From contig JABURP010000037.1 of NCBI GenBank assembly GCA_014762645.1, forward strand, positions 1 to 64,000: a stretch of 64,000 nt of DNA, written 5' to 3'. The DNA is from Crocinitomicaceae bacterium (GTDB lineage Bacteria > Bacteroidota > Bacteroidia > Flavobacteriales_D > Crocinitomicaceae). Positions 1 to 64,000 of the stretch are shown here, piece by piece. A program made the translations under genes and the position numbers. The notes below the pieces were generated by a model. The model was not told the origin of the DNA. It searched no databases and saw nothing but the letters and a program-made list of their open reading frames with translations. Each line of letters starts with the position of its first letter. Position 1 is the stretch's first letter.

Positions 1-19
1 ATTTAGGTTTCTCAGTCAT
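1..19 (-). CDS. Start of an unidentified gene, cut by the window edge
   Basis: On the minus strand the stop codon of the LysE-type exporter overlaps an ATG in the arrangement ATGA, and this reading frame runs open to the window edge as Met-Thr-Glu-Lys-Pro-Lys. Such four-base overlaps are typical of co-translated genes, so a third gene of an xth-lysE-X operon probably begins here. Six codons are too few to name the product, and the overlap could be fortuitous. Confidence 0.4.
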
Positions 20-585
20 TTGGGGGTTAATACCTGACGCAATTTTTTTTCACCAATAATTTTTAATATATCAATACTGAAAAAAGTAATGAGTATTACG
101 CCTATATATGAAAAAATGGCTTGAGACCTGTCGAGGCCCAGTTCGTGGGGTGCTTCTGGTAAAATCGACATAAGAGTTAGCCAATAAAAAAGTACGCCTG
201 GATTTACGGCATTGAAAGTAAAACCTTTGAGCAATACCATAAAGTAGTTACCTGCGCTTAGGCGGCTAGTTTCTTCTAATTGTTTTTTAGTAAAAGTGGG
301 TTTTTTCTTTTTGATATAGATCGTTCCTATTACAGCAAACAACACACCTCCGACAACCCGAAGCAAATAACTACGGTCACTTTCCATCAGTGCTGTTACC
401 TGATTAAAGAACATATAAGCTATTCCTAGGTAGAGGAGATCGCTCAACAGTACACCTAGGTCAAACATCAAAGCTGCCCTAACTCCTTTGGTTATACTGG
501 TTTCCAGAAGTATAAAAAATGCAGGTCCTATCATTACACTTAGTAACAATCCGTATCCTATTCCAGTTAGTATAAATTCCTGCAC
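16..585 (-). CDS. LysE/RhtB-family amino-acid exporter
   Basis: This 189-residue integral membrane protein belongs to the LysE/RhtB translocator family, whose members export amino acids or related small molecules across the inner membrane. About six hydrophobic segments are visible. The N-terminal half carries the family's signature block with Ile-Gly-Pro near residues 20-22, followed by a Gly and Ala-Leu pair near residue 35 (TKGVRAALMFDLGVLLSD). Length is slightly short of the usual 200-210 residues but complete. It lies downstream of xth on the same strand with its own -7 element (TAACTTTG) 20 bases before the ATG, and its stop overlaps the start of another gene at the window edge. The substrate cannot be told from sequence. 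Confidence 0.85.
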   Translation of the reverse strand: MQEFILTGIGYGLLLSVMIGPAFFILLETSITKGVRAALMFDLGVLLSDLLYLGIAYMFFNQVTALMESDRSYLLRVVGGVLFAVIGTIYIKKKKPTFTKKQLEETSRLSAGNYFMVLLKGFTFNAVNPGVLFYWLTLMSILPEAPHELGLDRSQAIFSYIGVILITFFSIDILKIIGEKKLRQVLTPK

Positions 586-605
586 GTGCTAATTTAACGT
601 TTGTA

Positions 606-613
606 CAAAGTTA
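606..613 (-). promoter_or_regulatory. Predicted -7 element for the LysE-type exporter
   Basis: The minus strand reads TAACTTTG, an exact match to the Bacteroidota -7 consensus TAnnTTTG, about 20 bases before the exporter ATG. No convincing -33 TTG is seen at the expected distance. Confidence 0.4.
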
Positions 614-651
614 AAACTTAAGTTTACGTTGGTTTGTGACTTTTGTTAGTC

Positions 652-1428
652 TTATGACAAACTCACATCAAGATCAATTAGTATTGGGCAATGATCTGAA
701 TGAACGGCATCCGGAAGTATCACTGATCGTTTTAATTGATCTTTGAGATTTTCCGTAATAAAATGATAATCAATTCTCCACCCGAGATTTCTCTTTCTCG
801 CACCTGCACGGTACGACCACCAGGTGTAATTATGTGGTTCTTTGTTAAGCTCTCTGAACGAATCAACAAAACCTGCTTCTATTAATTTACTTACCCATGC
901 TCGTTCTTCAGGTTTAAAACCTGAGGTGTCTTTATTGGTCACGGGATTGTGAATATCAATTTCCGTATGACAAATATTAATATCTCCGGATACAAGCAAC
1001 TTAGGTCTGGATTTTCTCAACTCATTAATATAACCGTAAAAGTCATCCAGGAATTGCATTTTAAATGCCTGGCGTTCATCACCTGTTGTTCCACTGGGAA
1101 AGTAACAGCTTAATACAGAAAAATCTCCGTAATCTGCACGTAAGATTCTTCCTTCCCGGTCATATTTTTCAATACCACAACCATATTCTACATGGTCAGG
1201 TTCAGTTTTAGAAAACAAGGCGACACTGCTGTAGCCTTTTTTCTCCGCTGAATGCCAGTAAGTCTTATATCCTAAATCCTCAAATTGTGAAATTTCCAAT
1301 TGATCTTTCCGGGCTTTTGTCTCCTGAATACACACCACATCCGGATCAACGGATTGCAACCAGTCCAACCAGTCTTTTTTTAGTGCTGCTCGTATTCCAT
1401 TAACATTATAGGATATAAATTTTGACAT
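652..1428 (-). CDS. xth: Exodeoxyribonuclease III (AP endonuclease)
   Basis: This 258-residue enzyme of the EEP (exonuclease-endonuclease-phosphatase) superfamily removes 3' blocks and incises abasic sites in base-excision repair. All signature blocks are present: the N-terminal YNVNG (residues 7-11), the metal-binding Glu36 in CIQETKA, the SGDINICH block with catalytic Asp and Asn, the RIDYHF block near residue 219 and the terminal SDH (244-246) holding the catalytic histidine. Length is typical of ExoA/Xth. It is divergent from radA, another repair gene, across about 95 bases; a TAATTTTG -7 element sits at 1443-1450 on the minus strand. The assignment is secure. Confidence 0.96.
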   Translation of the reverse strand: MSKFISYNVNGIRAALKKDWLDWLQSVDPDVVCIQETKARKDQLEISQFEDLGYKTYWHSAEKKGYSSVALFSKTEPDHVEYGCGIEKYDREGRILRADYGDFSVLSCYFPSGTTGDERQAFKMQFLDDFYGYINELRKSRPKLLVSGDINICHTEIDIHNPVTNKDTSGFKPEERAWVSKLIEAGFVDSFRELNKEPHNYTWWSYRAGARKRNLGWRIDYHFITENLKDQLKRSVILPDAVHSDHCPILIDLDVSLS

Positions 1429-1442
1429 AAAGAAAGTTTGCT

Positions 1443-1450
1443 CAAAATTA
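1443..1450 (-). promoter_or_regulatory. Predicted -7 element for xth
   Basis: The minus strand reads TAATTTTG, matching TAnnTTTG, 15 bases upstream of the xth ATG in the xth/radA divergent gap. No clear -33 partner was found, so this is a weak call. Confidence 0.3.
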
Positions 1451-1524
1451 ATGTAAATTGAGAAACCTAAACAGAACGTAAATTGATTACGAACTTTATT
1501 GGTTTCTTTGTCTGATAATGTGAT

Positions 1525-2889
1525 ATGGCTAAGGTAAAAACAACATTTTTTTGTCAGAATTGTGGTGCTGAATCTCCCAAATGGGTGGGGAAATGCGGTT
1601 CGTGTAATGAGTGGAACACCTATGTTGAAGAGGTAATTGATAAACCCAAATCAGCTACGCCTTTTTCTTCCTCAACTACACAACGCGCTTCCAAGGCGCA
1701 CAACCTCAATGACATTGAGCAGAAAATAGAACGGCGTATTGAATTGCGGGACAAAGAGTTGAATCGGGTACTTGGCGGTGGTATGGTGCCGGGGTCATTA
1801 ATTTTGTTTGGGGGTGAACCCGGTATAGGTAAGTCTACTTTGTTATTGCAGATGGCAGTGCAGGAAGCAGACAAAAAAATTCTTTACATCTCCGGTGAGG
1901 AGAGCGAGCAACAGGTTAAAATGCGAGCGGATCGTATTGGCTCAGTAAATGAAAATTGTTTTGTGCTTACAGAAACATCCATGCAAAATGTCTTTATCCA
2001 GATCGAAGCCGTCAAACCGGATATTTTGATTATTGATTCTGTACAAACCATGCATTCACAGTTGATAGAATCATCTCCCGGAAGTATTTCTCAAATTAGA
2101 GAATGCACCGCCGAATTGTTGCGTTACGCTAAGGAATCTGGAACTCCAGTATTTTTAATTGGACACATAACAAAAGAAGGTTCACTTGCCGGCCCCAAGG
2201 TACTTGAGCATATGGTAGACACTGTTCTGATATTTGAAGGAGATCGCAATCACGTTTATCGCATTGTTCGATCCGTAAAAAACCGTTTCGGTTCTACCAA
2301 CGAGTTGGGCATATACGAAATGCATGGGCAGGGATTACGTGAAGTTGACAACCCTTCTGAAATACTCATTACCAATAACGAAGAAAATTTATCCGGAATA
2401 TCTATTGCCTCTACATTAGAAGGAATCCGCCCTATTTTGGTGGAAGTACAAGCGCTGGTGAGTACAGCTGCGTACGGAACACCACAACGATCGTCCACCG
2501 GATTTGACCTGAGAAGATTGAATATGTTATTGGCCGTACTAGAAAAAAGATGTGGCTTTAAACTGGGTGCCAAAGATGTTTTTTTAAACATAGCAGGCGG
2601 AATTAAGGTTGCTGATCCGGCGATAGATCTGGCGGTTGTTTGTGCGATTATGTCTTCGAATTCCAACATTCCGATTGAAAGCAAGATTTGTCTTTCTGCA
2701 GAAGTGAGCTTGTCCGGAGAGATAAGGCCGGTTAACCGAATGGAGCAACGCATATCTGAAGCACAAAAAATGGGGCTTGACCGTATTATTATCTCCAAAT
2801 ACAACAAAGGAATCAATCAAAAGGATTTTGATATTGAAATCGTGAAGGTTGGCAAAATTGAGGATGCTATTCGAGCTATATTCGGCTAG
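1525..2889 (+). CDS. radA: DNA repair protein RadA
   Basis: RadA is a RecA-like, DnaB-type ATPase that processes recombination intermediates and drives branch migration. The 454 residues show the full architecture: a C4 zinc finger (Cys10, Cys13, Cys24, Cys27), Walker A GGEPGIGKST (96-105), Walker B around LIIDS (168-172), the RadA-specific KNRFG motif (252-256) and a C-terminal Lon-protease-like domain. The ATG at 1525 gives an N-terminus that begins just before the zinc finger, as in orthologues. It is followed after about 100 bases by porZ and recO, a neighbourhood that groups recombination genes with a T9SS gene. The assignment is secure. Confidence 0.97.
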   Translation: MAKVKTTFFCQNCGAESPKWVGKCGSCNEWNTYVEEVIDKPKSATPFSSSTTQRASKAHNLNDIEQKIERRIELRDKELNRVLGGGMVPGSLILFGGEPGIGKSTLLLQMAVQEADKKILYISGEESEQQVKMRADRIGSVNENCFVLTETSMQNVFIQIEAVKPDILIIDSVQTMHSQLIESSPGSISQIRECTAELLRYAKESGTPVFLIGHITKEGSLAGPKVLEHMVDTVLIFEGDRNHVYRIVRSVKNRFGSTNELGIYEMHGQGLREVDNPSEILITNNEENLSGISIASTLEGIRPILVEVQALVSTAAYGTPQRSSTGFDLRRLNMLLAVLEKRCGFKLGAKDVFLNIAGGIKVADPAIDLAVVCAIMSSNSNIPIESKICLSAEVSLSGEIRPVNRMEQRISEAQKMGLDRIIISKYNKGINQKDFDIEIVKVGKIEDAIRAIFG

Positions 2890-2957
2890 GGAATGACATT
2901 ATTTGGTAAGTAGACCAAGTAAAACCCGACAAATCATTTACACAATAAAACAAGCCG

Positions 2958-2984
2958 TTGAGAGTTTATTAGTTTGTAAATTTG
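2958..2984 (+). promoter_or_regulatory. Possible promoter of the porZ operon
   Basis: TTG (2958-2960), a 16-base spacer and TAAATTTG (2977-2984) match the Bacteroidota TTG / TAnnTTTG pattern, although the spacer is short. The element ends only 6 bases before the porZ ATG, implying a leaderless or nearly leaderless transcript. Confidence 0.4.
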
Positions 2985-2990
2985 TTGACC

Positions 2991-5288
2991 ATGAATCGAA
3001 TCTTGTTGATTTTCTCACTTTGCCTGTTTGTACCAGTTTTCGGTCAAATAGGGATGCACGATTGGAGAATTCATTTTTCTGCTTTCAAAGCAATAGGTAT
3101 TGCAGAAAATAAGAGTAGTGTATTTATGGCATGCAATAATGGTATTGTCGAATACGACACCGAAGATAACTCTATCAATACACTCACAGTAACAAATGGA
3201 TTGTCAGACCTGGGGATTTCAACCATTGCAGGTTATAATGATATTATCGCTATTGGATATGCCAATGGTAACATTGATATAGTGGAAGGAAATTCCATTA
3301 CCAATATTCCTTGGATCAAAAAAGCAGAGATTTCGGGCAATAAAAAAGTAAACGCGTTTTATTTTGATGGCGACCTAATTTACGTGGCAAGTAATATTGG
3401 ACTTGTGGTGATAGACAATGTGAAAAAGGAAATCAAAGACACCTATTACCCATATGAGAACCCAGTTATTCAGGATGTTACTGTTTTTCAGGATACTTTG
3501 TTTTGTGGCACACCTCAAGGCATCTATCAGGCCCACAAAAACCAACCTTTTCTGAACAATAAGGATCAGTGGACCAAAAAACAAAATTTACCCGCAACAC
3601 TCGTTAATGCTAATATAAAAGCGGTTGAAACATTTGGAACAAAGCTGGTGTTTGCTTATGGCGATCCTGCATTTCAGGGAGATTCACTCTATTATTATGA
3701 AAACGGAACTGTAAATGCTTTTGCGGGCAATCCTCTGGAAGTACTTCGCCTTCATGTAGACGAAAATCAACTTATACTTTGTACCTACGGTGATGCACAG
3801 GTAATTGACGAAAATATGCAGCAAACGGCATTAATATTTCAGATAGAAGGTGAGGCACCTCTGTTTATGGGATGCTTGAATAAAAACGATTATTACTGGA
3901 TGGCGGATCAAAATCATGGCATGGTTAAGGCTATTGATTCATGGAACAATCAATCCGTATTTTCAAATACTCCATATACAGACGGAAGTTATCGAATGGA
4001 TATTCAGTACGGGACCTTGCTTGTTGCCGGAGGTGGATTAACGCACAACCTTCAAAACAACTATTTCAGAAATGGAATTTACAAGTTTGAGGATGAAACA
4101 TGGACCAACTTTAATGACAGAACCCAGGACAGTATTAAATATGACGAACATTGGGATTTTATATCGGTTGTTGTAAATCCTGAGAATACAGATGAATTAG
4201 CTTTTGCTTCTAGTTCATTGGGTGGATTAATGGTTGTAAAGGATGGTGAAACTATCTCTATGGTATATGACGAATCCAATTCTCCCATTGAAATGTATAA
4301 TGGTAAGATTGTAATTTCCGATATGAAATATGATAATGATGGAAATTTGTGGATTGTTAATCAAGGTGTTGAGCCATTAAAAATGCTTTCTGCGGATGGT
4401 ATTTGGTATTCGTTTTCTATGGGGTCAGCTGCAAAAAACACGCACCCATATCGTTTAATAATTGATAGAAATGGCAATAAGTGGGTTGGTTTTAATCAGG
4501 TGGGCCTGGTGGCTTTTAATGAGAACGAAACATATTCAGATGTCTCGGATGATCAGTTGCGCTTACTCACAACAGCTGAAGGGTACGGTAATCTTCCAAC
4601 TCCCTTCCCAAAAGCTCTGGCGGAAGATATAGATGGTGAAATATGGATAGGTACGGATTTAGGGCTGGTTGTTTTGTATAATACAACCGCTTTATATGAT
4701 GGTGGATTTGGAGATTATGATGCCAATCCCATTTTAATTGAAGTGGATGGCGAAGTCGAAAAATTGCTCGGAGAATCTGATATCACGTGTATTACAGTTG
4801 ATGGAGGTAACAGAAAGTGGATCGGTACCAGCAGTTCAGGGGTATTTTGTTTGTCTGAAGATGGAACCGAAGAAATCTATAGGTATACAAAAGAAAATAG
4901 TCCATTGGTATCCAATAACATTTTTGATATACGAATTGACCACTTAACGGGAGAAGTTTATTTTGCCACAGAAAGTGGATTGGTTTCAGTAAGAACAGAT
5001 GCAACAATTGGTGATTCGGAATTCAGCAATGTAACAGTGTTCCCAAATCCTGTAAGGCCTGAATATTCTGGTCCAATAACCATTCAGGGATTGGGTTATG
5101 AGTCGGATGTGAAAATTACGGATGTCTCAGGAAATGTGGTTTATAAAACACAGTCTAACGGCGGAACCGTAATATGGAATGGGCAAACCTTGCATGGTGA
5201 GCGCGCTAAATCCGGGGTGTACCTGGTTTGGACAGCAGTTGCTTCCGGCAAAGGCAAGAATGTTGCTAAAATTGTATTGATCAATTAA
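2991..5288 (+). CDS. porZ: T9SS attachment-complex protein PorZ
   Basis: PorZ is a surface two-propeller protein of the type IX secretion attachment complex (PorU-PorV-PorQ-PorZ). In Porphyromonas gingivalis it is needed to deliver anionic LPS for anchoring T9SS cargo. The 765 residues start with a signal peptide ending near FGQ. A run of two-component-regulator-like propeller blades follows (repeats of the type NLWIVNQG, IWIGTDLGLV, KWIGTSSSGV and FATESGLVSV). A C-terminal sorting-like domain begins at VFPNPVRPEYSGPITIQG. I start it at the ATG at 2991 rather than the in-frame TTG nine bases earlier, since the signal peptide then begins Met-Asn-Arg. Position between radA and recO (2-base gap to recO) fits orthologues. 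Length is close to that of the characterised protein. Confidence 0.88.
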   Translation: MNRILLIFSLCLFVPVFGQIGMHDWRIHFSAFKAIGIAENKSSVFMACNNGIVEYDTEDNSINTLTVTNGLSDLGISTIAGYNDIIAIGYANGNIDIVEGNSITNIPWIKKAEISGNKKVNAFYFDGDLIYVASNIGLVVIDNVKKEIKDTYYPYENPVIQDVTVFQDTLFCGTPQGIYQAHKNQPFLNNKDQWTKKQNLPATLVNANIKAVETFGTKLVFAYGDPAFQGDSLYYYENGTVNAFAGNPLEVLRLHVDENQLILCTYGDAQVIDENMQQTALIFQIEGEAPLFMGCLNKNDYYWMADQNHGMVKAIDSWNNQSVFSNTPYTDGSYRMDIQYGTLLVAGGGLTHNLQNNYFRNGIYKFEDETWTNFNDRTQDSIKYDEHWDFISVVVNPENTDELAFASSSLGGLMVVKDGETISMVYDESNSPIEMYNGKIVISDMKYDNDGNLWIVNQGVEPLKMLSADGIWYSFSMGSAAKNTHPYRLIIDRNGNKWVGFNQVGLVAFNENETYSDVSDDQLRLLTTAEGYGNLPTPFPKALAEDIDGEIWIGTDLGLVVLYNTTALYDGGFGDYDANPILIEVDGEVEKLLGESDITCITVDGGNRKWIGTSSSGVFCLSEDGTEEIYRYTKENSPLVSNNIFDIRIDHLTGEVYFATESGLVSVRTDATIGDSEFSNVTVFPNPVRPEYSGPITIQGLGYESDVKITDVSGNVVYKTQSNGGTVIWNGQTLHGERAKSGVYLVWTAVASGKGKNVAKIVLIN

Positions 5289-5290
5289 AC

Positions 5291-6004
5291 ATGGCGAGCC
5301 TTCAGACAGAAGGTATTGTCCTTCAAAAAATTGATTATTCGGAAACCAGTTTGATCGTTCGCCTTCTCACTCCTGAAGGAATACAAAGTTTTATTTTTCA
5401 AGGGGCAAAGCGTAAGAATAAGAAAGGAAATCTCATTCGCCCAATGGCGATTATCTCGGTAGAATATTTTAAACGCGGTGACAGTGAACTTGCAAAAATA
5501 CGTATAGTTGAACCGGCTCTCGTGTTTAAGAACATTCCATACGATCCCTATAAATCATCTGTTTTGTTTTTTATGAATGAGGTGTTGATCAAAACAATTA
5601 CAGAGAAAGAAACCGATAATGATTTATACACCTTTATCAGAAGTTTACTTGAAATTTTAGATTTAAGCACAAATATTTCCAACTTTCCCATTAAGTTTCT
5701 TTATCAGTTAACTAAATATTTAGGTTTTTATCCGCAGGAAGAGGAATCAGGTAAGTATCTTGATTTACAAGAAGGTAAGTATGTTCGTTATATACCGAAT
5801 CATCCGTTTTATTTATCTGAAGAAAAATCTGCACAACTAATTGAGCTTTCAGGCACGAAATTTGATGGGGTAAGTGACCCCTTAATTCCATTAAATAGGA
5901 GAAGAGAATTAGTTTATGACCTACTTAAATACTACGAAGTTGTTATCGATAACTTCAAAGAAGTCCAAAGTGTCGCTGTGCTTGAAGCTACTTTTCACGA
6001 TTAG
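5291..6004 (+). CDS. recO: DNA repair protein RecO
   Basis: RecO helps load RecA at single-stranded gaps together with RecR. The 237 residues begin with the family's OB-fold N-terminus (EGIVLQKIDYSETSLIVRLL), followed by FQGAKRKNKKG, which contributes to DNA binding, and an all-helical C-terminal part. The usual C-terminal zinc-finger cysteines are not evident, as in many Bacteroidota RecO proteins. It starts two bases after the porZ stop and its last 89 bases overlap the earliest possible start of the TonB receptor, so the three are probably co-transcribed. Confidence 0.92.
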   Translation: MASLQTEGIVLQKIDYSETSLIVRLLTPEGIQSFIFQGAKRKNKKGNLIRPMAIISVEYFKRGDSELAKIRIVEPALVFKNIPYDPYKSSVLFFMNEVLIKTITEKETDNDLYTFIRSLLEILDLSTNISNFPIKFLYQLTKYLGFYPQEEESGKYLDLQEGKYVRYIPNHPFYLSEEKSAQLIELSGTKFDGVSDPLIPLNRRRELVYDLLKYYEVVIDNFKEVQSVAVLEATFHD

Positions 6005-8396
6005 TTTATTTACTTCTACCTCAATTTTTGCACAAAACATTACCATTCAGGATGAAACTGGAAAGCCAGTGCAAGGGGTTTTCATCTACTCTAAAAAAAA
6101 TCAGGCAGGTGTTATTTCAGACAAAGATGGCATAGCTAATCTCAAAGCATTTGAACATGACGAGTATCTCTACTTTAGTCATTTACAGTTCAAGTTGAAA
6201 AAAATATTAAAAGAGGATGCCGTTGAAATCGGAGTCGTGGTTTTACTTGCGGATGAGAATATTTTTCCACCAGTGGTCTATGAACATCCTTTACGATATA
6301 ACGTAGATTCAGATGATGAAGCAGGTAAAATTGAAACCATTTCTCGGGAGATTGTCAAAATTGAGAATCCACCAACTTCAGCCGATATGTTACAAAACAC
6401 AGGGCATGTGCTTGTGCAAAAATCACAAGGTGGAGGCGGAAGCCCAATAATAAGAGGGTTTGAAGCAAATAAGCTATTATTGGTAATAGACGGTGTGCGT
6501 ATGAATAATGCTATTTACCGAAGTGGTCATTTACAAAATTCTATCACCATTGATAACTCAGTTCTTGATCATACGGAGATTATTTTTGGTCCGTCTTCTT
6601 CTTTATATGGGAGTGATGCACTAGGAGGGGTCATTCATTTTCATACAAAGGATCCCAAAATCAATGAAGTAGATACGACCTATTTTGAAGGAAGCAGTTA
6701 TGTGAGGTACAATACCAATAATAACGGTATGACCGGTCATTTTGATTTTTCAACCGGGCGAAACAAGTGGGGAGTACTTAGTTCAATTACGGCGTCCCGG
6801 TTTGGTGATATGGTAATGGGAGAAAACAGAATTTTACATGGTGATTCACTATGGGGGCTTCATCCTTATTATGTCATTCGGGTAGATGACATGGATACTA
6901 TGGTTGCCAACCCAAATCCAAATATTCAGGTAGGTACCGGTTATACTCAATTTGATGTCCTTCAAAAATTAATGTATAAAGCGAACGATCATCTGACAAT
7001 GTCATTAAACTTCCAATACTCTACATCTTCCAGGATCAACAGGTACGATAAACTAACCGAATATACTGGCGGTCAGTTGAAATACGCGGAATGGTATTAC
7101 GGACCACAGAACAGGTTGTTAAGTCAGTTAAAATTTGAGTTCAATAGAAGACCTAACCAGGACCTGAATAAAAAGAAACTGTACACGACTGGTGCACTTT
7201 CCTTAGCGTATCAACGCATTGATGAAGATCGTATCAGTAGAAGATTTCAAAATGATTTACGTCAACATCAGGAAGAAGACCTAAATGTATTTTCATTGAA
7301 CCTTGATTTCAATAAAGTATTTGCAAAATCACGCGTATTGTTTTATGGGATAGAGGCACAACATAATCTTGTTAAGTCTACTGCCTATGAACAAAATATA
7401 TTTTCTGAGGGGCGCGTAGATATACAAACCCGATATCCTAATTTCAGCAACTATCTGAGTAGTGGAATATATGTGGAATACAAACAGAAATTTAAAAACA
7501 ACGCGACCCTGACGTCCGGATTACGTTACTCATTAGTATATGCAAACTCACAATTTAAGGATACATCATTTATTAGTCTCCCATATAACGAAGTAAACAT
7601 TTTGACGTCGGCACCTTCAGGAAATATTGGCTTAGTATTGAGACCTGATTCAATAAGCCGGGTTAGAATTCTTGGAACATCTGGTTTCAGGGCGCCAAAT
7701 GTTGATGACTATGGTAAGATATTTGAAAAATCTGGTATTACGGTCGTTCCTAATGACGACATTAAACCGGAATACGCTTTTGGTGCTGAATTCTCAGTGG
7801 AGCGTTCTTTCTTTAAGCGATTGCTGGAGATTAGCGGTACAGTTTATAGCACTTATTTATTCAATGCTATGGTACAACGTGACTTTGAGCTAAACGGCCA
7901 GGATTCTATTATGTATGAGGGAGAAATGACGAAAATACAGGCCATTCAAAATACAGATAATGCTATAGTATACGGCGCAAGTGCATCTTTGAGAGTTAAT
8001 TTCACACAGGATCTACGGTTTGATTACACCTACAATTATACAAAGGGTATCGACCTTGCAAATGATACACCCCTTGAGCACATCCCACCGCAGTTTGGTA
8101 AAATCTCATTGACGTATGAAAAGGATGATTTGAATACCGCTCTATACAGTTTTTATAATTTCAGAAAACGAGCAGATGATTATACACCCGGAGGCGATAA
8201 CATTGATCTAACTCCAAACGAAGGCGGCATTCCTCCGTGGTGGACTTTAAATTATCGCATCAGCTATACATTTTGGGAGACTCTTACACTGCAAGCTGCT
8301 GTTGAAAATATTTTGGATGTCCATTACAGGCAATTTGCATCAGGAATTTCCGCCCTGGGGAGAAACTTTATGTTTAGCCTTAAGGCAGATTTTTAA
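5916..8396 (+). CDS. TonB-dependent outer membrane receptor
   Basis: This is an outer-membrane active transporter of up to 826 residues. After a signal peptide ending at IFAQ it has a carboxypeptidase-regulatory-like N-terminal domain (about 40-105). A plug domain follows (about 130-250, with SPIIRGFEANKLLLVIDGVR and YGSDALGGVIHF), then a 22-strand-type barrel ending in a terminal Phe. The substrate is unknown; similar receptors take siderophores, haem or cobalamin. The ATG at 5916 overlaps recO by 89 bases and gives a long n-region. An in-frame GTG at 5970 gives a tighter signal peptide and may be the true start. A hairpin at 8405-8447 follows the stop. Confidence 0.9.
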   Translation: MTYLNTTKLLSITSKKSKVSLCLKLLFTISLFTSTSIFAQNITIQDETGKPVQGVFIYSKKNQAGVISDKDGIANLKAFEHDEYLYFSHLQFKLKKILKEDAVEIGVVVLLADENIFPPVVYEHPLRYNVDSDDEAGKIETISREIVKIENPPTSADMLQNTGHVLVQKSQGGGGSPIIRGFEANKLLLVIDGVRMNNAIYRSGHLQNSITIDNSVLDHTEIIFGPSSSLYGSDALGGVIHFHTKDPKINEVDTTYFEGSSYVRYNTNNNGMTGHFDFSTGRNKWGVLSSITASRFGDMVMGENRILHGDSLWGLHPYYVIRVDDMDTMVANPNPNIQVGTGYTQFDVLQKLMYKANDHLTMSLNFQYSTSSRINRYDKLTEYTGGQLKYAEWYYGPQNRLLSQLKFEFNRRPNQDLNKKKLYTTGALSLAYQRIDEDRISRRFQNDLRQHQEEDLNVFSLNLDFNKVFAKSRVLFYGIEAQHNLVKSTAYEQNIFSEGRVDIQTRYPNFSNYLSSGIYVEYKQKFKNNATLTSGLRYSLVYANSQFKDTSFISLPYNEVNILTSAPSGNIGLVLRPDSISRVRILGTSGFRAPNVDDYGKIFEKSGITVVPNDDIKPEYAFGAEFSVERSFFKRLLEISGTVYSTYLFNAMVQRDFELNGQDSIMYEGEMTKIQAIQNTDNAIVYGASASLRVNFTQDLRFDYTYNYTKGIDLANDTPLEHIPPQFGKISLTYEKDDLNTALYSFYNFRKRADDYTPGGDNIDLTPNEGGIPPWWTLNYRISYTFWETLTLQAAVENILDVHYRQFASGISALGRNFMFSLKADF

Positions 8397-8404
8397 TAAC
8401 CAAT

Positions 8405-8447
8405 AAAAAACCCTGATCCTAATAAAAGGACCAGGGCTATCTTTTAT
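8405..8447. terminator. Bidirectional intrinsic terminator
   Basis: CCCTGATCCT (8411-8420) and AGGACCAGGG (8427-8436) form a 10-base stem with one mismatch, preceded by an A-run and followed by CTTTTAT. It sits between the converging TonB receptor and metalloprotease genes and can serve both. Confidence 0.75.
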
Positions 8448-8459
8448 AGTAGATTGAAG

Positions 8460-11456
8460 TTATCTTATAACGATCTTCTTACTTATACTTTCTTCTCCGG
8501 ATCGGATGCTCACAAAGTAAACTCCCGCAGAGATTCCAGTTAGGTCAAAATTAATTGACTGATCTTTAACCTGGTTGAATTCACCAACAAACACTTTTTC
8601 ACCAATGATGTTAATGACTTCTACTTGTAGATCTTTCGCTTCATTTAGTTTGAAGATTAATGCAAAGTTTCCATCTGTTGGATTTGGATACATCTCTACA
8701 TTATTGATCCAATTTTCCTCTACTGTAGCAGATGAATCAACCGTCAATACAACAGAAAGTTCAGCTTCACATCCCGAACCGTCAGTTACACTACATACGT
8801 ATTCAGTGGTTACCACAGGGGCAACAGTAATGGTTTGCGTATTTCCAATTTGTAAAGGACCTTGTCCTTCGTTGGCATACCATGTCCATGAAACCCCACC
8901 AGTAACTGTAAGGTCCGTAGACGTTGCAGGAGGTATTGTTTGATCTGGTGTGATAGTAGGGGCAAATGTATTTGCATTGCCAACGGTTACAGTATCAATC
9001 AATTCGCAGTTATTAGCATCCGTGAAAATACACGGATAATCTCCTGCCAGTAGTCCCGTATATGTTCCAGTGGCTTCTACAGTTGTACCACCATTAATAG
9101 AGTAATTATACGGACCACCGTCTCCTCCGGATAAGGTTACCGTTATAGCACCATCTTCGGCAATACAATTTTCATCCGTAATGGAATAGTTTGCAGTCAT
9201 AGGTGGATTAACGGTCATTACAAACGGCCCATCAATATCGGTCATACATGAGCCGTCTACTTCAAGGTTAAACGTCCAGCTAGCTTCTGTTAAACCGGTT
9301 GTAAAATTCCCCTGATCCGAATAATAGTCATTGGTTCCATCAGTAATATCCCAGTAGTAGGATGCAGCGTTGAGTGAGCCGTAACCATTCATTGTGATGT
9401 CCATTCCTTCACAAGTCGTGTTTGCCGGCCATGCAGCAATAGCGGTTGGTGGCGGACCTGTTGAGGTAAGTACATCCAGAATGAGTGAACAATCCGGGTT
9501 GGACGTGAAGAAGCTGGTGGTTGATTGCCAGTTATATGGTAATGACAACAACGGTTCCCATCCTCTTACCCAGGTAGAACTTGGTCCTGAAGGCCGGTCG
9601 GAGAAGTTCGTAGTTGCAAATAGCACAGTATCCTCTAAAGTTGTGGTAGAATATTCCAACTCAACACCTACCCAGAATTCACCATTAACAGGAACAGGTG
9701 TTGTGAAGTCAATCGTATTCCAAAATCCGGCATTTAAATTAGAAATAGGAACTGTTTCTGTACCCAGTACAATGCCAGGTCCAGGTGTAGCACCATTGTT
9801 TGACCATACAGTAAAAATGACGTCATTAGCTGCGCCTAAATCATCTGCCTGGTAAACTGGAAGGTACAATCTTCTTACCTCTGTTGGAGTTGCAACAAAG
9901 AAGCTATCAGCTATATATTGCATCTGGAAGGCATTCGCTCCTGGTGGGATATATATATGTCCAGGATAATAGCCATCACCACCAGTTAAACCGTAAGCAG
10001 TCATATTGGCTTCTTCAGCAGGGGTATAGTTTCTAATGGTATCACAATCTATTGTTCCACCTCCGGATGCAACGACAGTGATATAACTTGTTTTTATCTC
10101 ATCATCACTTCCATAGGCATTAGAGGCCGTTAGTGTGACGGTATATGTTCCAGCGTTAGGAAACTGAATAACCGGATTTTGAGAGCTTGAACTTGTTCCA
10201 TTAACGTAAACTTCTCCGGCTGCAGGTGTAATACTCCATGACCAGGTAGTTGGTAAGTTGCTGGAGAGATCCGTGAAATTTATGGATCCTCCTTCAACCA
10301 CAGATGTGATATCGGCTACAAAGTTAGCAACAGGAGGTGAAGGGTTTACTGGTGTACATGCATCTGATGAATTTAAACTGTTTCTAGATCCGGTTAGAAC
10401 TGCTGTCATTAAGTTGGCTTGTTCTTGCGTGAATATGATGGTACAATTTGAGTAGTCCATAAAGTTTTCATATTGCGTTTCTGTCGGAGCACATGTTTGC
10501 TGTGAACCCGTACAGGATCCTGGATAATCAAAAGAAGGACCAGCAGTATTTGGAGTATCTGTTAAGCCATCATCTGCCGTACACCCGGATGCCTGATTGG
10601 AATTACCCCATGTGTGAGATAAACCAAGATAATGTCCAAGTTCGTGTGTTAGTACTCTATTTGTGGGAGGAAGTCCAAGATTGTAATCAATTACAATTCC
10701 ATCTATAGAAGCCGGAGGAAGTGTGGAAACTGTTGGTTTATAGGCATACCCTGCAGTTCCGGATGGAGCTCCATCTGTAATATCACATATCCACACGTTG
10801 ACATAACTATTTCTGTCCCAGCCAGGTGTCCCGGTATTTGGTGCCTGGTCATCTTTCATTTTATTCGTTTCCGTATTGGGATCGTAAAAATCTTCAGTGG
10901 TGGCGACTCTATGGATACCTAATTCTGCTAATTGTTGTCCCTGGGGATCTTTTTGTGCTAAACAAAATTCGATATCCGCATTGGCAGCCGACCAACCAAA
11001 TCCGGTTCGTAGATTTCCAACATCCGAATTTGTTGCTGAAAAGTCCTCATTTACGGCTGTTAACAGGTTATATATAGCCGTTTGAGAAACGTTTTCTGCA
11101 GGGTTGTTTGGATTGTGAACGACGTGAAATATGATAGGGATAGTATAAGTTGCTCTGTCATTACTGTTACCCATGTGCTGAGCCAACATATTGCCATGTG
11201 TTTGTTCCGCTTTATATTGTTCTTCAATACCCATTTCTTCAATCCATGCGTTGGTAAGGGCATCTGCAAGACAGTGTTCACCGTCATGTTGATGGTGTAG
11301 GTTAGGAGACATGTTAAACGTTGATCCGGCAGTTCCTTTATTAACCAGTGTAGCTTCTTTTCCGGCTTGTTCTGATATTTGGCCGAAAACAGAAGAAAAG
11401 GAGAATAGGGAAATAGCCAATAAGGCTAATCGAGTAGTAGTTCTTCTCATGTTCAT
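8460..11456 (-). CDS. Secreted M43 (pappalysin/cytophagalysin) metalloprotease with T9SS signal
   Basis: A 998-residue extracellular zinc protease. A signal peptide ends at VFGQ (about residue 26). The catalytic domain carries the extended zinc motif HELGHYLGLSH (271-281, ligands His271, His275, His281, catalytic Glu272) and a Met-turn NFMDYS (Met333), diagnostic of metzincins of family M43. Downstream lie a PKD domain (about 375-460), a jelly-roll-like region, a SprB-like repeat (about 740-800), an Ig-like segment and a type A T9SS sorting domain starting at MYPNPTDGNF and ending in KKIVIR. Met3 is an alternative start. It shares a terminator with the TonB receptor. It probably degrades protein in the surroundings; the specific substrate is not visible. 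Confidence 0.93.
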   Translation of the reverse strand: MNMRRTTTRLALLAISLFSFSSVFGQISEQAGKEATLVNKGTAGSTFNMSPNLHHQHDGEHCLADALTNAWIEEMGIEEQYKAEQTHGNMLAQHMGNSNDRATYTIPIIFHVVHNPNNPAENVSQTAIYNLLTAVNEDFSATNSDVGNLRTGFGWSAANADIEFCLAQKDPQGQQLAELGIHRVATTEDFYDPNTETNKMKDDQAPNTGTPGWDRNSYVNVWICDITDGAPSGTAGYAYKPTVSTLPPASIDGIVIDYNLGLPPTNRVLTHELGHYLGLSHTWGNSNQASGCTADDGLTDTPNTAGPSFDYPGSCTGSQQTCAPTETQYENFMDYSNCTIIFTQEQANLMTAVLTGSRNSLNSSDACTPVNPSPPVANFVADITSVVEGGSINFTDLSSNLPTTWSWSITPAAGEVYVNGTSSSSQNPVIQFPNAGTYTVTLTASNAYGSDDEIKTSYITVVASGGGTIDCDTIRNYTPAEEANMTAYGLTGGDGYYPGHIYIPPGANAFQMQYIADSFFVATPTEVRRLYLPVYQADDLGAANDVIFTVWSNNGATPGPGIVLGTETVPISNLNAGFWNTIDFTTPVPVNGEFWVGVELEYSTTTLEDTVLFATTNFSDRPSGPSSTWVRGWEPLLSLPYNWQSTTSFFTSNPDCSLILDVLTSTGPPPTAIAAWPANTTCEGMDITMNGYGSLNAASYYWDITDGTNDYYSDQGNFTTGLTEASWTFNLEVDGSCMTDIDGPFVMTVNPPMTANYSITDENCIAEDGAITVTLSGGDGGPYNYSINGGTTVEATGTYTGLLAGDYPCIFTDANNCELIDTVTVGNANTFAPTITPDQTIPPATSTDLTVTGGVSWTWYANEGQGPLQIGNTQTITVAPVVTTEYVCSVTDGSGCEAELSVVLTVDSSATVEENWINNVEMYPNPTDGNFALIFKLNEAKDLQVEVINIIGEKVFVGEFNQVKDQSINFDLTGISAGVYFVSIRSGEESISKKIVIR

Positions 11457-11570
11457 GAAATTTTGATTCAGCCTAATTTAAGGAAAAACGCCATAATGCA
11501 CAAAATGCTGCGTGATAATGAACAATTTGGTTTACAGTGTCATAAAATCTTAACGTTTGCCGGAAAGCAT

Positions 11571-11608
11571 AAAAAAAGGAACAATTCATGAATTGCTCCT
11601 TTTTTTAA
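11571..11608 (-). terminator. Intrinsic terminator after the C1 peptidase
   Basis: A near-perfect palindrome centred on CAATTCATGAATTG, extended by GGA/TCC, is flanked by seven A and seven or more T. It lies about 20 bases downstream of the minus-strand C1 peptidase stop; the symmetric A/T tracts would let it work in both directions. Confidence 0.8.
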
Positions 11609-11626
11609 TTGTGTTATTGATGATGT

Positions 11627-12856
11627 TTAATCTATAATATTCAGTTTCTTTTTCATGTCTTTTGACAAGGCATCTTTATGGAGGTAAATATTAATAGTCT
11701 TGTACTTGAAGTAGGCTTCTGATGCATAAAAATAGCCGTCACAATCATTTCGGGTACCCCACGAGTTTTTGATGAGGAGGTACTTGGTCCCTTTTTGATC
11801 TTTATATAATCCTACAGCATGCATTCCATGGTCGTCTGTTGTTTGTTTGGCATCATACCCTTTTTGACGCATTTCTTGAGTGATTTCCTCCTCTTCTACG
11901 GGCTTCATAAAACATGATGCTTTTTTCTCTGAACCAGCATCTGAGAAGTTTTTATTATTTCTTCCGGAAACGTATATCGTTTCTTTGTCCTTTGGTACAA
12001 TCGCCAATCCTGAACGGAAACTGAAGTAAGCTTCTGACACATCAGCTCCCCAGGCAAAAGAGTACCCTTCTTTTAATGCGTATTCTGCTGCTCCCCAAAG
12101 ATCTTCAAGCTTAACATTGTAAGAACTTCCCCAAGCCCAGTTATCGGCTATGGCTAATTTGCATTCCTCATTCCAGGGGTGATTACTGAAAGAAGTTAAT
12201 GATACATAATCATCCATATCAAGTCCCAGTTCATCACGATAGGAAATAGGATTGTATTTTTTTCCTTCTACCTTAAAGGTCATATCTTCTACATTTTCAG
12301 GAATTTCTCCGAGGTAGGCATTTAAAATTCCTCGAATGGCTTTTTTCCAACTTGTAGTCATTCCCGTATCATCATCCATTTCCTTTCTTGCCTTCATTAC
12401 ACCTTTCATGGCGCCTTTTAACACTTCAGCTAGTTCAGAGTGATTGTGAGATGACAAACCGTATTCAAGACCTGGAAACGCGTCTTTAGGGACAACACCA
12501 AACCTTCTAATTACCCATGGGATATCGTGAAAAGCTCCACCTTCATCAAAATTGGTGTTGCCATCTGTTCTGTAGTATTTTTCAGCTTTACCAAGATATG
12601 CTTGATAAACAATATACATTTCGGATAAAACCGGCATGTCTTTACCCATTCTATCTAATTCGGTTTCAAAAAATGAAAGGGCTGAAAAACTCCAACATGT
12701 TCCCGTCCATCCTTGGGATTCAACCGGAGTAGCATCCAAATGAGCAATTTGTTCAAAGCGGTACTCACTTCCTTCTTTATTCGTGATTTCAGCTTTTTGT
12801 GCGCTAACTGTAATAGAAAAGGCAGCAACAAGGACAATGGCAATGATCTTTTTCAT
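11627..12856 (-). CDS. C1 family cysteine peptidase (bleomycin-hydrolase / aminopeptidase C type)
   Basis: A 409-residue papain-fold peptidase with a signal peptide (residues 1-20, ending VSAQ). The catalytic set is complete: Gln48 (oxyanion), Cys54 in GTCWSFSALSFFETE, His346 in DDHGMHAVGLY and Asn364 in IKNSWGT. The spacing and the N-terminal ESQGWTGTCWSFS fit subfamily C1B (PepC/bleomycin hydrolase-like), but the export signal places it in the periplasm or outside, where it would trim peptides. It is monocistronic, with a hairpin after it and a possible -7 element TAATTTTG at 12910-12917. There is no T9SS sorting domain at its C-terminus. Confidence 0.88.
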   Translation of the reverse strand: MKKIIAIVLVAAFSITVSAQKAEITNKEGSEYRFEQIAHLDATPVESQGWTGTCWSFSALSFFETELDRMGKDMPVLSEMYIVYQAYLGKAEKYYRTDGNTNFDEGGAFHDIPWVIRRFGVVPKDAFPGLEYGLSSHNHSELAEVLKGAMKGVMKARKEMDDDTGMTTSWKKAIRGILNAYLGEIPENVEDMTFKVEGKKYNPISYRDELGLDMDDYVSLTSFSNHPWNEECKLAIADNWAWGSSYNVKLEDLWGAAEYALKEGYSFAWGADVSEAYFSFRSGLAIVPKDKETIYVSGRNNKNFSDAGSEKKASCFMKPVEEEEITQEMRQKGYDAKQTTDDHGMHAVGLYKDQKGTKYLLIKNSWGTRNDCDGYFYASEAYFKYKTINIYLHKDALSKDMKKKLNIID

Positions 12857-12978
12857 ATGTAGTAGATTTATTTCGCCCTAAAAATAGACATACAAAGAAG
12901 AATTCCCAACAAAATTATAGGTAGACAAAAAGATAGTGGTGATAAAAGACAAAAAAAGGAAGGTGGACGGGAACAGGT

Positions 12979-14226
12979 CTATTTTTTCAAAATCCAACCG
13001 GAATGACCTGAATTTCGCAATTCGTCCAATGCTTTTTCAGCCTGGTCACGTGTGGCATATCCTCCAGAAGTTACACGGTGCAAACCTTTAGATTTGTCAA
13101 GTACGGCAGCATTATATCCGTCTTTCTTAAGTTCTTTAACTTTGTTTTCAGCATTTGATTTCACTGAGAAGCACCCTGAAATTACATGGTAATTACCCGA
13201 AATTACAGATGACGATTCTACTTCGTCAATGATGGGCTCACCAGTGCCATTTGAAAGCAAGATGGGAACGAAAAAATCTTCCGTCAGTTCAAAATTATAA
13301 ACCGCAGCATTAATATTTTCTGTCAGCTCCTCCCAATTTTTTGGAGATTCAATTTCTTCAGCTGCAAATGTGGCGTCACGCTTATTATATTGTTTCTCGT
13401 GTTGTGTATGTATTGGATTAAAATCCACGAGTTGAATACTGCTCGTTTCCAGGGCATCAGTTTCCATAGGAATCCAGTAAGAGTAAAACAATACTGGAAC
13501 AACGGCGGCAGCAGCGGTATAACGTAAAATGGTAAAACCTATATGACGCTTTTCTGGAAGTGAGTCATCTGAATACTCTTTTTCTTCCTGTACTTCCTCA
13601 ATCGCTTCTTCACTATTAAGAGCAATCACGGAAGGTGTTTCTTTTTCCTCAACTTCTTTATCAATTGAAGTAGTAACCGGGGCAACTTCTGTTTCAACCT
13701 TTGTTACTGTTTCTATAGGTTCCTTAGCTATTGCTTCATTCTGAGGAGCAGCTATTACAGTAGGCTTCTCTATTTTTGAAACTTCTCTAACCGGTTGTTG
13801 TTTAACGCTTGAATCAAATCGAACAAAATTGATTGAACGCAGTCCGTAAGCTTGTAGTAACAGGTTAACTTCTCTGGATTGTTCAAAATGCACGGTATCA
13901 TTTTCCCGATATAAAAACCCCAGTTCACCAATTTCAATTCGTTCTCCTTGTGCCAACCCATTTTTCCATGAGTTGACTTCATCATTAATAAAACCTAATG
14001 CATCCGGATAGGAAAGGCTTTTTTTCTGAGCGATATGATTTCCCAGTAATCCGTCATTATTGATTAAATGAGGATTGAACAGAACCGATTTAGAGGGTGG
14101 ATGAATTTTACTATGATGGTTGTCAATCACAGCGGATTTATAATTGGCAACAAAACCACCAAAATCAGGTACAATTACACAGTTGTGATCGTGTAATAAC
14201 TGAGCGATATAATCCTGCAATTTCAT
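12979..14226 (-). CDS. HU-CCDC81 / SPOR domain membrane protein
   Basis: This 415-residue protein joins two unusual parts. Residues about 1-125 match the bacterial HU-CCDC81 family: it opens with IAQLLHDHNCVIVPDFGGFV and continues into a second HU-like unit, so DNA binding is expected. An acidic linker leads to one membrane segment (about 235-255, TAAAAVVPVLFYSYW). The C-terminus (about 340-415) is a SPOR domain with the typical GNYHVISGCF and SGGYATRDQAEKAL motifs, which bind denuded peptidoglycan at division septa. The topology suggests a link between nucleoid and septal wall, which is inference. It is monocistronic with a TAACTTTG -7 element 9 bases before the ATG. Confidence 0.88.
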   Translation of the reverse strand: MKLQDYIAQLLHDHNCVIVPDFGGFVANYKSAVIDNHHSKIHPPSKSVLFNPHLINNDGLLGNHIAQKKSLSYPDALGFINDEVNSWKNGLAQGERIEIGELGFLYRENDTVHFEQSREVNLLLQAYGLRSINFVRFDSSVKQQPVREVSKIEKPTVIAAPQNEAIAKEPIETVTKVETEVAPVTTSIDKEVEEKETPSVIALNSEEAIEEVQEEKEYSDDSLPEKRHIGFTILRYTAAAAVVPVLFYSYWIPMETDALETSSIQLVDFNPIHTQHEKQYNKRDATFAAEEIESPKNWEELTENINAAVYNFELTEDFFVPILLSNGTGEPIIDEVESSSVISGNYHVISGCFSVKSNAENKVKELKKDGYNAAVLDKSKGLHRVTSGGYATRDQAEKALDELRNSGHSGWILKK

Positions 14227-14234
14227 CTTAAACT

Positions 14235-14242
14235 CAAAGTTA
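14235..14242 (-). promoter_or_regulatory. Predicted -7 element for the HU/SPOR gene
   Basis: The minus strand reads TAACTTTG, an exact TAnnTTTG match, 9 bases before the ATG at 14226. The predicted 5' leader is only a few bases. Confidence 0.45.
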
Positions 14243-14300
14243 CGAAGTTTCTGGATTATACGGAAAATAAAGCGTTTTGTTTCTAAAGGTCTATGAATTA

Positions 14301-14693
14301 TTACTTCATGACTCCTGCCTCGCGATCTTTGTCAATTGAGCCAAAATTGCATACGCCAAATCCACAACAGGTCATTTTTAACTCAAGCAGTTTAACATTG
14401 ACATAGGTGACTCTTCCCTCAGCTACAATAATCTTCACCATTTTAGTTGTTTTCAATCCTACGGAGCGCACCTCAATGGTGTATTCTCCCGGTTTAATTT
14501 CCGAGAAGGTATATTTCCCATCCATATCCGTGGCGCATCTAGCCAGAAACAACGTATCTCCTTGATACAGTGTAACTTTTGCAAAGGGTATGCATTCCCC
14601 GTTCTGATTCGTTACTGTTCCTTTTAGTTCGGTGCTTTGCTGGGCAACTGTACTAAAAGCTATCAAACAAATTAGTATCCATATATATTTCAT
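14301..14693 (-). CDS. Small secreted carboxypeptidase-regulatory-domain protein
   Basis: A 130-residue exported protein: a signal peptide ending AQQ, one carboxypeptidase-regulatory-like (transthyretin-type) beta-sandwich (about 22-105, with GTVTNQNGECIPFAKVTLYQ and GKYTFSEIKPGEYTIEVRSV), then a short tail with clustered cysteines (MTCCGFGVC). I start it at the ATG at 14693; the ORF opens 33 bases earlier, but that extension would spoil the signal peptide. Such domains usually sit at the N-terminus of TonB receptors, and a plug-bearing relative lies just upstream. The function is unknown. Confidence 0.7.
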   Translation of the reverse strand: MKYIWILICLIAFSTVAQQSTELKGTVTNQNGECIPFAKVTLYQGDTLFLARCATDMDGKYTFSEIKPGEYTIEVRSVGLKTTKMVKIIVAEGRVTYVNVKLLELKMTCCGFGVCNFGSIDKDREAGVMK

Positions 14694-14713
14694 AGTTCGT
14701 AATTTTAAGGTGT

Positions 14714-14748
14714 AAAAAGCCCCCAATGAGGTGTAAACATTGAGGGCG
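14714..14748 (-). terminator. Intrinsic terminator after the plug-only protein
   Basis: On the minus strand GCCCTCAATG pairs with CATTGGGGGC (one mismatch, 9-base loop) and is followed by TTTTT. It lies about 35 bases downstream of the 14782-15498 stop and separates it from the next gene. Confidence 0.8.
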
Positions 14749-14781
14749 ATTATTAATGCCGGTTAAATACGCTATTGTACT

Positions 14782-15498
14782 TTATTTATTTCCAGCTAAC
14801 CAGGCATAATAAAGGTCAAAATAACTTTTGGTTTCGAGTACGATTACACCTCCAGTTGTGTCACCATACTTGGCTGGAATCCCACCGGTGTACCCTGTCA
14901 TACTACCTATTCCAACTCCGGGGACTCCGTTTAAATCCTGTGTTTTTACGCCGTCAATGTAGTAGACTGCATCTCCGGGCCGAGACCCTCGGATAATTAC
15001 GTCGCTTGTTCCTTCTACCATCTGAATATCTGAGTTCATTGATACAAAAAGTGCCTTTGGATCTCTTATATTCAAGGAGTGTTCAATGTCTTCTGTTGGA
15101 ATTGAAATCTTAGCAACATCCTTTTTGATTAATGGCTCAGTGTATGTATAAATAAATGGCCCCAACATATTACTATCATCCAGTAGGGCGATACTTCCAA
15201 GGTCAGTAATCTCATCCGGCTTAACTTCAATGGTATTTAAAGTTGTTGTGTCTTTACCGGTGCTCGTTGAGTGTAAAATGTATATACCAGGTGTGAGAGC
15301 ATTGAATGTAAATGTGCCTTCTACATCTGCCAGCATTCTGTTGATATTACCTTGTCCCTCGATCCAAACTTTTGCCATTGGAATAACCTGGCCATTGTCA
15401 TCTGTGATCTTTCCTTTGATTTTTCCTAAGTTCACTTGAGCAGACACCATCCCTGCGCAAAACAAGGCTGCTAATGTTAAATAAATTTTTGTTTTCAT
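14782..15498 (-). CDS. Carboxypeptidase-regulatory plus TonB-plug protein without a barrel
   Basis: A 238-residue exported protein. A signal peptide (MKTKIYLTLAALFCAGMVSA) is followed by a carboxypeptidase-regulatory-like domain (about 22-105) and a TonB-receptor plug-like domain (about 125-225, with SDVIIRGSRPGDAVYYIDGV and GDTTGGVIVLET). It then stops, and a clean terminator follows, so the beta-barrel expected of a receptor is absent rather than frameshifted. I use the ATG at 15498; the upstream in-frame start lacks a plausible signal peptide. Possible roles are a periplasmic or surface-binding protein or a regulator of a receptor encoded elsewhere. Confidence 0.75.
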   Translation of the reverse strand: MKTKIYLTLAALFCAGMVSAQVNLGKIKGKITDDNGQVIPMAKVWIEGQGNINRMLADVEGTFTFNALTPGIYILHSTSTGKDTTTLNTIEVKPDEITDLGSIALLDDSNMLGPFIYTYTEPLIKKDVAKISIPTEDIEHSLNIRDPKALFVSMNSDIQMVEGTSDVIIRGSRPGDAVYYIDGVKTQDLNGVPGVGIGSMTGYTGGIPAKYGDTTGGVIVLETKSYFDLYYAWLAGNK

Positions 15499-15628
15499 CT
15501 TTTTTAAGTTTTGTGAGATTGGCGTCCCAATTTCATTGTTCACTTATATAGATGAATCCATGCTTAAAATTCCATAAAATAATTTCGATAAGATCTTATT
15601 TACGTTATTCGTCAAGGGTTTCAGGCAC

Positions 15629-16312
15629 CTAATTCTTTTGATAGGAAATGATAGTTTCAGGAAATATAACCCATGCAGCAGTACGAATTCCTGCAGTTTT
15701 TAGCGCGGCATTGGTCCATGAATTACAATTTTCAAGTAAATGATAGCTTCCTTTTGCTTTAAAGAAGCGATCACGTCCAAAGTATGTGGCCTCCGGAATA
15801 ATAACGGGTTTTCCATCCACCTGGGTGAATGTTTCGCTTATATAGTTACAAAGCCTGACATAATTGACAGTAGAAAGATTTACACGTGCACAATTATCTT
15901 TTTCTACCGGCGTTGATTCGAGATACTCGACATGCATAGCTGCCTGAGAACCCATAAACAACGCATGAAAAGCTGTTCTCGCAGTAATATCATCCCAGGT
16001 GGGGGTATTGATATAAAAATCTTCATCCCCCCAACCAAAAACTATGTAACGGTAGTTTTTATTTAAGGGATAATGCAACGGGTCAATAAAATCCTTCCAG
16101 TCGCATTCAGGGGTTGTAGTTTTTAGACAAATATCTGTGTGAACACCATTTGAGCGAATAAAGATGTGTCTTTCAGGATTGACCTGTTCTGTACCTGGAT
16201 AAGGAATAATCATTCCCAGCATAGCGAAACTCATGTACAATACAAAAAGTGTTACCAGGGTGAGTAGTAATTGCAATAAAATTTGTCCTATTATCTTAAT
16301 GGGTGCATACAT
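15629..16312 (-). CDS. TIGR02117 (DUF2459) family membrane-anchored protein
   Basis: A 227-residue protein with one N-terminal membrane segment (about 10-32, LLLTLVTLFVLYMSFAMLGM) and a conserved extracytoplasmic domain beginning HIFIRSNGVHTDICL, continuing with FGWGDEDFYINTPTW and ending with LENCNSWTNAALKTAGI. These blocks match family TIGR02117/DUF2459; the conserved His and Cys suggest a papain-like or NlpC-like fold, but the activity is not established. The open frame extends 67 codons further upstream, through the rlmN promoter and into rlmN itself. The ATG at 16312 is chosen because it restores a normal signal-anchor and avoids that overlap. Confidence 0.78.
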   Translation of the reverse strand: MYAPIKIIGQILLQLLLTLVTLFVLYMSFAMLGMIIPYPGTEQVNPERHIFIRSNGVHTDICLKTTTPECDWKDFIDPLHYPLNKNYRYIVFGWGDEDFYINTPTWDDITARTAFHALFMGSQAAMHVEYLESTPVEKDNCARVNLSTVNYVRLCNYISETFTQVDGKPVIIPEATYFGRDRFFKAKGSYHLLENCNSWTNAALKTAGIRTAAWVIFPETIISYQKN

Positions 16313-16314
16313 TA

Positions 16315-16347
16315 TTTGCCAGAACTGTGACTTTAACCGTACCTTTG
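16315..16347 (+). promoter_or_regulatory. Promoter of rlmN
   Basis: TTTG (16315-16318), a 21-base spacer and TACCTTTG (16340-16347) match the Bacteroidota -33/-7 consensus. The predicted start point falls about 10 bases before the rlmN ATG. The element occupies almost the whole 52-base gap to the divergent TIGR02117 gene. Confidence 0.65.
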
Positions 16348-16364
16348 CATTTACAAAGGGTTTG

Positions 16365-17438
16365 ATGACACAAGAAAAGAAAAATATTCGAAATCTGTCT
16401 CTAAATGATTTGATTGCGGAATTGGAAACAATTGGCGAGAAAAAATTCAGAGCTAAGCAAGTGTATGAATGGCTTTGGAAAAATGGTGCGCGGAACTTTG
16501 ATGAGATGCACAATGTTTCAAAGAAAGTGATAGCGCATCTAAAGGATAATTTTTTCTTAGATACACTTCATGTTTCCGATCAGCAGAAAAGTAATGATGG
16601 AACGATTAAATGTGCTTTTCAGTCGTTTGATGGACATATTACTGAAGGCGTTTTGATTCCTACATCATCTAGAGTTACCGCTTGTATTTCATCACAGGTA
16701 GGCTGTAGCTTGGCCTGTAAATTTTGTGCTACCGGAAGGTTAAAATTGATGCGAAACCTATCACCAGGTGAAATTTATGATCAGGTAAAACTTTTAAATG
16801 ATTTGGCAGAATCTGAATACGATCAACGTTTGAGCAATATTGTATTAATGGGCATGGGAGAACCTTTACTCAATTACAAGAACATGCTTGGCGGAATTGA
16901 AATGATTACTTCTGAAAAAGGTCTGGGAATTTCCCCCAAGCGAATAACAGTGTCAACCGCCGGAATTGCCAAGATGATTAAGAAGTTAGGGGATGATGAG
17001 GTTAAATTTAATCTGGCGCTTTCACTTCATGCTGCAAATGATGTGAAGCGAACTGAGATAATGGAGATCAATGACAGTAACAACCTGACTGTTTTAGCGG
17101 AAGCGCTAAGGTATTTTTATGACAAGACAAAATCAAGGGTAACTTTTGAGTATATCATTTTCAAAGATTTTAATGATTCGCTGGAAGATGCCCGGGAGTT
17201 GGCAGAGTTTTGTAAAAATGTCCCCGTTAAAATTAACATCATAGAATACAACCCTATTGACCAGGGTGAATTTGAGCAAGCCGACCCTGAAAAGGTAGAT
17301 CGTTTTGCAAACTTTCTGGAGTCATTGAACCTGGTAGTAAATGTAAGAAGAAGTAGAGGTAAAGATATTGACGCCGCTTGTGGTCAGTTAGCCAATAAAA
17401 ATAAAGCTGTTGCGTTGAAAGAGAGAGTCTTAAAATAA
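16365..17438 (+). CDS. rlmN: Dual-specificity RNA methyltransferase RlmN
   Basis: RlmN is a radical-SAM enzyme that methylates C2 of an adenosine in 23S rRNA (A2503) and in certain tRNAs (A37). The 357 residues show the radical-SAM cluster motif CSLACKFC (Cys114, Cys118, Cys121), the KKFRAKQVYEWLW N-terminal accessory domain, GMGEPLLNY and the C-terminal RSRGKDIDAACGQL block holding the methyl-carrying cysteine. The ATG at 16365 is chosen over an in-frame start at 16233 because the latter would run through the promoter and lies inside the divergent gene. It is followed after four bases by a lipoprotein gene. Confidence 0.96.
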   Translation: MTQEKKNIRNLSLNDLIAELETIGEKKFRAKQVYEWLWKNGARNFDEMHNVSKKVIAHLKDNFFLDTLHVSDQQKSNDGTIKCAFQSFDGHITEGVLIPTSSRVTACISSQVGCSLACKFCATGRLKLMRNLSPGEIYDQVKLLNDLAESEYDQRLSNIVLMGMGEPLLNYKNMLGGIEMITSEKGLGISPKRITVSTAGIAKMIKKLGDDEVKFNLALSLHAANDVKRTEIMEINDSNNLTVLAEALRYFYDKTKSRVTFEYIIFKDFNDSLEDARELAEFCKNVPVKINIIEYNPIDQGEFEQADPEKVDRFANFLESLNLVVNVRRSRGKDIDAACGQLANKNKAVALKERVLK

Positions 17439-17442
17439 GCGC

Positions 17443-18108
17443 ATGTTAAAAAATAATATAAATCGTCTTGTATTTTTTTATAGTTCAGCCCTTGTTCTTC
17501 TCAGCTTTTCATGTGTGTCCAGTGGAGAAGAGGATACCTTACTGGAAAATAGTTCCGAATCAATATCCACAACCGCTTTTATTGATAATGGGTTTGATAC
17601 GACTGTGCATGTTGTTCTCACAGCACTTGAAGGTGAAGAATATTATGAATATGATGTTAATGAGTATTCAGTTGAACAAACCATGTTGCCATACGGCGGT
17701 TATCATATTAAAGTAATTTCTGCAACGGATTCGGTTTTGTTGAACGAAGATTTTCAATTAGAACGTACCAAAGGGATTAAGTCCTATAACATCAATCTCT
17801 CACAACAAGATTACATTATAGAAAATATTGTGTATGCCATAAATCCTAATGAATACAACAGTAATCAGAAGTCATTTACTTATAAGGGTAAAACGTATGA
17901 AGGAGTAGATGCAGAGCTTGTTGAAGGCAAACTGGTTCATCCTAAGGTATGGGATTATAATATTCAAACAGAAATTCCAGACACTGTAGAAATTCACGGA
18001 AAATACACCATCAAGAAGAAGCTTCACCGGGCTCGGGAGTTTAAGATTTACCTTGATTACAATCAAATGCTGAATGAATATGGAGATCAGTACAGATGGA
18101 GTGAATAA
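17443..18108 (+). CDS. Lipoprotein of unknown function
   Basis: A 221-residue protein with a lipoprotein signal: a hydrophobic stretch ending LLSFSC, so Cys24 should be acylated, followed by an acidic linker (GEEDT). The mature part has no motif I recognise; it looks beta-rich in the middle and ends with a basic-aromatic segment (KKLHRAREFKIYLDYNQ). It starts four bases after rlmN and is followed closely by another exported protein, so the three probably form an operon. The function is not inferable. Confidence 0.7.
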   Translation: MLKNNINRLVFFYSSALVLLSFSCVSSGEEDTLLENSSESISTTAFIDNGFDTTVHVVLTALEGEEYYEYDVNEYSVEQTMLPYGGYHIKVISATDSVLLNEDFQLERTKGIKSYNINLSQQDYIIENIVYAINPNEYNSNQKSFTYKGKTYEGVDAELVEGKLVHPKVWDYNIQTEIPDTVEIHGKYTIKKKLHRAREFKIYLDYNQMLNEYGDQYRWSE

Positions 18109-18140
18109 TTAAGCCATTGATTCGTTATCTTTATAGACAG

Positions 18141-19667
18141 ATGCAACTTCGTTTAATTGTCATATTATTAATTTTTTCCTCATCAGCATTGGGACAGCTT
18201 GCTGAACCAGTGATAGGGGTGGAATATGATACTGACAGGAAGGAAAATTTTTCAGGATTTGTGGGTGAAAATTCACTCGGCCTTTATACCGCGGATTACA
18301 TCTATCATTCCAGACGGAAGCAAGAATTAATTATTCGTCAATTTCACAAAGGGGATTTACAATTGGTGAGCACAAAAGACATTTATTCGCAAATAGAAGA
18401 TGGCTACACCAATGAACCGGAGGAATTATTTTTTCAGGAGAACAAGTTCTTTTTGTTTTCAAAATTGTATTCAGAACGAGATAAAACAGAGTTGTTAGCA
18501 CTGGAAGTGTTTAATGAGTTTTGTGATAAGCAACATCAGGTTATTTTGGATACCCTTGAAAATGATGAAATTCAGTACATAGAGGAATCACAGTCAAAAA
18601 AGGGATTTATACTGGCGAAACACCTCAAGTACACACAGCTAATTGAACAGGAGATCAACCTTATACGGATAAACAATAAAGGTGAAGTAGCTTGGACCAA
18701 GAATATTAAATCTCCAATGGCTTTACAAAGTCTGCGGATAGAGAAAATGTGTTTAAAGGGAGATTCACCTGTGTATATATTGTGTAATTACGCATTTGAT
18801 CTTAGCAATAGCGGAGCAAATGGCAACCAACTTGTCAATAATCAATATGCACTGTGGGCCTACGATCAAGACAAGAAATTTTTGAAAGAATTTGAGATTA
18901 GACTTAAAAGTAAATGGGTAAATGGGATTGATTTGAAAATAGATAACAAGGATAATTTACTTGTGTCGGGTTATTTTAATGAAACTAAGAACCCAACGAT
19001 CGCAGGTGTCTTTTCATTGCGCATATCCAGAGAACTGACCTTATTGAATACTTCCTGGCACAAGTTTGATGATAATACTATCTCTAAATTCATGCGAAAA
19101 GACGAACGACGAAGGACGGATGAACTGGAGGATTTTAAATTGAAGTCTTTGGCAATGATGGATAACGGAACTTTCTTTCTAATTGGTGAACAATATTATA
19201 AGTATGTAGAAAGGAGCTATGACCCTCGAACTAACATAACGACAACTACCGAGCACTATAATTACAACTCAATTATCGTGAGTTATTTTGATAGCGCTGG
19301 AAAACACAAGTGGACGGACCGGGTTCCTAAAATGCAAAATTCTACTAATGATTTTGGGTACTTTTCTTCGTTTGCATTGCTCAACAGTGGAAAAGACATC
19401 TACCTTTTCTTCAATGATGCCAGGAAAAACAATGAAGATCCACCAAAAAGCTATTATGGATATACCAACCTATTCAATAACCGTAAATTCCAGATTTCTT
19501 ATGTGCACATTGACAAAAATGGAATTGTGAACCGAGAAGGCTTATTGGATCCCAAATACGATTACATGCTACGTGCCAAGTTAAGTGGACAATTAAACCC
19601 GGAAACGGTCTATCTGATTACAGAAACGAACAGGAATTCAAAAATTGTGAAGGTATCAGTTAAGTAG
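18141..19667 (+). CDS. Secreted protein of unknown function
   Basis: A 508-residue exported protein with a clear signal peptide (MQLRLIVILLIFSSSALGQ). The mature region consists of recurring beta-strand patterns (for example KWVNGIDLKIDNKDNLLVSG) of the sort seen in beta-propellers, but I cannot assign a family. The frame opens at a TTG at 18117; I use the ATG at 18141, which begins the signal peptide. It follows the lipoprotein gene by about 30 bases. Its stop lies only 5 bases from the converging small membrane protein gene. There is no T9SS sorting domain. Confidence 0.7.
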   Translation: MQLRLIVILLIFSSSALGQLAEPVIGVEYDTDRKENFSGFVGENSLGLYTADYIYHSRRKQELIIRQFHKGDLQLVSTKDIYSQIEDGYTNEPEELFFQENKFFLFSKLYSERDKTELLALEVFNEFCDKQHQVILDTLENDEIQYIEESQSKKGFILAKHLKYTQLIEQEINLIRINNKGEVAWTKNIKSPMALQSLRIEKMCLKGDSPVYILCNYAFDLSNSGANGNQLVNNQYALWAYDQDKKFLKEFEIRLKSKWVNGIDLKIDNKDNLLVSGYFNETKNPTIAGVFSLRISRELTLLNTSWHKFDDNTISKFMRKDERRRTDELEDFKLKSLAMMDNGTFFLIGEQYYKYVERSYDPRTNITTTTEHYNYNSIIVSYFDSAGKHKWTDRVPKMQNSTNDFGYFSSFALLNSGKDIYLFFNDARKNNEDPPKSYYGYTNLFNNRKFQISYVHIDKNGIVNREGLLDPKYDYMLRAKLSGQLNPETVYLITETNRNSKIVKVSVK

Positions 19668-19672
19668 GCAGA

Positions 19673-19903
19673 CTACTTCCTTTTCTTCCCTTTTTCCCGC
19701 GCATCTCTTTCGGCAGCACTTTTGGTTAATTTTTTGAACTGCCATCTGCGTAAAAAGCCGAGTAAGAAACAAACTACCGGAATAAAAAAGTACACTCCCT
19801 CCACCATATCTTTGGAAAAGAGTACAATAACCATTACCAGTGTAACTGCGGACATGGCAAACCAGAAATACATCTGGATTTTACTGAGTTTAACTAAGTT
19901 CAT
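19673..19903 (-). CDS. Small two-helix membrane protein
   Basis: A 76-residue protein with two hydrophobic helices (about 10-30 and 36-52) and a strongly basic C-terminal tail (KKLTKSAAERDAREKGKKRK). The ATG overlaps the lptC stop as TAATG, which indicates translational coupling at the end of the coaX-omp-tpr-lptC operon. The overlap and the membrane character support a real gene; the role is unknown, possibly envelope related from context. Confidence 0.65.
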   Translation of the reverse strand: MNLVKLSKIQMYFWFAMSAVTLVMVIVLFSKDMVEGVYFFIPVVCFLLGFLRRWQFKKLTKSAAERDAREKGKKRK

Positions 19904-20463
19904 TATTTATCTTCTAATACTTTTTCTATGGTTACTTGACGCATTTCGTAGTCGCTAAAGGTCTCATCTGCTTCCATTCCAACACCAAAAACTTTCATCT
20001 TATCTTTTCTGTTGATAATTTGAAACTGCTTATCTGTCACAATTTTTTTTGTGGCTTGTCTCCAGGTCAGCTCTTCAGTCATCAAAGTTTGATCTTCTAC
20101 GAAGTTGGTGAAAATTACATTATTTCTAGCGATTATTAGCTTTTCATTCGGTCTCATTTCTCCGTATTCAGCTGTGAGCTTAGCTTCAATGATATCTTTT
20201 CCTTTAAAAAAATTGACTTCAAAGCCATCTTTGAAGATAGTCAGTTCCTTTTCACCGGAAAATTTTTCCATCCGCGTTGCAATAATCTCAAATTTGACAA
20301 TTCCGGAATCAGAATAGATCGTATGCATGTTATTAACGATTTCATCCGGCGTATCGTCTGTAGCAGTGACCGTTTTTACTTGTTCAAGGTCATTTTCACA
20401 GGATACAAACAGCCAACAAAAAAACATTCCCGCCACGATTAGGGCAGGAATGTAATTATTCAA
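19903..20463 (-). CDS. lptC: LPS export protein LptC
   Basis: LptC is the membrane-anchored periplasmic bridge that passes LPS from the LptB2FG ATPase to LptA. The 186 residues start with a signal ending LFVSC (Cys22), so here it is probably a lipoprotein, as is common in Bacteroidota. The body shows the LptC/OstA-like beta-jellyroll pattern (YSDSGIVKFEIIATRMEKF, GFEVNFFKGKDIIEAKLTAE and a C-terminal TEELTWRQATKKIVTDK block). It lies fourth in the operon begun by coaX, directly after a TPR protein, a conserved arrangement in the phylum. Confidence 0.85.
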   Translation of the reverse strand: MNNYIPALIVAGMFFCWLFVSCENDLEQVKTVTATDDTPDEIVNNMHTIYSDSGIVKFEIIATRMEKFSGEKELTIFKDGFEVNFFKGKDIIEAKLTAEYGEMRPNEKLIIARNNVIFTNFVEDQTLMTEELTWRQATKKIVTDKQFQIINRKDKMKVFGVGMEADETFSDYEMRQVTIEKVLEDK

Positions 20464-20483
20464 ATATGTTTTGTTTCTTTCGA

Positions 20484-21809
20484 TTATCGAATAGTTGTTG
20501 ATTCACCCCAACATGATAACGTAATAGCGTCTCCTTTAGTTTTACCAGCGTCAAAAATTGCGTTGGCATCTGGCGCTCTATCTAAAAACTTTGAAGTGCT
20601 TACTGATTCACCAAGGCTTGCTGCTCTTTTGTAATAATCATTCGCTAACCAGTAGTTGGCGTTACGATCAAACGTAGACTCTCCGCATGAATTGGCTAAA
20701 GCAGCAATACAATTTCCACAAATTACCAGGGCCTTACCTTTTAATTCACCTTCAACTGACTTAGCAGTCCTGAAGGCAGAGTTATATTGTCCGGCTTTGT
20801 ATTGTGCTCCTGCAAGTTCTAATTTATAAGCTTCTTTGTTCTCTCCGTCTCCCTCTAATTCAACTGCTTTTTCAAATGCTTCTACGGCCTTTGATTTTTC
20901 TCCTTTGTTTTGGTAGATATTTCCCAGTCCGTAATAACCAGCGGCAGTAGGGTTTCTGTTGTTTGCTTCAATCACATACTTTTCGTAAGTCTCTGAATCG
21001 GTACATTTCTGACGTTCCATCAAAGAAATAAACTTTTTCAAGTCAGCCATACCTTCGTCTCCAGGAGCAATTTTTTCAAACTTCTTATCCAAAACAGGTG
21101 TAAGGTCAGCACAGTCCTTAGCTATCTTAATAAAGTACTTGTCTAAGAATAACTGAGCACCCTCATAGCTTTTAATCTCACGTTCTTTCTTCTTTTCATT
21201 TGTGATAGTCTCAGCATTTTTCAGTGCTTCTTTCACATAGTCTGATAACTTAATATACTCCTCAATGATTGTTTCTCTATGATCATCTTTTTCTTCCGCC
21301 GGAGCATCATTAAATTTATTTACAATAAGATGCCTGAAATACATTCGTATGTGCGTTGAAGAAGCTTTTTCCTTCATCACGTGAATGTTTTTAAACAACT
21401 CATCAATTTTCTCTGTGTTATCACTTTTATTAGATACAAGCATTACGGCATAATCAAGTTCCCAATCAGGATCTTTCTCTAATCGCATGCGTTGTTCATA
21501 AATCCATGCAAGTGTATCATTAACTTCATTTATTCTTGCTTCATCAGATTCATCAATAGTCTTCAACAATTTCAAATATGCTACACGACCATTTTTGTAG
21601 AATTTTCCATCTAAAGAATCACCACAACTGTTAACTGCTTTACTCCAGAAGTTACAAGCATCTCTTACCATATCCTGCCTTAGATACTGATAGTAAAGGC
21701 TTCTGTATTTTCCGCAATCCTCTTCATTATAGGTCGATTCCTGTGCTATGCTAGAAAACCCTGCAGTTAGCGTAAAAGCTAGTGTGAAAAAAAGTGTTTT
21801 AAAATTCAT
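20484..21809 (-). CDS. Exported TPR-repeat protein
   Basis: A 441-residue protein with a signal peptide (residues 1-23, ending SSIAQ) and an all-helical mature region. Recognisable TPR units lie at about 290-370 (GYYGLGNIYQNKGEKSKAVE and the following LELAGAQYKAGQYNSAFRTA). Charged helices dominate the middle. It follows the outer membrane protein gene by 13 bases and precedes lptC by 20 bases. TPR proteins in this position are conserved in Bacteroidota and are probably periplasmic adaptors; the partner is unknown. Confidence 0.8.
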   Translation of the reverse strand: MNFKTLFFTLAFTLTAGFSSIAQESTYNEEDCGKYRSLYYQYLRQDMVRDACNFWSKAVNSCGDSLDGKFYKNGRVAYLKLLKTIDESDEARINEVNDTLAWIYEQRMRLEKDPDWELDYAVMLVSNKSDNTEKIDELFKNIHVMKEKASSTHIRMYFRHLIVNKFNDAPAEEKDDHRETIIEEYIKLSDYVKEALKNAETITNEKKKEREIKSYEGAQLFLDKYFIKIAKDCADLTPVLDKKFEKIAPGDEGMADLKKFISLMERQKCTDSETYEKYVIEANNRNPTAAGYYGLGNIYQNKGEKSKAVEAFEKAVELEGDGENKEAYKLELAGAQYKAGQYNSAFRTAKSVEGELKGKALVICGNCIAALANSCGESTFDRNANYWLANDYYKRAASLGESVSTSKFLDRAPDANAIFDAGKTKGDAITLSCWGESTTIR

Positions 21810-21822
21810 TGTTACTCTTTGT

Positions 21823-23292
21823 TTAGTCGTATTTACGTTTTATGAACCATAAATCGCCGTTACCCGGTGTAATTGACAATCCAAAGAAAAGGCCAACATA
21901 TTTTTCTTGAATTAGACCATTTTCAGTGGTTCCCAGATTACCTAAATTCGCGCCAAAATTAATATTTGTATTTGAATTACGAATAATGGTTACCGGTATT
22001 CCAACTCCAAAACTCATGCCATAAGAGGTTAGACCCGTATAATTTCCCGGTGAAGTTTCGAATTGCAGCTCCGTCATAGTGTATGTAAAGCCCATTCGGT
22101 ATTGCATTTTACTAAATAATGGAGCGTTGAATAATTCGGATTTATTGGTAACAGGTGTCCATTCCAGCCCAAAACCAAGTTGTAGTCGATCTTTTAATTG
22201 GTTGTCAAAAGTTGAACCAAAATCTTCAGTATACTGTGACCATTGTTGGTATCTGGCATCTATTCCAAGTCTCAGTTGAGAAGACCTGGATGAACTGATC
22301 GGTCCAAGACGAAATTCAATCCCACCTTTATAGCTTGTTGGAATATAGATGCTACCCTGATTGTCTCTTACGTACTCAATGGTATCCTGAATATTCTCGG
22401 ATCCATTAAACATGGTTCCAAAATTTTGATAGGAATAGGCAAATAAATCCTGAAATGCTCTGAGGCGGATTCCAGGTGAGTACGAAGCTCCAATTGATAC
22501 GGAGTTACCCTTTAATGATTTACCGTCTGAATTAGAAACACCCCACTTTAATTGATAATTTAACCCAAACTCATACATGACATCAGAGATGCGCAATCCA
22601 TTGTTTACTCTGGCGTTATATTCTGATATATACTGAGCGAACTGATAAGTTCTGGAGCGCTCAGAGGTGCCGAACATATAATTTACATTCGCGCCAATAG
22701 AGAGTTGATGGTGCCGACTAAGCTTAAATGTGTCTAGATGTATTCCAAGTGAATCTTTTTGTTTTCTGACTTTCTTTTTTATATAGGAGAAGTTCAAGGG
22801 TTGATAAGCAACACCTAAATAAAATTTGTTGATACCTCCACTTCCTTCACTAGTATAGAGTTCAGTGCTGTCTCCATCTTCAACGGTATAATTAGAAATT
22901 TTATATCCGGTAAACGAGTAGGGTTTTAACCCCAGAGCTGCTCCCCAACGTTTTTTTATTGGAATCCCAAGTTGAAATTGGTTCAGTCCAAAATGTCTTT
23001 GTTTGGTAGTAGAAGTGGTAGTTTCAAAACGCGAGAATCGACCATTCATTCCTACTTGAAGTATTGGACGAAGCCTACCGAAGTAGACATATGATGCAGG
23101 GTTAGCAGGGTTGACTTTCGTTGAATCAGTGTTGGCCATACTGACACCGCCCATGGATAAAAAAGCGGCGTAATCATTCATCTTCAACTCACCAACTCCC
23201 AAAATACTGTAGGGGGTATGTGTCCCTTTCTGTGCGTATGAAACAGAGGAGATAAATACTACGATTAAAAGAACCCTAGCTGTTCTCAACAT
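21823..23292 (-). CDS. Outer membrane beta-barrel protein
   Basis: A 489-residue protein with a signal peptide ending VSYAQ and a mature region of alternating amphipathic strands. It opens with GTHTPYSILGVGELKMNDY and continues through SMGGVSMANTDSTKVNPANP, a pattern seen in FadL/PorV-like barrels of Bacteroidota. Its start overlaps coaX by 17 bases, so it is translated from the same message. The exact function is not known; small hydrophobic molecule transport or envelope assembly is plausible given lptC in the operon. Confidence 0.8.
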   Translation of the reverse strand: MLRTARVLLIVVFISSVSYAQKGTHTPYSILGVGELKMNDYAAFLSMGGVSMANTDSTKVNPANPASYVYFGRLRPILQVGMNGRFSRFETTTSTTKQRHFGLNQFQLGIPIKKRWGAALGLKPYSFTGYKISNYTVEDGDSTELYTSEGSGGINKFYLGVAYQPLNFSYIKKKVRKQKDSLGIHLDTFKLSRHHQLSIGANVNYMFGTSERSRTYQFAQYISEYNARVNNGLRISDVMYEFGLNYQLKWGVSNSDGKSLKGNSVSIGASYSPGIRLRAFQDLFAYSYQNFGTMFNGSENIQDTIEYVRDNQGSIYIPTSYKGGIEFRLGPISSSRSSQLRLGIDARYQQWSQYTEDFGSTFDNQLKDRLQLGFGLEWTPVTNKSELFNAPLFSKMQYRMGFTYTMTELQFETSPGNYTGLTSYGMSFGVGIPVTIIRNSNTNINFGANLGNLGTTENGLIQEKYVGLFFGLSITPGNGDLWFIKRKYD

Positions 23293-24001
23293 TGTGCTTT
23301 AAAATTTTATTCAGGCCAAACAAGGTTAAGTTCGGATCTGCAAAGATGTCAACTATAAACGGTTTATCAAAGAATTTCGCATCTCCGCCGGTCATAAAAA
23401 TTGTTAACTCAGGAAATTGTTGCCTGTACAGCTCAATAAATCCATTAATCTCATGATATGCACCCTGCACAACTCCGTTGCTAATACTGGTGTTTGTATC
23501 GGTGCCGTAATTGAAGTCTAGCTTCGCTTGATTAAGTAATGGAAGTTGATCTGTAAAATGGTGCAACGCATTGAACCTCATTTTAACTCCTGGAGAAATA
23601 TTTCCTCCTAAATATTCACCATTGGCAGACACTAAATCATATTTAATACAGGTTCCGAGGTCTATAGCCATTGAATTTGAACGGGGATTTCGGGCCCAAA
23701 CACCCACTGCATTTGCTATGCGATCTTTTCCTAGCGTTTCCGGAGTTTTATACAAATTTTGTAAAGGGATAGGGGTGCGTTGATCTAATCTTAATTCGTT
23801 GAATTTGTATCGATCCAGATTTAATCCGCTATTAACAACACTGCTAACAATAGCATGGCGAATGGAAGTGATGTTGTCACTTATCCAGGAATGTATTTCT
23901 TCTCTTTCAGTGGGATAAAATACTTTGGAGCGGACAAGTTGATCATCCTCAAACAAAGCAATTTTGAAGGCTGTATTCCCTTCATCAATGATCAGGTTCA
24001 T
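23276..24001 (-). CDS. coaX: Type III pantothenate kinase
   Basis: CoaX phosphorylates pantothenate, the first step of coenzyme A synthesis. The 241 residues are typical of the ASKHA-fold type III enzyme: an N-terminal phosphate loop IDEGNTAFKIALFE with Asp6, the pantothenate-binding LGKDRIANAVG, AIDLGTCIKYD, and GGNISPGVKMRFNALH. It is the first gene of the five-gene minus-strand operon, with TAAATTTG 8 bases before the ATG as a probable -7 element. The assignment is secure. Confidence 0.94.
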   Translation of the reverse strand: MNLIIDEGNTAFKIALFEDDQLVRSKVFYPTEREEIHSWISDNITSIRHAIVSSVVNSGLNLDRYKFNELRLDQRTPIPLQNLYKTPETLGKDRIANAVGVWARNPRSNSMAIDLGTCIKYDLVSANGEYLGGNISPGVKMRFNALHHFTDQLPLLNQAKLDFNYGTDTNTSISNGVVQGAYHEINGFIELYRQQFPELTIFMTGGDAKFFDKPFIVDIFADPNLTLFGLNKILKHNVENS

Positions 24002-24008
24002 AGCGCGA

Positions 24009-24016
24009 CAAATTTA
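24009..24016 (-). promoter_or_regulatory. Predicted -7 element for the coaX operon
   Basis: The minus strand reads TAAATTTG, an exact TAnnTTTG match, 8 bases before the coaX ATG. A clear -33 element is not seen. Confidence 0.4.
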
Positions 24017-24103
24017 GTTAAATCACCTGATTTTGTTTGACAGTATTCTTAAATAGTTGAAAGATCAAAAAAGGTACAACAAAACCTGTAAACATCAGCA
24101 GCT

Positions 24104-24126
24104 AAAAATCCTACCTTAAATAGGAT
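24104..24126 (-). terminator. Weak terminator after the deiminase
   Basis: ATCCTA (24108-24113) and TAGGAT (24121-24126) form a 6-base stem; on the minus strand it is followed by TTTTT. It lies about 45 bases past the deiminase stop and before the coaX operon promoter. Confidence 0.4.
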
Positions 24127-24167
24127 GAAGTCTAGCTTATTGGTCAGTTTCACTAAGCGGTAAAAAC

Positions 24168-25955
24168 TTACTTAATTACTACTTTCTGATATACCTTGTA
24201 TTCTTCAGACTGGATCATCACCTGATACATACCGGCGGCATACTGGCTTGCATCAAAAAAGAAGTTCTTATCTCCCTGAGGTAATTCGCCTTCATAGATT
24301 ACTTCCACTATTTGTCCTACCATATTTGTCAAAATGATTCGGGCATTTTTAATAGTGCGGTTGGTGTGTACAGGAATTACCGTAATAGCTGAAGCAGGAT
24401 TCGGATATATATCATTCATCCCTAATGGATTCACTTCATCTATTCCTGATCCACCGCCAGAACCACTTACTTTAAATTTGTGGTAACCGGCCGGAGCTGG
24501 GAAAGGATGTGTTAGCTGTTTGCCGCCAACTGCTGTACCTTCAACATAATAATAAACAGTTGTTCCGGCAGGTTGCGCAGGAATCAATCCGGACCAGGTG
24601 TCACCTGATGTGTTGATCATGGGCACTGCTGTGTAAGTTCCGGCTATATCTGTTTTATACCAGATTGAAGCTGCTTGTATACCATTGATGTGCATAATTG
24701 TGGCGTCTGCCTGATATGGATTGAGAACATCTGTTGTGTTTTCGAGTTTTTTGTGAGAAATGTATACTGGGTTTTCCACACCAACAGTGTGTGTTATACA
24801 GTGAATAGCACCGCTTAGTGAGATTAAATTTTGCCCTGAATTATCGACATCTATAGGTACAATATTATAACCGGGTAAGATGGTATCTAAAATACCAAGC
24901 GCAATAGTATCATATTCTGCACGGTAGGTTGGTAACAGAATTGTATTGTTTACCATAGTTTGGTTGGCATAAGTTCGGTAATATCCGCCACTTCCTGGAT
25001 AACCACCACCAACGCTTGATGGTTGAGGAATACGGTAAACCTTGAATGGTGTTCCGAACTTGGTTGTGAAATTAGAGAGGACGTATTGAAGATTGGCCTC
25101 AATTTGTGGCCCATCAGAGACACCAGCGGGATATTCACCCACTAGCAATGTCTCTTCATCCAACAATTTCATGTGCATGTCAATATGGTGTATATCATCA
25201 TAAGGAAGCACGGTCATTTTGATGTATGTATTGATCCCCATCCAATCATTCATCATTTGATCAATATCGTTTTCAGTATGATTTGGATAGGATAATCCGT
25301 TGTCTCCTGTACCGTCATTTTCATCCAGAATCAGTTCTGAAGAAAATGCATTTCCTGCTCCATCTGTCATCCAGTTACCACCTGTGGCCATAAACCTGGT
25401 TGGATTTGCAGTCATAGAGTAGATATCAATCCCCATGTAAGCGGCCGTAGCCTCAGAAATAAGATCATCATCTGGCCTTGGTCTGTTGTAAATCCAGTCT
25501 ACAAAAAATCGATCTTCAACATAATTGCTGTAGCAGGTATTTGCAAAATAATCTCTAATCCATATTGAGTTGTAAGCAACTTCAATATATTCAATGTTGA
25601 CATCCGGAACACCATAACCGCTCAATGTTGATTTCACATTATTAGAGTCTGTACAGTGAATGATTACTATGCATTCATCCTGCGCGGCATCAACAATTTG
25701 CGCTTGAATTGAATTAAAACCACCTGTCCATGTAATAACAAGTGCTTCCGATTCTTCCCATTCAGCCATATTACGAATATTTGTATAGGGTGGAGGGGTA
25801 GTAATACCTCTGTCATTAAATGTCTGAAGATAATCTTCCATAATTGTCTTCTCATATTCAGTCATTCCCTTTGGTAACTGAACTTGCTGAGCATTAACAT
25901 TAAGAGAAAGACAAACAAGGAAAACAATGGCACTTAGTTTGCGTAGAACATTCAT
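24168..25955 (-). CDS. Secreted peptidylarginine/agmatine deiminase family protein with T9SS signal
   Basis: A 595-residue secreted enzyme of the guanidine-group-modifying superfamily. A signal peptide ends at VNAQ (about residue 23). The catalytic domain (about 55-410) contains IWIRDYF (Asp135), HHIDMH (His257, Asp259) and SGAIHCITH (Cys386), matching the Asp-His-Asp-Cys set of Porphyromonas PPAD and agmatine deiminases. An Ig-like domain (about 410-495) and a type A T9SS sorting domain (from IYPNPASAITVIPV to KVVIK) follow. This order equals that of PPAD. The enzyme should convert arginine or agmatine guanidino groups to ureido groups outside the cell; whether the substrate is protein or small molecule cannot be settled from sequence. 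Confidence 0.9.
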   Translation of the reverse strand: MNVLRKLSAIVFLVCLSLNVNAQQVQLPKGMTEYEKTIMEDYLQTFNDRGITTPPPYTNIRNMAEWEESEALVITWTGGFNSIQAQIVDAAQDECIVIIHCTDSNNVKSTLSGYGVPDVNIEYIEVAYNSIWIRDYFANTCYSNYVEDRFFVDWIYNRPRPDDDLISEATAAYMGIDIYSMTANPTRFMATGGNWMTDGAGNAFSSELILDENDGTGDNGLSYPNHTENDIDQMMNDWMGINTYIKMTVLPYDDIHHIDMHMKLLDEETLLVGEYPAGVSDGPQIEANLQYVLSNFTTKFGTPFKVYRIPQPSSVGGGYPGSGGYYRTYANQTMVNNTILLPTYRAEYDTIALGILDTILPGYNIVPIDVDNSGQNLISLSGAIHCITHTVGVENPVYISHKKLENTTDVLNPYQADATIMHINGIQAASIWYKTDIAGTYTAVPMINTSGDTWSGLIPAQPAGTTVYYYVEGTAVGGKQLTHPFPAPAGYHKFKVSGSGGGSGIDEVNPLGMNDIYPNPASAITVIPVHTNRTIKNARIILTNMVGQIVEVIYEGELPQGDKNFFFDASQYAAGMYQVMIQSEEYKVYQKVVIK

Positions 25956-26198
25956 GGAACTGATTTTTAAGGTTGCTAAATATACAAAAAGTAGGTGAGA
26001 AGCAGTAATTTACGGTAGACTATTGGTGCTGAATTCAAAAATTTTGTAACTTCATGCCCCCTTTTAGACTACCATACGCAGGAAATTAACGTCTAGTTGA
26101 GGCGTTAACCAATGCAAAACTACTCGCTCTTCTATTTCAGAGTGCTTGTATCGCTAGAAGCGAAATGAGTTTAGTAAATAGCATGAAATAGTGAAACC

Positions 26199-26723
26199 AT
26201 GAACAAAAAGTCGGCTATTGGAATGATAATATTGGTGGCTATGGTTCTGACTAAAGCCTTCATTGAAGATCGCAAAAGTGATTTAGCAGGTTTTTTTGCG
26301 CGCAATGATGAAAATGGCGTAGGACATTCAGAACAAATGGTTGTTGATCTCAGGTCAGGCCATGAATTCGATTTGTTTACTGGTCTAACAGCTAGTCTTT
26401 TTGCAGCACATGAGAACATTCCGGACATTACTTCTTTTAGCTTTTTGAATAATCCCAGCGACCCCGTTAATTTGGTTGATAACCTGAATTTTACTGAAAT
26501 TGATGAATCGGATGATGATGAGGAAGAGAATATTATTCCGTTAGATTATACTTCTAATACGGGTTATGGGTTTTGGAAAACAGAAACTGCTGAAATCCGT
26601 CAACCTGATCAGGAGTGGGAGAGAAGTGGAACAAAAACCGTAACTACAACTGGTGCAGTACCACTTGATCATGGTAATACGATTACCGAAGGTATGTCCA
26701 AGTTGTTCCCGCGCGTTCCCTAG
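26199..26723 (+). CDS. Orphan exported protein of unknown function
   Basis: A 174-residue protein I do not recognise. It has a short basic start (MNKK) and a hydrophobic helix (about 6-20), so it is probably anchored or exported. A highly acidic stretch (about 103-115, ESDDDEEEN) and a low-complexity C-terminal third follow. It faces the next small gene, with which its 3' end overlaps by four bases. The preceding 243-base gap holds a few short inverted repeats (for example TTAACG/CGTTAA near 26086-26108) but no clear promoter. Coding status rests on length and isolation. Confidence 0.5.
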   Translation: MNKKSAIGMIILVAMVLTKAFIEDRKSDLAGFFARNDENGVGHSEQMVVDLRSGHEFDLFTGLTASLFAAHENIPDITSFSFLNNPSDPVNLVDNLNFTEIDESDDDEEENIIPLDYTSNTGYGFWKTETAEIRQPDQEWERSGTKTVTTTGAVPLDHGNTITEGMSKLFPRVP

Positions 26724-27010
26724 AAATGATCAAAATTGAAATCCGGGATAGTTTCGTAATGCTCTTTGTCAAAAACGAAATATTCTTCAAACCCAGGTTC
26801 AAGTTGGGCAAGCACTTTCACAAATTCTTCATAGGATTCAATTTCCAGTGCTTTATATGAACGATTGTGATTTACAGCGCCTGCCTTGTACATTTTATTC
26901 AAATCCAGGTCATTTTTGTTGCGCATGATGTCCGATACGCGAATCTCCTTCCAATTCGACATAATTTTATAGGTTTTTGGTTTGCCTTGGTAAATACACC
27001 AGTGCCTCAT
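26720..27010 (-). CDS. Small cytoplasmic protein of unknown function
   Basis: A 96-residue charged soluble protein with no signal peptide and no motif I can name. An internal Met at residue 17 (MSNWKEIRVSDIMRN) is an alternative start at 26962. Aromatic and acidic residues dominate the C-terminus (EEYFVFDKEHYETIPDFNFD). It converges with the orphan at 26199 with a four-base overlap of stop regions. The function is unknown. Confidence 0.5.
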   Translation of the reverse strand: MRHWCIYQGKPKTYKIMSNWKEIRVSDIMRNKNDLDLNKMYKAGAVNHNRSYKALEIESYEEFVKVLAQLEPGFEEYFVFDKEHYETIPDFNFDHF

Positions 27011-27109
27011 GTTGCTCCTGCAATTTAAAAGCTAACATTCTCTAAACCAAAAAATTGTAAAGAGACTTTTCCACAAAAAAATGTTGCTGTTCACAATTAA
27101 GCGGGTTGC

Positions 27110-27604
27110 TTAAAATGATCTTACCCCTCTCGCTCTGTAGGTGTCCGACTTCATAGAAGTAAAGTCTACGCCCTTTGAAAAGTTCAGCACATGGATTTTT
27201 TCAAAACCAACGGTTTCTTTTGTTGTCCAATATCCGGAAGCTGAAAATCCGCCGAGATTGACCATGTGCAGGTTCATATACATTTTATATGCTTCCCATA
27301 ATTTTGGCAGTCGCCAGTCCGTGTATTGAGCGCCTAACTTATCGTGATGTAGCGGATCATTAATTCCATCATAACAATCCTGGTAGTTCGAATTGTCCAT
27401 TTGATCTGTTAGCGCGGCTACAAGTCCATGAGATCCATCTTTGTTTACAAAGAAGACAATTCCACCATGCGCTGTATCTCCTACTTCATAGGTGACAACT
27501 TTTTTCTTTTTTCGGTAAACCTGAGCTGTTTCAGGAGGGGTACTACTTGAGATTAACGTGGTTACTAAAAGGACCAACGCAGAAATGGATAGAGTTTGTT
27601 TCAT
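27110..27604 (-). CDS. DUF1566-like secreted protein
   Basis: A 164-residue protein with a signal peptide (residues 1-27) and a domain resembling DUF1566/Lcl: it has GDTAHGGIVFFVNKDGSHGL followed by VAALTDQ, a WRLPKLWE motif, SGYWTTKE and a terminal ARGVRSF. These match the fold's conserved G-GGIVF, WRLPT and YWSS blocks. It starts five bases after the stop of the PD40/OmpA gene and is clearly co-transcribed with it. The domain is often found on surface proteins and may bind ligands; the activity is unknown. Confidence 0.75.
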   Translation of the reverse strand: MKQTLSISALVLLVTTLISSSTPPETAQVYRKKKKVVTYEVGDTAHGGIVFFVNKDGSHGLVAALTDQMDNSNYQDCYDGINDPLHHDKLGAQYTDWRLPKLWEAYKMYMNLHMVNLGGFSASGYWTTKETVGFEKIHVLNFSKGVDFTSMKSDTYRARGVRSF

Positions 27605-27609
27605 AGGTA

Positions 27610-29202
27610 CTAATTAGAGTATTTTATTGTTAATTCAGCGCGCCGATTTCGTTCCGCGGCCGGACTATTAGCATCTTTTTCCAGTAGTTTACTTTCGCCA
27701 CTTGACGAAACGGTAATTTTATCCGGGTCAACTCCTTGTGCAACAAGATATTCTTTCATTGCAGTGGCACGTTTCAACCCCAATTTTTTATTGTATTCGT
27801 TAGATCCTTTTACATCAGTATGCCCCGTTATAGAGATTTCATATTCAATACTGCTGTGTGTAATGCTCACAATGTCATCTAATTGTTTGCGGTCTTCTTC
27901 ATCCAAGACTGAACGGTCATGCTCGAAGTTAACCATAATACTCTTCTCATGAGTTTGAGCGGTGGTAACGGTTTCATCCGGAATTCGGATTACAATGTCA
28001 ATGTGTTTTTTCCCTACGCCATCTTTAATTTTTACCGAAAAAGTGGTGTCAATATATTTGTGATTGTCATCTCTGATTCGATATTTTGCTGTAACATCAG
28101 AAGTAGAGAATAAAAATTCTCCGGTTCCTGAATTCGATTTGGAAGTAGAGATTTCTTGTCCATTGGCAACATCATCCAGCTCCAGATAATATTGTAAAGG
28201 GTTTCCGTTTTGGTCCTTAATTGTTCCTGAAATTAAAATAGTAACGCCAGGTTTTAATCTTGGATCTGCTTCTTTGGTATTGGCATAATAAATGTCACCT
28301 TCGCGAACAAAATATCCCTCATTTCCATCTGCAGTGATAATAAATCCGTAATCATCAGCACTCGTATTAAAAGGCTTTCCGATATTAATAACTTCACCAC
28401 AGGTTCCGTCTTCATTCAGGGTTGTTTTGTAAACATCTAATCCACCATAACCTTTATATCCGTCAGAAGCAAAATAAACCGTTTTCCCATCACCAGCAAT
28501 GAACACAGATCGTTCGTCTCCAGCCGTACTAATAGGAAGTTTTTTCATGTAGGTCCATTTACCATTTACTTTTCTACTGATATAAATATCCATCCTTCCG
28601 TCATAGTCTCTACCACAACACAGTAAAAATGTTTTACCGTCAGGAGACATAGCGGCTCCGTCTGTTGCATAGGTGTTTCCAGCTTTTATGTATTCGGTAA
28701 GAATGAATTTATTGATCCCTCCACCAAGTCCTTTGGAATTGGTAAATCTTGAACCATTAAGCTCAGCCCGGTAATAAGGGCCACCCGTAACTTTCCAGTT
28801 GTATTTCCAACTTTGAAAAACGACATATTGTCCGTCTTGGGAAACCATAGGTTCATCTTCTCCGGATGATGTATTTACGGCAAGTCCTAAGCAGGTGGGT
28901 CTTCTCCATGTGTCACCGACTTTCGTGCTGTACCAAATATCACCATCATAACGTTCTTTTCCTTTATAGGTGCCACTGTAGGTCGACCAAACCTGACCTC
29001 CCCGGTCGCTCATAAAATATAAGTACTTACCATCTGGGGAAATAGATAAGTTGGTTTCCCTGGCGTAAGAATTTAATTGGCTCAGTTTTTCAACTACAAT
29101 CTTATCCTTGTGATCAAGAATAGTTTGTGCCACCACAGATGTACTGCCAAGAACAATAAATGATATAGTAATTAATATCTTTTCCACGGTGTAATTTTTC
29201 AT
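27610..29202 (-). CDS. OmpA-family protein with PD40 propeller (PorE-like)
   Basis: A 530-residue envelope protein. A signal peptide ends at VVAQ (about 26). Residues about 50-300 are WD40-like PD40 propeller blades (SISPDGKYLYFMSDR, SQDGQYVVFQSWK, GDGKTVYFASDGY and similar). About 310-380 is a carboxypeptidase-regulatory-like sandwich, and the C-terminus (about 415-530) is an OmpA domain with ITGHTDVKGSNEYNKKLGLK and RNRRAEL, which binds peptidoglycan. This is the order of T9SS component PorE without its N-terminal TPR. It could anchor envelope structures to the wall. I start it at the ATG at 29202 rather than the TTG nine bases earlier. It shares an operon with the DUF1566-like gene. Confidence 0.85.
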   Translation of the reverse strand: MKNYTVEKILITISFIVLGSTSVVAQTILDHKDKIVVEKLSQLNSYARETNLSISPDGKYLYFMSDRGGQVWSTYSGTYKGKERYDGDIWYSTKVGDTWRRPTCLGLAVNTSSGEDEPMVSQDGQYVVFQSWKYNWKVTGGPYYRAELNGSRFTNSKGLGGGINKFILTEYIKAGNTYATDGAAMSPDGKTFLLCCGRDYDGRMDIYISRKVNGKWTYMKKLPISTAGDERSVFIAGDGKTVYFASDGYKGYGGLDVYKTTLNEDGTCGEVINIGKPFNTSADDYGFIITADGNEGYFVREGDIYYANTKEADPRLKPGVTILISGTIKDQNGNPLQYYLELDDVANGQEISTSKSNSGTGEFLFSTSDVTAKYRIRDDNHKYIDTTFSVKIKDGVGKKHIDIVIRIPDETVTTAQTHEKSIMVNFEHDRSVLDEEDRKQLDDIVSITHSSIEYEISITGHTDVKGSNEYNKKLGLKRATAMKEYLVAQGVDPDKITVSSSGESKLLEKDANSPAAERNRRAELTIKYSN

Positions 29203-29324
29203 TGCGACCAACCGCTAATACCTCCGAAATATACAAATAATTAGTACCATAATCCGTGCCAGTTAGTGAGGAAAAGTTAAATAAGAAAAATCTAAATCTA
29301 TAGGCAAGATGTAATGGGCAACAG

Positions 29325-29332
29325 TATATTTG
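29325..29332 (+). promoter_or_regulatory. Predicted -7 element for the VTT-domain gene
   Basis: TATATTTG matches TAnnTTTG and ends only four bases before the first ATG (29337). Either the message is leaderless or translation begins at the second ATG (29355). Confidence 0.45.
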
Positions 29333-29336
29333 CTGA

Positions 29337-29909
29337 ATGCAACGGGTAAAGCAAATGATTTATGGACTGTGGGTTGGTACTGTCTTGTTGTTTTTTATTC
29401 TCTTTTTAATCTCACCTTCATCATTCACACCTGATGCAGTTGCGGCATTTCTGAAACAATATGAATCGCAGGTTTTAGCCGTTTACATCTTTATTTGCCT
29501 TTGCAGAGGATTTTTTTTAATTCCAAGTACACCATTTGTATTTGCAGGGATTTTACTTTTTCCTGAAATGCCCTGGATGGTACTTTCTATAACACTCCTT
29601 GGAGTTATTATAGGATCAACGGCTGTATATTATTTTTCAGACTTACTTGGGTTTAGTAAGCTGTTGGAGAAGAAGTATCCTGAAAAAATTACAATCTGGC
29701 ACAAACGGCTTAATTCGCCCTGGGCAACCTGGATTGTAATTGGATGGTCATTTTTTCCACTTGTACCAACAGACATTATTTGCTATGTCGCAGGTATCGT
29801 AAAAATGCCGTATAAGTATCTTATCCTTGGAGTGTTTTTAGGCGAATTTGTTTTGATATACCTGTACGTCTTTTTTGGGATGGATTTACTCGCATTTATT
29901 TTTGCATAA
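29337..29909 (+). CDS. VTT-domain (TVP38/TMEM64/DedA-like) membrane protein
   Basis: A 190-residue inner-membrane protein with four to five hydrophobic segments. The central region has the VTT/DedA-type features: a reentrant-like stretch with FLIPSTPFVFAGILLFPEMP (about 64-83), then a glycine-rich helix (LLGVIIGSTAVYYFSDLLG) and a basic motif before the next helix. Family members have been linked to lipid scrambling and membrane homeostasis. A -7 element lies so close to the first ATG that Met7 (29355) may be the true start. A minus-oriented terminator hairpin directly follows its stop. Confidence 0.82.
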   Translation: MQRVKQMIYGLWVGTVLLFFILFLISPSSFTPDAVAAFLKQYESQVLAVYIFICLCRGFFLIPSTPFVFAGILLFPEMPWMVLSITLLGVIIGSTAVYYFSDLLGFSKLLEKKYPEKITIWHKRLNSPWATWIVIGWSFFPLVPTDIICYVAGIVKMPYKYLILGVFLGEFVLIYLYVFFGMDLLAFIFA

Positions 29910-29943
29910 AAAAATCCAGCCCCGTGCTATTAACAGGACTGGA
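29907..29943 (-). terminator. Minus-oriented intrinsic terminator
   Basis: TCCAG-CC (29915-29921) pairs with GG-a-CTGGA (29936-29943). Read on the minus strand the stem is followed by seven T (29914-29908), the canonical form. No minus-strand protein gene ends here: the glycine-rich gene upstream has its own terminator at 30124-30160. Confidence 0.65.
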
Positions 29944-30045
29944 CTCCCATGAAAAAATCTACTATTACTTATGCTTACTCAAATAATAGTTGTCGTTGGA
30001 TCTCGCGATCCGCATCTTCTTTAAGATGTTATTAGTATGACACAT
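29908..30045 (-). ncRNA. Candidate structured non-coding RNA
   Basis: Within a 270-base gap, the minus strand carries three successive perfect inverted repeats: CATCTT/AAGATG (30013-30028), GGATC/GATCC (29998-30011) and ACTATTA/TAATAGT (29961-29990). They are followed by a canonical U-tailed terminator (29907-29943). No ORF occupies them and the upstream minus-strand gene ends with another terminator. This is the layout of a small RNA gene; the 5' end is a guess and only a poor -7-like sequence is visible near 30060. Confidence 0.3.
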
Positions 30046-30123
30046 TTTTTGACAAAAAGTTACAAGGGGATATCAAAAAATATGTTAAAATATCCGCAGT
30101 TGATTCTCAAGAAAATTTTTAAT

Positions 30124-30160
30124 AAAAAAATCCGTCATTCAACTTTCGCTAAATGACGGA
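30124..30160 (-). terminator. Intrinsic terminator after the glycine-rich gene
   Basis: TCCGTCATT (30131-30139) and AATGACGGA (30152-30160) form a perfect 9-base stem; on the minus strand seven T follow. It lies about 20 bases past the stop of the minus-strand gene at 30180. Confidence 0.88.
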
Positions 30161-30179
30161 TTAAATATGATTTCAATTC

Positions 30180-31889
30180 TTATTGTTTGATTAACTTTTG
30201 AGTGATTTCAGTACCGTTTGCATTTATTTGGATAAAATAAGCGCCTCTCTGGAGTCCATCCAGGTTCAGCTGCGTTTTATCATTTCCATTACCACGAAGT
30301 ACTGTTTTTCCACTGATGTCAATGAGCGAGTACGTAAAGTTTCCTTCAGCTTCAATATTTACGAAGTTGTTCGCTGGATTTGGATAGATCTTTATCGCGA
30401 TACTGCTTTCATCAATTCCGCTAACATTATTAACCGTAGCTGATCCAGAGCTTGTACATCCTATAGCATCAATAATTGTAACATTGTAAGTTCCGGCAGT
30501 AAGTGACCACAAGTCTTCATTATCATCATTATCACCAGTGCCGTCATTATCCCAATCAAATGTGTAAGGAGCCACCCCGTTCGTCACGGTTAGATCAATT
30601 GCTCCATCACCACCACTTACTTCATCTGTTATTACAAAGGAAGTTGTAGGGTCAGAAGCCGTTATAGCTATTGAAGACGTGTTTTCACACCCAGTACCAG
30701 TGTCGGTACCCGTGACCGTATAAGTTGTTGTACCCGCAGGTGGGTTAAACGCAACACCGTCAGTTACACCATTATCCCACGTATAGGTATTTGCTCCGCC
30801 ACCTGTTAATGTGATCGGAATAGTGTTGTAGCAAATTTCTGTTGTATCCGCATTTGCAGTTACAGTAGGTAAAGCATTTGCTGTAATGTCAACAGTATAG
30901 GCACAATCATCAGGGTGATCACTTGTAGCTGTATAAGTAGTTGTACCAGCTGGTGGCACGAAAGCTACACCATTTGTTACCCCATTATCCCAGGTAATAT
31001 TTCCTCCATTTGAAGAAGTAGCTGACAGTGTTACAGCTTCACCAATACAAACTGAATTAGATGAAACTGTAGCCGTTAAGCCGGTACAAAGTACAGTGAT
31101 TATTATTTGTCCATTACCAGCTTGAACTCCTGCTGTGTTGGTTTGATTAATTCCGGCGTTATAGGATCCACCACCACCTGCACCAATGGTATATGTTCCA
31201 CCTGAACCTCCGGAGTAACCTCCGCCTCCACCACCACCGTGGTATGAAGCGCCTCCGCCTCCAAAGCCACCGTGACCCTGTGGGTGATTTGAAATTCCTC
31301 CAGCACCTCCTTGAAGTGTGCCACCTGTAGCCCAGTTGTTAGATAAACCGCTGGAGTTCCATCCGCCACCTCCGGCACCGGTTCCACCTCCACCGCCATT
31401 ATCAGTAATTCCACCTTCACCAATTGCGGGTGATGTATAACCCCCTGGTCCGGCAGTTGTTCCAGCCCGTCCGTCATCACCAACAGTTCCTGATTGATAA
31501 CAACCACCACCTCCACCACCAGCTATGACAAGTGGTGTAAATCCTGCGTCACGAATCACAAAGGATCCACCTCCGCCGCCACCGCCGTCAAGGCTACCGA
31601 CACCGTCTTCTCCTTTCTCGCCAACAATTACTGTTAAGGTTTCACCGGGAGTTACGGAAATTTCCCCCGAAATGTAAGCACCTAATCCGCCGGCGCTTAT
31701 CACACCATCATTACCCATTCCTCCCTCTGCGCCATAACATTCTATCTGAATATTTGTGACACCTGCAGGGACCGTATAACTTTGATTACTTCCTGTATAA
31801 TTGAATGTAGTTACTTGTGCCGGTGCATAAATACCGAACATTATCATCACACATACACTGCTAAAAAATTTTAGGTAGTTGTTCCTCAT
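30180..31889 (-). CDS. Glycine-rich surface protein with T9SS signal
   Basis: A 569-residue secreted protein. A signal peptide ends near YAPAQ. Residues about 27-265 form a glycine-rich domain that starts TFNYTGSNQSYTVPAGVTNI and contains many Gly runs. Two similar Ig-like repeats follow (about 270-415, each with TWDNGVTxGVAFxPPAGTTTY). A SprB-like repeat (about 420-490) and a type A T9SS sorting domain (IYPNPANNFVNIEA to QKLIKQ) complete it. It is probably an adhesive or matrix protein on the cell surface; no catalytic motif is seen. A strong terminator follows. Confidence 0.85.
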   Translation of the reverse strand: MRNNYLKFFSSVCVMIMFGIYAPAQVTTFNYTGSNQSYTVPAGVTNIQIECYGAEGGMGNDGVISAGGLGAYISGEISVTPGETLTVIVGEKGEDGVGSLDGGGGGGGSFVIRDAGFTPLVIAGGGGGGCYQSGTVGDDGRAGTTAGPGGYTSPAIGEGGITDNGGGGGTGAGGGGWNSSGLSNNWATGGTLQGGAGGISNHPQGHGGFGGGGASYHGGGGGGGYSGGSGGTYTIGAGGGGSYNAGINQTNTAGVQAGNGQIIITVLCTGLTATVSSNSVCIGEAVTLSATSSNGGNITWDNGVTNGVAFVPPAGTTTYTATSDHPDDCAYTVDITANALPTVTANADTTEICYNTIPITLTGGGANTYTWDNGVTDGVAFNPPAGTTTYTVTGTDTGTGCENTSSIAITASDPTTSFVITDEVSGGDGAIDLTVTNGVAPYTFDWDNDGTGDNDDNEDLWSLTAGTYNVTIIDAIGCTSSGSATVNNVSGIDESSIAIKIYPNPANNFVNIEAEGNFTYSLIDISGKTVLRGNGNDKTQLNLDGLQRGAYFIQINANGTEITQKLIKQ

Positions 31890-32014
31890 GATCTATTGAT
31901 TTGATGGATTTTAAAGTACAAATTATTTTACAGTTATAAAATCGAAAGGTTCAATTTAAATTACATTGACTTATTTTCGTTATTAATTCATCAGTAATTG
32001 GTATTATTCGAACT

Positions 32015-33682
32015 GTGAAATATATTTTTCTCATTTTTTCAGCATTTTTTGTAGTAGGATGTAGCCTTTATCGTCCTCCGAAATCCCCGCAACCGGCGAA
32101 GATTAGAACCTTCAAGGAAAAAGATTCATTACTGGGCTATTTAAATGAGTATCGGAAAAATTATGATGTTACTTATTACGATTTGGATTTGAAAATAGAG
32201 CCTTCGAAAAAAATCATTTCCGGAGAAGTTCAAATTTACTTTGATGCTGTCGTACCTGTAAAAAAAATGCAAATCGACCTGGCGGAAAGATTGAAAATTG
32301 ATTCGATTTTAGACAATAATGGTCAACGGTTGAGTTATTCCCGTAATTATACTGCCGTCACCGTGAACCTGAAGAATACAATAATGATTAGTGGGTCGTC
32401 AAAGATCACTGTGTATTACCATGGTAAACCACAAGTGGCCAGGAAACCACCATGGAAAGGTGGAGTGGTATGGAAAAAGAAAGAAGGGAAGTGGTTTTGT
32501 GGTGTGGCATGTGAAGATGACGGAGCCAATATTTGGTGGCCATGTAAAGATCACATTAAAGATAAAGCGGATAGTATCAAGGTTAGGTATACCATTCCCC
32601 AAGGACATACTTGTGTTGGTAATGGTCGCCTTGTAGCGCATGAAAAGACATTTGACGGATTTGAACGATTCACTTGGAAAACGTCTTATCCTATCAACAA
32701 CTATAATCTGAGTTTTTACATTGGAGACTACGAGCATTTTCAGATTGATTATGAGCATAAAGATTCAAAGCTTAAAAAACTGGACTTTTACGTTCGAAAA
32801 GAAAATCTGACCCAAGCAAAAACTCACTTTCAGCAAGCAGTTAAAATCTTGAATATTTATGAAGATTTTTTTGGGCCATATCCTTGGTGGAAGGATGGCT
32901 ATAAACTAGTAGAAAGTCCATACGAGGGGATGGAACATCAAACAGCAATAGCTTATGGTGATAAATTCAAAAACGGGAAATATTTGAACTATGACTACAT
33001 CATCCTTCATGAAACTGCTCATGAGTGGTGGGGAAATTATGTGACAGCATGTGATATGTCAGACCTATGGATACATGAAGGGTTTGCCACTTACGCAGAA
33101 ATGCTTTATGAAGAAAAAACAGAAGGGAAGAATGCATACAACATCTCTTATCTGGTTAATCGGATTACAACAATCAATAAGCGACCATTGGTTGGGCCAA
33201 GGGGCGTATTTTACACAAACTGGCGCGACAGTGACATTTATAGTAAAGGTGCTGTGGTGCTACACATGTTACGTAAAAATCTGGATTCAGATGAGCAATT
33301 TTTCAGAATAATCAAGCGCTTTGCAACGGAATACAACGAACATTGCGTGTATACGGAACATTTTATGGCACTGGTTAATGAAGAAACAGGAAAAAATTAC
33401 GATTGGTTTTTTAAGCAATATGTCTTTCGACCTGAAGCACCAGAGTTGATTTATTCCTATGGAACAAATCCGGATGGAAAAACCGAATTCAGGTATAAAT
33501 GGAATCCAGAAAACACAAATGATGATTTTGCTATTGGTATTTCTGTACAGATTGGTAGTCAACATTTTGTGCTACACCCAACCAGTGAAGTTCAAAAGTT
33601 AACCATTTCTGGTATGGCTGCAGAAACAGCATTAATTGATCAGGATGATTACGTCATCTTTACGAATGATAAAAAATTGTAG
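32015..33682 (+). CDS. M1-family metallopeptidase lipoprotein
   Basis: A 555-residue aminopeptidase-N-like enzyme, anchored as a lipoprotein (lipobox FVVGC, Cys16). The N-terminal domain is the M1 beta-saddle; the catalytic domain shows YEGMEHQTAIAYG (substitute for the GAMEN exopeptidase motif) and HETAHEWWGN (His332, Glu333, His336) with the third zinc ligand in LWIHEGFATYAE. It should remove N-terminal residues from peptides in the periplasm or at the surface. The C-terminal ARM-like domain of full M1 enzymes is missing, which is usual for this short Bacteroidota subgroup. The start is a GTG; no better ATG precedes the lipoprotein signal. Confidence 0.9.
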   Translation: MKYIFLIFSAFFVVGCSLYRPPKSPQPAKIRTFKEKDSLLGYLNEYRKNYDVTYYDLDLKIEPSKKIISGEVQIYFDAVVPVKKMQIDLAERLKIDSILDNNGQRLSYSRNYTAVTVNLKNTIMISGSSKITVYYHGKPQVARKPPWKGGVVWKKKEGKWFCGVACEDDGANIWWPCKDHIKDKADSIKVRYTIPQGHTCVGNGRLVAHEKTFDGFERFTWKTSYPINNYNLSFYIGDYEHFQIDYEHKDSKLKKLDFYVRKENLTQAKTHFQQAVKILNIYEDFFGPYPWWKDGYKLVESPYEGMEHQTAIAYGDKFKNGKYLNYDYIILHETAHEWWGNYVTACDMSDLWIHEGFATYAEMLYEEKTEGKNAYNISYLVNRITTINKRPLVGPRGVFYTNWRDSDIYSKGAVVLHMLRKNLDSDEQFFRIIKRFATEYNEHCVYTEHFMALVNEETGKNYDWFFKQYVFRPEAPELIYSYGTNPDGKTEFRYKWNPENTNDDFAIGISVQIGSQHFVLHPTSEVQKLTISGMAAETALIDQDDYVIFTNDKKL

Positions 33683-33858
33683 TGTCCTACCTTGAGAGAC
33701 TAACAATCTAAAACGAAGTTGCAGGTATTCTGTTGAAGATCAAGAAGTATTTCATTTTTTTGGGTTTGTAGTTAAAACATCTCAAGTCAATAAAAGTTAC
33801 ATTATTGCTTGATAAAGTGATGGGAATATGTTGAGCTAAGTAATCTTAGTATAATTGT
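33683..33858. other. Non-coding part of a 334-base gap
   Basis: Between the M1 peptidase and the sorting-domain relic I see no ORF, strong hairpin or promoter match. It may hold further decayed sequence of the same former gene, but nothing recognisable remains. Confidence 0.4.
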
Positions 33859-34005
33859 TTAGTAGCCAGCTGGTAGATCGTTCATCTCAACATGATTATT
33901 AATAACTACACCGGTATATATTAGTTGGCCTGTAATAGAATTTATATCTGCAGTTACTTTATTTACTTGTGTTATTAGGAGTTGAATTATCAATATCCTA
34001 ACGCT
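33859..34005 (-). pseudogene. Relic of a T9SS C-terminal sorting domain
   Basis: The minus strand of this stretch reads, without interruption for 48 codons, a segment containing KVTADINSITGQLIYTGVV followed by INNHVEMNDLPAGY and then TAA. Type A sorting domains have exactly this pattern (xVxIxDxxGQxVxxGxxxxxxxxIxxLPAGxYF). The final strand after PAGY is lost at the stop, and a TAG interrupts the frame just upstream. No start codon or upstream coding region remains, because the hemerythrin gene lies immediately upstream. It is most simply the remains of a deleted T9SS substrate gene. Confidence 0.6.
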
Positions 34006-34016
34006 CTAACCACCAT

Positions 34017-34652
34017 TTAGCTTCTTTGAGCAAGTACAACCGCCTTCGGCAGAAAAACATGATCTTCTATTAGCTGATGAACTTGAAGATCTTTCTGAAA
34101 AATGCTTAACTGGTTAAACAATACTTCAAAGAGTATATTTCCAGCAAGAGTTTCATCCAGTGTCAACACTTCTTGACGTAGTTTATCCAGTTGTATAACC
34201 ACATTGTTGTTGTGATTATGGATAAAGTGATTCACTGCGATATCTCTCTGTTGTTCTGTAAATTCACCTATTATCAATTGATCTACAAACTTGAATAGCA
34301 CTTCTTCTTCAAATTCTATATGTTCCTTAAGCTCCTTTTTATATGAACTAAAAAACAGGGAAAGTAGTTTTACGGACCAGTATTGGTCTCTCATCTTGTG
34401 ATGCAATTGCAAAATGGTATTTTCAATTTTTGGAATCCAGATGTTGAGGTAATAACAATGACTTGCTTTTAGATACGTGAATAATTCCTCCAATGAAAAT
34501 GACTGAAAAGTTTCCTCTTCAAACGATTCACTATCTTTCATAACTGATACGAGTGCTGCCTTCAGTTCTGGGCTTATCTGAGTCTGGACAAATCTTCTAT
34601 CCAACTGTTCATTAACAAAACAGGATAAATCTGTCCGGTATAATTTTTCCAT
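34017..34652 (-). CDS. Hemerythrin-domain protein
   Basis: A 211-residue, all-helical soluble protein of the hemerythrin HHE type. Metal-ligand candidates are arranged as in RIC/ScdA-like proteins: SHCYYLNIWIPKIENTIL (about 82-99), a KEHIEFEEEVLFKFV helix (about 130-145), NHFIHNHNNN (about 161-170) and a C-terminal EDHVFLPKAV. A di-iron site is therefore expected. Relatives repair iron-sulfur clusters damaged by nitric oxide or oxidants. The N-terminal ScdA-N-like domain is short. A perfect 7-base dyad at 34706-34725, about 54 bases before the ATG, may be its operator. Confidence 0.8.
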   Translation of the reverse strand: MEKLYRTDLSCFVNEQLDRRFVQTQISPELKAALVSVMKDSESFEEETFQSFSLEELFTYLKASHCYYLNIWIPKIENTILQLHHKMRDQYWSVKLLSLFFSSYKKELKEHIEFEEEVLFKFVDQLIIGEFTEQQRDIAVNHFIHNHNNNVVIQLDKLRQEVLTLDETLAGNILFEVLFNQLSIFQKDLQVHQLIEDHVFLPKAVVLAQRS

Positions 34653-34705
34653 AAAAATGTGGTTCGTTGCTATTCACAATGTTAGACAGCTTAACGGTAC
34701 GGGGC

Positions 34706-34725
34706 AATACCTGAAAAGAGGTATT
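34706..34725. promoter_or_regulatory. Dyad upstream of the hemerythrin gene
   Basis: AATACCT-N6-AGGTATT is a perfect inverted repeat about 54 bases upstream of the hemerythrin ATG. The size and spacing fit a dimeric repressor or activator site; it could also be a short hairpin. Confidence 0.35.
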
Positions 34726-34849
34726 CTTCCTTATTTTTTCGGAAAAGAAACATTGGCCCACATTGTGGAATCCGAGAGAATATCTTAACTTAACACATCA
34801 CACAAGGTGGGTATATAGTCTGTTCCATTCCAAAATGAGTTAAGACATT

Positions 34850-35257
34850 ATGAGCGAGTTAATTATAGAAGAGTCTAATTCTGAAGCACCCGAGTTTACA
34901 TCCTTTATGGATGAATGGGGAGATGAAATTGAACGAATTTTTCCGCATTATTCAGAAGAAGATGCCAGTTACGGTGAAGTAATGCTACTCAAAAAAGACG
35001 ATAAGTATATTGGAGTATTTGTCTATTTACCTAAAGGTGAAGAGTTGCATATAAGTATTGATTATGTTGTTCCTCCTTTTCGTGATATGGGGGTAGGGGA
35101 AGATTTTTTCAGACAAAAACTCGGAGAATTCAAAAAGCATGGTTTTGCTGTTGCTGTTGCTTTAACTGCTAATGAAAAGCATACCCAGTATTTAAAGTCT
35201 TTAGGTTTTGTTAATTCTTCAAAACATCCTCACTGGTACGAACTGGAATTAAATTAA
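34850..35257 (+). CDS. GNAT-family acetyltransferase-like protein
   Basis: A 135-residue cytoplasmic protein with a GNAT fold: a central strand pair (ASYGEVMLLKKDDKYIGVFV), the beta4-alpha3 region LHISIDYVVPPFRDMGVGED corresponding to the acetyl-CoA-binding loop (R/Q-x-x-G-x-G/A) and a C-terminal LKSLGFVNSS. The CoA loop is slightly degenerate (RDMGVG), but the fold is clear. The acceptor substrate is unknown. Its stop overlaps the converging LETM1-like gene by four bases. Confidence 0.75.
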   Translation: MSELIIEESNSEAPEFTSFMDEWGDEIERIFPHYSEEDASYGEVMLLKKDDKYIGVFVYLPKGEELHISIDYVVPPFRDMGVGEDFFRQKLGEFKKHGFAVAVALTANEKHTQYLKSLGFVNSSKHPHWYELELN

Positions 35258-36519
35258 GCCTTTTTTTTCTTCTCCACTTTATTGCTGCGAAATGCAGAAG
35301 GAACCAGGTCTGGTATGAGTTTTAATACCAATGGCATTATTAATGAGCCACCCGGAAGCATGAACAAAGTGAAAGCTGGTATTGTTTTGGCAAGGTCTTT
35401 AAACTGTCGCTTTAGTTTTACCTTTTCTTCTTCGTTTAGCTCCTTACTGGTTGATTTTGCAATGAGTTGAACCAACTCTTTACTTTGGCTGAGTTCAAGA
35501 GCTAACTTATCCCGGTTTCTCGCTAAAATTTTCTTCCACTTGGCCGTAGCACCGACCATCAGCTGTTCCATTTCACTTTTACCACTTAGAAATGGTAAAG
35601 TCTCAGAATTATTCAGTACAAAACTCTGGATAGCAATAAATGATTTATCCTGCTCCTCCTCATCTACTTTAAGCTTCTCACTCAGATTATCTAAAAATAT
35701 TTGCTCAATAGGAACAACCACCTTATCACTCCAAACCACCAGAGTTGCTACCTCAATAAAATAGCGTTTCAAGAGCCAGGACATTTCATAATCAAAGGCT
35801 ATTTCGTTGAGTGTCTTTTGCTCGTTCCAAAATAACTGAGCTTCGCGATAATCCAGATCATCTAACCTGGCAGAGGCCATAAAAATATCGAAGAGTGCCG
35901 CTTCTTCATTCGCAATTTCACCATCCGCATGTGCAGCAACGGCCATTAATTTCATCATGTCCAGCAACACCATTCTCCGCTTATCTGCAATTATTTCAGG
36001 ATGCGTTCCATGGTAGTATTCAAAGTAGAGAATCAGATCCTGGAAAACAACTGAGTTGTGAAGGTAATTGGTCCATAATTTATGGGATAAACTCAGTTTA
36101 ATATCCACCCTCTGAGACAAGATTGATTCCAGTTTCCCAAATACATCAAGGCCCTTAAAGTTGAGCCAACTTCTCCTGGCTATACCAATTTCAGTTGATT
36201 CATAAAAAGATATAAATCGACCTAAATATTTTTCAATGTCTTCAATATCAAATCTACGCGTATGGGCATAATCTGAAATCATTAAACCTTCCAGTAAAAG
36301 CACCTTAAACTTGTCTTCTGTCGACCAGTGTGCTGTTTCGTCTGGATTGAGAAAGATGAAATTAGTAGGAAACCCATACATAAGCCCTGTAGGCTGTAAT
36401 TGGCCATAAATAAACTCCTCCGGAGTGAGCGTCAGATCAAATTCCGATAAGAGTTTCTCTGGTTTTTTAACCAGTGAAAAATACTTTTTGATCCAACCGT
36501 TGCTGCTGGGGTTCATCAT
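35254..36519 (-). CDS. LETM1-related protein with TerB-like domain
   Basis: A 421-residue protein. The middle (about 180-280) resembles a TerB/DjlA-type helical domain (LLDMMKLMAVAAHADGEIAN). The C-terminal part (about 345-415) carries a LETM1-type core with FKDLAKTIPAFTLFMLPGGS and LIPDLVPSAFRSN, ending in a Lys-rich tail. Similar proteins are annotated in databases as LETM1-related biofilm-associated proteins; the eukaryotic LETM1 is a mitochondrial inner-membrane cation/proton factor. The hydrophobic PAFTLFMLPGGSLIMPLVLK segment could insert in the membrane. Met2 is an equally good start. The role in this organism is inferred only. Confidence 0.75.
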   Translation of the reverse strand: MMNPSSNGWIKKYFSLVKKPEKLLSEFDLTLTPEEFIYGQLQPTGLMYGFPTNFIFLNPDETAHWSTEDKFKVLLLEGLMISDYAHTRRFDIEDIEKYLGRFISFYESTEIGIARRSWLNFKGLDVFGKLESILSQRVDIKLSLSHKLWTNYLHNSVVFQDLILYFEYYHGTHPEIIADKRRMVLLDMMKLMAVAAHADGEIANEEAALFDIFMASARLDDLDYREAQLFWNEQKTLNEIAFDYEMSWLLKRYFIEVATLVVWSDKVVVPIEQIFLDNLSEKLKVDEEEQDKSFIAIQSFVLNNSETLPFLSGKSEMEQLMVGATAKWKKILARNRDKLALELSQSKELVQLIAKSTSKELNEEEKVKLKRQFKDLAKTIPAFTLFMLPGGSLIMPLVLKLIPDLVPSAFRSNKVEKKKKA

Positions 36520-36571
36520 AAAATAAAGATATGAAAATACTCTACTACTTCGTCAAGATGTTAATTGGTAT

Positions 36572-36579
36572 TAACTTTG
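36572..36579 (+). promoter_or_regulatory. Predicted -7 element for the 36597 gene
   Basis: TAACTTTG is an exact TAnnTTTG match, 17 bases before the ATG of the secreted protein gene. The -33 region is poor. Confidence 0.4.
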
Positions 36580-36596
36580 AAGCCTGAAAAGCAAAT

Positions 36597-37463
36597 ATGT
36601 TACGATTTCTAACCATATCACTCTTGTTTTGCCTAATTCTTACTCCTGTAAACGCTGGGATTCGAATTAAAAAATTGGCTGATCTCGAATCAGAACTAAG
36701 TGAAAGCTCAGGTTTGGAGTATTATATGAACAAGTATCTCATTACCCATAATGACAGTGGGAACAAGGCTATAATTTATGTGATAAATGAACATGGCAAA
36801 ATTTTAAAAGAGATAGAAATCAAAGACGCGGATAATGATGACTGGGAAGATCTTACCTGTTCAGCAGATGGAACATTGTATATCGGAGATATCGGGAATA
36901 ATGAAAACAAAAGAGAGAAATGCCAAATTTACGTGGTGAAAAGTGACTTTTTTAAAACGAAGGACGGAGATGTTAAGTCAGATAAAATCACATTTGAGTA
37001 TGAAGATCAGCAGGAGTTTCCTCCTGCAAAAGCAGAACTGCATTATGATGCAGAAGCAATATTCTGGATGAAAGATTCAATTTATATCTTAACAAAGTGC
37101 AGGTCTGAACCATTCTCAGGCAGATCATTTGTGTACGTGCTACCTGATAAGCCCGGAAAATATAAGGCAAGAAAAATAGGTGAGATTCCATTCTGTTCAC
37201 TTAGTTGGATGTTTTGTTCCGTTACTTCTGCCGATTATGATCCAAAAAGCAATACGCTGGTTGTCTTGTTGTATGGAAAAATTATTTTTATTTCTGATTT
37301 TCCCGGAAATCGCTTCTGGGAAGGCAAGTTCGAATCACATACTATCTGGAATATTAAACAACGAGAAGCTATTACATTCATTGATGCCAACAATTTATAC
37401 ATGTCAGATGAATACAGTAAAAAAGTGGGCGGGGGTAATCTATATAAAGTAACAAGAAGATGA
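36597..37463 (+). CDS. Secreted propeller-like protein of unknown function
   Basis: A 288-residue exported protein with a signal peptide (residues 1-20, ending NAG). Repeating motifs such as GLEYYMNKYLITHNDSG, WEDLTCSADGTLYIGDIGNN and YDAEAIFWMKDSIYILTKC look like blades of a beta-propeller, of the NHL/phytase-like kind. No catalytic residues can be assigned. Its stop overlaps the start of the HAD phosphatase as ATGA, so the two are co-translated. Confidence 0.7.
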   Translation: MLRFLTISLLFCLILTPVNAGIRIKKLADLESELSESSGLEYYMNKYLITHNDSGNKAIIYVINEHGKILKEIEIKDADNDDWEDLTCSADGTLYIGDIGNNENKREKCQIYVVKSDFFKTKDGDVKSDKITFEYEDQQEFPPAKAELHYDAEAIFWMKDSIYILTKCRSEPFSGRSFVYVLPDKPGKYKARKIGEIPFCSLSWMFCSVTSADYDPKSNTLVVLLYGKIIFISDFPGNRFWEGKFESHTIWNIKQREAITFIDANNLYMSDEYSKKVGGGNLYKVTRR

Positions 37464-38119
37464 AGGCAGTAATTTTTGATATGGATGGGGTTTTAATTGA
37501 CTCTGAACCTTTGTGGAAAATTGCGGAAGTAGAAGGCTTTGCAAAGGTTGGACTTGACTTAACCCATACTGACTGTGAGGAAACAGTTGGTCTTCGTATA
37601 GACGAAGTTGTAAAACTATGGCACAATAAAGTTAAATGGACGAATAGAACCTTAAAGGAGGTTGAAGAGGACATTGTCGATATTCTTATCCGGGAAATTA
37701 GAGAAAAGGGTCAGGCTCTGGATGGTGTTTATAACGCACTGGATCAAATACGTTCTTCGGGCATTAAGATTGGTTTAGCTACTTCATCTGCCAATAGAAT
37801 TCTTGAGGTCGTTTTGGATAAACTTAAAATCGCGGATTATTTTGAAGCAGTGCACTCAGCAGAAGATGAAGCTTATGGAAAACCTCACCCGGCAGTTTTC
37901 CTCTCTGCAGCACAGAAGTTGAAGATTGACCCTACCGACTGTCTGGTGGTAGAGGATTCTCTGAATGGTATTATTGCTGCCAAAGCATCCAGAATGAAGG
38001 TCATTGCCGTACCTGAAAAAACGCACGTGTTTGATGAAAGGTTAAGGGTTGCAGATCACATTATAGAAAGTCTTAATGAGTTTGATCTTCACCGTTTTAA
38101 AACACTTTGGGAAAATTAA
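37460..38119 (+). CDS. HAD phosphatase (HxpB / beta-phosphoglucomutase-like)
   Basis: A 219-residue HAD-superfamily enzyme with a cap domain between motifs I and II. Motif I is FDMDGVLIDSE (nucleophile Asp7, acid/base Asp9), motif II LATSSAN, motif III around the Lys of GKPHP, and motif IV VVEDSLNGIIAAKAS. The DSEPLW stretch and length fit the hexitol/sugar-phosphate phosphatases HxpB (YniC) and related 2-deoxyglucose-6-phosphatases. The exact sugar phosphate is not predictable. It overlaps the upstream gene by four bases. Confidence 0.87.
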   Translation: MKAVIFDMDGVLIDSEPLWKIAEVEGFAKVGLDLTHTDCEETVGLRIDEVVKLWHNKVKWTNRTLKEVEEDIVDILIREIREKGQALDGVYNALDQIRSSGIKIGLATSSANRILEVVLDKLKIADYFEAVHSAEDEAYGKPHPAVFLSAAQKLKIDPTDCLVVEDSLNGIIAAKASRMKVIAVPEKTHVFDERLRVADHIIESLNEFDLHRFKTLWEN

Positions 38120-38134
38120 TCAATTCTGAACCTA

Positions 38135-38148
38135 TTGATCTAAATCAA
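38135..38148. promoter_or_regulatory. FNR/CRP-type palindrome
   Basis: TTGAT-CTAA-ATCAA is a perfect match to the FNR box TTGATnnnnATCAA. Its centre lies about 92 bases before the predicted start point of the GH18 gene, on the same helical face as common activator positions, and just after the HAD phosphatase stop. Confidence 0.35.
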
Positions 38149-38196
38149 TTTAGTCAACTTAAACCACATGTAATTCAGTGATTAAGGCCGTAAAAC

Positions 38197-38227
38197 TTGA
38201 GTCTACAGGGTAAAATATATATCTTTG
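38197..38227 (+). promoter_or_regulatory. Promoter of the GH18 gene
   Basis: TTG (38197-38199), a 20-base spacer and TATCTTTG (38220-38227) are an ideal Bacteroidota -33/-7 pair; the predicted start point lies about 20 bases before the ATG. Confidence 0.7.
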
Positions 38228-38253
38228 TCCCGCTTATTTTGAACTGAAAATCA

Positions 38254-40518
38254 ATGAAAAAATTCGTCTTTCTATCTCTGAGCTGGTTGATTCCGGTTAT
38301 CGCGTTAGCTCAAAACCCTACGTCAATACATCAGGAGCAACAAGAGTATTATAATGCTCAAAATAAAACCGCCGAGTGGTACGAGCAAAATGTAAACACA
38401 GAGCAGTATTATTTTGCGGATGATCGTTCGCACTGTACACTTAACAAGGTAGTTTATGGCTGGCATCCTTACTGGGTTGGAAGTGCATACAATAATTATG
38501 ATTGGGATATGCTCAGTCACTTGTCGTATTTTTCTTACGAGGTAGACGAGAATACAGGAGATCCGCTATCAACACATAATTGGGCAACGGCAGATGCTGT
38601 TGATTCAGCCCTTGCCAATGGTGTGAAGGTAACGCTATGCGTCACCCTGTTTGGAGGAACAAAACTTTCTACATTTCTTACTAACTCAACAGCAAAACAA
38701 AACCTCATTAATAACCTCATTTCAATGGTGCAATCTAGAGGTGCGCACGGGGTGAATATTGATTTTGAAGGATTACCATCTTCACAAAAAACAAATTTTG
38801 CCAACTTCATGGTAGATCTGTCTAATCAAATGCACACAGCCATTCCCGGTTCAGAAGTAAGTACGGTTCTTTATGCCGTGGACTGGAGTAATGTTTTTGA
38901 TTTTAGTATTATGGAACCGGCAGTTGACCATTATATAGTGATGGGGTATGCGTATTATTATCAGGGAAGTGGGAATACAGGCCCCTGTGATCCGTTGTAT
39001 CATTTTGGGTCTACCTACAACTATACCTTATCCCGTACAACAACCTATTATTTAGATAAAGGTTGTCCAAAAGATAAGTTTGTTTTAGGATTACCTTATT
39101 ACGGGTATGAATGGCCAACGACCAGTCTCAGTATTCCTTCTCCCACTACAGGGTCTGGTGTGGCAAGAACATTTGCTTATGTAATGAATAATACTTCAGG
39201 GAACTACTCACCAGCTAATTACACCTGGGATGCAGATTCATACACAGATATATTTGCTTTTGACAACAGCGGATTCAAACAATGTTTCATTGATTTGGAA
39301 GATGCCTTCAAAGCCAGATTGGCATTTGTAAATCAATCCGGTATTGCAGGAATTGGTATTTGGGCCTTAGGATATGATAATGGATATAATGAATTGTGGT
39401 TGGCGATTGAAGATTATTTAAGTGATTGTCATGTGGATCCATGTTCGGGTAGCTTCCATGATTTTGGCGGTCCTACCAAAAACTATTACAATGATGAAAA
39501 TTATACCTGGACCCTCTCTCCGGATGGTGCTACAGCTATAGATGTCACATTTACTTCTTTTGATGTAGAAGTTGGATATGATACCCTCTTTATTTATGAT
39601 GGAAATTCAACAGCTGCACCTTTAATTGGTGCGTATACCGGGTCTAATTCGCCGGGGACTTTTACCAGTTCTACAGGTGACGTTACGTTTTATTGGAAAT
39701 CAGATGGAGCAACGGTTGGTCCTGGCTGGACAGCAGATTATATTTGCTCTACTACAACAATAAACCCACAGGCAGATTTTAATCTACCTTCAAATAATAC
39801 CATTTGTCAGGGAGAAACTTTACAGTTTACCAATACTTCTGTTGATGCCACAAACTATTATTGGGAGTTTGAGAATGGAACACCAGCTACCAGTACCGAT
39901 ACGGATCCGGTTGTAACGTATTTTGCTTCGGGAACCTATGATGTGACGCTTCATGCAATAAATGGTGTTGATACTAATACCACTACCCAGTCTATAACGG
40001 TGAATGTTGCAGCACAACCACTGGCTAACTTCACAAGCAATTCACCCGTGTATTTGCCGAATTCTGCTATCTATTTCTCTAATTCATCTGCTAACTCAAG
40101 TGCGTATTTATGGGATTTTGGTGATGGAAATACTTCTACAGATTCAAATCCATGGAACAACTACGGTTCAGCTGGAATCTACACGGTAACGTTAGTTAGT
40201 ATGAATTACATTTGTCCTAATGATACAACAGTTCAAACTGTTGAAGTGATTGATAACGTTGGGTTTGGTGAGTTGGATGAAGCGGTTTATACCATTTATC
40301 CGAACCCATTCACAGATGAGGTGTCAATTTCCGGTCCGGGATTCGGTGATTTTGAAATCCGTTTATTAGATGCCTCAGGGAGGGTAATTTTAGACACAAG
40401 AGATTTCAATATTTCTGAAATGAAATTTGAAAATCTTCGATTCTTAGCGGATGGTGTTTACTTCATAGAAATAAAAGAAGGAATACACACCGAAAAACAC
40501 CGGGTTATCAAGAATTAA
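38254..40518 (+). CDS. Secreted GH18 glycosidase with CUB and PKD domains and T9SS signal
   Basis: A 754-residue surface or secreted protein. After the signal peptide (ending ALAQ, residue 20) a GH18 barrel spans about 65-390; its active strand reads HGVNIDFEGL with catalytic Glu172 and Asp170, while earlier acidic positions of the classical DGxDxDxE are His and Asn, as partly seen in YaaH-type GH18. A CUB-like domain (about 393-505) and two PKD domains (about 508-670) follow. Last comes a type A sorting domain (IYPNPFTDEVSISG to HRVIKN). It probably acts on chitin, peptidoglycan or a similar N-acetylglucosamine polymer; the substrate is unproven. A good promoter and an FNR-like box lie upstream. 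Confidence 0.9.
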   Translation: MKKFVFLSLSWLIPVIALAQNPTSIHQEQQEYYNAQNKTAEWYEQNVNTEQYYFADDRSHCTLNKVVYGWHPYWVGSAYNNYDWDMLSHLSYFSYEVDENTGDPLSTHNWATADAVDSALANGVKVTLCVTLFGGTKLSTFLTNSTAKQNLINNLISMVQSRGAHGVNIDFEGLPSSQKTNFANFMVDLSNQMHTAIPGSEVSTVLYAVDWSNVFDFSIMEPAVDHYIVMGYAYYYQGSGNTGPCDPLYHFGSTYNYTLSRTTTYYLDKGCPKDKFVLGLPYYGYEWPTTSLSIPSPTTGSGVARTFAYVMNNTSGNYSPANYTWDADSYTDIFAFDNSGFKQCFIDLEDAFKARLAFVNQSGIAGIGIWALGYDNGYNELWLAIEDYLSDCHVDPCSGSFHDFGGPTKNYYNDENYTWTLSPDGATAIDVTFTSFDVEVGYDTLFIYDGNSTAAPLIGAYTGSNSPGTFTSSTGDVTFYWKSDGATVGPGWTADYICSTTTINPQADFNLPSNNTICQGETLQFTNTSVDATNYYWEFENGTPATSTDTDPVVTYFASGTYDVTLHAINGVDTNTTTQSITVNVAAQPLANFTSNSPVYLPNSAIYFSNSSANSSAYLWDFGDGNTSTDSNPWNNYGSAGIYTVTLVSMNYICPNDTTVQTVEVIDNVGFGELDEAVYTIYPNPFTDEVSISGPGFGDFEIRLLDASGRVILDTRDFNISEMKFENLRFLADGVYFIEIKEGIHTEKHRVIKN

Positions 40519-40548
40519 AATAGAATTCTGTAGTGATTAAAGAAGTGC

Positions 40549-41388
40549 TTAAACCATTTTCAAAAAGCTGACTTCTTTTTCCGTAAGATGACGATACGTG
40601 CCTCTGGGCAAATCCTTTTTTGTCAAACTCGCGAATTTTACGCGATCGAGTTTAGTGACATTAAAACCTAACGCCTCGAACATCCGTCTTACAACGCGGT
40701 TTTTACCTGAATGTAATTCAACGCCTACTTCACGACCATTAGAATCTGAGAGTAGTTCAACTTTGTCCGCTTTTACGTATACGCCATCATCTAATTCAAC
40801 ACCTTCTAAAAGTGATTGCAACAGTTCATTTTTGATGGGTTTGTCTAAAGAGACATGATATAATTTTGCTACCTGATATCTCGGGTGAGTAAGGCGTTTA
40901 GCAAGGTCTCCATCATTGGTAAACAGGAGTAAACCAGTCGTGTTTCGGTCTAATCTTCCAACCGGATAAATCCGTTCTTTACAAGCCTTGGCTACTAATT
41001 CGTAAGCAGTTTTGCGGCCTTGAGGATCATCCATTGTTGTGATGAAATTTTTTGGCTTGTTTAACAAAACATAGCGTTTTGTTTCTCGATTGATGGTTGC
41101 TCCATCATATTTTACTTCATCATCAGGCTTTACTTTAAATCCCATTTGAGTGATGATTTTACCATTTACTTCAACAACTCCTGAAGAAATTAAAACATCA
41201 GCTTCACGTCTGGAACATATACCTGCATTGGCAATGAACTTATTTAACCTTACCTCTTCACTGAAAGACGGTAGTGGATCTCCTTTTTTCTTCTTAAAGT
41301 CAGGTTGATCCTTCTTGAATGGTTTTCCCTTTTTCTTGGCCAGTCTTTTTACTGGTTTCTTCCCTCCTTGATTCGATTTTTCTGCCAT
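40549..41388 (-). CDS. rluB: 23S rRNA pseudouridine synthase (RluB/RsuA type)
   Basis: A 279-residue enzyme of the RsuA/RluB/RluE/RluF family, which converts uridine to pseudouridine in rRNA. A long basic N-terminus (about 1-45) precedes an S4 RNA-binding domain (about 48-105, RLNKFIANAGICSRREADVL). The catalytic domain has the family motif GRLDRNTTGLLLFTNDGDL with the catalytic Asp, followed by KLYHVSL and GKNRVVRRMFEALG. Sequence favours RluB, but RsuA or RluF specificity is not excluded. A TAACTTTG -7 element lies 19 bases upstream. Confidence 0.9.
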   Translation of the reverse strand: MAEKSNQGGKKPVKRLAKKKGKPFKKDQPDFKKKKGDPLPSFSEEVRLNKFIANAGICSRREADVLISSGVVEVNGKIITQMGFKVKPDDEVKYDGATINRETKRYVLLNKPKNFITTMDDPQGRKTAYELVAKACKERIYPVGRLDRNTTGLLLFTNDGDLAKRLTHPRYQVAKLYHVSLDKPIKNELLQSLLEGVELDDGVYVKADKVELLSDSNGREVGVELHSGKNRVVRRMFEALGFNVTKLDRVKFASLTKKDLPRGTYRHLTEKEVSFLKMV

Positions 41389-41407
41389 CTTCTTTAATTA
41401 TCCGGTG

Positions 41408-41415
41408 CAAAGTTA
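41408..41415 (-). promoter_or_regulatory. Predicted -7 element for rluB
   Basis: The minus strand reads TAACTTTG, an exact TAnnTTTG match, 19 bases before the rluB ATG. Confidence 0.4.
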
Positions 41416-41456
41416 CGGTTATTATATTGCTAAAGCGATTGAAAACACAATGATTT

Positions 41457-42173
41457 TTAGCGGTTAAGTGCTCGAAGCACAGCTTCTACATCTTCCGGGG
41501 TATCAATATTTGGTGTTTCTATAGTGGTATGAGCTGTGCGAATCTTATAACCGTGGTATAACCATCTCAATTGCTCCAGCGATTCTTTTTTCTCAAGTTC
41601 AGTAGCTTCAAGTTTGATTAATTCTTTCAATGTATTCATACGCCAGGCGTAAATCCCAATGTGCTTTAGTTTAGCTTCTTTCTCTCGCGTGTAAGGGATA
41701 TTGCTACGACTGAAATAAAGTGCATTACCGTTCTTATCTAACACAACTTTAATGCGGTTCGGGTTATCAATTTCTGATGAATCTTCAATAGGTTTTACTA
41801 AGGTTCCAATTTCTACGGTTGGATCTTCAAATAATTGAATAACCAGCTCCAGTTGTTCGGGTTTAACCAAAGGCTCATCTCCCTGGATATTAATAACTAC
41901 ATCACTATCCGGGTAATTTGAAATTACTTCACCACATCTTTCCGTGCCATTTTGGTGGTGTTCTGATGTCATAAGAACGTTCCCATTAAATTCAAGAACA
42001 TGATCATAAATACGTTGATCATCCGTTGCAATTACAACTTCATTAATTAAGGTCGATTTGCAAGCTTGTTCATACACGCGTTGAATCATAGATTTTCCTA
42101 AAATATCCAGTAAAGGTTTACCGGGATATCTACTAGAAGCATAACGCGCAGGAATTATTCCGAGTACTTTCAT
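41457..42173 (-). CDS. kdsB: 3-deoxy-manno-octulosonate cytidylyltransferase
   Basis: KdsB activates Kdo with CTP to CMP-Kdo for LPS inner-core synthesis. The 238 residues have the nucleotide-binding start IIPARYASSRYPGKPLLDI, then EVVIATDDQRI, TSEHHQNGTERCGEV and VVINIQGDEPLVKP with metal-binding Asp, and YFSRSNIPY. Length is typical. It follows the PorP/SprF gene by 29 bases and is probably co-transcribed with the giant adhesin gene, which is a chance or envelope-themed association. The assignment is secure. Confidence 0.95.
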   Translation of the reverse strand: MKVLGIIPARYASSRYPGKPLLDILGKSMIQRVYEQACKSTLINEVVIATDDQRIYDHVLEFNGNVLMTSEHHQNGTERCGEVISNYPDSDVVINIQGDEPLVKPEQLELVIQLFEDPTVEIGTLVKPIEDSSEIDNPNRIKVVLDKNGNALYFSRSNIPYTREKEAKLKHIGIYAWRMNTLKELIKLEATELEKKESLEQLRWLYHGYKIRTAHTTIETPNIDTPEDVEAVLRALNR

Positions 42174-42202
42174 ATAACGTAACCACTAAAATAGCTATTC
42201 CG

Positions 42203-43162
42203 TTACTTCCAACGACTTTTTCTGATTTTTTTGCGCCATCCATTGCGCTTGATATACTTTCGTTTTTCAAAAGAATTGCGGTAGAGTGACATCCCGTAAC
42301 CCAGAGAAAGTTCATGAGTCATTCCGCCAAATCTATTCACTTTGCCCAGGCCAAGGTCATACGAATACACCAATTTAAAATCCTTAAGAAAAATGATACC
42401 AGCAGAGAGAATAATGGTATTGTCAATTCGATAACCGGCCGAAGCCCAAATCAGATTATTAATTAGGAAATTCATATCTAAAGAAATAGACATTGGGGCA
42501 CCTTTTGTCCACTTGATCATAGAGGTAGGGTAAAACTGGAAGTACGGATCCTGAATAAACCGATACCCACCTGTTAAGAAAAAATGCTGGTAGGTCATTT
42601 CACCAAACATTTTAGTTTCGGCTCCTACATTGCCATTGTTAAATAAATAAGGAGCTCCAGCACCTACGTGCCAATGTTTGCTTCTAACAAAAATACCGGC
42701 ACCAAAGTTTACATCTGATTTTTTAATGGTACCGCTAAGTGTAGGATCAACGCCATCATAAAAGGTTAGTTTGTCATATTCTGCTGTTTGCTGATTATAA
42801 CTCGCTTTTAAACCAAATGCCATTTGCGTGTTTCTTCCCAATTGAATAGCATAACTGTAGCTACCCCCTAACTCCAGGTGCTTAAACACTGTGATTTTAT
42901 CATATAACACCTGCAAATTAAATGTGTGTCCCCTAAATCCGTAAAATGCATTACCTATGAAACTTGAAGGCGCACCTTCAATTGCCATCCATTGATCCCT
43001 ATATAAAATGGATCCACCAAGATTTTTAGATTCTTCTATATAAGCAGGATTAAAAATCTGGTGGTTGTGCATATACTGGCTATAATTCACCCTGTTTTGG
43101 GCACTAAGCCTTAGGCTGGTAAGTACAACGACCAATAATAATATGTTCCTCTTCATCATCAT
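42203..43162 (-). CDS. PorP/SprF-family type IX secretion membrane protein
   Basis: A 319-residue outer-membrane barrel of the PorP/SprF family. A signal peptide ending LSAQ is followed by the family's hallmark start NYSQYMHNHQIFNPAYIEES and LYRDQWMAIEGAPSS, then beta strands to the C-terminus (HELSLGYGMSLY). SprF is required for secretion or attachment of the T9SS type B adhesin SprB in Flavobacterium johnsoniae, and many CHU_C proteins are followed by such a gene. Here the ATG overlaps the stop of the giant CHU_C protein as ATGA, so it is very probably its dedicated partner. Three successive ATG codons make the exact start ambiguous by two residues. Confidence 0.92.
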   Translation of the reverse strand: MMMKRNILLLVVVLTSLRLSAQNRVNYSQYMHNHQIFNPAYIEESKNLGGSILYRDQWMAIEGAPSSFIGNAFYGFRGHTFNLQVLYDKITVFKHLELGGSYSYAIQLGRNTQMAFGLKASYNQQTAEYDKLTFYDGVDPTLSGTIKKSDVNFGAGIFVRSKHWHVGAGAPYLFNNGNVGAETKMFGEMTYQHFFLTGGYRFIQDPYFQFYPTSMIKWTKGAPMSISLDMNFLINNLIWASAGYRIDNTIILSAGIIFLKDFKLVYSYDLGLGKVNRFGGMTHELSLGYGMSLYRNSFEKRKYIKRNGWRKKIRKSRWK

Positions 43163-46100
43163 CTCTTTATCACTATATATCCTGTTACTTTGCTATCAGA
43201 TCCTTCAACCATCTCAAATACGTAGTAATATGATCCTTCCGGAACCATATTCCCGTACATAACAATACCCGTATTCGGTGTCCCGTCCCATTCATTATTA
43301 TATCCTGACTTTTGATAAACGACATCTCCCCAACGGTTCATAATTGTTAATTTGTTATTCGGATACCGTTCAATATTTTCGATTTTAAAGAGATCATTAT
43401 AGCCGTCCCCGTTAGGGCTAAAACCACTAAATAATACCGGTGCCAGAGGTTCCTCTAAAATATAGGTGCCTTCCTGGGTGCAGCCGTTATCATCTGTGAC
43501 AATGACAGAATAGGTGCCCGCAGGTAATCCTGATACAAATTCAGTTGACCCACCAATATCCCAGGAGTAATTATAAGGTGAATTTCCTCCCGATACAAAA
43601 AGTTCAATCCAACCGTCACTACCTCCTTCTACAGAAATATTGTACCCGCTACTATACAAGGATAATTCAGCATCAATCGTGATGGAATCAGGCTCAATTA
43701 TAGTATATGATTCTTCAAGTGTACAACCTCTGTTATCAGTAACATTTACAGCGTATGTTCCGGCTGGTAAATTTTGAGCACTAACTCCGGCACCTAATGG
43801 AGTAGACCAGGAGTAGGAGTAAGGGAATGTCCCACCATTCACCATAACGCTAATTTCTCCATCAGTTTCTCCCCAACAGCTGATATGAGTTATTGTTTCG
43901 TCTATCCATAATGAGTCCGGTTCAGTAATCGTTGCGGTTACCGTATCCACACAACCTTCAGAATCAGTTATTATGCACCAGTAAGTTCCAGTATCTAATC
44001 CTGATATATCTTCAGTAACAGCTGAATTTGACCATTGATAGGAGAATGGTGGATTACCTGCATTCACTGTTAAATCTATGGCACCATTTTTATCACCAAA
44101 ACAGCTGATCTGAGATACTGTTGGATTACCTTCAGGTTTAACAAATACATTTATTGTAAAAGTACAGGTATCGGTATTACCATAAGCATCTTCAGCTACA
44201 TACGTCATTAAAGTCGGTCCGTCAGGGAAGGTACTACCGGATGGAAGCCCTGTTATTCTGGTAACGGTTATTGGTCCACAGTTATCAGTTGCTGTTGGTA
44301 CAGTGAATGTAACAACATTACTACATGAATATATATCCGGCGGACAAGTGATCTGTGGTCGAATCGTATCGGTCACGGTCATATTGAATGTACACGCAGA
44401 TACATTCCCACTGGCATCTTCTCCAAAAAGTACAATCGTTTGCTGATTGGTAACTACCGTTCCAGGTAACGGATCCTGTGTAACGATTACGGCTTCACAA
44501 TTGGCTGTGGTGTTTGCAAGCCCAGTATAATCGCCAACCACTGCATAACATGTATCATTTAAATACGCCACTTGATTTCCAGGACATCCAATAGTAGGTG
44601 CAATAGTATCTTGTGGCACTAAATTAAACTGGCATTGCCCGGTATTTCCAGAAGCATCTGTAACGGTCATGGTCATGGTCTGATTTCCTGTTATAGCTGT
44701 ACCCACCGGTGGGTTTTGTGAGATATTGGTGGTGCCGCAATTGTCAAATGCGGAGGTTAGTGAATCAAACGGTACAATGATATATTCACAATTGGCATTA
44801 AAGTAAACATCAATATTACCAGGTGGGCAGGAAATACTTGGTGATATCGTATCAGATAAAAGGATATTAAAATTACAACTGCTAGAATTCCCATTGCCAT
44901 CATCAACCGTTAAAATAACTGTTGTGTTGGTAGAAATAGCGCTGCCGGCAGAAGGAGATTGTGTAACGTTGAACGTACCACAATTGTCGGACCCTGTTAC
45001 CAGGCCAGTGTAATTCGGTACAGCATATTTACAGGTTACATCCACGTATTCATTCTGATCTGATGGACAGGAAGTAATAACTGGAGGTGTATTGTCTGAT
45101 GGAATTACATCAAAACTGCAATTCGTTGAATTACTAGCGGGATCTACTGCGGTAATTGTTATTGTTGTTGTACCATTAATAGCAGTCCCTGGTGCTGGTG
45201 ATTGTGTCACAGAAACAACACTACAATTATCACTATTGGCGGCCATAAAGGTATAATCGAGTAATATAAATTGACAACTACCATTGAAATTAACGAATTG
45301 ATCAGCAGGGCACGTTAAGGAAGGTGATTCAATATCGTTCACCGTTATGTCAAAAGAACATTGAGATGTATTTCCTGCTGCATCCGTTACTTCATAGGTT
45401 ACTGTTGTAACACCAATCGGGAAAATTGTACCCGAAGCTTGTCCGGCTATTAGTGTTGTTACTGATCCAGGACAATTGTCAAGACCCGTTGGTGTAGCAT
45501 AAGTAACATTTGCACCACAGACGCCAGGGTCATTTCCTACTGTAATATTTGACGGACAAGTTATGGTAGGATTCTCCGTGTCCTGAATTGTTACATCAAA
45601 AGAACATTGCGCCGTATTGCCCGCTGCGTCTGTAACTTCATAGGTTACGGTAGTTGTTCCTACCGGAAAAAGAGATCCAGAAGCTAAACCTGCAATTAAT
45701 GTTGTTGTTGATCCCGGACAATTATCTGATCCCGTAGGAGTAGTGTAATTCACAATAGCACCACAAACACCTGGGTCGTTAGGTTGAGTTATATTAGCTG
45801 GACAAGTGATTGTAGGACTTTCAGCATCAATAACGGTTACATCAAAGGAACATTGAGCTGTATTACCAGATGCATCAGTAACTTCATAAACAACGGTTGT
45901 CGTTCCTACAGGAAAAAATGAACCGGATGATTGACCAACAATAAGGTTTGTCACAGCAGCCGGACAATTATCACTTCCAACTGGTGTAATGTAGGTAACG
46001 GTTGCTCCACAAAGTCCAGGGTCATTATTTACTATGATATCAGCAGGACAAGTAATTACGGGTACTTCTGTATCATTTACGGTCACATCAAATGAACATT

Positions 46101-49100
46101 GGGAAGTATTTCCGGAAGCATCTGTTACTTCGTATATCTGAGTAGTTGTTCCAACAGGGAAGAATGAGCCCGGAGGCAGACCAGAAATCAATATGGTTGT
46201 AGCTCCCGGACAGTTGTCACCACCTGTAGGAGGAACAAAGTTTACTATAGCCCCACATTGACCAGGGTCATTAGAAACAGTAATATTTGACGGACAATTA
46301 ATCACAGGATTTTGGGTATCATTCACTGTGATAGTAAAAGAACATTGAGCCGTATTTCCAGATGCATCTGTTACTTCAAATGTTTGTATAGTCGTTCCTA
46401 CCGGGAATAAAGCGCCACTAACAAGACCTGAGGTCATGACAGTTGTTGATCCCGGGCAATTATCTGACCCAACCGGTGCAACGTAATTTACTGTAGCTCC
46501 ACATACGTTTGGTATATTGGAGACAGTAATGTCAGCCGGGCATGAGATGGTCGGGTTTTCTGTATCATTGACAGTCACATCAAAGGAGCATTGAACACTG
46601 TTGCCTGAGGCGTCCGTCACCTGATATGTTACTGTTGTAGTACCAATTGGGAATACAGTTCCTGAAGCCTGTCCGGCAATCATAGTGGTGGTTGATCCTG
46701 GACAATTGTCGGCACCGACAGGTGTTACATACGTAACCGTTGCACCACAAACGCCTGGATCATTCGTTACAGTGATATCAGCAGGGCAAACAATCGTTGG
46801 ATTTTCGGTGTCATTTACGGTAACATTGAATGAGCATTGGGTTGAATTTCCAGAAGCATCTGTTACCTCATAGGTTACTACTGTTGTGCCAATTGGAAAT
46901 ACAGTTCCTGAAGCTTGTCCAGCAATCATAGTGGTGGTTGATCCAGGACAGTTGTCGGATCCCACTGGAGTGACATAATTCACCGTTGCTCCACACAATC
47001 CCGGATCATTTGAAACGGTAATATTCGCCGGACACAAAATAGTCGGGTTTTCGGTATCGTTTACAGTGACATCAAATGAACATTGTGCAGTATTTCCAGA
47101 GGCATCCACGATTTCGTAGGTTACTGTAGTAGTACCTATCGGAAAGAATGTACCACTTGCTTGCCCGGCAATTAGGGTTGTAGTAGAACCAGGACAGTTG
47201 TCTGAGGTCACCGGGGCTGAATAATTTACAATAGCTCCACATGCACCTGCATCATTAGAAACGGTTATGTTTGACGAGCAAGAAATAGTGGGGTTTTCAG
47301 TATCATTTACCGTAATATCAAAAGAACACTGAACAGCGTTTCCAGAAGCATCCGTCACTTCATAAATTACGGTAGTTGTTCCTACTGGAAACACAGTGCC
47401 AGAAGCCTGTCCTGCAAGCATAGTAGTTGTCGCTCCCGGGCAGTTGTCCGATCCTACAGGTGTGACGTAATTAACAACTGCGCCGCAAAGTCCTGGATCA
47501 TTACTCACTGTAATGTTAGCCGGACAAGAAATAGTGGGGTTTTCGGTATCAATTACCGTAACGTCAAATGAGCATTGCGAAGTGTTGCCAGATGCATCTG
47601 TCACTTGATAAGTAACTGTTGTAGTACCAATCGGAAATACGGTTCCTGAAGCTTGTCCTGCAATCATAGCAGTGGTAGAGCCGGGACAATTATCCGATCC
47701 TACAGGAGTGACGTAATTTACTGTTGCTCCACACACTCCGGGGTCATTGTTTTGTGTGATATTCACGGGACAAGAAATAGTGGGGTTTTCAGTATCGTTT
47801 ACCGTAACATCAAAAGAACATTGTGCCGTATTTCCAGATGCATCTGTCACTTGATAAGTAACTGTTGTTGTACCAATTGGAAATACGGTTCCCGAAGCTT
47901 GTCCGGCAGTCATTGTTGTGGTTGATCCCGGACAGTTGTCAGACCCAACAGGAGTAACGTAGTTAACTGTTGCTCCACATAATCCCGGATCATTAGAAAC
48001 GGTAATATTTGCAGGGCAAGAAATAGTTGGGCTCTCCGTGTCGTTTACGGTAACATCAAAAGAACATTGTGCCGTATTTCCGGATGCATCAGTTACCTGG
48101 TAGGTTACCGTTGTTGTTCCTATCGGGAAAAGTGTTCCGGTAGCTTGTCCTGCAATCATGGTAGTGGTAGACCCTGGGCAATTATCCGATCCTACAGGAG
48201 TGACATAATTAACAATGGCACCACATACACCTGCATCATTTGAAACGGTAATGTTAGCCGGGCAGGAAATTGTAGGATTTTCGGTATCGTTCACCGTGAC
48301 ATTGAATGAGCACTGTGCCGTGTTCCCAGAAGCATCCGTTACCTGGTAGGTTACCGTTGTGGTTCCGATTGGAAATACAGTTCCTGAAGCCTGGCCTGCA
48401 AGCATAGTTGTTGTAGCTCCCGGACAGTTATCTGATCCTACAGGAGTTACATAATTCACTGTGGCACCACAGAGGCCAGGATCATTGTTAATAGTAATAT
48501 CAGCCGGGCAAGAAATAGTAGGATTTTCGGTATCGTTTACGGTAACATCAAAAGAACATTGAGCTGTATTCCCAGAGGCATCAGTTACCTGGTAAGTTAC
48601 CGTGGTTGTTCCAATAGAGAACAGGGTACCTGATGCTTGACCCGCAATCATAGTCGTTGTAGCTCCGGGACAGTTATCTGATCCTACAGGCGTGACATAA
48701 TTTACAATGGCTCCACACACTCCAGGATCATTATTTTGTGTGATATTCGCCGGGCAGGAAATTGTAGGATTTTCGGTATCGTTTACGGTAACATCAAAAG
48801 AACATTGTGCCGTATTTCCAGACGCATCTGTTACCTGGTACGTAACAGTGGTTGTGCCTATTGGGAATACTGTGCCTGAGGCCTGACCTGCAATCAAGGT
48901 AGTAGTCGACCCCGGACAGTTGTCAGCTCCAACCGGTGTAACGTAATTAACCACTGCACCGCATAATGCAGGGTCATTCGAAACAGTAATATTTGCAGGG
49001 CAAGAAATAGTAGGATTCTCTGTGTCATTTACCGTAACATCAAATGAACACTGAGCAGTATTCCCAGAGGCATCCGTTACCTCATATGTGACTGTTGTTG

Positions 49101-52100
49101 TTCCAATAGGGAACAAGGTACCAGAAGCTTGTCCGGCAATTAAAGAAGTTACTGACCCCGGACAATTGTCTGTACCAACAGGGGTGACATAATTAACCGT
49201 TGCACCACAAATACCGGCATCATTTGAAACAGTGATATTCGCCGGGCAAGAAATAGTAGGATTTTCTGTATCGTTTACCGTAACACTAAATGAACATTGT
49301 GCCGTATTACCAGAAGCATCTGTTACTTCATACGTGACAATAGTAGTTCCTATTGGAAATACAGTTCCTGAAGCCTGACCTGCAATCATTGTAGTGACTG
49401 AACCTGGGCAATTATCTGACCCTATTGGCGTAACATAATTAATTGTTGCTCCACAAATTCCCGGATCATTGTTAACAGTAATATTTGTCGGGCAAGAAAT
49501 CGTAGGATTCTCAGTATCATTTACGGTAACATCAAATGAACATTGTGCGGTATTCCCAGACGCGTCGGTAACTTCATAGGTTACTGTTGTAGTACCAATC
49601 GGGAAAATTGTTCCGGAAGCCTGGCCAGCAGTCATGGTAGTAGTAGCGCCGGGACAGTTATCCGTGCCAACAGGTGTTACGTAATTAATCGTAGCGCCAC
49701 AAACACCCGGATCATTTGATTGAGTAATATTCGCCGGACACGAAATGCTTGGCAACTGAGTATCATTCACCGTAACATTAAATGAGCAGGAAGCTGTGTT
49801 TCCAGAAGCGTCAGTGACTTCATAAGTTACCACTGTTGTGCCAATTGGAAATAACGCACCACTTACTAATCCTCCAGTCATCACTGTAACTGACCCCGGG
49901 CAATTGTCTGCGCCAACAGGAGCCACATAATTTACAACTGCACCGCATACCCCAGGATCATTGCTCACAACAATATCTGCAGGGCAGGTAATTGTTGGAT
50001 TTTCGGCGTCGTTTACCGTGACATCAAAGGAGCATTGTGCAGAATTACCAGATGCATCTATTACTTCATAGGTTACTGTTGTAGTACCAATGGGGAAAAT
50101 TGTTCCGGAAGCCTGGCCAGCAATAAGGTTTGTTACTGCTCCTGGACAGTTATCCGTGCCAACAGGTGTAACGTAATTGACTGTTGCTCCACAAATACCA
50201 GGATCATTATTAACGACAATGTTTGCAGGACATGAAATCGTTGGGTTTTCAGTGTCATTTACTGTGACATTGAATGAACAGTTAGCTGTATTACCTGAGG
50301 CGTCGGTTACTTGGTATGTTACAACCGTTGTTCCCACTGGAAATGCAGAACCTGGAGCAAGCCCCGCGGTTAATGCAGTTACTGCTCCGGGGCAATTATC
50401 CGTACCAACAGGTGCAACATAGTTCACTATGGCATCACATGATCCCGGATCATTATTTTGAGTGATGTTAGCCGGACATGTAATACTGGGATTTTGAACA
50501 TCATTGACAGTAACATTGAACGAGCAACTGGCCGTATTACCTGATCCATCTGTTACTTCATACGTCACTACAGTGGTGCCAACCGGAAATGCTGAACCGG
50601 AGGCTAGTCCTGCCGTCATGGTCGTGGTAGCTCCTGGACAATTATCTGTTCCTACCGGTGTAGCATAGGTGATCGTTTTTGTACATAATCCCGGATCATT
50701 ATTTACAATGATGTCTGCCGGGCACGTAATAGTTGGATTTTCATTATCGATTATTGTGATGTTAAAAATGCAAGATGCCGAGTTGCCTTGCGCATCCTGA
50801 ACAGTGTATTCAACTGTAGTTACTCCAACATTAAAAGTTTGTCCGCTGGCATCATTAATTCCCACACCCGGACTGCTGCCTATTGTTGCTCCGGACATGG
50901 TCCAGGTTTGGGCAGTAACACCACAGTTATCACCTGTAGAAACAGGAGAGATTCCATTAACCACAGCATTGCACATGCCTGGATCAACATTTTGACTAAA
51001 TCCTGCAGGACATGTTATGGTTGGGTTGATATTATCGGTGATCGTGACGGAAAATACGCATGTATTTGAGTTACTGGCTGCGTCAGTTGCTGTATACGTG
51101 ATAGTAGTCACTCCTTCATTAAATGTTGTGTTCCCAATAGTGTTTATTCCTACGAGTGGGGAGCTTCCAACTGTAGCGCCAGCCATTGTCCAGGTTAGGG
51201 TGGTGACCCCACAGTTATCTGCGTACACCGGATCAGCCGGATCAAGAGTTGCGGTACAGAGTCCTGGATCTACATTTTGACTAATATTCGCCGGGCAAGT
51301 TGTAAAAGTCGGTGATTCGTTATCTGTCACAGTTACTGTGAAACTACAATTGGCAGAATTACCGGCAGCATCCTGCACTGTATACGTCACTGTAGTGACA
51401 CCAACATTAAAGGTTTGTCCGCTGGCGTCATTGATTCCCGCTCCGGGGCTATTGGCTATAGTTGCACCTGTAAGTGCCCATGTTTGAACGGTGACACCAC
51501 AATTGTCACCAGTAGAAACCGGTGCTATTCCATTAACTACAGCGGAACAGTTTCCAGCAGCTGAGTTCACGGATTGATTTCCCGGACAAGTAATTGTTGG
51601 GTTTTCATTATCGGATATTGTTACAGTAAAACTGCACGTGTTATTGCTGTTTCCCTGGGCATCTCTGGCGGTATAAGTAATGGTCGTCGTACCCACATTA
51701 AAGGCGGTATTACCTACATAGTTAATTCCACTTCCTGGAGATGAGCCTACAGTTGCCCCGGTCATGTTCCAGGTAACTTCTGTAACGGCACAGTTGTCTG
51801 CGAAAACAGGATCATTTGGATCTAGTGTAGCTGTACAAACACCTGGGTCACTGGATTGTGACACATTTCCAGGGCAGGAGGTAACAGTAGGTGCCTGGGT
51901 GTCCAATGCTCCGGTTGTTCTGTATTGGAGTACTAACGACCAGGTTGTGGTTGGTCCGGCAGCACAGTTGATAGCAACTCCAGAGGCATTGTAGGTGCCC
52001 AAAGTAGTCCAGGCTGCTTGTGGAACGTTAATGGATGCCGCAGGAATAGTTACGGTTTGATTACCTGTATAGCCGTCACTTGCCATAGGGGCACCATCTG

Positions 52101-52434
52101 CTTCATAAGCATACCAAAGAAAATCGTACTGTGTAGGGAGGTCACATGTGAAATTTTGAGAGTAAAATACGTCATTGACAACTGTTGTTCCGGGGCAATT
52201 GGTTTCCGGTAATGCTGTTGTTCCTGAACCAAAGTTACCGAATGGGACATCTGTAATTTCGTAATACCACGTTGGATCACTATCGTCTGCACCAGCTGGG
52301 TCCATGTCTGAAATATCTGATGTTACAGACAATATCCTAAACTCAACAGTTACTTGTGACCAGAGCGAAAAAGAGGTCAACAAGTTCACGCAAAGAATTG
52401 CGGCCTTGAGTAAGAGGTTCAAACGTATCTTCAT
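43159..52434 (-). CDS. Giant HYR-repeat surface adhesin with type B T9SS signal
   Basis: A 3091-residue secreted protein. A signal peptide (ending LWSQ, about 27) and a 150-residue N-terminal domain precede about 31 HYR (hyalin, Ig-like) modules: four of 96-98 residues, 22 of exactly 82 residues (about 566-2369) and five of about 80. Typical module marks are NPTISCPANI, GSDNCPG, TYxVTDASGN and CSFDVTVNDTE, with paired cysteines. Three SprB repeats (about 2770-2990) and a gliding-motility-associated CHU_C domain (SPNGDGYNDLFKIENIERYP to GYIVIKR) end it. It should be exported by T9SS and act as an extended adhesin or gliding filament. The PorP/SprF gene follows with an ATGA overlap. Confidence 0.94.
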   Translation of the reverse strand: MKIRLNLLLKAAILCVNLLTSFSLWSQVTVEFRILSVTSDISDMDPAGADDSDPTWYYEITDVPFGNFGSGTTALPETNCPGTTVVNDVFYSQNFTCDLPTQYDFLWYAYEADGAPMASDGYTGNQTVTIPAASINVPQAAWTTLGTYNASGVAINCAAGPTTTWSLVLQYRTTGALDTQAPTVTSCPGNVSQSSDPGVCTATLDPNDPVFADNCAVTEVTWNMTGATVGSSPGSGINYVGNTAFNVGTTTITYTARDAQGNSNNTCSFTVTISDNENPTITCPGNQSVNSAAGNCSAVVNGIAPVSTGDNCGVTVQTWALTGATIANSPGAGINDASGQTFNVGVTTVTYTVQDAAGNSANCSFTVTVTDNESPTFTTCPANISQNVDPGLCTATLDPADPVYADNCGVTTLTWTMAGATVGSSPLVGINTIGNTTFNEGVTTITYTATDAASNSNTCVFSVTITDNINPTITCPAGFSQNVDPGMCNAVVNGISPVSTGDNCGVTAQTWTMSGATIGSSPGVGINDASGQTFNVGVTTVEYTVQDAQGNSASCIFNITIIDNENPTITCPADIIVNNDPGLCTKTITYATPVGTDNCPGATTTMTAGLASGSAFPVGTTVVTYEVTDGSGNTASCSFNVTVNDVQNPSITCPANITQNNDPGSCDAIVNYVAPVGTDNCPGAVTALTAGLAPGSAFPVGTTVVTYQVTDASGNTANCSFNVTVNDTENPTISCPANIVVNNDPGICGATVNYVTPVGTDNCPGAVTNLIAGQASGTIFPIGTTTVTYEVIDASGNSAQCSFDVTVNDAENPTITCPADIVVSNDPGVCGAVVNYVAPVGADNCPGSVTVMTGGLVSGALFPIGTTVVTYEVTDASGNTASCSFNVTVNDTQLPSISCPANITQSNDPGVCGATINYVTPVGTDNCPGATTTMTAGQASGTIFPIGTTTVTYEVTDASGNTAQCSFDVTVNDTENPTISCPTNITVNNDPGICGATINYVTPIGSDNCPGSVTTMIAGQASGTVFPIGTTIVTYEVTDASGNTAQCSFSVTVNDTENPTISCPANITVSNDAGICGATVNYVTPVGTDNCPGSVTSLIAGQASGTLFPIGTTTVTYEVTDASGNTAQCSFDVTVNDTENPTISCPANITVSNDPALCGAVVNYVTPVGADNCPGSTTTLIAGQASGTVFPIGTTTVTYQVTDASGNTAQCSFDVTVNDTENPTISCPANITQNNDPGVCGAIVNYVTPVGSDNCPGATTTMIAGQASGTLFSIGTTTVTYQVTDASGNTAQCSFDVTVNDTENPTISCPADITINNDPGLCGATVNYVTPVGSDNCPGATTTMLAGQASGTVFPIGTTTVTYQVTDASGNTAQCSFNVTVNDTENPTISCPANITVSNDAGVCGAIVNYVTPVGSDNCPGSTTTMIAGQATGTLFPIGTTTVTYQVTDASGNTAQCSFDVTVNDTESPTISCPANITVSNDPGLCGATVNYVTPVGSDNCPGSTTTMTAGQASGTVFPIGTTTVTYQVTDASGNTAQCSFDVTVNDTENPTISCPVNITQNNDPGVCGATVNYVTPVGSDNCPGSTTAMIAGQASGTVFPIGTTTVTYQVTDASGNTSQCSFDVTVIDTENPTISCPANITVSNDPGLCGAVVNYVTPVGSDNCPGATTTMLAGQASGTVFPVGTTTVIYEVTDASGNAVQCSFDITVNDTENPTISCSSNITVSNDAGACGAIVNYSAPVTSDNCPGSTTTLIAGQASGTFFPIGTTTVTYEIVDASGNTAQCSFDVTVNDTENPTILCPANITVSNDPGLCGATVNYVTPVGSDNCPGSTTTMIAGQASGTVFPIGTTVVTYEVTDASGNSTQCSFNVTVNDTENPTIVCPADITVTNDPGVCGATVTYVTPVGADNCPGSTTTMIAGQASGTVFPIGTTTVTYQVTDASGNSVQCSFDVTVNDTENPTISCPADITVSNIPNVCGATVNYVAPVGSDNCPGSTTVMTSGLVSGALFPVGTTIQTFEVTDASGNTAQCSFTITVNDTQNPVINCPSNITVSNDPGQCGAIVNFVPPTGGDNCPGATTILISGLPPGSFFPVGTTTQIYEVTDASGNTSQCSFDVTVNDTEVPVITCPADIIVNNDPGLCGATVTYITPVGSDNCPAAVTNLIVGQSSGSFFPVGTTTVVYEVTDASGNTAQCSFDVTVIDAESPTITCPANITQPNDPGVCGAIVNYTTPTGSDNCPGSTTTLIAGLASGSLFPVGTTTVTYEVTDAAGNTAQCSFDVTIQDTENPTITCPSNITVGNDPGVCGANVTYATPTGLDNCPGSVTTLIAGQASGTIFPIGVTTVTYEVTDAAGNTSQCSFDITVNDIESPSLTCPADQFVNFNGSCQFILLDYTFMAANSDNCSVVSVTQSPAPGTAINGTTTITITAVDPASNSTNCSFDVIPSDNTPPVITSCPSDQNEYVDVTCKYAVPNYTGLVTGSDNCGTFNVTQSPSAGSAISTNTTVILTVDDGNGNSSSCNFNILLSDTISPSISCPPGNIDVYFNANCEYIIVPFDSLTSAFDNCGTTNISQNPPVGTAITGNQTMTMTVTDASGNTGQCQFNLVPQDTIAPTIGCPGNQVAYLNDTCYAVVGDYTGLANTTANCEAVIVTQDPLPGTVVTNQQTIVLFGEDASGNVSACTFNMTVTDTIRPQITCPPDIYSCSNVVTFTVPTATDNCGPITVTRITGLPSGSTFPDGPTLMTYVAEDAYGNTDTCTFTINVFVKPEGNPTVSQISCFGDKNGAIDLTVNAGNPPFSYQWSNSAVTEDISGLDTGTYWCIITDSEGCVDTVTATITEPDSLWIDETITHISCWGETDGEISVMVNGGTFPYSYSWSTPLGAGVSAQNLPAGTYAVNVTDNRGCTLEESYTIIEPDSITIDAELSLYSSGYNISVEGGSDGWIELFVSGGNSPYNYSWDIGGSTEFVSGLPAGTYSVIVTDDNGCTQEGTYILEEPLAPVLFSGFSPNGDGYNDLFKIENIERYPNNKLTIMNRWGDVVYQKSGYNNEWDGTPNTGIVMYGNMVPEGSYYYVFEMVEGSDSKVTGYIVIKR
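45328..50739 (-). repeat. Tandem array of 22 HYR modules of 246 bp
   Basis: Within the giant gene, 22 consecutive modules of exactly 82 codons follow each other without spacer. Inner modules (roughly the ninth to the eighteenth of the array) are nearly identical in protein sequence while edge modules diverge, the usual mark of expansion and homogenisation by unequal recombination. The array length may vary between strains and is a likely assembly trouble spot. Confidence 0.9.
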
Positions 52435-52453
52435 TTCAAGAGATTGATAGTCT

Positions 52454-52461
52454 CAAATGTA
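52454..52461 (-). promoter_or_regulatory. Predicted -7 element for the giant adhesin operon
   Basis: The minus strand reads TACATTTG, an exact TAnnTTTG match, 19 bases before the adhesin ATG. The -33 partner is unclear. Confidence 0.4.
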
Positions 52462-52539
52462 GACTAGCAATATACAAAAATTAGACGATTTTATGTAGCG
52501 AATGGATGCCTAGAAAGCTTAAAATCACTCATTAAAATA

Positions 52540-52559
52540 ACAACTAAAAAAATAGTTGT
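52540..52559 (-). terminator. Weak terminator after lepA
   Basis: ACAACTA (52540-52546) and TAGTTGT (52553-52559) form a perfect 7-base stem with an A-rich loop immediately after the lepA stop; on the minus strand TATTTTAAT follows. It is AT-rich and therefore weak. Confidence 0.4.
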
Positions 52560-54353
52560 CTAACTGTCCAACTTCAGAACGGCAAGAAATGCTTCCTGGG
52601 GCACTTCAACATTCCCTACCTGGCGCATACGTTTTTTACCTTTTTTCTGCTTCTCTAAGAGTTTCCTTTTTCGGGTAATATCACCACCGTAACACTTGGC
52701 AGTCACATCTTTACGGAGAGCTTTAATTGTTTCTCTAGCAACAATTTTTGCACCGATTGCAGCCTGAATTGGAATTTCAAATTGCTGTCTTGGAATAAGC
52801 TCTTTCAGCTTTAAACAAATTCTTTTTCCAAGATCAAAGGCATTGCTTCGGTGAACCAGAGCCGAAAGTGCATCAACCTGGTCGCTATTTAAAAGGATGT
52901 CCAATTTGATCAAGTCAGATTTACGATATCCGATTGGATAATAATCAAATGAAGCATAACCTTTAGAGACAGTTTTTAGTTTATCATAAAAGTCAAAAAC
53001 TATTTCTCCCATTGGCATTTCAAAGGTAATTTCTACCCTGTTCTGTGTGAGATAAACCTGATTTTTAAGTTCACCCCGTTTCTCAATACAGAGGTTCATG
53101 ATAGATCCAACAAAATCTGACTTGGTAATTACCTGAGCCTTGATATAGGGTTCTTCTACAAAATCCAAAATCGACTGATCGGGCAACTCGGATGGGTTAT
53201 TTACAATAACCGGATCACCGCCTTTTTTCAAATATGCTTTATAAGACACGTTGGGAACAGTCGTAATAACAGTCATGTCAAACTCTCGTTCCAATCTTTC
53301 CTGAATGATTTCCATGTGAAGCATTCCGAGGAACCCGCATCTAAATCCAAATCCCAGTGCCGCCGAACTTTCTGGTTCAAATGTCAGAGAAGCATCATTG
53401 AGCTGGAGTTTTTCCATAGAAGCTCTTAGTTCTTCATATTCGTCAGTATCAACCGGATATATTCCTGCAAATACCATGGGTTTAACATCTTCAAATCCCT
53501 GAACAACATTTTGACAAGGATTGGCAATTGTTGTAATCGTATCACCAACTTTTACTTCATTGGCTTTTTTGATTCCTGAAATAATATAACCCACATCTCC
53601 GGTAGAAACCGCATTCCGGGGTTCCATGGTCATTCGCAAAATGCCAATTTCATCTGCTTCATATTCCTTCCCTGTTGCGACAAATTTTACTTCGTCTCCC
53701 TTCTTAATTTCTCCGTCAAACACCCTGAAATAAGCTATTATCCCACGAAAAGAATTAAACACTGAATCAAAGATCATTGCTCTTAAAGGTGCGTCTGGAT
53801 TTCCTTTTGGTGCAGGAATTCGTTCAACTATAGCCTGGAGTATTTTGTCTACACCTAAACCGGTTTTTCCACTTGCGGGAATCACAGATTCAGGGTCACA
53901 CCCAATCAGTTCAACAATTTGATCCGTTACCGCTTCAGGTTCTGCTCCCGGAAGGTCCATCTTATTCAAAACCGGAATGATTTCCAGGTCATTTTCAAGT
54001 GCAAGGTATAAGTTAGAAATGGTTTGCGCTTCAATTCCCTGAGCGGCGTCTACGATCAAAAGTGCGCCTTCACACGCAGCAATTGAACGAGAAACTTCAT
54101 AGGAGAAATCAACGTGACCGGGAGTGTCAATTAAATTTAAAATGTACTTTTTACCGTCCTGGAAATAATCCATTTGAACGGCATGTGATTTAATAGTAAT
54201 CCCTCTCTCACGTTCCAGGTCCATATCATCCAGGGCCTGGTCTTTCATATCTCGTTCAGAAATCGTGTTGGTTGTTTGCAACAGCCGATCTGCGAGGGTG
54301 CTCTTGCCATGATCAATATGGGCAATGATGCAGAAATTTCTGATGTTCTCCAT
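52560..54353 (-). CDS. lepA: Elongation factor 4 (LepA)
   Basis: LepA/EF-4 is a ribosome-bound translational GTPase. The 597 residues contain G1 AHIDHGKST (11-19), G3 DTPGHVDF, G4 [11 protein letters not shown]-like domains II, III and V, and the LepA-specific C-terminal domain ending in [20 protein letters not shown], as in all orthologues. A TATCTTTG -7 element ends five bases before the ATG, implying a very short leader. The assignment is secure. Confidence 0.98.
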
Positions 54354-54357
54354 GCCG

Positions 54358-54365
54358 CAAAGATA
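54358..54365 (-). promoter_or_regulatory. Predicted -7 element for lepA
   Basis: The minus strand reads TATCTTTG, an exact TAnnTTTG match, four bases before the lepA ATG; transcription would begin at or next to the start codon. Confidence 0.45.
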
Positions 54366-54473
54366 GTACTTTTTAATGCGAGAATATCATGCTTTTTATG
54401 TGATTAAATTTTTTGGCACGGTATTTTCATTCTTGTCCTTGAATTAGACTAATTGATTCATGGATTTTGGGTA

Positions 54474-54505
54474 AGCCCCGGTTTGGACGCCGGGGCTATT
54501 TTTTT
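54474..54505 (+). terminator. Plus-oriented terminator without a plus-strand gene
   Basis: AGCCCCGG (54474-54481) and CCGGGGCT (54490-54497) form a perfect 8-base GC-rich stem followed by ATTTTTTT. The T-tail is on the plus strand, whereas both flanking genes (lepA and the helicase) run minus; the helicase stop codon lies inside the 3' arm. See the finding on a possible small RNA. Confidence 0.7.
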
Positions 54506-57500
54506 GTCTTATCGTCCACTTCAAAGTACTGCCCAATTTCATGTGTAAACGACTCCCGGTTTTCCCAAAGGTCTTTGGTTAAGAGAATTTTAACATCCTT
54601 AAATCGTTGGTTTAGCACATTATATACCGTATATAAATCCTTCGATTCGCGTTCTTTCGTGCAGGGGTCAAGTAGCATAACTTTACCTGATTCATGTTGC
54701 ACAAAACAATAAATAGCAGAGCCATTTATATGGCTGTAATGCATTACACCTTTACGTGCCTGGCGATAAGGGTCATTTGCAATGGTTCTTGACAAAAATT
54801 CACTTGCATTTTCCGCGAAAGAAAGATAATCTTTGAGGCAGTTCACTCCTGGATTATCTGACATCTTGAAATCATCAGCTGTTACGGATGCAAAAAGGGT
54901 AATACTTTTCCTGGCCCTGGTAAATAACACATTAAGTCTATTGGATCCGCTTTCCCGGTTAACTGGACCAAAATTGTGTACGAAATTACCTTCAGGATTG
55001 GGTCCATAACCAACAGAAATTACAATGTGATCACGTTCAATTCCCTGTACATTCTCTAAATTTCGTATGAGAAGTTCATCAGCATCCAGCTTGTGTTTAC
55101 TTAGCGACTTTCTGATCTGATTTTCCTGCTCTTTTGAGAAGGCTATAATGGCAAGATCAGAAGGTTTATATTTTTTATCCTTTAGAAAATCTGCAATAGC
55201 TATGGCCTCAGTTATATTCACGCCACTTTCAAAAATACCATCTACTTTATTGAATGTAATTGGCGTATGATTTTCAATCGGTGGCACAGTCAACAGTTCA
55301 TTGTCATAAAAATGCAGGTTTGAAAATTCAATCAGTTCCGGATGTTCACTTCGGTAATGCCATTTCAGCATTTTTCCCGGATAAGATACATCTGCCTTGT
55401 CAAGTAAAGTAGGGCCTGGATTATGTGATGAAAAGAAAACACCCGGAGGCATTTGCTTGTCGTCTCCAACAACTACAACCTGCTTTGAACGCTGGATGGC
55501 TGGAATGGCATCTTCCAATGGAATTTGACTCGATTCATCAAAAATCACTACATCAAACAACTTTTTGTCGCATTCAATGCGTTCTGAAACAGAAAGCGGA
55601 TTCATAATCCAAACAGGATGTAGTTCTGATAGATACTCCCAGGTTTCTGAAATGAACTGTTTCACCGGCATGTGTCGTTGCTTTTTCGAAATTTCGTGAA
55701 TCAGTGTTTTCTTAATTTGACGCAACCTCTTTTTTCTTACTTTTTCATGCTCTGATAGTCTTGAAGCTGGTGTGGTCAACAACTCTTCTTTTTCTTTGAT
55801 TTTATCCTTTTGAGTAGCGATTAATTGACGAGTCTTAATTTTATAATTTTGGTTTAGACGCAGTTTTATTTGATCGAGTTCATCTTGTAAATTTTCCCCG
55901 GATAGTTTATCAAACCCACTTTCAAATCGAGTAACTTCAATCAACTTATGATAGTAAATCATAGCAGTTAATTGATCGACGGGACAATGATTAGTTGTAA
56001 TAAAATCACGAACTGAATGCGGCAGCATAAAATACTTTTGAAGATCTGAGTACAGCAATTTAAATTGATGAAGATCTTTTTTGATCTGCTCAATCAATTT
56101 TTGAATTTCTTCCCATTTTTCTGGAAGATTTGAATGGAAAGTAAAGCGACTTATGTGGTTGAATTCCTGAATCTTTGAATGCAGATTGTTTAATACTGAT
56201 ATCAATTCAATCGAATCTTCGTGTTCCAGGATTTCCACGTATGAATTGCCTGAAATTTCACTGAGTTTAGTACGCAATTGTAGAATATGAGGAATATCTG
56301 TTTCAGGGCTTTGGATATTGAAATTGTGTTTCAATTTAATTTCAACCTCCTCCAATTCAGTTTTTAAATTCCATTCTGTCCGTAATTCTTCAAGGAGTTG
56401 TTGTTTTGCAATATTCGATAGGTTGGGATCAAAATCTTTAAACGTCTCCGTTAATTTGTTATTTCTTCTCTTTAAAATCCCCAGAATTCCTTTAGGGGCA
56501 TGATGGTGTTTTAGAAGATCGATAAGTTCTGTGATCTCGTGTTTTGTAGGTTTGTTTGTCCAGACTTTACTGGCTTGTTCTGCTCGTTCAACTTTTGACT
56601 GTAGCAGTTGATATTTTTTTGCCCAGTTCCCAAAAGAACGATATGATTTTGACTCCTGATCCAGGAGATTCAACTGCGTTTTGTTGACCATATTCAGAAT
56701 GCTGGCTGCCAGACAAAATTCGGTGAATTTCTTTCGTGATTTATCAATTTTAAAGGTGTTTTGTACCCGCAAGATTTCAGTTAAAATTTCTGAAAGCAAC
56801 TGCAATCGTTTAGCCAATTTAGGAATGGGGTCTGATTCAGCAAATACTGATTTATCCAGATGAGTGAAGGTTGCCTGACCTAGTGTTTTCTGGTTGAAAT
56901 TAGCGATAAGTTTCTTCTCTAATTCCTGAAGAAAATTTAAATTTTGGCTCCACTCTTTCACATTCGGCAATACTCCTGTGTATTGTAATTCTTCCGGCTT
57001 GTAATGTGAGTCATGAAGTGATTTGATGGTGTTATAGTACGAATCTCCAAGGAGGGGATTATCTGCAGTATATTTATTCAGATAAAAATCCAGCAGGGTG
57101 TTGTCGATAAACTTCTCCTCCTGCGTGGAGAATGGTTCAGGTTTAATGAGTTTGTCATAACTTGATTTCAGGTCCAAGTAAAAAGTCTTTTTTTCGTCCT
57201 TTTCAGTGTTGAGAAATGCAGTGAGTCCTCCCAGTTTAAGTTCTTCAAGTCTGTCGTAAACCACCTGCAAGGCCGATCGTTTTTGTGAAACAAACAGTAC
57301 TTTCTTTCCCTGCGCAATAAAGTTTCCAATCATCCCTACGATAGTATGAGACTTTCCTGTTCCTGGTGGCCCCTGAATGACAATATTATCTGAATTTGCA
57401 AGGGTAATTGCCTCTTTTTGGGAATAGTCTAAATCGAGTATGGGGTAGATGGAATCGTCATTATCACGACTTTCTTCTTTTGAAGGGTGAAGCAACTTTT

Positions 57501-58110
57501 GAACCTGATGAGAGGGGTCAAGGATAATTGTATCATAATCTTTCCCTAACAAACTCTTTTTGTAATTGAAGTTACCGAGACATTTTTTTTGGACAAGTTG
57601 CCAGGAAGCCGATTCATCAAATTCAGTTGTAAGTTCGATAGAATTATTTTTACTGTCCATCCCAGCTTTTACCAGTTCAATGAATGTGATAATGTCATCT
57701 GTAAAATGTGGGAGTTCAATATCAAAGAAACGTGAAAAACTGTGCGCCAGAATTGGGTTTACGGCATAAGGGTCATCTTCTTCGGTAAGGACATTATATT
57801 CTTCACTGATCTTACGGTTAAGTTTAATCTGGCAAGGTTTATAGAGTAATGGCGATATGAAAAAGTTATCCCGTTGAGGTTCTTTCCATTTAATGAATAA
57901 GTAAACACACAATGTAGTATCCAGGTCATATTCTGATTTGTAAAAACGTGCTTCTTTATACAGTTTTTTAAAAGTGGCACCGGATTGCTGATCCAGGTCT
58001 CTTAACTTGTTGGATTTAATATGAATAAAGGGGTTTCTGGCAGAAAGATCATATAATCTGCTTTGAAGTCCTTGTAGTTCTTCGGAAATATGGTCACTCA
58101 GTTCGCTAAT
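54496..58110 (-). CDS. Large SF1 helicase with DUF4011-like N-terminus, probable ATT start
   Basis: A protein of about 1204 residues. The N-terminus resembles DUF4011 (LQSRLYDLSARNPFIHI). An Upf1/Dna2-type SF1 helicase follows: Walker A QGPPGTGKSHT, a long coiled-coil insert of about 500 residues, motif II VVIFDESSQIP, motif III VVVGDDKQMPPG, and motif VI LFTRARKSITLF. The last 100 residues form an unassigned domain. The first conventional start (TTG at 57912) would cut off the DUF4011-like part, and no ATG, GTG or TTG exists between it and the TGA of the upstream HAD gene. The best start is ATT at 58110, giving Met-Ser-Glu-Leu-Ser-Asp. Readthrough of the TGA or a base error are alternatives. 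The role is nucleic-acid unwinding; the pathway is unknown. Confidence 0.75.
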   Translation of the reverse strand: MSELSDHISEELQGLQSRLYDLSARNPFIHIKSNKLRDLDQQSGATFKKLYKEARFYKSEYDLDTTLCVYLFIKWKEPQRDNFFISPLLYKPCQIKLNRKISEEYNVLTEEDDPYAVNPILAHSFSRFFDIELPHFTDDIITFIELVKAGMDSKNNSIELTTEFDESASWQLVQKKCLGNFNYKKSLLGKDYDTIILDPSHQVQKLLHPSKEESRDNDDSIYPILDLDYSQKEAITLANSDNIVIQGPPGTGKSHTIVGMIGNFIAQGKKVLFVSQKRSALQVVYDRLEELKLGGLTAFLNTEKDEKKTFYLDLKSSYDKLIKPEPFSTQEEKFIDNTLLDFYLNKYTADNPLLGDSYYNTIKSLHDSHYKPEELQYTGVLPNVKEWSQNLNFLQELEKKLIANFNQKTLGQATFTHLDKSVFAESDPIPKLAKRLQLLSEILTEILRVQNTFKIDKSRKKFTEFCLAASILNMVNKTQLNLLDQESKSYRSFGNWAKKYQLLQSKVERAEQASKVWTNKPTKHEITELIDLLKHHHAPKGILGILKRRNNKLTETFKDFDPNLSNIAKQQLLEELRTEWNLKTELEEVEIKLKHNFNIQSPETDIPHILQLRTKLSEISGNSYVEILEHEDSIELISVLNNLHSKIQEFNHISRFTFHSNLPEKWEEIQKLIEQIKKDLHQFKLLYSDLQKYFMLPHSVRDFITTNHCPVDQLTAMIYYHKLIEVTRFESGFDKLSGENLQDELDQIKLRLNQNYKIKTRQLIATQKDKIKEKEELLTTPASRLSEHEKVRKKRLRQIKKTLIHEISKKQRHMPVKQFISETWEYLSELHPVWIMNPLSVSERIECDKKLFDVVIFDESSQIPLEDAIPAIQRSKQVVVVGDDKQMPPGVFFSSHNPGPTLLDKADVSYPGKMLKWHYRSEHPELIEFSNLHFYDNELLTVPPIENHTPITFNKVDGIFESGVNITEAIAIADFLKDKKYKPSDLAIIAFSKEQENQIRKSLSKHKLDADELLIRNLENVQGIERDHIVISVGYGPNPEGNFVHNFGPVNRESGSNRLNVLFTRARKSITLFASVTADDFKMSDNPGVNCLKDYLSFAENASEFLSRTIANDPYRQARKGVMHYSHINGSAIYCFVQHESGKVMLLDPCTKERESKDLYTVYNVLNQRFKDVKILLTKDLWENRESFTHEIGQYFEVDDKTKK

Positions 58111-58113
58111 GAC

Positions 58114-58758
58114 TCAGGTTTTAGTGAGGTCAAAAATATCGATAATATCCTCACGGACCAGATGTTTCGTTAACAGACCTGCCTTTTTCGCCCCCTCAAT
58201 GTGTTGTACAGAATCATCTATAAACAAAGTGGTGTTTTTATCCAGGTTGTGATTTTTTATAACAAGTTCAAAAGCTTCAACATTTGGCTTTCTTTGGCCA
58301 ACCAAATGCGAAAAATATGCTTTTTCAAACAGGTCCTGAAGTAATGTGCGGTTTCCAAATTGTCTCTCCATCAACTCTGAAAAAAACTGAAAATGAAGAT
58401 CATTGGTGTTAGAAAATAAAAAAATACGGTACGTTTTTTTAAGTTGTTCCAGTAATTCGATACGATTTGCCGGAAGATCCAGAAGCATAGCGTTCCAGGC
58501 TTCAATAACTACGGTAGGGCTAATGTTACCAGGTAAAAATGAACGCAAATATTCAATGAATTCTGTTGAAGTAATTTTTCCGGTTTCATACTTGTCAAAT
58601 ACCAGATCCTGATGGGCTTGCGTGTAAAGTTTGTCAAAATTTTCACCCCCTAATTTTTTGAATGCGTTTATTGTGAGATCATAATCTATATTCAGTATTA
58701 CCCCACCAAGATCAAAGATTATTGCATCTAAATTTTTAATATTTAGTTGATTTGTCAT
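58114..58758 (-). CDS. HAD-family hydrolase (YihX-like)
   Basis: A 214-residue HAD phosphatase. Motif I is IIFDLGGVILNID with nucleophile Asp16 and Gly at the usual second-Asp position, as in YihX-like and haloacid-dehalogenase-like relatives. Motif II is FLFSNTND, motif III the Lys in GQRKPNVEAF, and motif IV TLFIDDSVQHIEGAKKAGL. A helical cap lies between about 25 and 100. The substrate is probably a sugar phosphate, not determinable further. Its TGA is followed in the same frame, with only one codon between, by the inferred ATT start of the helicase, so the two genes are co-transcribed. Confidence 0.87.
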   Translation of the reverse strand: MTNQLNIKNLDAIIFDLGGVILNIDYDLTINAFKKLGGENFDKLYTQAHQDLVFDKYETGKITSTEFIEYLRSFLPGNISPTVVIEAWNAMLLDLPANRIELLEQLKKTYRIFLFSNTNDLHFQFFSELMERQFGNRTLLQDLFEKAYFSHLVGQRKPNVEAFELVIKNHNLDKNTTLFIDDSVQHIEGAKKAGLLTKHLVREDIIDIFDLTKT

Positions 58759-58834
58759 GTTAATTAAAACGAATTAGGTTAGATTTAATATCTAAGGACT
58801 TGAAATTTAGATTTTTTTTTCGTCAAATACCTCT

Positions 58835-58842
58835 TATATTTG
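58835..58842 (+). promoter_or_regulatory. Predicted -7 element for the LytTR gene
   Basis: TATATTTG matches TAnnTTTG, 18 bases before the ATG at 58861. A T-rich run occupies the -33 position. Confidence 0.5.
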
Positions 58843-58860
58843 GCTAACCTTTTCTATACT

Positions 58861-59550
58861 ATGATAAAAGCAGCTATTCTTGATGATGATCCACTTTCGA
58901 GGAAAATTCTCGAAAATCTAATAAACAAAAATGATAAAGTGGAGCTTATAGCTCAGTTCGGAGATCCGATTGAAGCCTCAAGTGAAATCCCTAAACTTAA
59001 TTGTGACCTTTTGTTTTTGGACATGGAAATGCCAGGGATGAATGGTATTGAGTTTATTGCAGCCGTTCCTGAAATTCCGCAGATCATTGTGGTTAGCTCA
59101 AAAAAGGAGTATGCAGCAGACACGTATAATTATGATGTATCTGATTATCTGGTAAAACCAGTTGACCCAAACAGGTTTGAACAAGCCATTAATAAGGTTA
59201 CTGATATTTCATCTGCTGTGCAGGCTAAGGATGATGGGGAAACGCATCTCTTTATTAAAAAGAATAAGGGCTATACCCGAATTAATTTTGATGACATCCT
59301 GTATCTGGAAGCACTTGCTGATTATGTACAAATAAATACGGCGAATGAAAGGTATACGGTTTTATCTACAATGAAATCTATTACCAGCAGGCTGCCGTCG
59401 ACTAAGTTTCTTCGTGTTCACCGGTCATTTATTGTTTCTTTGGATAAGATAGATCGACTGGATGATAACATGATCATGATCGCAGATAAATCTATTCCAG
59501 TGAGTCGGTCATATCGCGAAAACTTGTTGCAGCACCTGAATTTACTGTAA
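58861..59550 (+). CDS. LytTR-family response regulator
   Basis: A 229-residue two-component regulator. The receiver domain (1-120) has the acidic pocket LDDD (8-10), phosphoacceptor Asp54 in LLFLDMEMPGMNG and Lys99 in YLVKPVD. The C-terminal LytTR DNA-binding domain (about 130-229) shows FDDILYLEALADYVQINT and FLRVHRSFIVSLDKID. The ATG at 58861 is used because an in-frame TTG seven codons earlier overlaps the promoter's -7 element. No histidine kinase is adjacent, so the partner is encoded elsewhere. It is transcribed away from the HAD/helicase pair. Confidence 0.92.
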   Translation: MIKAAILDDDPLSRKILENLINKNDKVELIAQFGDPIEASSEIPKLNCDLLFLDMEMPGMNGIEFIAAVPEIPQIIVVSSKKEYAADTYNYDVSDYLVKPVDPNRFEQAINKVTDISSAVQAKDDGETHLFIKKNKGYTRINFDDILYLEALADYVQINTANERYTVLSTMKSITSRLPSTKFLRVHRSFIVSLDKIDRLDDNMIMIADKSIPVSRSYRENLLQHLNLL

Positions 59551-59598
59551 TTCATAGATTTACACATTTTACGTTTTATATTTTCTGGCGGATATTGA

Positions 59599-59627
59599 TT
59601 TGTTCGTCCCGAACTCCTTTAACTTTG
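59599..59627 (+). promoter_or_regulatory. Promoter of the DUF3078 gene
   Basis: TTTG (59599-59602), a 17-base spacer and TAACTTTG (59620-59627) match the consensus; a second TTG at 59595-59597 gives a 22-base spacer. A 7-base inverted repeat (TCCCGAA 59607-59613, TTCGGGA 59652-59658) brackets the start region. Confidence 0.6.
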
Positions 59628-59671
59628 TTGTCAATTTAATCCGAAGCAAAATTCGGGATAACTACAAGATT

Positions 59672-60682
59672 ATGAGGCGAACGTTATTAGTGTTTTTAGC
59701 AACATTCTGTTTATCGGTTAATTATGCTCAGGTAATGGATAAGGAAAAATACCTCCGTACCAATGATCTGGATTCGTTAGATGGATGGAAGATTGGCGGC
59801 TTGGTCTCGGTTAATGGATCGCAAGTAAGTTTAACAAACTGGAACGCCGGAGGTCAGAATTCCATTTCAATGAATGGGCTGACCAGTTTATATGCTAATC
59901 TTACAAAAGGAAACAGTCATTGGGAAAATTCATTAGATCTAGGTTATGGAATACAACGTCAGGGGAGTAAGGATAATGTCCGTTGGATTAAAACAGATGA
60001 CAAAATTGATCTGGACTCCAAGTTCGGTAGAAAGGCATCTAAAATGTGGTATTATTCAGCATTAATGAATTTCAATACACAGTTTACAGATGGGTATAAC
60101 TATCCGAATGACTCAGTACGTATTTCCAGATTTATGGCACCTGGTTATTTACTATTAGCAGCAGGTATGGATTTCAGACCGCACAAAATATTTTCTGCTT
60201 TTATCGCACCTTTTACAATGAAAACAACTTTTGTATTAGACCAGGACTTGGCCAATGCAGGGGCATTCGGGGTAGATGGGATAGATACCACCGGATCAAC
60301 GGTAATTCCTGGAAAAATGGTTCGTTTTGAAGCGGGTGGATATATCAAGTTAATTTATACGCATGAGATCATGGAGAATATAAAGATTACTTCTAAGCTA
60401 GGTTTGTTTTCCAATTATTTGCACAACCCACAAAATATTGATGTGAACTGGGAAACGTTGGTTCAGTTTAAAGTAAACAAGTTTATTTCTGCCACCCTAT
60501 CAACACATTTAATTTATGATGATGATATCGACATTGCCGTATATGATGATTCAGGTGTACTTACAGGAAGAGGTCCCCGGTTACAATTCAAAGAAGTGCT
60601 TTCAGTTGGATTTGCCTATAAGTTTCCGGCAAAAAAGGAAACTGAAAAGGTAGAAAAAGTTAAGAAAGAAGATAATAAGTAA
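59672..60682 (+). CDS. DUF3078 outer-membrane-type protein
   Basis: A 336-residue exported protein of family DUF3078, widespread in Bacteroidota. A signal peptide ends at VNYAQ (about 20). The mature part opens with the family's DSLDGWKIGGLVSVNGSQVS and LTNWNAGGQNSISMNG, and then continues as regularly spaced beta strands, consistent with an outer-membrane barrel. The tail after the last strand is Lys/Glu-rich (KKETEKVEKVKKEDNK). The ATG at 59672 directly begins the signal peptide; an upstream in-frame start lies before the promoter. Biological role unknown. Confidence 0.87.
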   Translation: MRRTLLVFLATFCLSVNYAQVMDKEKYLRTNDLDSLDGWKIGGLVSVNGSQVSLTNWNAGGQNSISMNGLTSLYANLTKGNSHWENSLDLGYGIQRQGSKDNVRWIKTDDKIDLDSKFGRKASKMWYYSALMNFNTQFTDGYNYPNDSVRISRFMAPGYLLLAAGMDFRPHKIFSAFIAPFTMKTTFVLDQDLANAGAFGVDGIDTTGSTVIPGKMVRFEAGGYIKLIYTHEIMENIKITSKLGLFSNYLHNPQNIDVNWETLVQFKVNKFISATLSTHLIYDDDIDIAVYDDSGVLTGRGPRLQFKEVLSVGFAYKFPAKKETEKVEKVKKEDNK

Positions 60683-60765
60683 CCTGGAGTAATATTAGAA
60701 TTATGGTCAATCCAATAACAGGAATCATTGGCTTAAAAAACGATAAAGTAATCGCAACAAATTAT

Positions 60766-60773
60766 TATCTTTG
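60766..60773 (+). promoter_or_regulatory. Predicted -7 element of the tRNA locus
   Basis: TATCTTTG matches TAnnTTTG and lies 28 bases before the first tRNA. The -33 region has no clear TTG. Confidence 0.5.
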
Positions 60774-60801
60774 CCCCACTTTTGGAACATTTTACTGTTC
60801 C

Positions 60802-60875
60802 GGGCCTATAGCTCAGCTGGTTAGAGCACTTGACTCATAATCAAGGGGTCCCAGGTTCGAGCCCTGGTGGGCCCA
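60802..60875 (+). tRNA. tRNA with CAU anticodon (Met, or Ile2)
   Basis: A complete cloverleaf: acceptor GGGCCTA/TGGGCCC with discriminator A, D-arm GCTCAGCTGGTTAGAGC, anticodon stem CTTGA/TCAAG around loop CTCATAA (anticodon CAT) and a standard T-arm with GGTTCGAGCC. CCA is not encoded. The loop fits elongator Met; the GGGCCUA acceptor also resembles Ile tRNAs, so an Ile2 (lysidine-modified) identity cannot be excluded. A terminator follows at 60914-60939. Confidence 0.9.
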
Positions 60876-60913
60876 CAAGAAGTGGAAATATCACTTCAAA
60901 GGGAAGTAAATAT

Positions 60914-60939
60914 GCGGGGAGATCGCTCTCCGCTTTTTT
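60914..60939 (+). terminator. Intrinsic terminator after the first tRNA
   Basis: GCGGGGAG (60914-60921) and CTCTCCGC (60926-60933) form an 8-base stem with a tetraloop, followed by six T. Confidence 0.88.
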
Positions 60940-60989
60940 GTCTAAAAAAGCTTTTTGATGATTACATTTAGTAATCAGTTAGGCAAATT

Positions 60990-61063
60990 GGCCCCGTAGT
61001 TCAACTGAATAGAATATCAGATTTCGGCTCTGAGGGTTGCAGGTTTGAATCCTGCCGGGGTCA
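60990..61063 (+). tRNA. tRNA-Arg (UCG anticodon)
   Basis: A complete cloverleaf: acceptor GGCCCCG/CGGGGTC with discriminator A, D-arm from GTTCAACTGAATAGAAT, anticodon stem TCAGA/TCTGA around loop TTTCGGC (anticodon TCG) and a T-arm with GGTTTGAATCC. CCA is not encoded. It is followed within 6 bases by a terminator and then by an integrase gene, so its 3' end is a candidate attachment site. Confidence 0.88.
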
Positions 61064-61068
61064 CAAAA

Positions 61069-61095
61069 AGCTCTTCTTGCGAAGGGCTTTTTTTA
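61069..61095 (+). terminator. Intrinsic terminator after tRNA-Arg
   Basis: AGCTCTTC (61069-61076) and GAAGGGCT (61081-61088) form an 8-base stem with tetraloop TTGC and one G-T pair, followed by a T-run. Confidence 0.85.
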
Positions 61096-61183
61096 TTATT
61101 CAAACCCAAATCCTTCTAAAATATTGAGTTTTCAGAGAAATGTAATTTTTTCTGAATTCATTTAAAATCAATTGAAAAGCAAA

Positions 61184-61236
61184 AAATTGCAAGTAATACT
61201 GCAAGTAGTCAAATTGTGAAATGATACTTGCAATTT
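61184..61236. repeat. TGCAAGTA repeats in front of the integrase
   Basis: AAATTGCAAGTA (61184-61195) and its perfect reverse complement TACTTGCAATTT (61225-61236) flank a third direct copy TGCAAGTA (61200-61207). Such spaced, mixed-orientation repeats near an integrase resemble arm-type binding sites or operators. Confidence 0.5.
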
Positions 61237-61239
61237 AAA

Positions 61240-61254
61240 CGTAAATAATTTACG
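61240..61254. promoter_or_regulatory. Palindrome in the integrase promoter region
   Basis: CGTAAAT-A-ATTTACG is a perfect palindrome with 7-base arms, 12 bases upstream of a -7-like TATCCTTG (61266-61273). The position suits a repressor site for the integrase gene. Confidence 0.4.
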
Positions 61255-61323
61255 AAGCAGCTTTTTATCCTTGTATGGTTGTAGTGTTGAGCGTGTTGAT
61301 ACTGTAACTTAAAACATAGAAAT

Positions 61324-62592
61324 ATGAACACAACACAAAAGCTAAAACTTAATTTTTATCCTTACTTGCAGCAAGTAAATTTAGGCAGAGCTCCTTTGTA
61401 TTGTAAAATAACAATTGATGGCGCCAGAGCTCAATTTTCAACGCCACACAAAATAGATCCAGATTTGTGGGATAAAAAAAGAATGCAACTTGTTGGCAAT
61501 GGTTCATCTCAGATGGTCGTGAATGCATATATCAATCAAGTAAAAAGTGAACTGAATAATCTTTTTTTAAGAGTTGTTGCTTCTAATGAATTGATATCAG
61601 CAAAAGAACTTAAGGCAAAATATCTTGGAATTGAAATTGAGCAGCCTAAAAAGAAAACCGTTTGTGACGCTTTTGATTATCACATTGCAAAACTCCAGGA
61701 GAAGTATAACTCCAATTTGATCCACAAAAATACAATGCTCAGGTACAAGGCAACAAAATCTAAAATGATCGATTTCATGAAGCTTCATTTTAGAATTGAG
61801 GATATTCCACTGGATGAATTGAAATATTCCTTTATCACTGAATTTGAACATTACTTAATTACTAAAGACAAACTTTCGAACAATACGGCACACAAAAATT
61901 TAGTCCATCTGAAAAAAGTATTGAAGGTTGCAGTCTTATTGGAGTGGATTAATGCAAGTCCTTTTACCCAATTTAAGTGTTCTTATCGAAATCCGGAAAG
62001 AGAATTTTTAACACAAGACGAAATTAACCGCATCAAAGACAAAGATTTTAAAATTGAAAGATTAATCAAAGTTCGTGATGTTTTCTTGTTTCAATGCTAT
62101 ACCGGTTTCTCCTATGCTGATATATTCAAGTTCGATCAAAATGCACTTTCTGTTGGCATAGACGGTGACTACTGGATAACCACCAATAGAAACAAAACTG
62201 GAAATCGTGAAAGTGTTCCTTTACTTCCTATTGCAATGGAAATTATTGAGAAGTATCAAGATCATCCTCACTGTGTTGAAAATAACCGTTTACTTCCAGT
62301 GAATACAAATGAACGTTACAATTCCTATCTAAAAGAGATCGCAGATTTGTGCGGGATTCGAAAGAAAATCACAACACATGTCGCTCGTCACACTTTTGCA
62401 ACCACTGTTACTCTTTCTAACGGTGTTCCAATTGAAACAGTATCCAAAATGCTCGGCCACACTAAATTGGCAACTACTCAGATTTATGCAAAAGTTTTAG
62501 ATCGAAAAGTTAGTGAAGACATGCGTGTTTTAAAGCAAAAACTCAATCAACAAGAAGCCGTTCAAAAAGAAAAAAAGCAGGTCGGAAATTGA
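61324..62592 (+). CDS. Tyrosine site-specific integrase (Bacteroidota ICE type)
   Basis: A 422-residue tyrosine recombinase with an arm-DNA-binding N-terminus (about 1-90), a SAM-like core-binding domain (about 105-210) and a catalytic domain. Visible active-site residues are His352 and Arg355 in HVARHTFA, His379 in MLGHTK and nucleophile Tyr388 in TTQIYAKV. The position normally held by the first catalytic Arg reads CYTGFSYADI, with Ser263 instead, as in the CTnDOT integrase family. It would insert and excise the element, probably at the adjacent tRNA-Arg. Upstream repeats and a palindrome suggest control of its expression. Confidence 0.93.
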   Translation: MNTTQKLKLNFYPYLQQVNLGRAPLYCKITIDGARAQFSTPHKIDPDLWDKKRMQLVGNGSSQMVVNAYINQVKSELNNLFLRVVASNELISAKELKAKYLGIEIEQPKKKTVCDAFDYHIAKLQEKYNSNLIHKNTMLRYKATKSKMIDFMKLHFRIEDIPLDELKYSFITEFEHYLITKDKLSNNTAHKNLVHLKKVLKVAVLLEWINASPFTQFKCSYRNPEREFLTQDEINRIKDKDFKIERLIKVRDVFLFQCYTGFSYADIFKFDQNALSVGIDGDYWITTNRNKTGNRESVPLLPIAMEIIEKYQDHPHCVENNRLLPVNTNERYNSYLKEIADLCGIRKKITTHVARHTFATTVTLSNGVPIETVSKMLGHTKLATTQIYAKVLDRKVSEDMRVLKQKLNQQEAVQKEKKQVGN

Positions 62593-62601
62593 TTACGTGG
62601 T

Positions 62602-62650
62602 GGGGTTAGATCTTTGAATTTGCTATCAATACAATTGATTGACTAACCCC
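62602..62650. promoter_or_regulatory. Inverted repeat between integrase and rteC-like gene
   Basis: GGGGTTAG (62602-62609) and CTAACCCC (62643-62650) are perfect inverted copies 33 bases apart in the 74-base gap between the two genes. They could form a long hairpin or be two half-sites for a regulator such as the RteC-like protein. Confidence 0.4.
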
Positions 62651-62666
62651 TTTAATTACAAAGCTT

Positions 62667-63488
62667 ATGCAAGACTACATAGCAGCGACCAAATCTCTTT
62701 GTGATGAGTTGGAGCAGTTGCACCTTGATGAACCAGATATCAATAACAGAACAACAAAAGCTGCTAAGCTGATCCGGAAAGTTTTAACAGCCTTCAGAAA
62801 GCAAATCAACAATGGTGGGTTTCAATCTGAGGATGATGAGATCCATTTTTTCAAGTATGTAAAACCAAGAGTGAACTCATATCTCATCTTCTTTTCTGTA
62901 TTGGCAGAAATCGAAACAGAAAAACTACTGGCCAGTGAAAAGGAATTGACTTGTTGTATTGAGAAGAAGGAAAGAATGTTCCGGTATATCATGCGTGAAA
63001 ATAGAGAGTTTGTTACGTACTACAGAGCTGGATTAACTCATTTGGACAGAATCTACTTTCTGCGTGGCACAAACCTCATCACCTTATCAAAACATAGTAC
63101 CAGACAGCTAGATGATCCCGAATTCAATACTTCGCATGATGGAGTAGCTGCAAACATACTTGCATTTGATCTTTTCCAAAGGCATCTTTCACCTAAACCA
63201 GAATTACCAATTTTCAACCAAGTTAAACCCAAGTTGAAATGGACCGCTAATAAATTAGACCTGGTTGAATTGATCTATGCACTTCAGGCTTCCGGCGCTC
63301 TAAATTATGGTGAAGCTGAATTGAAAGACATTTGTAGCTCCTTTGAACAGATCTTTCAAATCAAAGTGGGAGACGTATATAGATCCTTTCATGACATTTC
63401 AAATCGTAAGAAGCAGCAGGTGAAGTTTGTCGGTAAACTTGAGAAAAAATTGATTGAGAAGATTGAAGAATTAGATCAATTTAATTAG
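62667..63488 (+). CDS. RteC-like element regulator
   Basis: A 273-residue soluble, mostly helical protein matching the RteC family: the central block reads FFKYVKPRVNSYLIFFSVLA, followed by YYRAGLTHLDRIYFLRG, which are the conserved stretches. A C-terminal helical region resembles a helix-turn-helix (KLDLVELIYALQASGALNYG and a following DICSSFEQIF). RteC activates the excision operon of CTnDOT-type conjugative transposons by binding inverted half-sites. It follows the integrase and its 3' end overlaps the converging DtxR-type gene by eight bases. No RteA/RteB genes are seen in the window. Confidence 0.85.
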   Translation: MQDYIAATKSLCDELEQLHLDEPDINNRTTKAAKLIRKVLTAFRKQINNGGFQSEDDEIHFFKYVKPRVNSYLIFFSVLAEIETEKLLASEKELTCCIEKKERMFRYIMRENREFVTYYRAGLTHLDRIYFLRGTNLITLSKHSTRQLDDPEFNTSHDGVAANILAFDLFQRHLSPKPELPIFNQVKPKLKWTANKLDLVELIYALQASGALNYGEAELKDICSSFEQIFQIKVGDVYRSFHDISNRKKQQVKFVGKLEKKLIEKIEELDQFN

Positions 63489-64000
63489 CATTCTTCACCA
63501 CAATATTCTTAATTACCTGTGCAGACAGATGCAATTTTTTCTTTGAACTATTTTGTATTTCAATAGAACCATCATAACTGATTCGCTCGACTACTTTAAG
63601 CTTTGACCCTAATTGAATGCCACTTTTATCTAAATAATTCAGAAACTCTTTTGTGTGATCCTTAACACCAACAACAATTACCTCGGCATTTGTTTTGATT
63701 TGGTCAAGTGTATCATCATATCTAATTTCAATTTTCCCTTCATTGTTAGGAATTGGATCTCCATGAGGATCAAACTTTGGATTACCTAAAAACTTATCCA
63801 ATCTGTTAACCAGTTCTTTTGATCGGATGTGTTCAAGTTGTTCTGCCATTTCATGAACTTCATCCCACTTGAATTCTAGTTTTTCTACTAAAAAAGTTTC
63901 CCAAAGTCTATGCTTCCGTATCACAAGAAGCGCCAATGATTCACCCTTCGAAGTCAATTCCACTCCTTTATACTTTTCATATTTGATGAGCTTCTTATCG
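63481..64000 (-). CDS. DtxR/MntR-family metal-dependent repressor, 5' end missing
   Basis: The 3' part (about 173 codons) of an iron- or manganese-dependent repressor. The visible part begins after the helix-turn-helix, in the wing (KKLIKYEKYKGVELTSKG). It continues with the dimerisation/metal domain (VIRKHRLWETFLVEKL, EMAEQLEHIRSKELVNRLD, FLGNPKFDPHGDPIP). A FeoA/SH3-like domain ends it. An internal GTG at 63963 could be mistaken for the start, but the frame continues beyond the window edge with conserved family sequence. It normally represses metal-uptake genes when Fe2+ or Mn2+ is bound. Whether it belongs to the integrated element or the chromosome is unclear. Confidence 0.88.
   Translation of the reverse strand, partial: DKKLIKYEKYKGVELTSKGESLALLVIRKHRLWETFLVEKLEFKWDEVHEMAEQLEHIRSKELVNRLDKFLGNPKFDPHGDPIPNNEGKIEIRYDDTLDQIKTNAEVIVVGVKDHTKEFLNYLDKSGIQLGSKLKVVERISYDGSIEIQNSSKKKLHLSAQVIKNIVVKNAN

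Follow-up and report, generated by a model that had tools for sequence, protein, structure and literature searches.

AUU start codons are already known in bacteria, and in Escherichia coli they are used by infC, the gene for IF3, and by pcnB. Bacteroidota mostly have no Shine-Dalgarno sequences, and an A at position -3 is favoured in Flavobacterium. AUU is described in PMC4611024 as a bacterial start codon against which IF3 discriminates in general, and leaderless translation is said there to need AUG, for which GUG, UUG and CUG cannot be substituted. According to PMC6847099, the -7 promoter element has the consensus TAHHTTTG and transcripts in Flavobacterium begin 4-5 nt after it. For E. coli, a decrease of reinitiation with intercistronic distance is described in PMC2268962. 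What is new in the present case is a helicase gene with recurrent ATN starts and with relatives started by TTG or GTG; a literature search in one open library, which is weak evidence of absence, gave nothing on a helicase of this kind.

The window analysed here is a stretch of 64,000 nucleotides from a bacterium of the family Crocinitomicaceae. On its minus strand, a gene for a HAD-family hydrolase is directly followed by the open frame of a DUF4011-type helicase (54496-58113, 1205 codons), and the features of the locus are listed in Table 1. The initial annotation had the helicase frame opening right after the in-frame TGA of the HAD gene, and this is how the minus strand reads, with GTC ATT AGC GAA CTG as the codons directly after the TGA. 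It was also right in naming TTG 57912 as the first conventional start, while the open codons between the HAD stop and this TTG, none of which is ATG, GTG or TTG, number 67 and not the 66 it had counted. The near-cognate codons in this part of the frame are, by their first base, ATT 58110, CTG 58101, ATT 58089, ATT 58026, ATT 58020, CTG 57996, CTG 57963 and CTG 57924.

Table 1. Features of the HAD-helicase locus (window positions).
Feature	Position	Strand	Basis or remark
HAD-family hydrolase, ATG start, directly 5' of helicase	58114..58758	minus	ORF and domain search
TATTTTTG, in full agreement with the -7 consensus TAHHTTTG of Bacteroidota	58131..58138	minus	in 3' end of HAD gene
HAD stop codon TGA, in helicase frame	58114..58116	minus	sequence
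DUF4011-type SF1 (Upf1-like) helicase CDS, taken from ATT 58110	54496..58110	minus	1204 aa; Pfam matches and alignment
ATT, best candidate start	58108..58110	minus	alignment columns and STOP-NNN-ATA of the sister genome
CTG, rival candidate start	58099..58101	minus	column -11, shared with TTG start of G025
Conserved N-terminal core LQSRLYDLSARNPF	58027..58068	minus	5' of first NTG; tblastn and alignment
TTG, first ATG/GTG/TTG of helicase frame	57910..57912	minus	too far 3' to begin the conserved protein

For judging the stretch before the first NTG, the background sample consisted of the window and 20 other stretches of the same genome (277,518 bp), which amount to 341,518 bp or about 8% of the genome and contain 228 coding-like ORFs. 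The distance from the stop codon to the first NTG in these ORFs has a median of 4 codons and a 99th percentile of 43. The 5' part of the helicase has a coding score of +9.7 bits, the highest among the 228 ORFs (the runner-up has 6.7), and the single ORF with a longer stretch before its NTG (74 codons) is non-coding there by score (-9.7 bits). A tblastn search with the N-terminal 171 residues as query gave matches in all eight relatives tried, with 34-47% identity, and in an alignment of 15 full-length sequences including that of the window, residues L20, S24, N27, L37, E61, L64 and T66 are invariant before residue 68. Over 56 codons compared between the window and its sister genome G001, there are 23, 12 and 25 changes at the first, second and third codon positions, respectively, and 32 residues are identical, showing protection of the second position. 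Because both this pattern and the background scan show coding, a chance open stretch is rejected, and the conserved-looking N-terminus that had been noted before the TTG is borne out by the alignment and by the top coding score. A start at TTG 57912 is rejected because the N-terminal stretch before it is conserved. By these comparisons the stretch encoded before the first NTG is a genuine N-terminus, and a start codon other than ATG, GTG or TTG is needed for the window helicase. Gene callers limited to these three codons would trim about 67 residues from its N-terminus. The background sample holds one more ORF of interest, L232:13283-14548 (minus strand), presumably for a tail-fibre-like protein, which has 43 open codons before its first NTG with a coding score of 5.0 bits and may be another case of a non-ATG start or a frameshift.

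Concerning the protein family, Pfam matches were obtained to DUF4011 (PF13195; residues 45-123, 26.1 bits for a cut-off of 22.2), AAA_11 (60.7 bits) and AAA_12 (53.2 bits; cut-off of 27 for both). The SF1 Upf1-like signature is present as AAA_11 and AAA_12 with the P-loop GPPGTGKS and the DExx box DESSQ, and relatives in PDB are SEN1, Upf1 and SMUBP2. Two anti-phage proteins were considered and rejected, since the scores are far below the NCBIfam equivalog cut-offs: 332.2 bits for Hhe (NF042953, cut-off 2000) and 474.3 bits for ProA (NF058533, cut-off 1500). The match to PDC-S37 of PADLOC, likewise an anti-phage protein, is strong and is taken as a lead only, because the PADLOC library gives no cut-off. 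A contig search with the single helicase protein as query gave no match; when alignment A1 was the query, distant DUF4011 helicases with 26-41% identity were among the matches listed (80 kept of at least 419), and these relatives were used only for placing the family. Elsewhere on the minus strand of the window (43159-52434), there is an ORF of 3091 aa that, judged by eye, consists of numerous similar units of about 80 residues.

From 240 genomes of the family, 17 orthologues including that of the window (group 1) were collected, and none was dropped from the counts; L039 and L040 are incomplete genes whose N-termini are intact, and in L036 the ATG is preceded, three codons earlier, by a TTG. 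ATG is the start codon in all nine orthologues of the genus g11, so weak starts are not universal in this helicase, and in none of the eight orthologues outside g11. Among these eight, G002 has a GTG start, and G003, G010 and G025 have TTG start candidates. In the window, G001 (L004) and G140 (L038), there is no ATG, GTG or TTG between the upstream stop codon and the conserved core, and near-cognate codons are found in their place in the latter two as well (ATA in G001, ATC/ATT in G140). G022 (L010) has two in-frame TTGs, one inside the -7 box (TAACTTTG) and one farther upstream, followed by ATT and ATC. Since both TTGs are at or upstream of the predicted promoter, neither should be included in the mRNA, and G022 is probably without a usable NTG. 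In the phylogenetic tree, the window and G001 are sisters (99/98), as are G022 and G140 (99/99), and the genes without usable NTG thus form two pairs; the join of G022 and G140 is less safe, because the unusual amino-acid make-up of both rows can join branches falsely.

As controls, the start codons of three other genes were read in the same eight genomes. ATG was found in 5/6 HAD genes, 6/8 genes for the IGHMBP2-like SF1 helicase and 4/4 LytTR genes (15/18 in total), and the difference from 0/8 for the DUF4011 helicase gives a Fisher p of 1.1e-4, which is not corrected for relatedness and is to be read with the fact that the counts are not independent because the genomes are related. When all loci read are included, HAD genes have ATG in 13 and GTG in 2 of 15 (from 17 loci, with none in L010 and L038). 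The IGHMBP2-like helicase has ATG in 20/22, the two GTG being those of the window's genome and its sister (24 loci, of which 22 were read by eye; L147, without the motif, and L153, which is cut, were omitted). For LytTR, eight of nine loci read have ATG and L037 has TTG or other; only the four in non-g11 genomes are part of the 18 above. The absence of ATG outside g11, together with the recurrent non-ATG starts, suggests a wider trait by which translation of this helicase is kept weak.

The promoter-like box in the 3' end of the HAD gene would, with a spacing of 5 nt to the transcript start, give a predicted leader of 15 nt to ATT 58110. A box of the form TAHHTTTR is located 54-62 nt before the core in five of the eight non-g11 orthologues, and its last base is G, as in the consensus, in the window, G010, G022 and G140 and A in G003. 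No matching box was found in the helicase upstream regions of G001, G002 and G025, and in g11 a box is present in one of nine, at 79 nt from the core. The probability of obtaining at least five of eight by chance is 3.5e-4 when 110-nt windows at the same loci are used, and 5e-8 for a 16-nt window, which was picked after seeing the data. The window's box overlaps codons for a conserved stretch of HAD (DI.DIF), which, like the missing boxes of G001, G002 and G025, counts against the promoter reading. In a scan upstream of 215 genes in the window and in stretches L219-L238 of its genome, TAHHTTTG was found 50 times vs 9.9 in shuffles, and TAHHTTTA 27 times vs 19.9. Since TAHHTTTG is found 3-7 nt before ATG in 10 of the 215 genes, short leaders occur in this genome, and leaderless or near-leaderless mRNAs may be common in it. 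Two related arrangements were seen at other loci. Between the promoter-like TACATTTG and the TTG start of the G010 helicase (L005) there is ATATGTAG, in which a stop codon comes right after an ATG. The GTG starts of the IGHMBP2-like helicase are 6 nt (L132, window's genome, equal to L002:604-2433) and 4 nt (L133, G001) after TANNTTTR, and the geometry of box and start may therefore extend to other helicases.

The infC gene provides an internal comparison for ATN starts. In the window's genome (L156, G000:C17:59244-59744), it has ATA behind AGGAGG with no NTG before the core, and ATA, likewise with no NTG ahead of the core, is found in the same place in all 13 genomes read from g1, g8, g11 and g20, preceded by GGAG in 11 of them and by GGGGG in G002 and G022. 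The eight genomes read from genera of group 2, the distant helicases treated below, have ATG, and G025 has TTG or none. These counts are from 24 genomes searched, with 23 matches, 22 of which are in the main count; L215 (ATG) is outside the count and G140 gave no match. Because infC has ATA without NTG, the lineage would initiate at an ATN codon, if this reading of infC is right.

For choosing the start codon of the window helicase, alignment columns were numbered in codons, going upstream from the leucine of the core. In column -14 there is ATT in the window, G003 and G022, and the TTG start of G010 is in the same column; ATA is in column -15 in G001, and ATT is in column -13 in G140. In addition, the HAD gene and the helicase are connected by STOP-NNN-ATT in the window and by STOP-NNN-ATA in its sister. 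We consider ATT 58110 to be probably the actual start on the basis of these patterns, with CTG 58101 as the main rival and little likelihood left for other codons or an error. The initial annotation had regarded it as the only sensible initiation point; it remains the best single candidate, and the word "only" is too strong because CTG 58101, which it had passed over, is in the column of the G025 start. A protein started at this CTG would have 1201 aa and begin with (M)SDHISEELQG..., the codons in column -11 (CTG AGT GAC in the window, TTG AGC GAT in G025) are much alike, the CTG has an A at -6, and the column is within the range of likely group 1 starts, which is from -9 to -17 or further. 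This choice is nevertheless rather unlikely: G001 has CTA in the column and, lacking any CTG ahead of the core, would require another start (ATA), G140 has no CTG there, the CTG of G022 is just 3 codons before the core, and start-like codons are found in column -14 in the window, G003, G010 and G022. Both ATT 58110 and CTG 58101 have G instead of A at -3, and, in contrast to infC, neither is preceded by a Shine-Dalgarno sequence. Under either codon the biology would be nearly the same, because CTG is also a near-cognate weak start. The initial annotation had further raised a sequencing error from ATG to ATT; an error of sequencing or assembly that altered an ATG at 58110, or disguised another NTG start, might be suspected in an assembly of 128 contigs such as that of the window, but it is very unlikely because the orthologue in the sister G001, a genome in one contig and about 99% complete, is also without NTG. 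The same is true of G140 and probably G022, and non-ATG starts are recurrent in this helicase gene.

With ATT 58110 as the favoured start, the contribution of the HAD gene is to be weighed. HAD and helicase are in one frame in the window, G001, G003 and G091, which would permit a HAD-helicase fusion by frameshifting past the TGA or by its readthrough, the latter having been offered in the initial annotation. This has next to no likelihood, because the relative frame is not conserved (it differs in 11 of the 15 orthologues having HAD) and two orthologues, G022 and G140, have no HAD within 1.4 kb upstream; the in-frame stop also differs, being TGA in the window and TAA in the other three. Ribosomes that end HAD might alternatively reinitiate at the AUU 3 nt downstream, in which case the promoter-like box would be a chance product of HAD codons. 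STOP-NNN-ATW is common to the window and G001, and the end of HAD is within or beside the helicase 5' region in most of the 15 orthologues with HAD. Such coupling is possible and somewhat doubtful as the explanation, since G022 and G140, the other pair without usable NTG, have no upstream HAD, and the boxes are at a near-fixed distance in five of the eight non-g11 orthologues. It is compatible with an AUU start served by its own promoter, and the two do not exclude each other.

On the whole, we favour the explanation that translation of the helicase begins at a near-cognate codon, with the AUU at 58110 as the most likely one, and that this is an instance of a wider trait, the weak translation of this DUF4011 helicase. 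Conserved weak initiation, plausibly IF3-sensitive, is better supported than the autoregulation suggested for the locus earlier. In the proposed mechanism, the box in the HAD 3' end would produce an mRNA whose 15-nt leader has no Shine-Dalgarno sequence, pairing of fMet-tRNA with AUU at 58110 would be poor, and because IF3 would discriminate against the AUU complex, few helicase molecules would be made, and more when IF3 is short. On a long transcript, reinitiation by ribosomes that have finished HAD, 3 nt before the AUU, may contribute. The purpose may be that very few copies of the helicase are needed or that an excess is harmful, and harm in excess is a guess.

Distant DUF4011 helicases of about 30% identity (group 2) are found in many other genera of Crocinitomicaceae. 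We counted 68 loci (from among L157-L196 and L013-L051), and more matches exist than loci taken in; L012 (masked and reading N) and L022, L029 and L032 (cut N-termini) were omitted. The start was defined as the NTG closest to column -22 in the range from -20 to -28, so that any ATN start would have been missed in this group. The start column is near-fixed (42 at -22 and 15 at -21), and the codons are TTG in 30, ATG in 28 and GTG in 10, i.e., TTG or GTG in 40/68, with non-ATG starts in nine of 16 genera. In 36 of the 68 loci the start is preceded by TANNTTTR at a distance of 3-7 nt (exactly 5 nt in 29 of them), as compared with a mean of 0.7 and a maximum of 3 in shuffled upstream regions. The element precedes TTG or GTG in 28/40 and ATG in 8/28 (p 0.0012), and in the IGHMBP2 control, where the start was sought among ATG and GTG alone, it was found in 3/22. 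No G is present at the two H positions in any of the 36 elements, as expected of a -7 element. The last base is A in all 36 (TAHHTTTA), whereas a G is near-invariant there in the published element and is also the last base of the form enriched in the window's genome, and TAHHTTTG at 3-7 nt before the start was found in 0/68 loci. The element may be either a weak or lineage-specific form of promoter or some other conserved element. With the spacing of Flavobacterium, mRNAs from the loci that have the element would lack a leader and open with UUG or GUG, and this reading is weakened because the element ends in A and not in the consensus G. If the element is a promoter, it provides a sharp test of whether Bacteroidota ribosomes use UUG and GUG at leaderless 5' ends.

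A more extended and tentative reading, which we regard as less likely to hold, is a family-wide throttle of the DUF4011 helicase, in which transcripts would start, from a promoter, on a non-AUG start codon or no more than about 15 nt from it, and IF3 would set the level. It would take the form of leaderless UUG or GUG in many group-2 genera and of AUU, AUA or AUC in two group-1 pairs including that of the window; its probability is lowered because the final base of the group-2 element is A, and not the consensus G, throughout the 36 loci. If it is true, non-AUG initiation on leaderless or near-leaderless mRNAs, which is thought not to work in E. coli, would occur naturally, and IF3, itself AUA-started in g1, g8, g11 and g20, would set the helicase level. 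Irrespective of this, a helicase gene with recurring ATN, TTG and GTG starts, and with no ATG outside one genus, offers repeated natural cases in which the choice of start codon can be studied in bacteria mostly without Shine-Dalgarno sequences.

In comparison with known systems, group 2 resembles leaderless mRNAs in that TAHHTTTA is mostly 5 nt before the start, which corresponds to the spacing from promoter to transcript start in Flavobacterium, and differs from them in the final A of the element and in the use of TTG or GTG in 40/68 loci. The window helicase differs from leaderless mRNAs in its predicted 15-nt leader. It resembles infC and pcnB in that an ATN codon takes the place of ATG, GTG or TTG and in the discrimination by IF3 that is to be expected. 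It differs from these two in that its product is a helicase, and not a translation or RNA-tailing factor, and from infC of its own lineage in that its ATN codon is used, on our reading, with no Shine-Dalgarno sequence.
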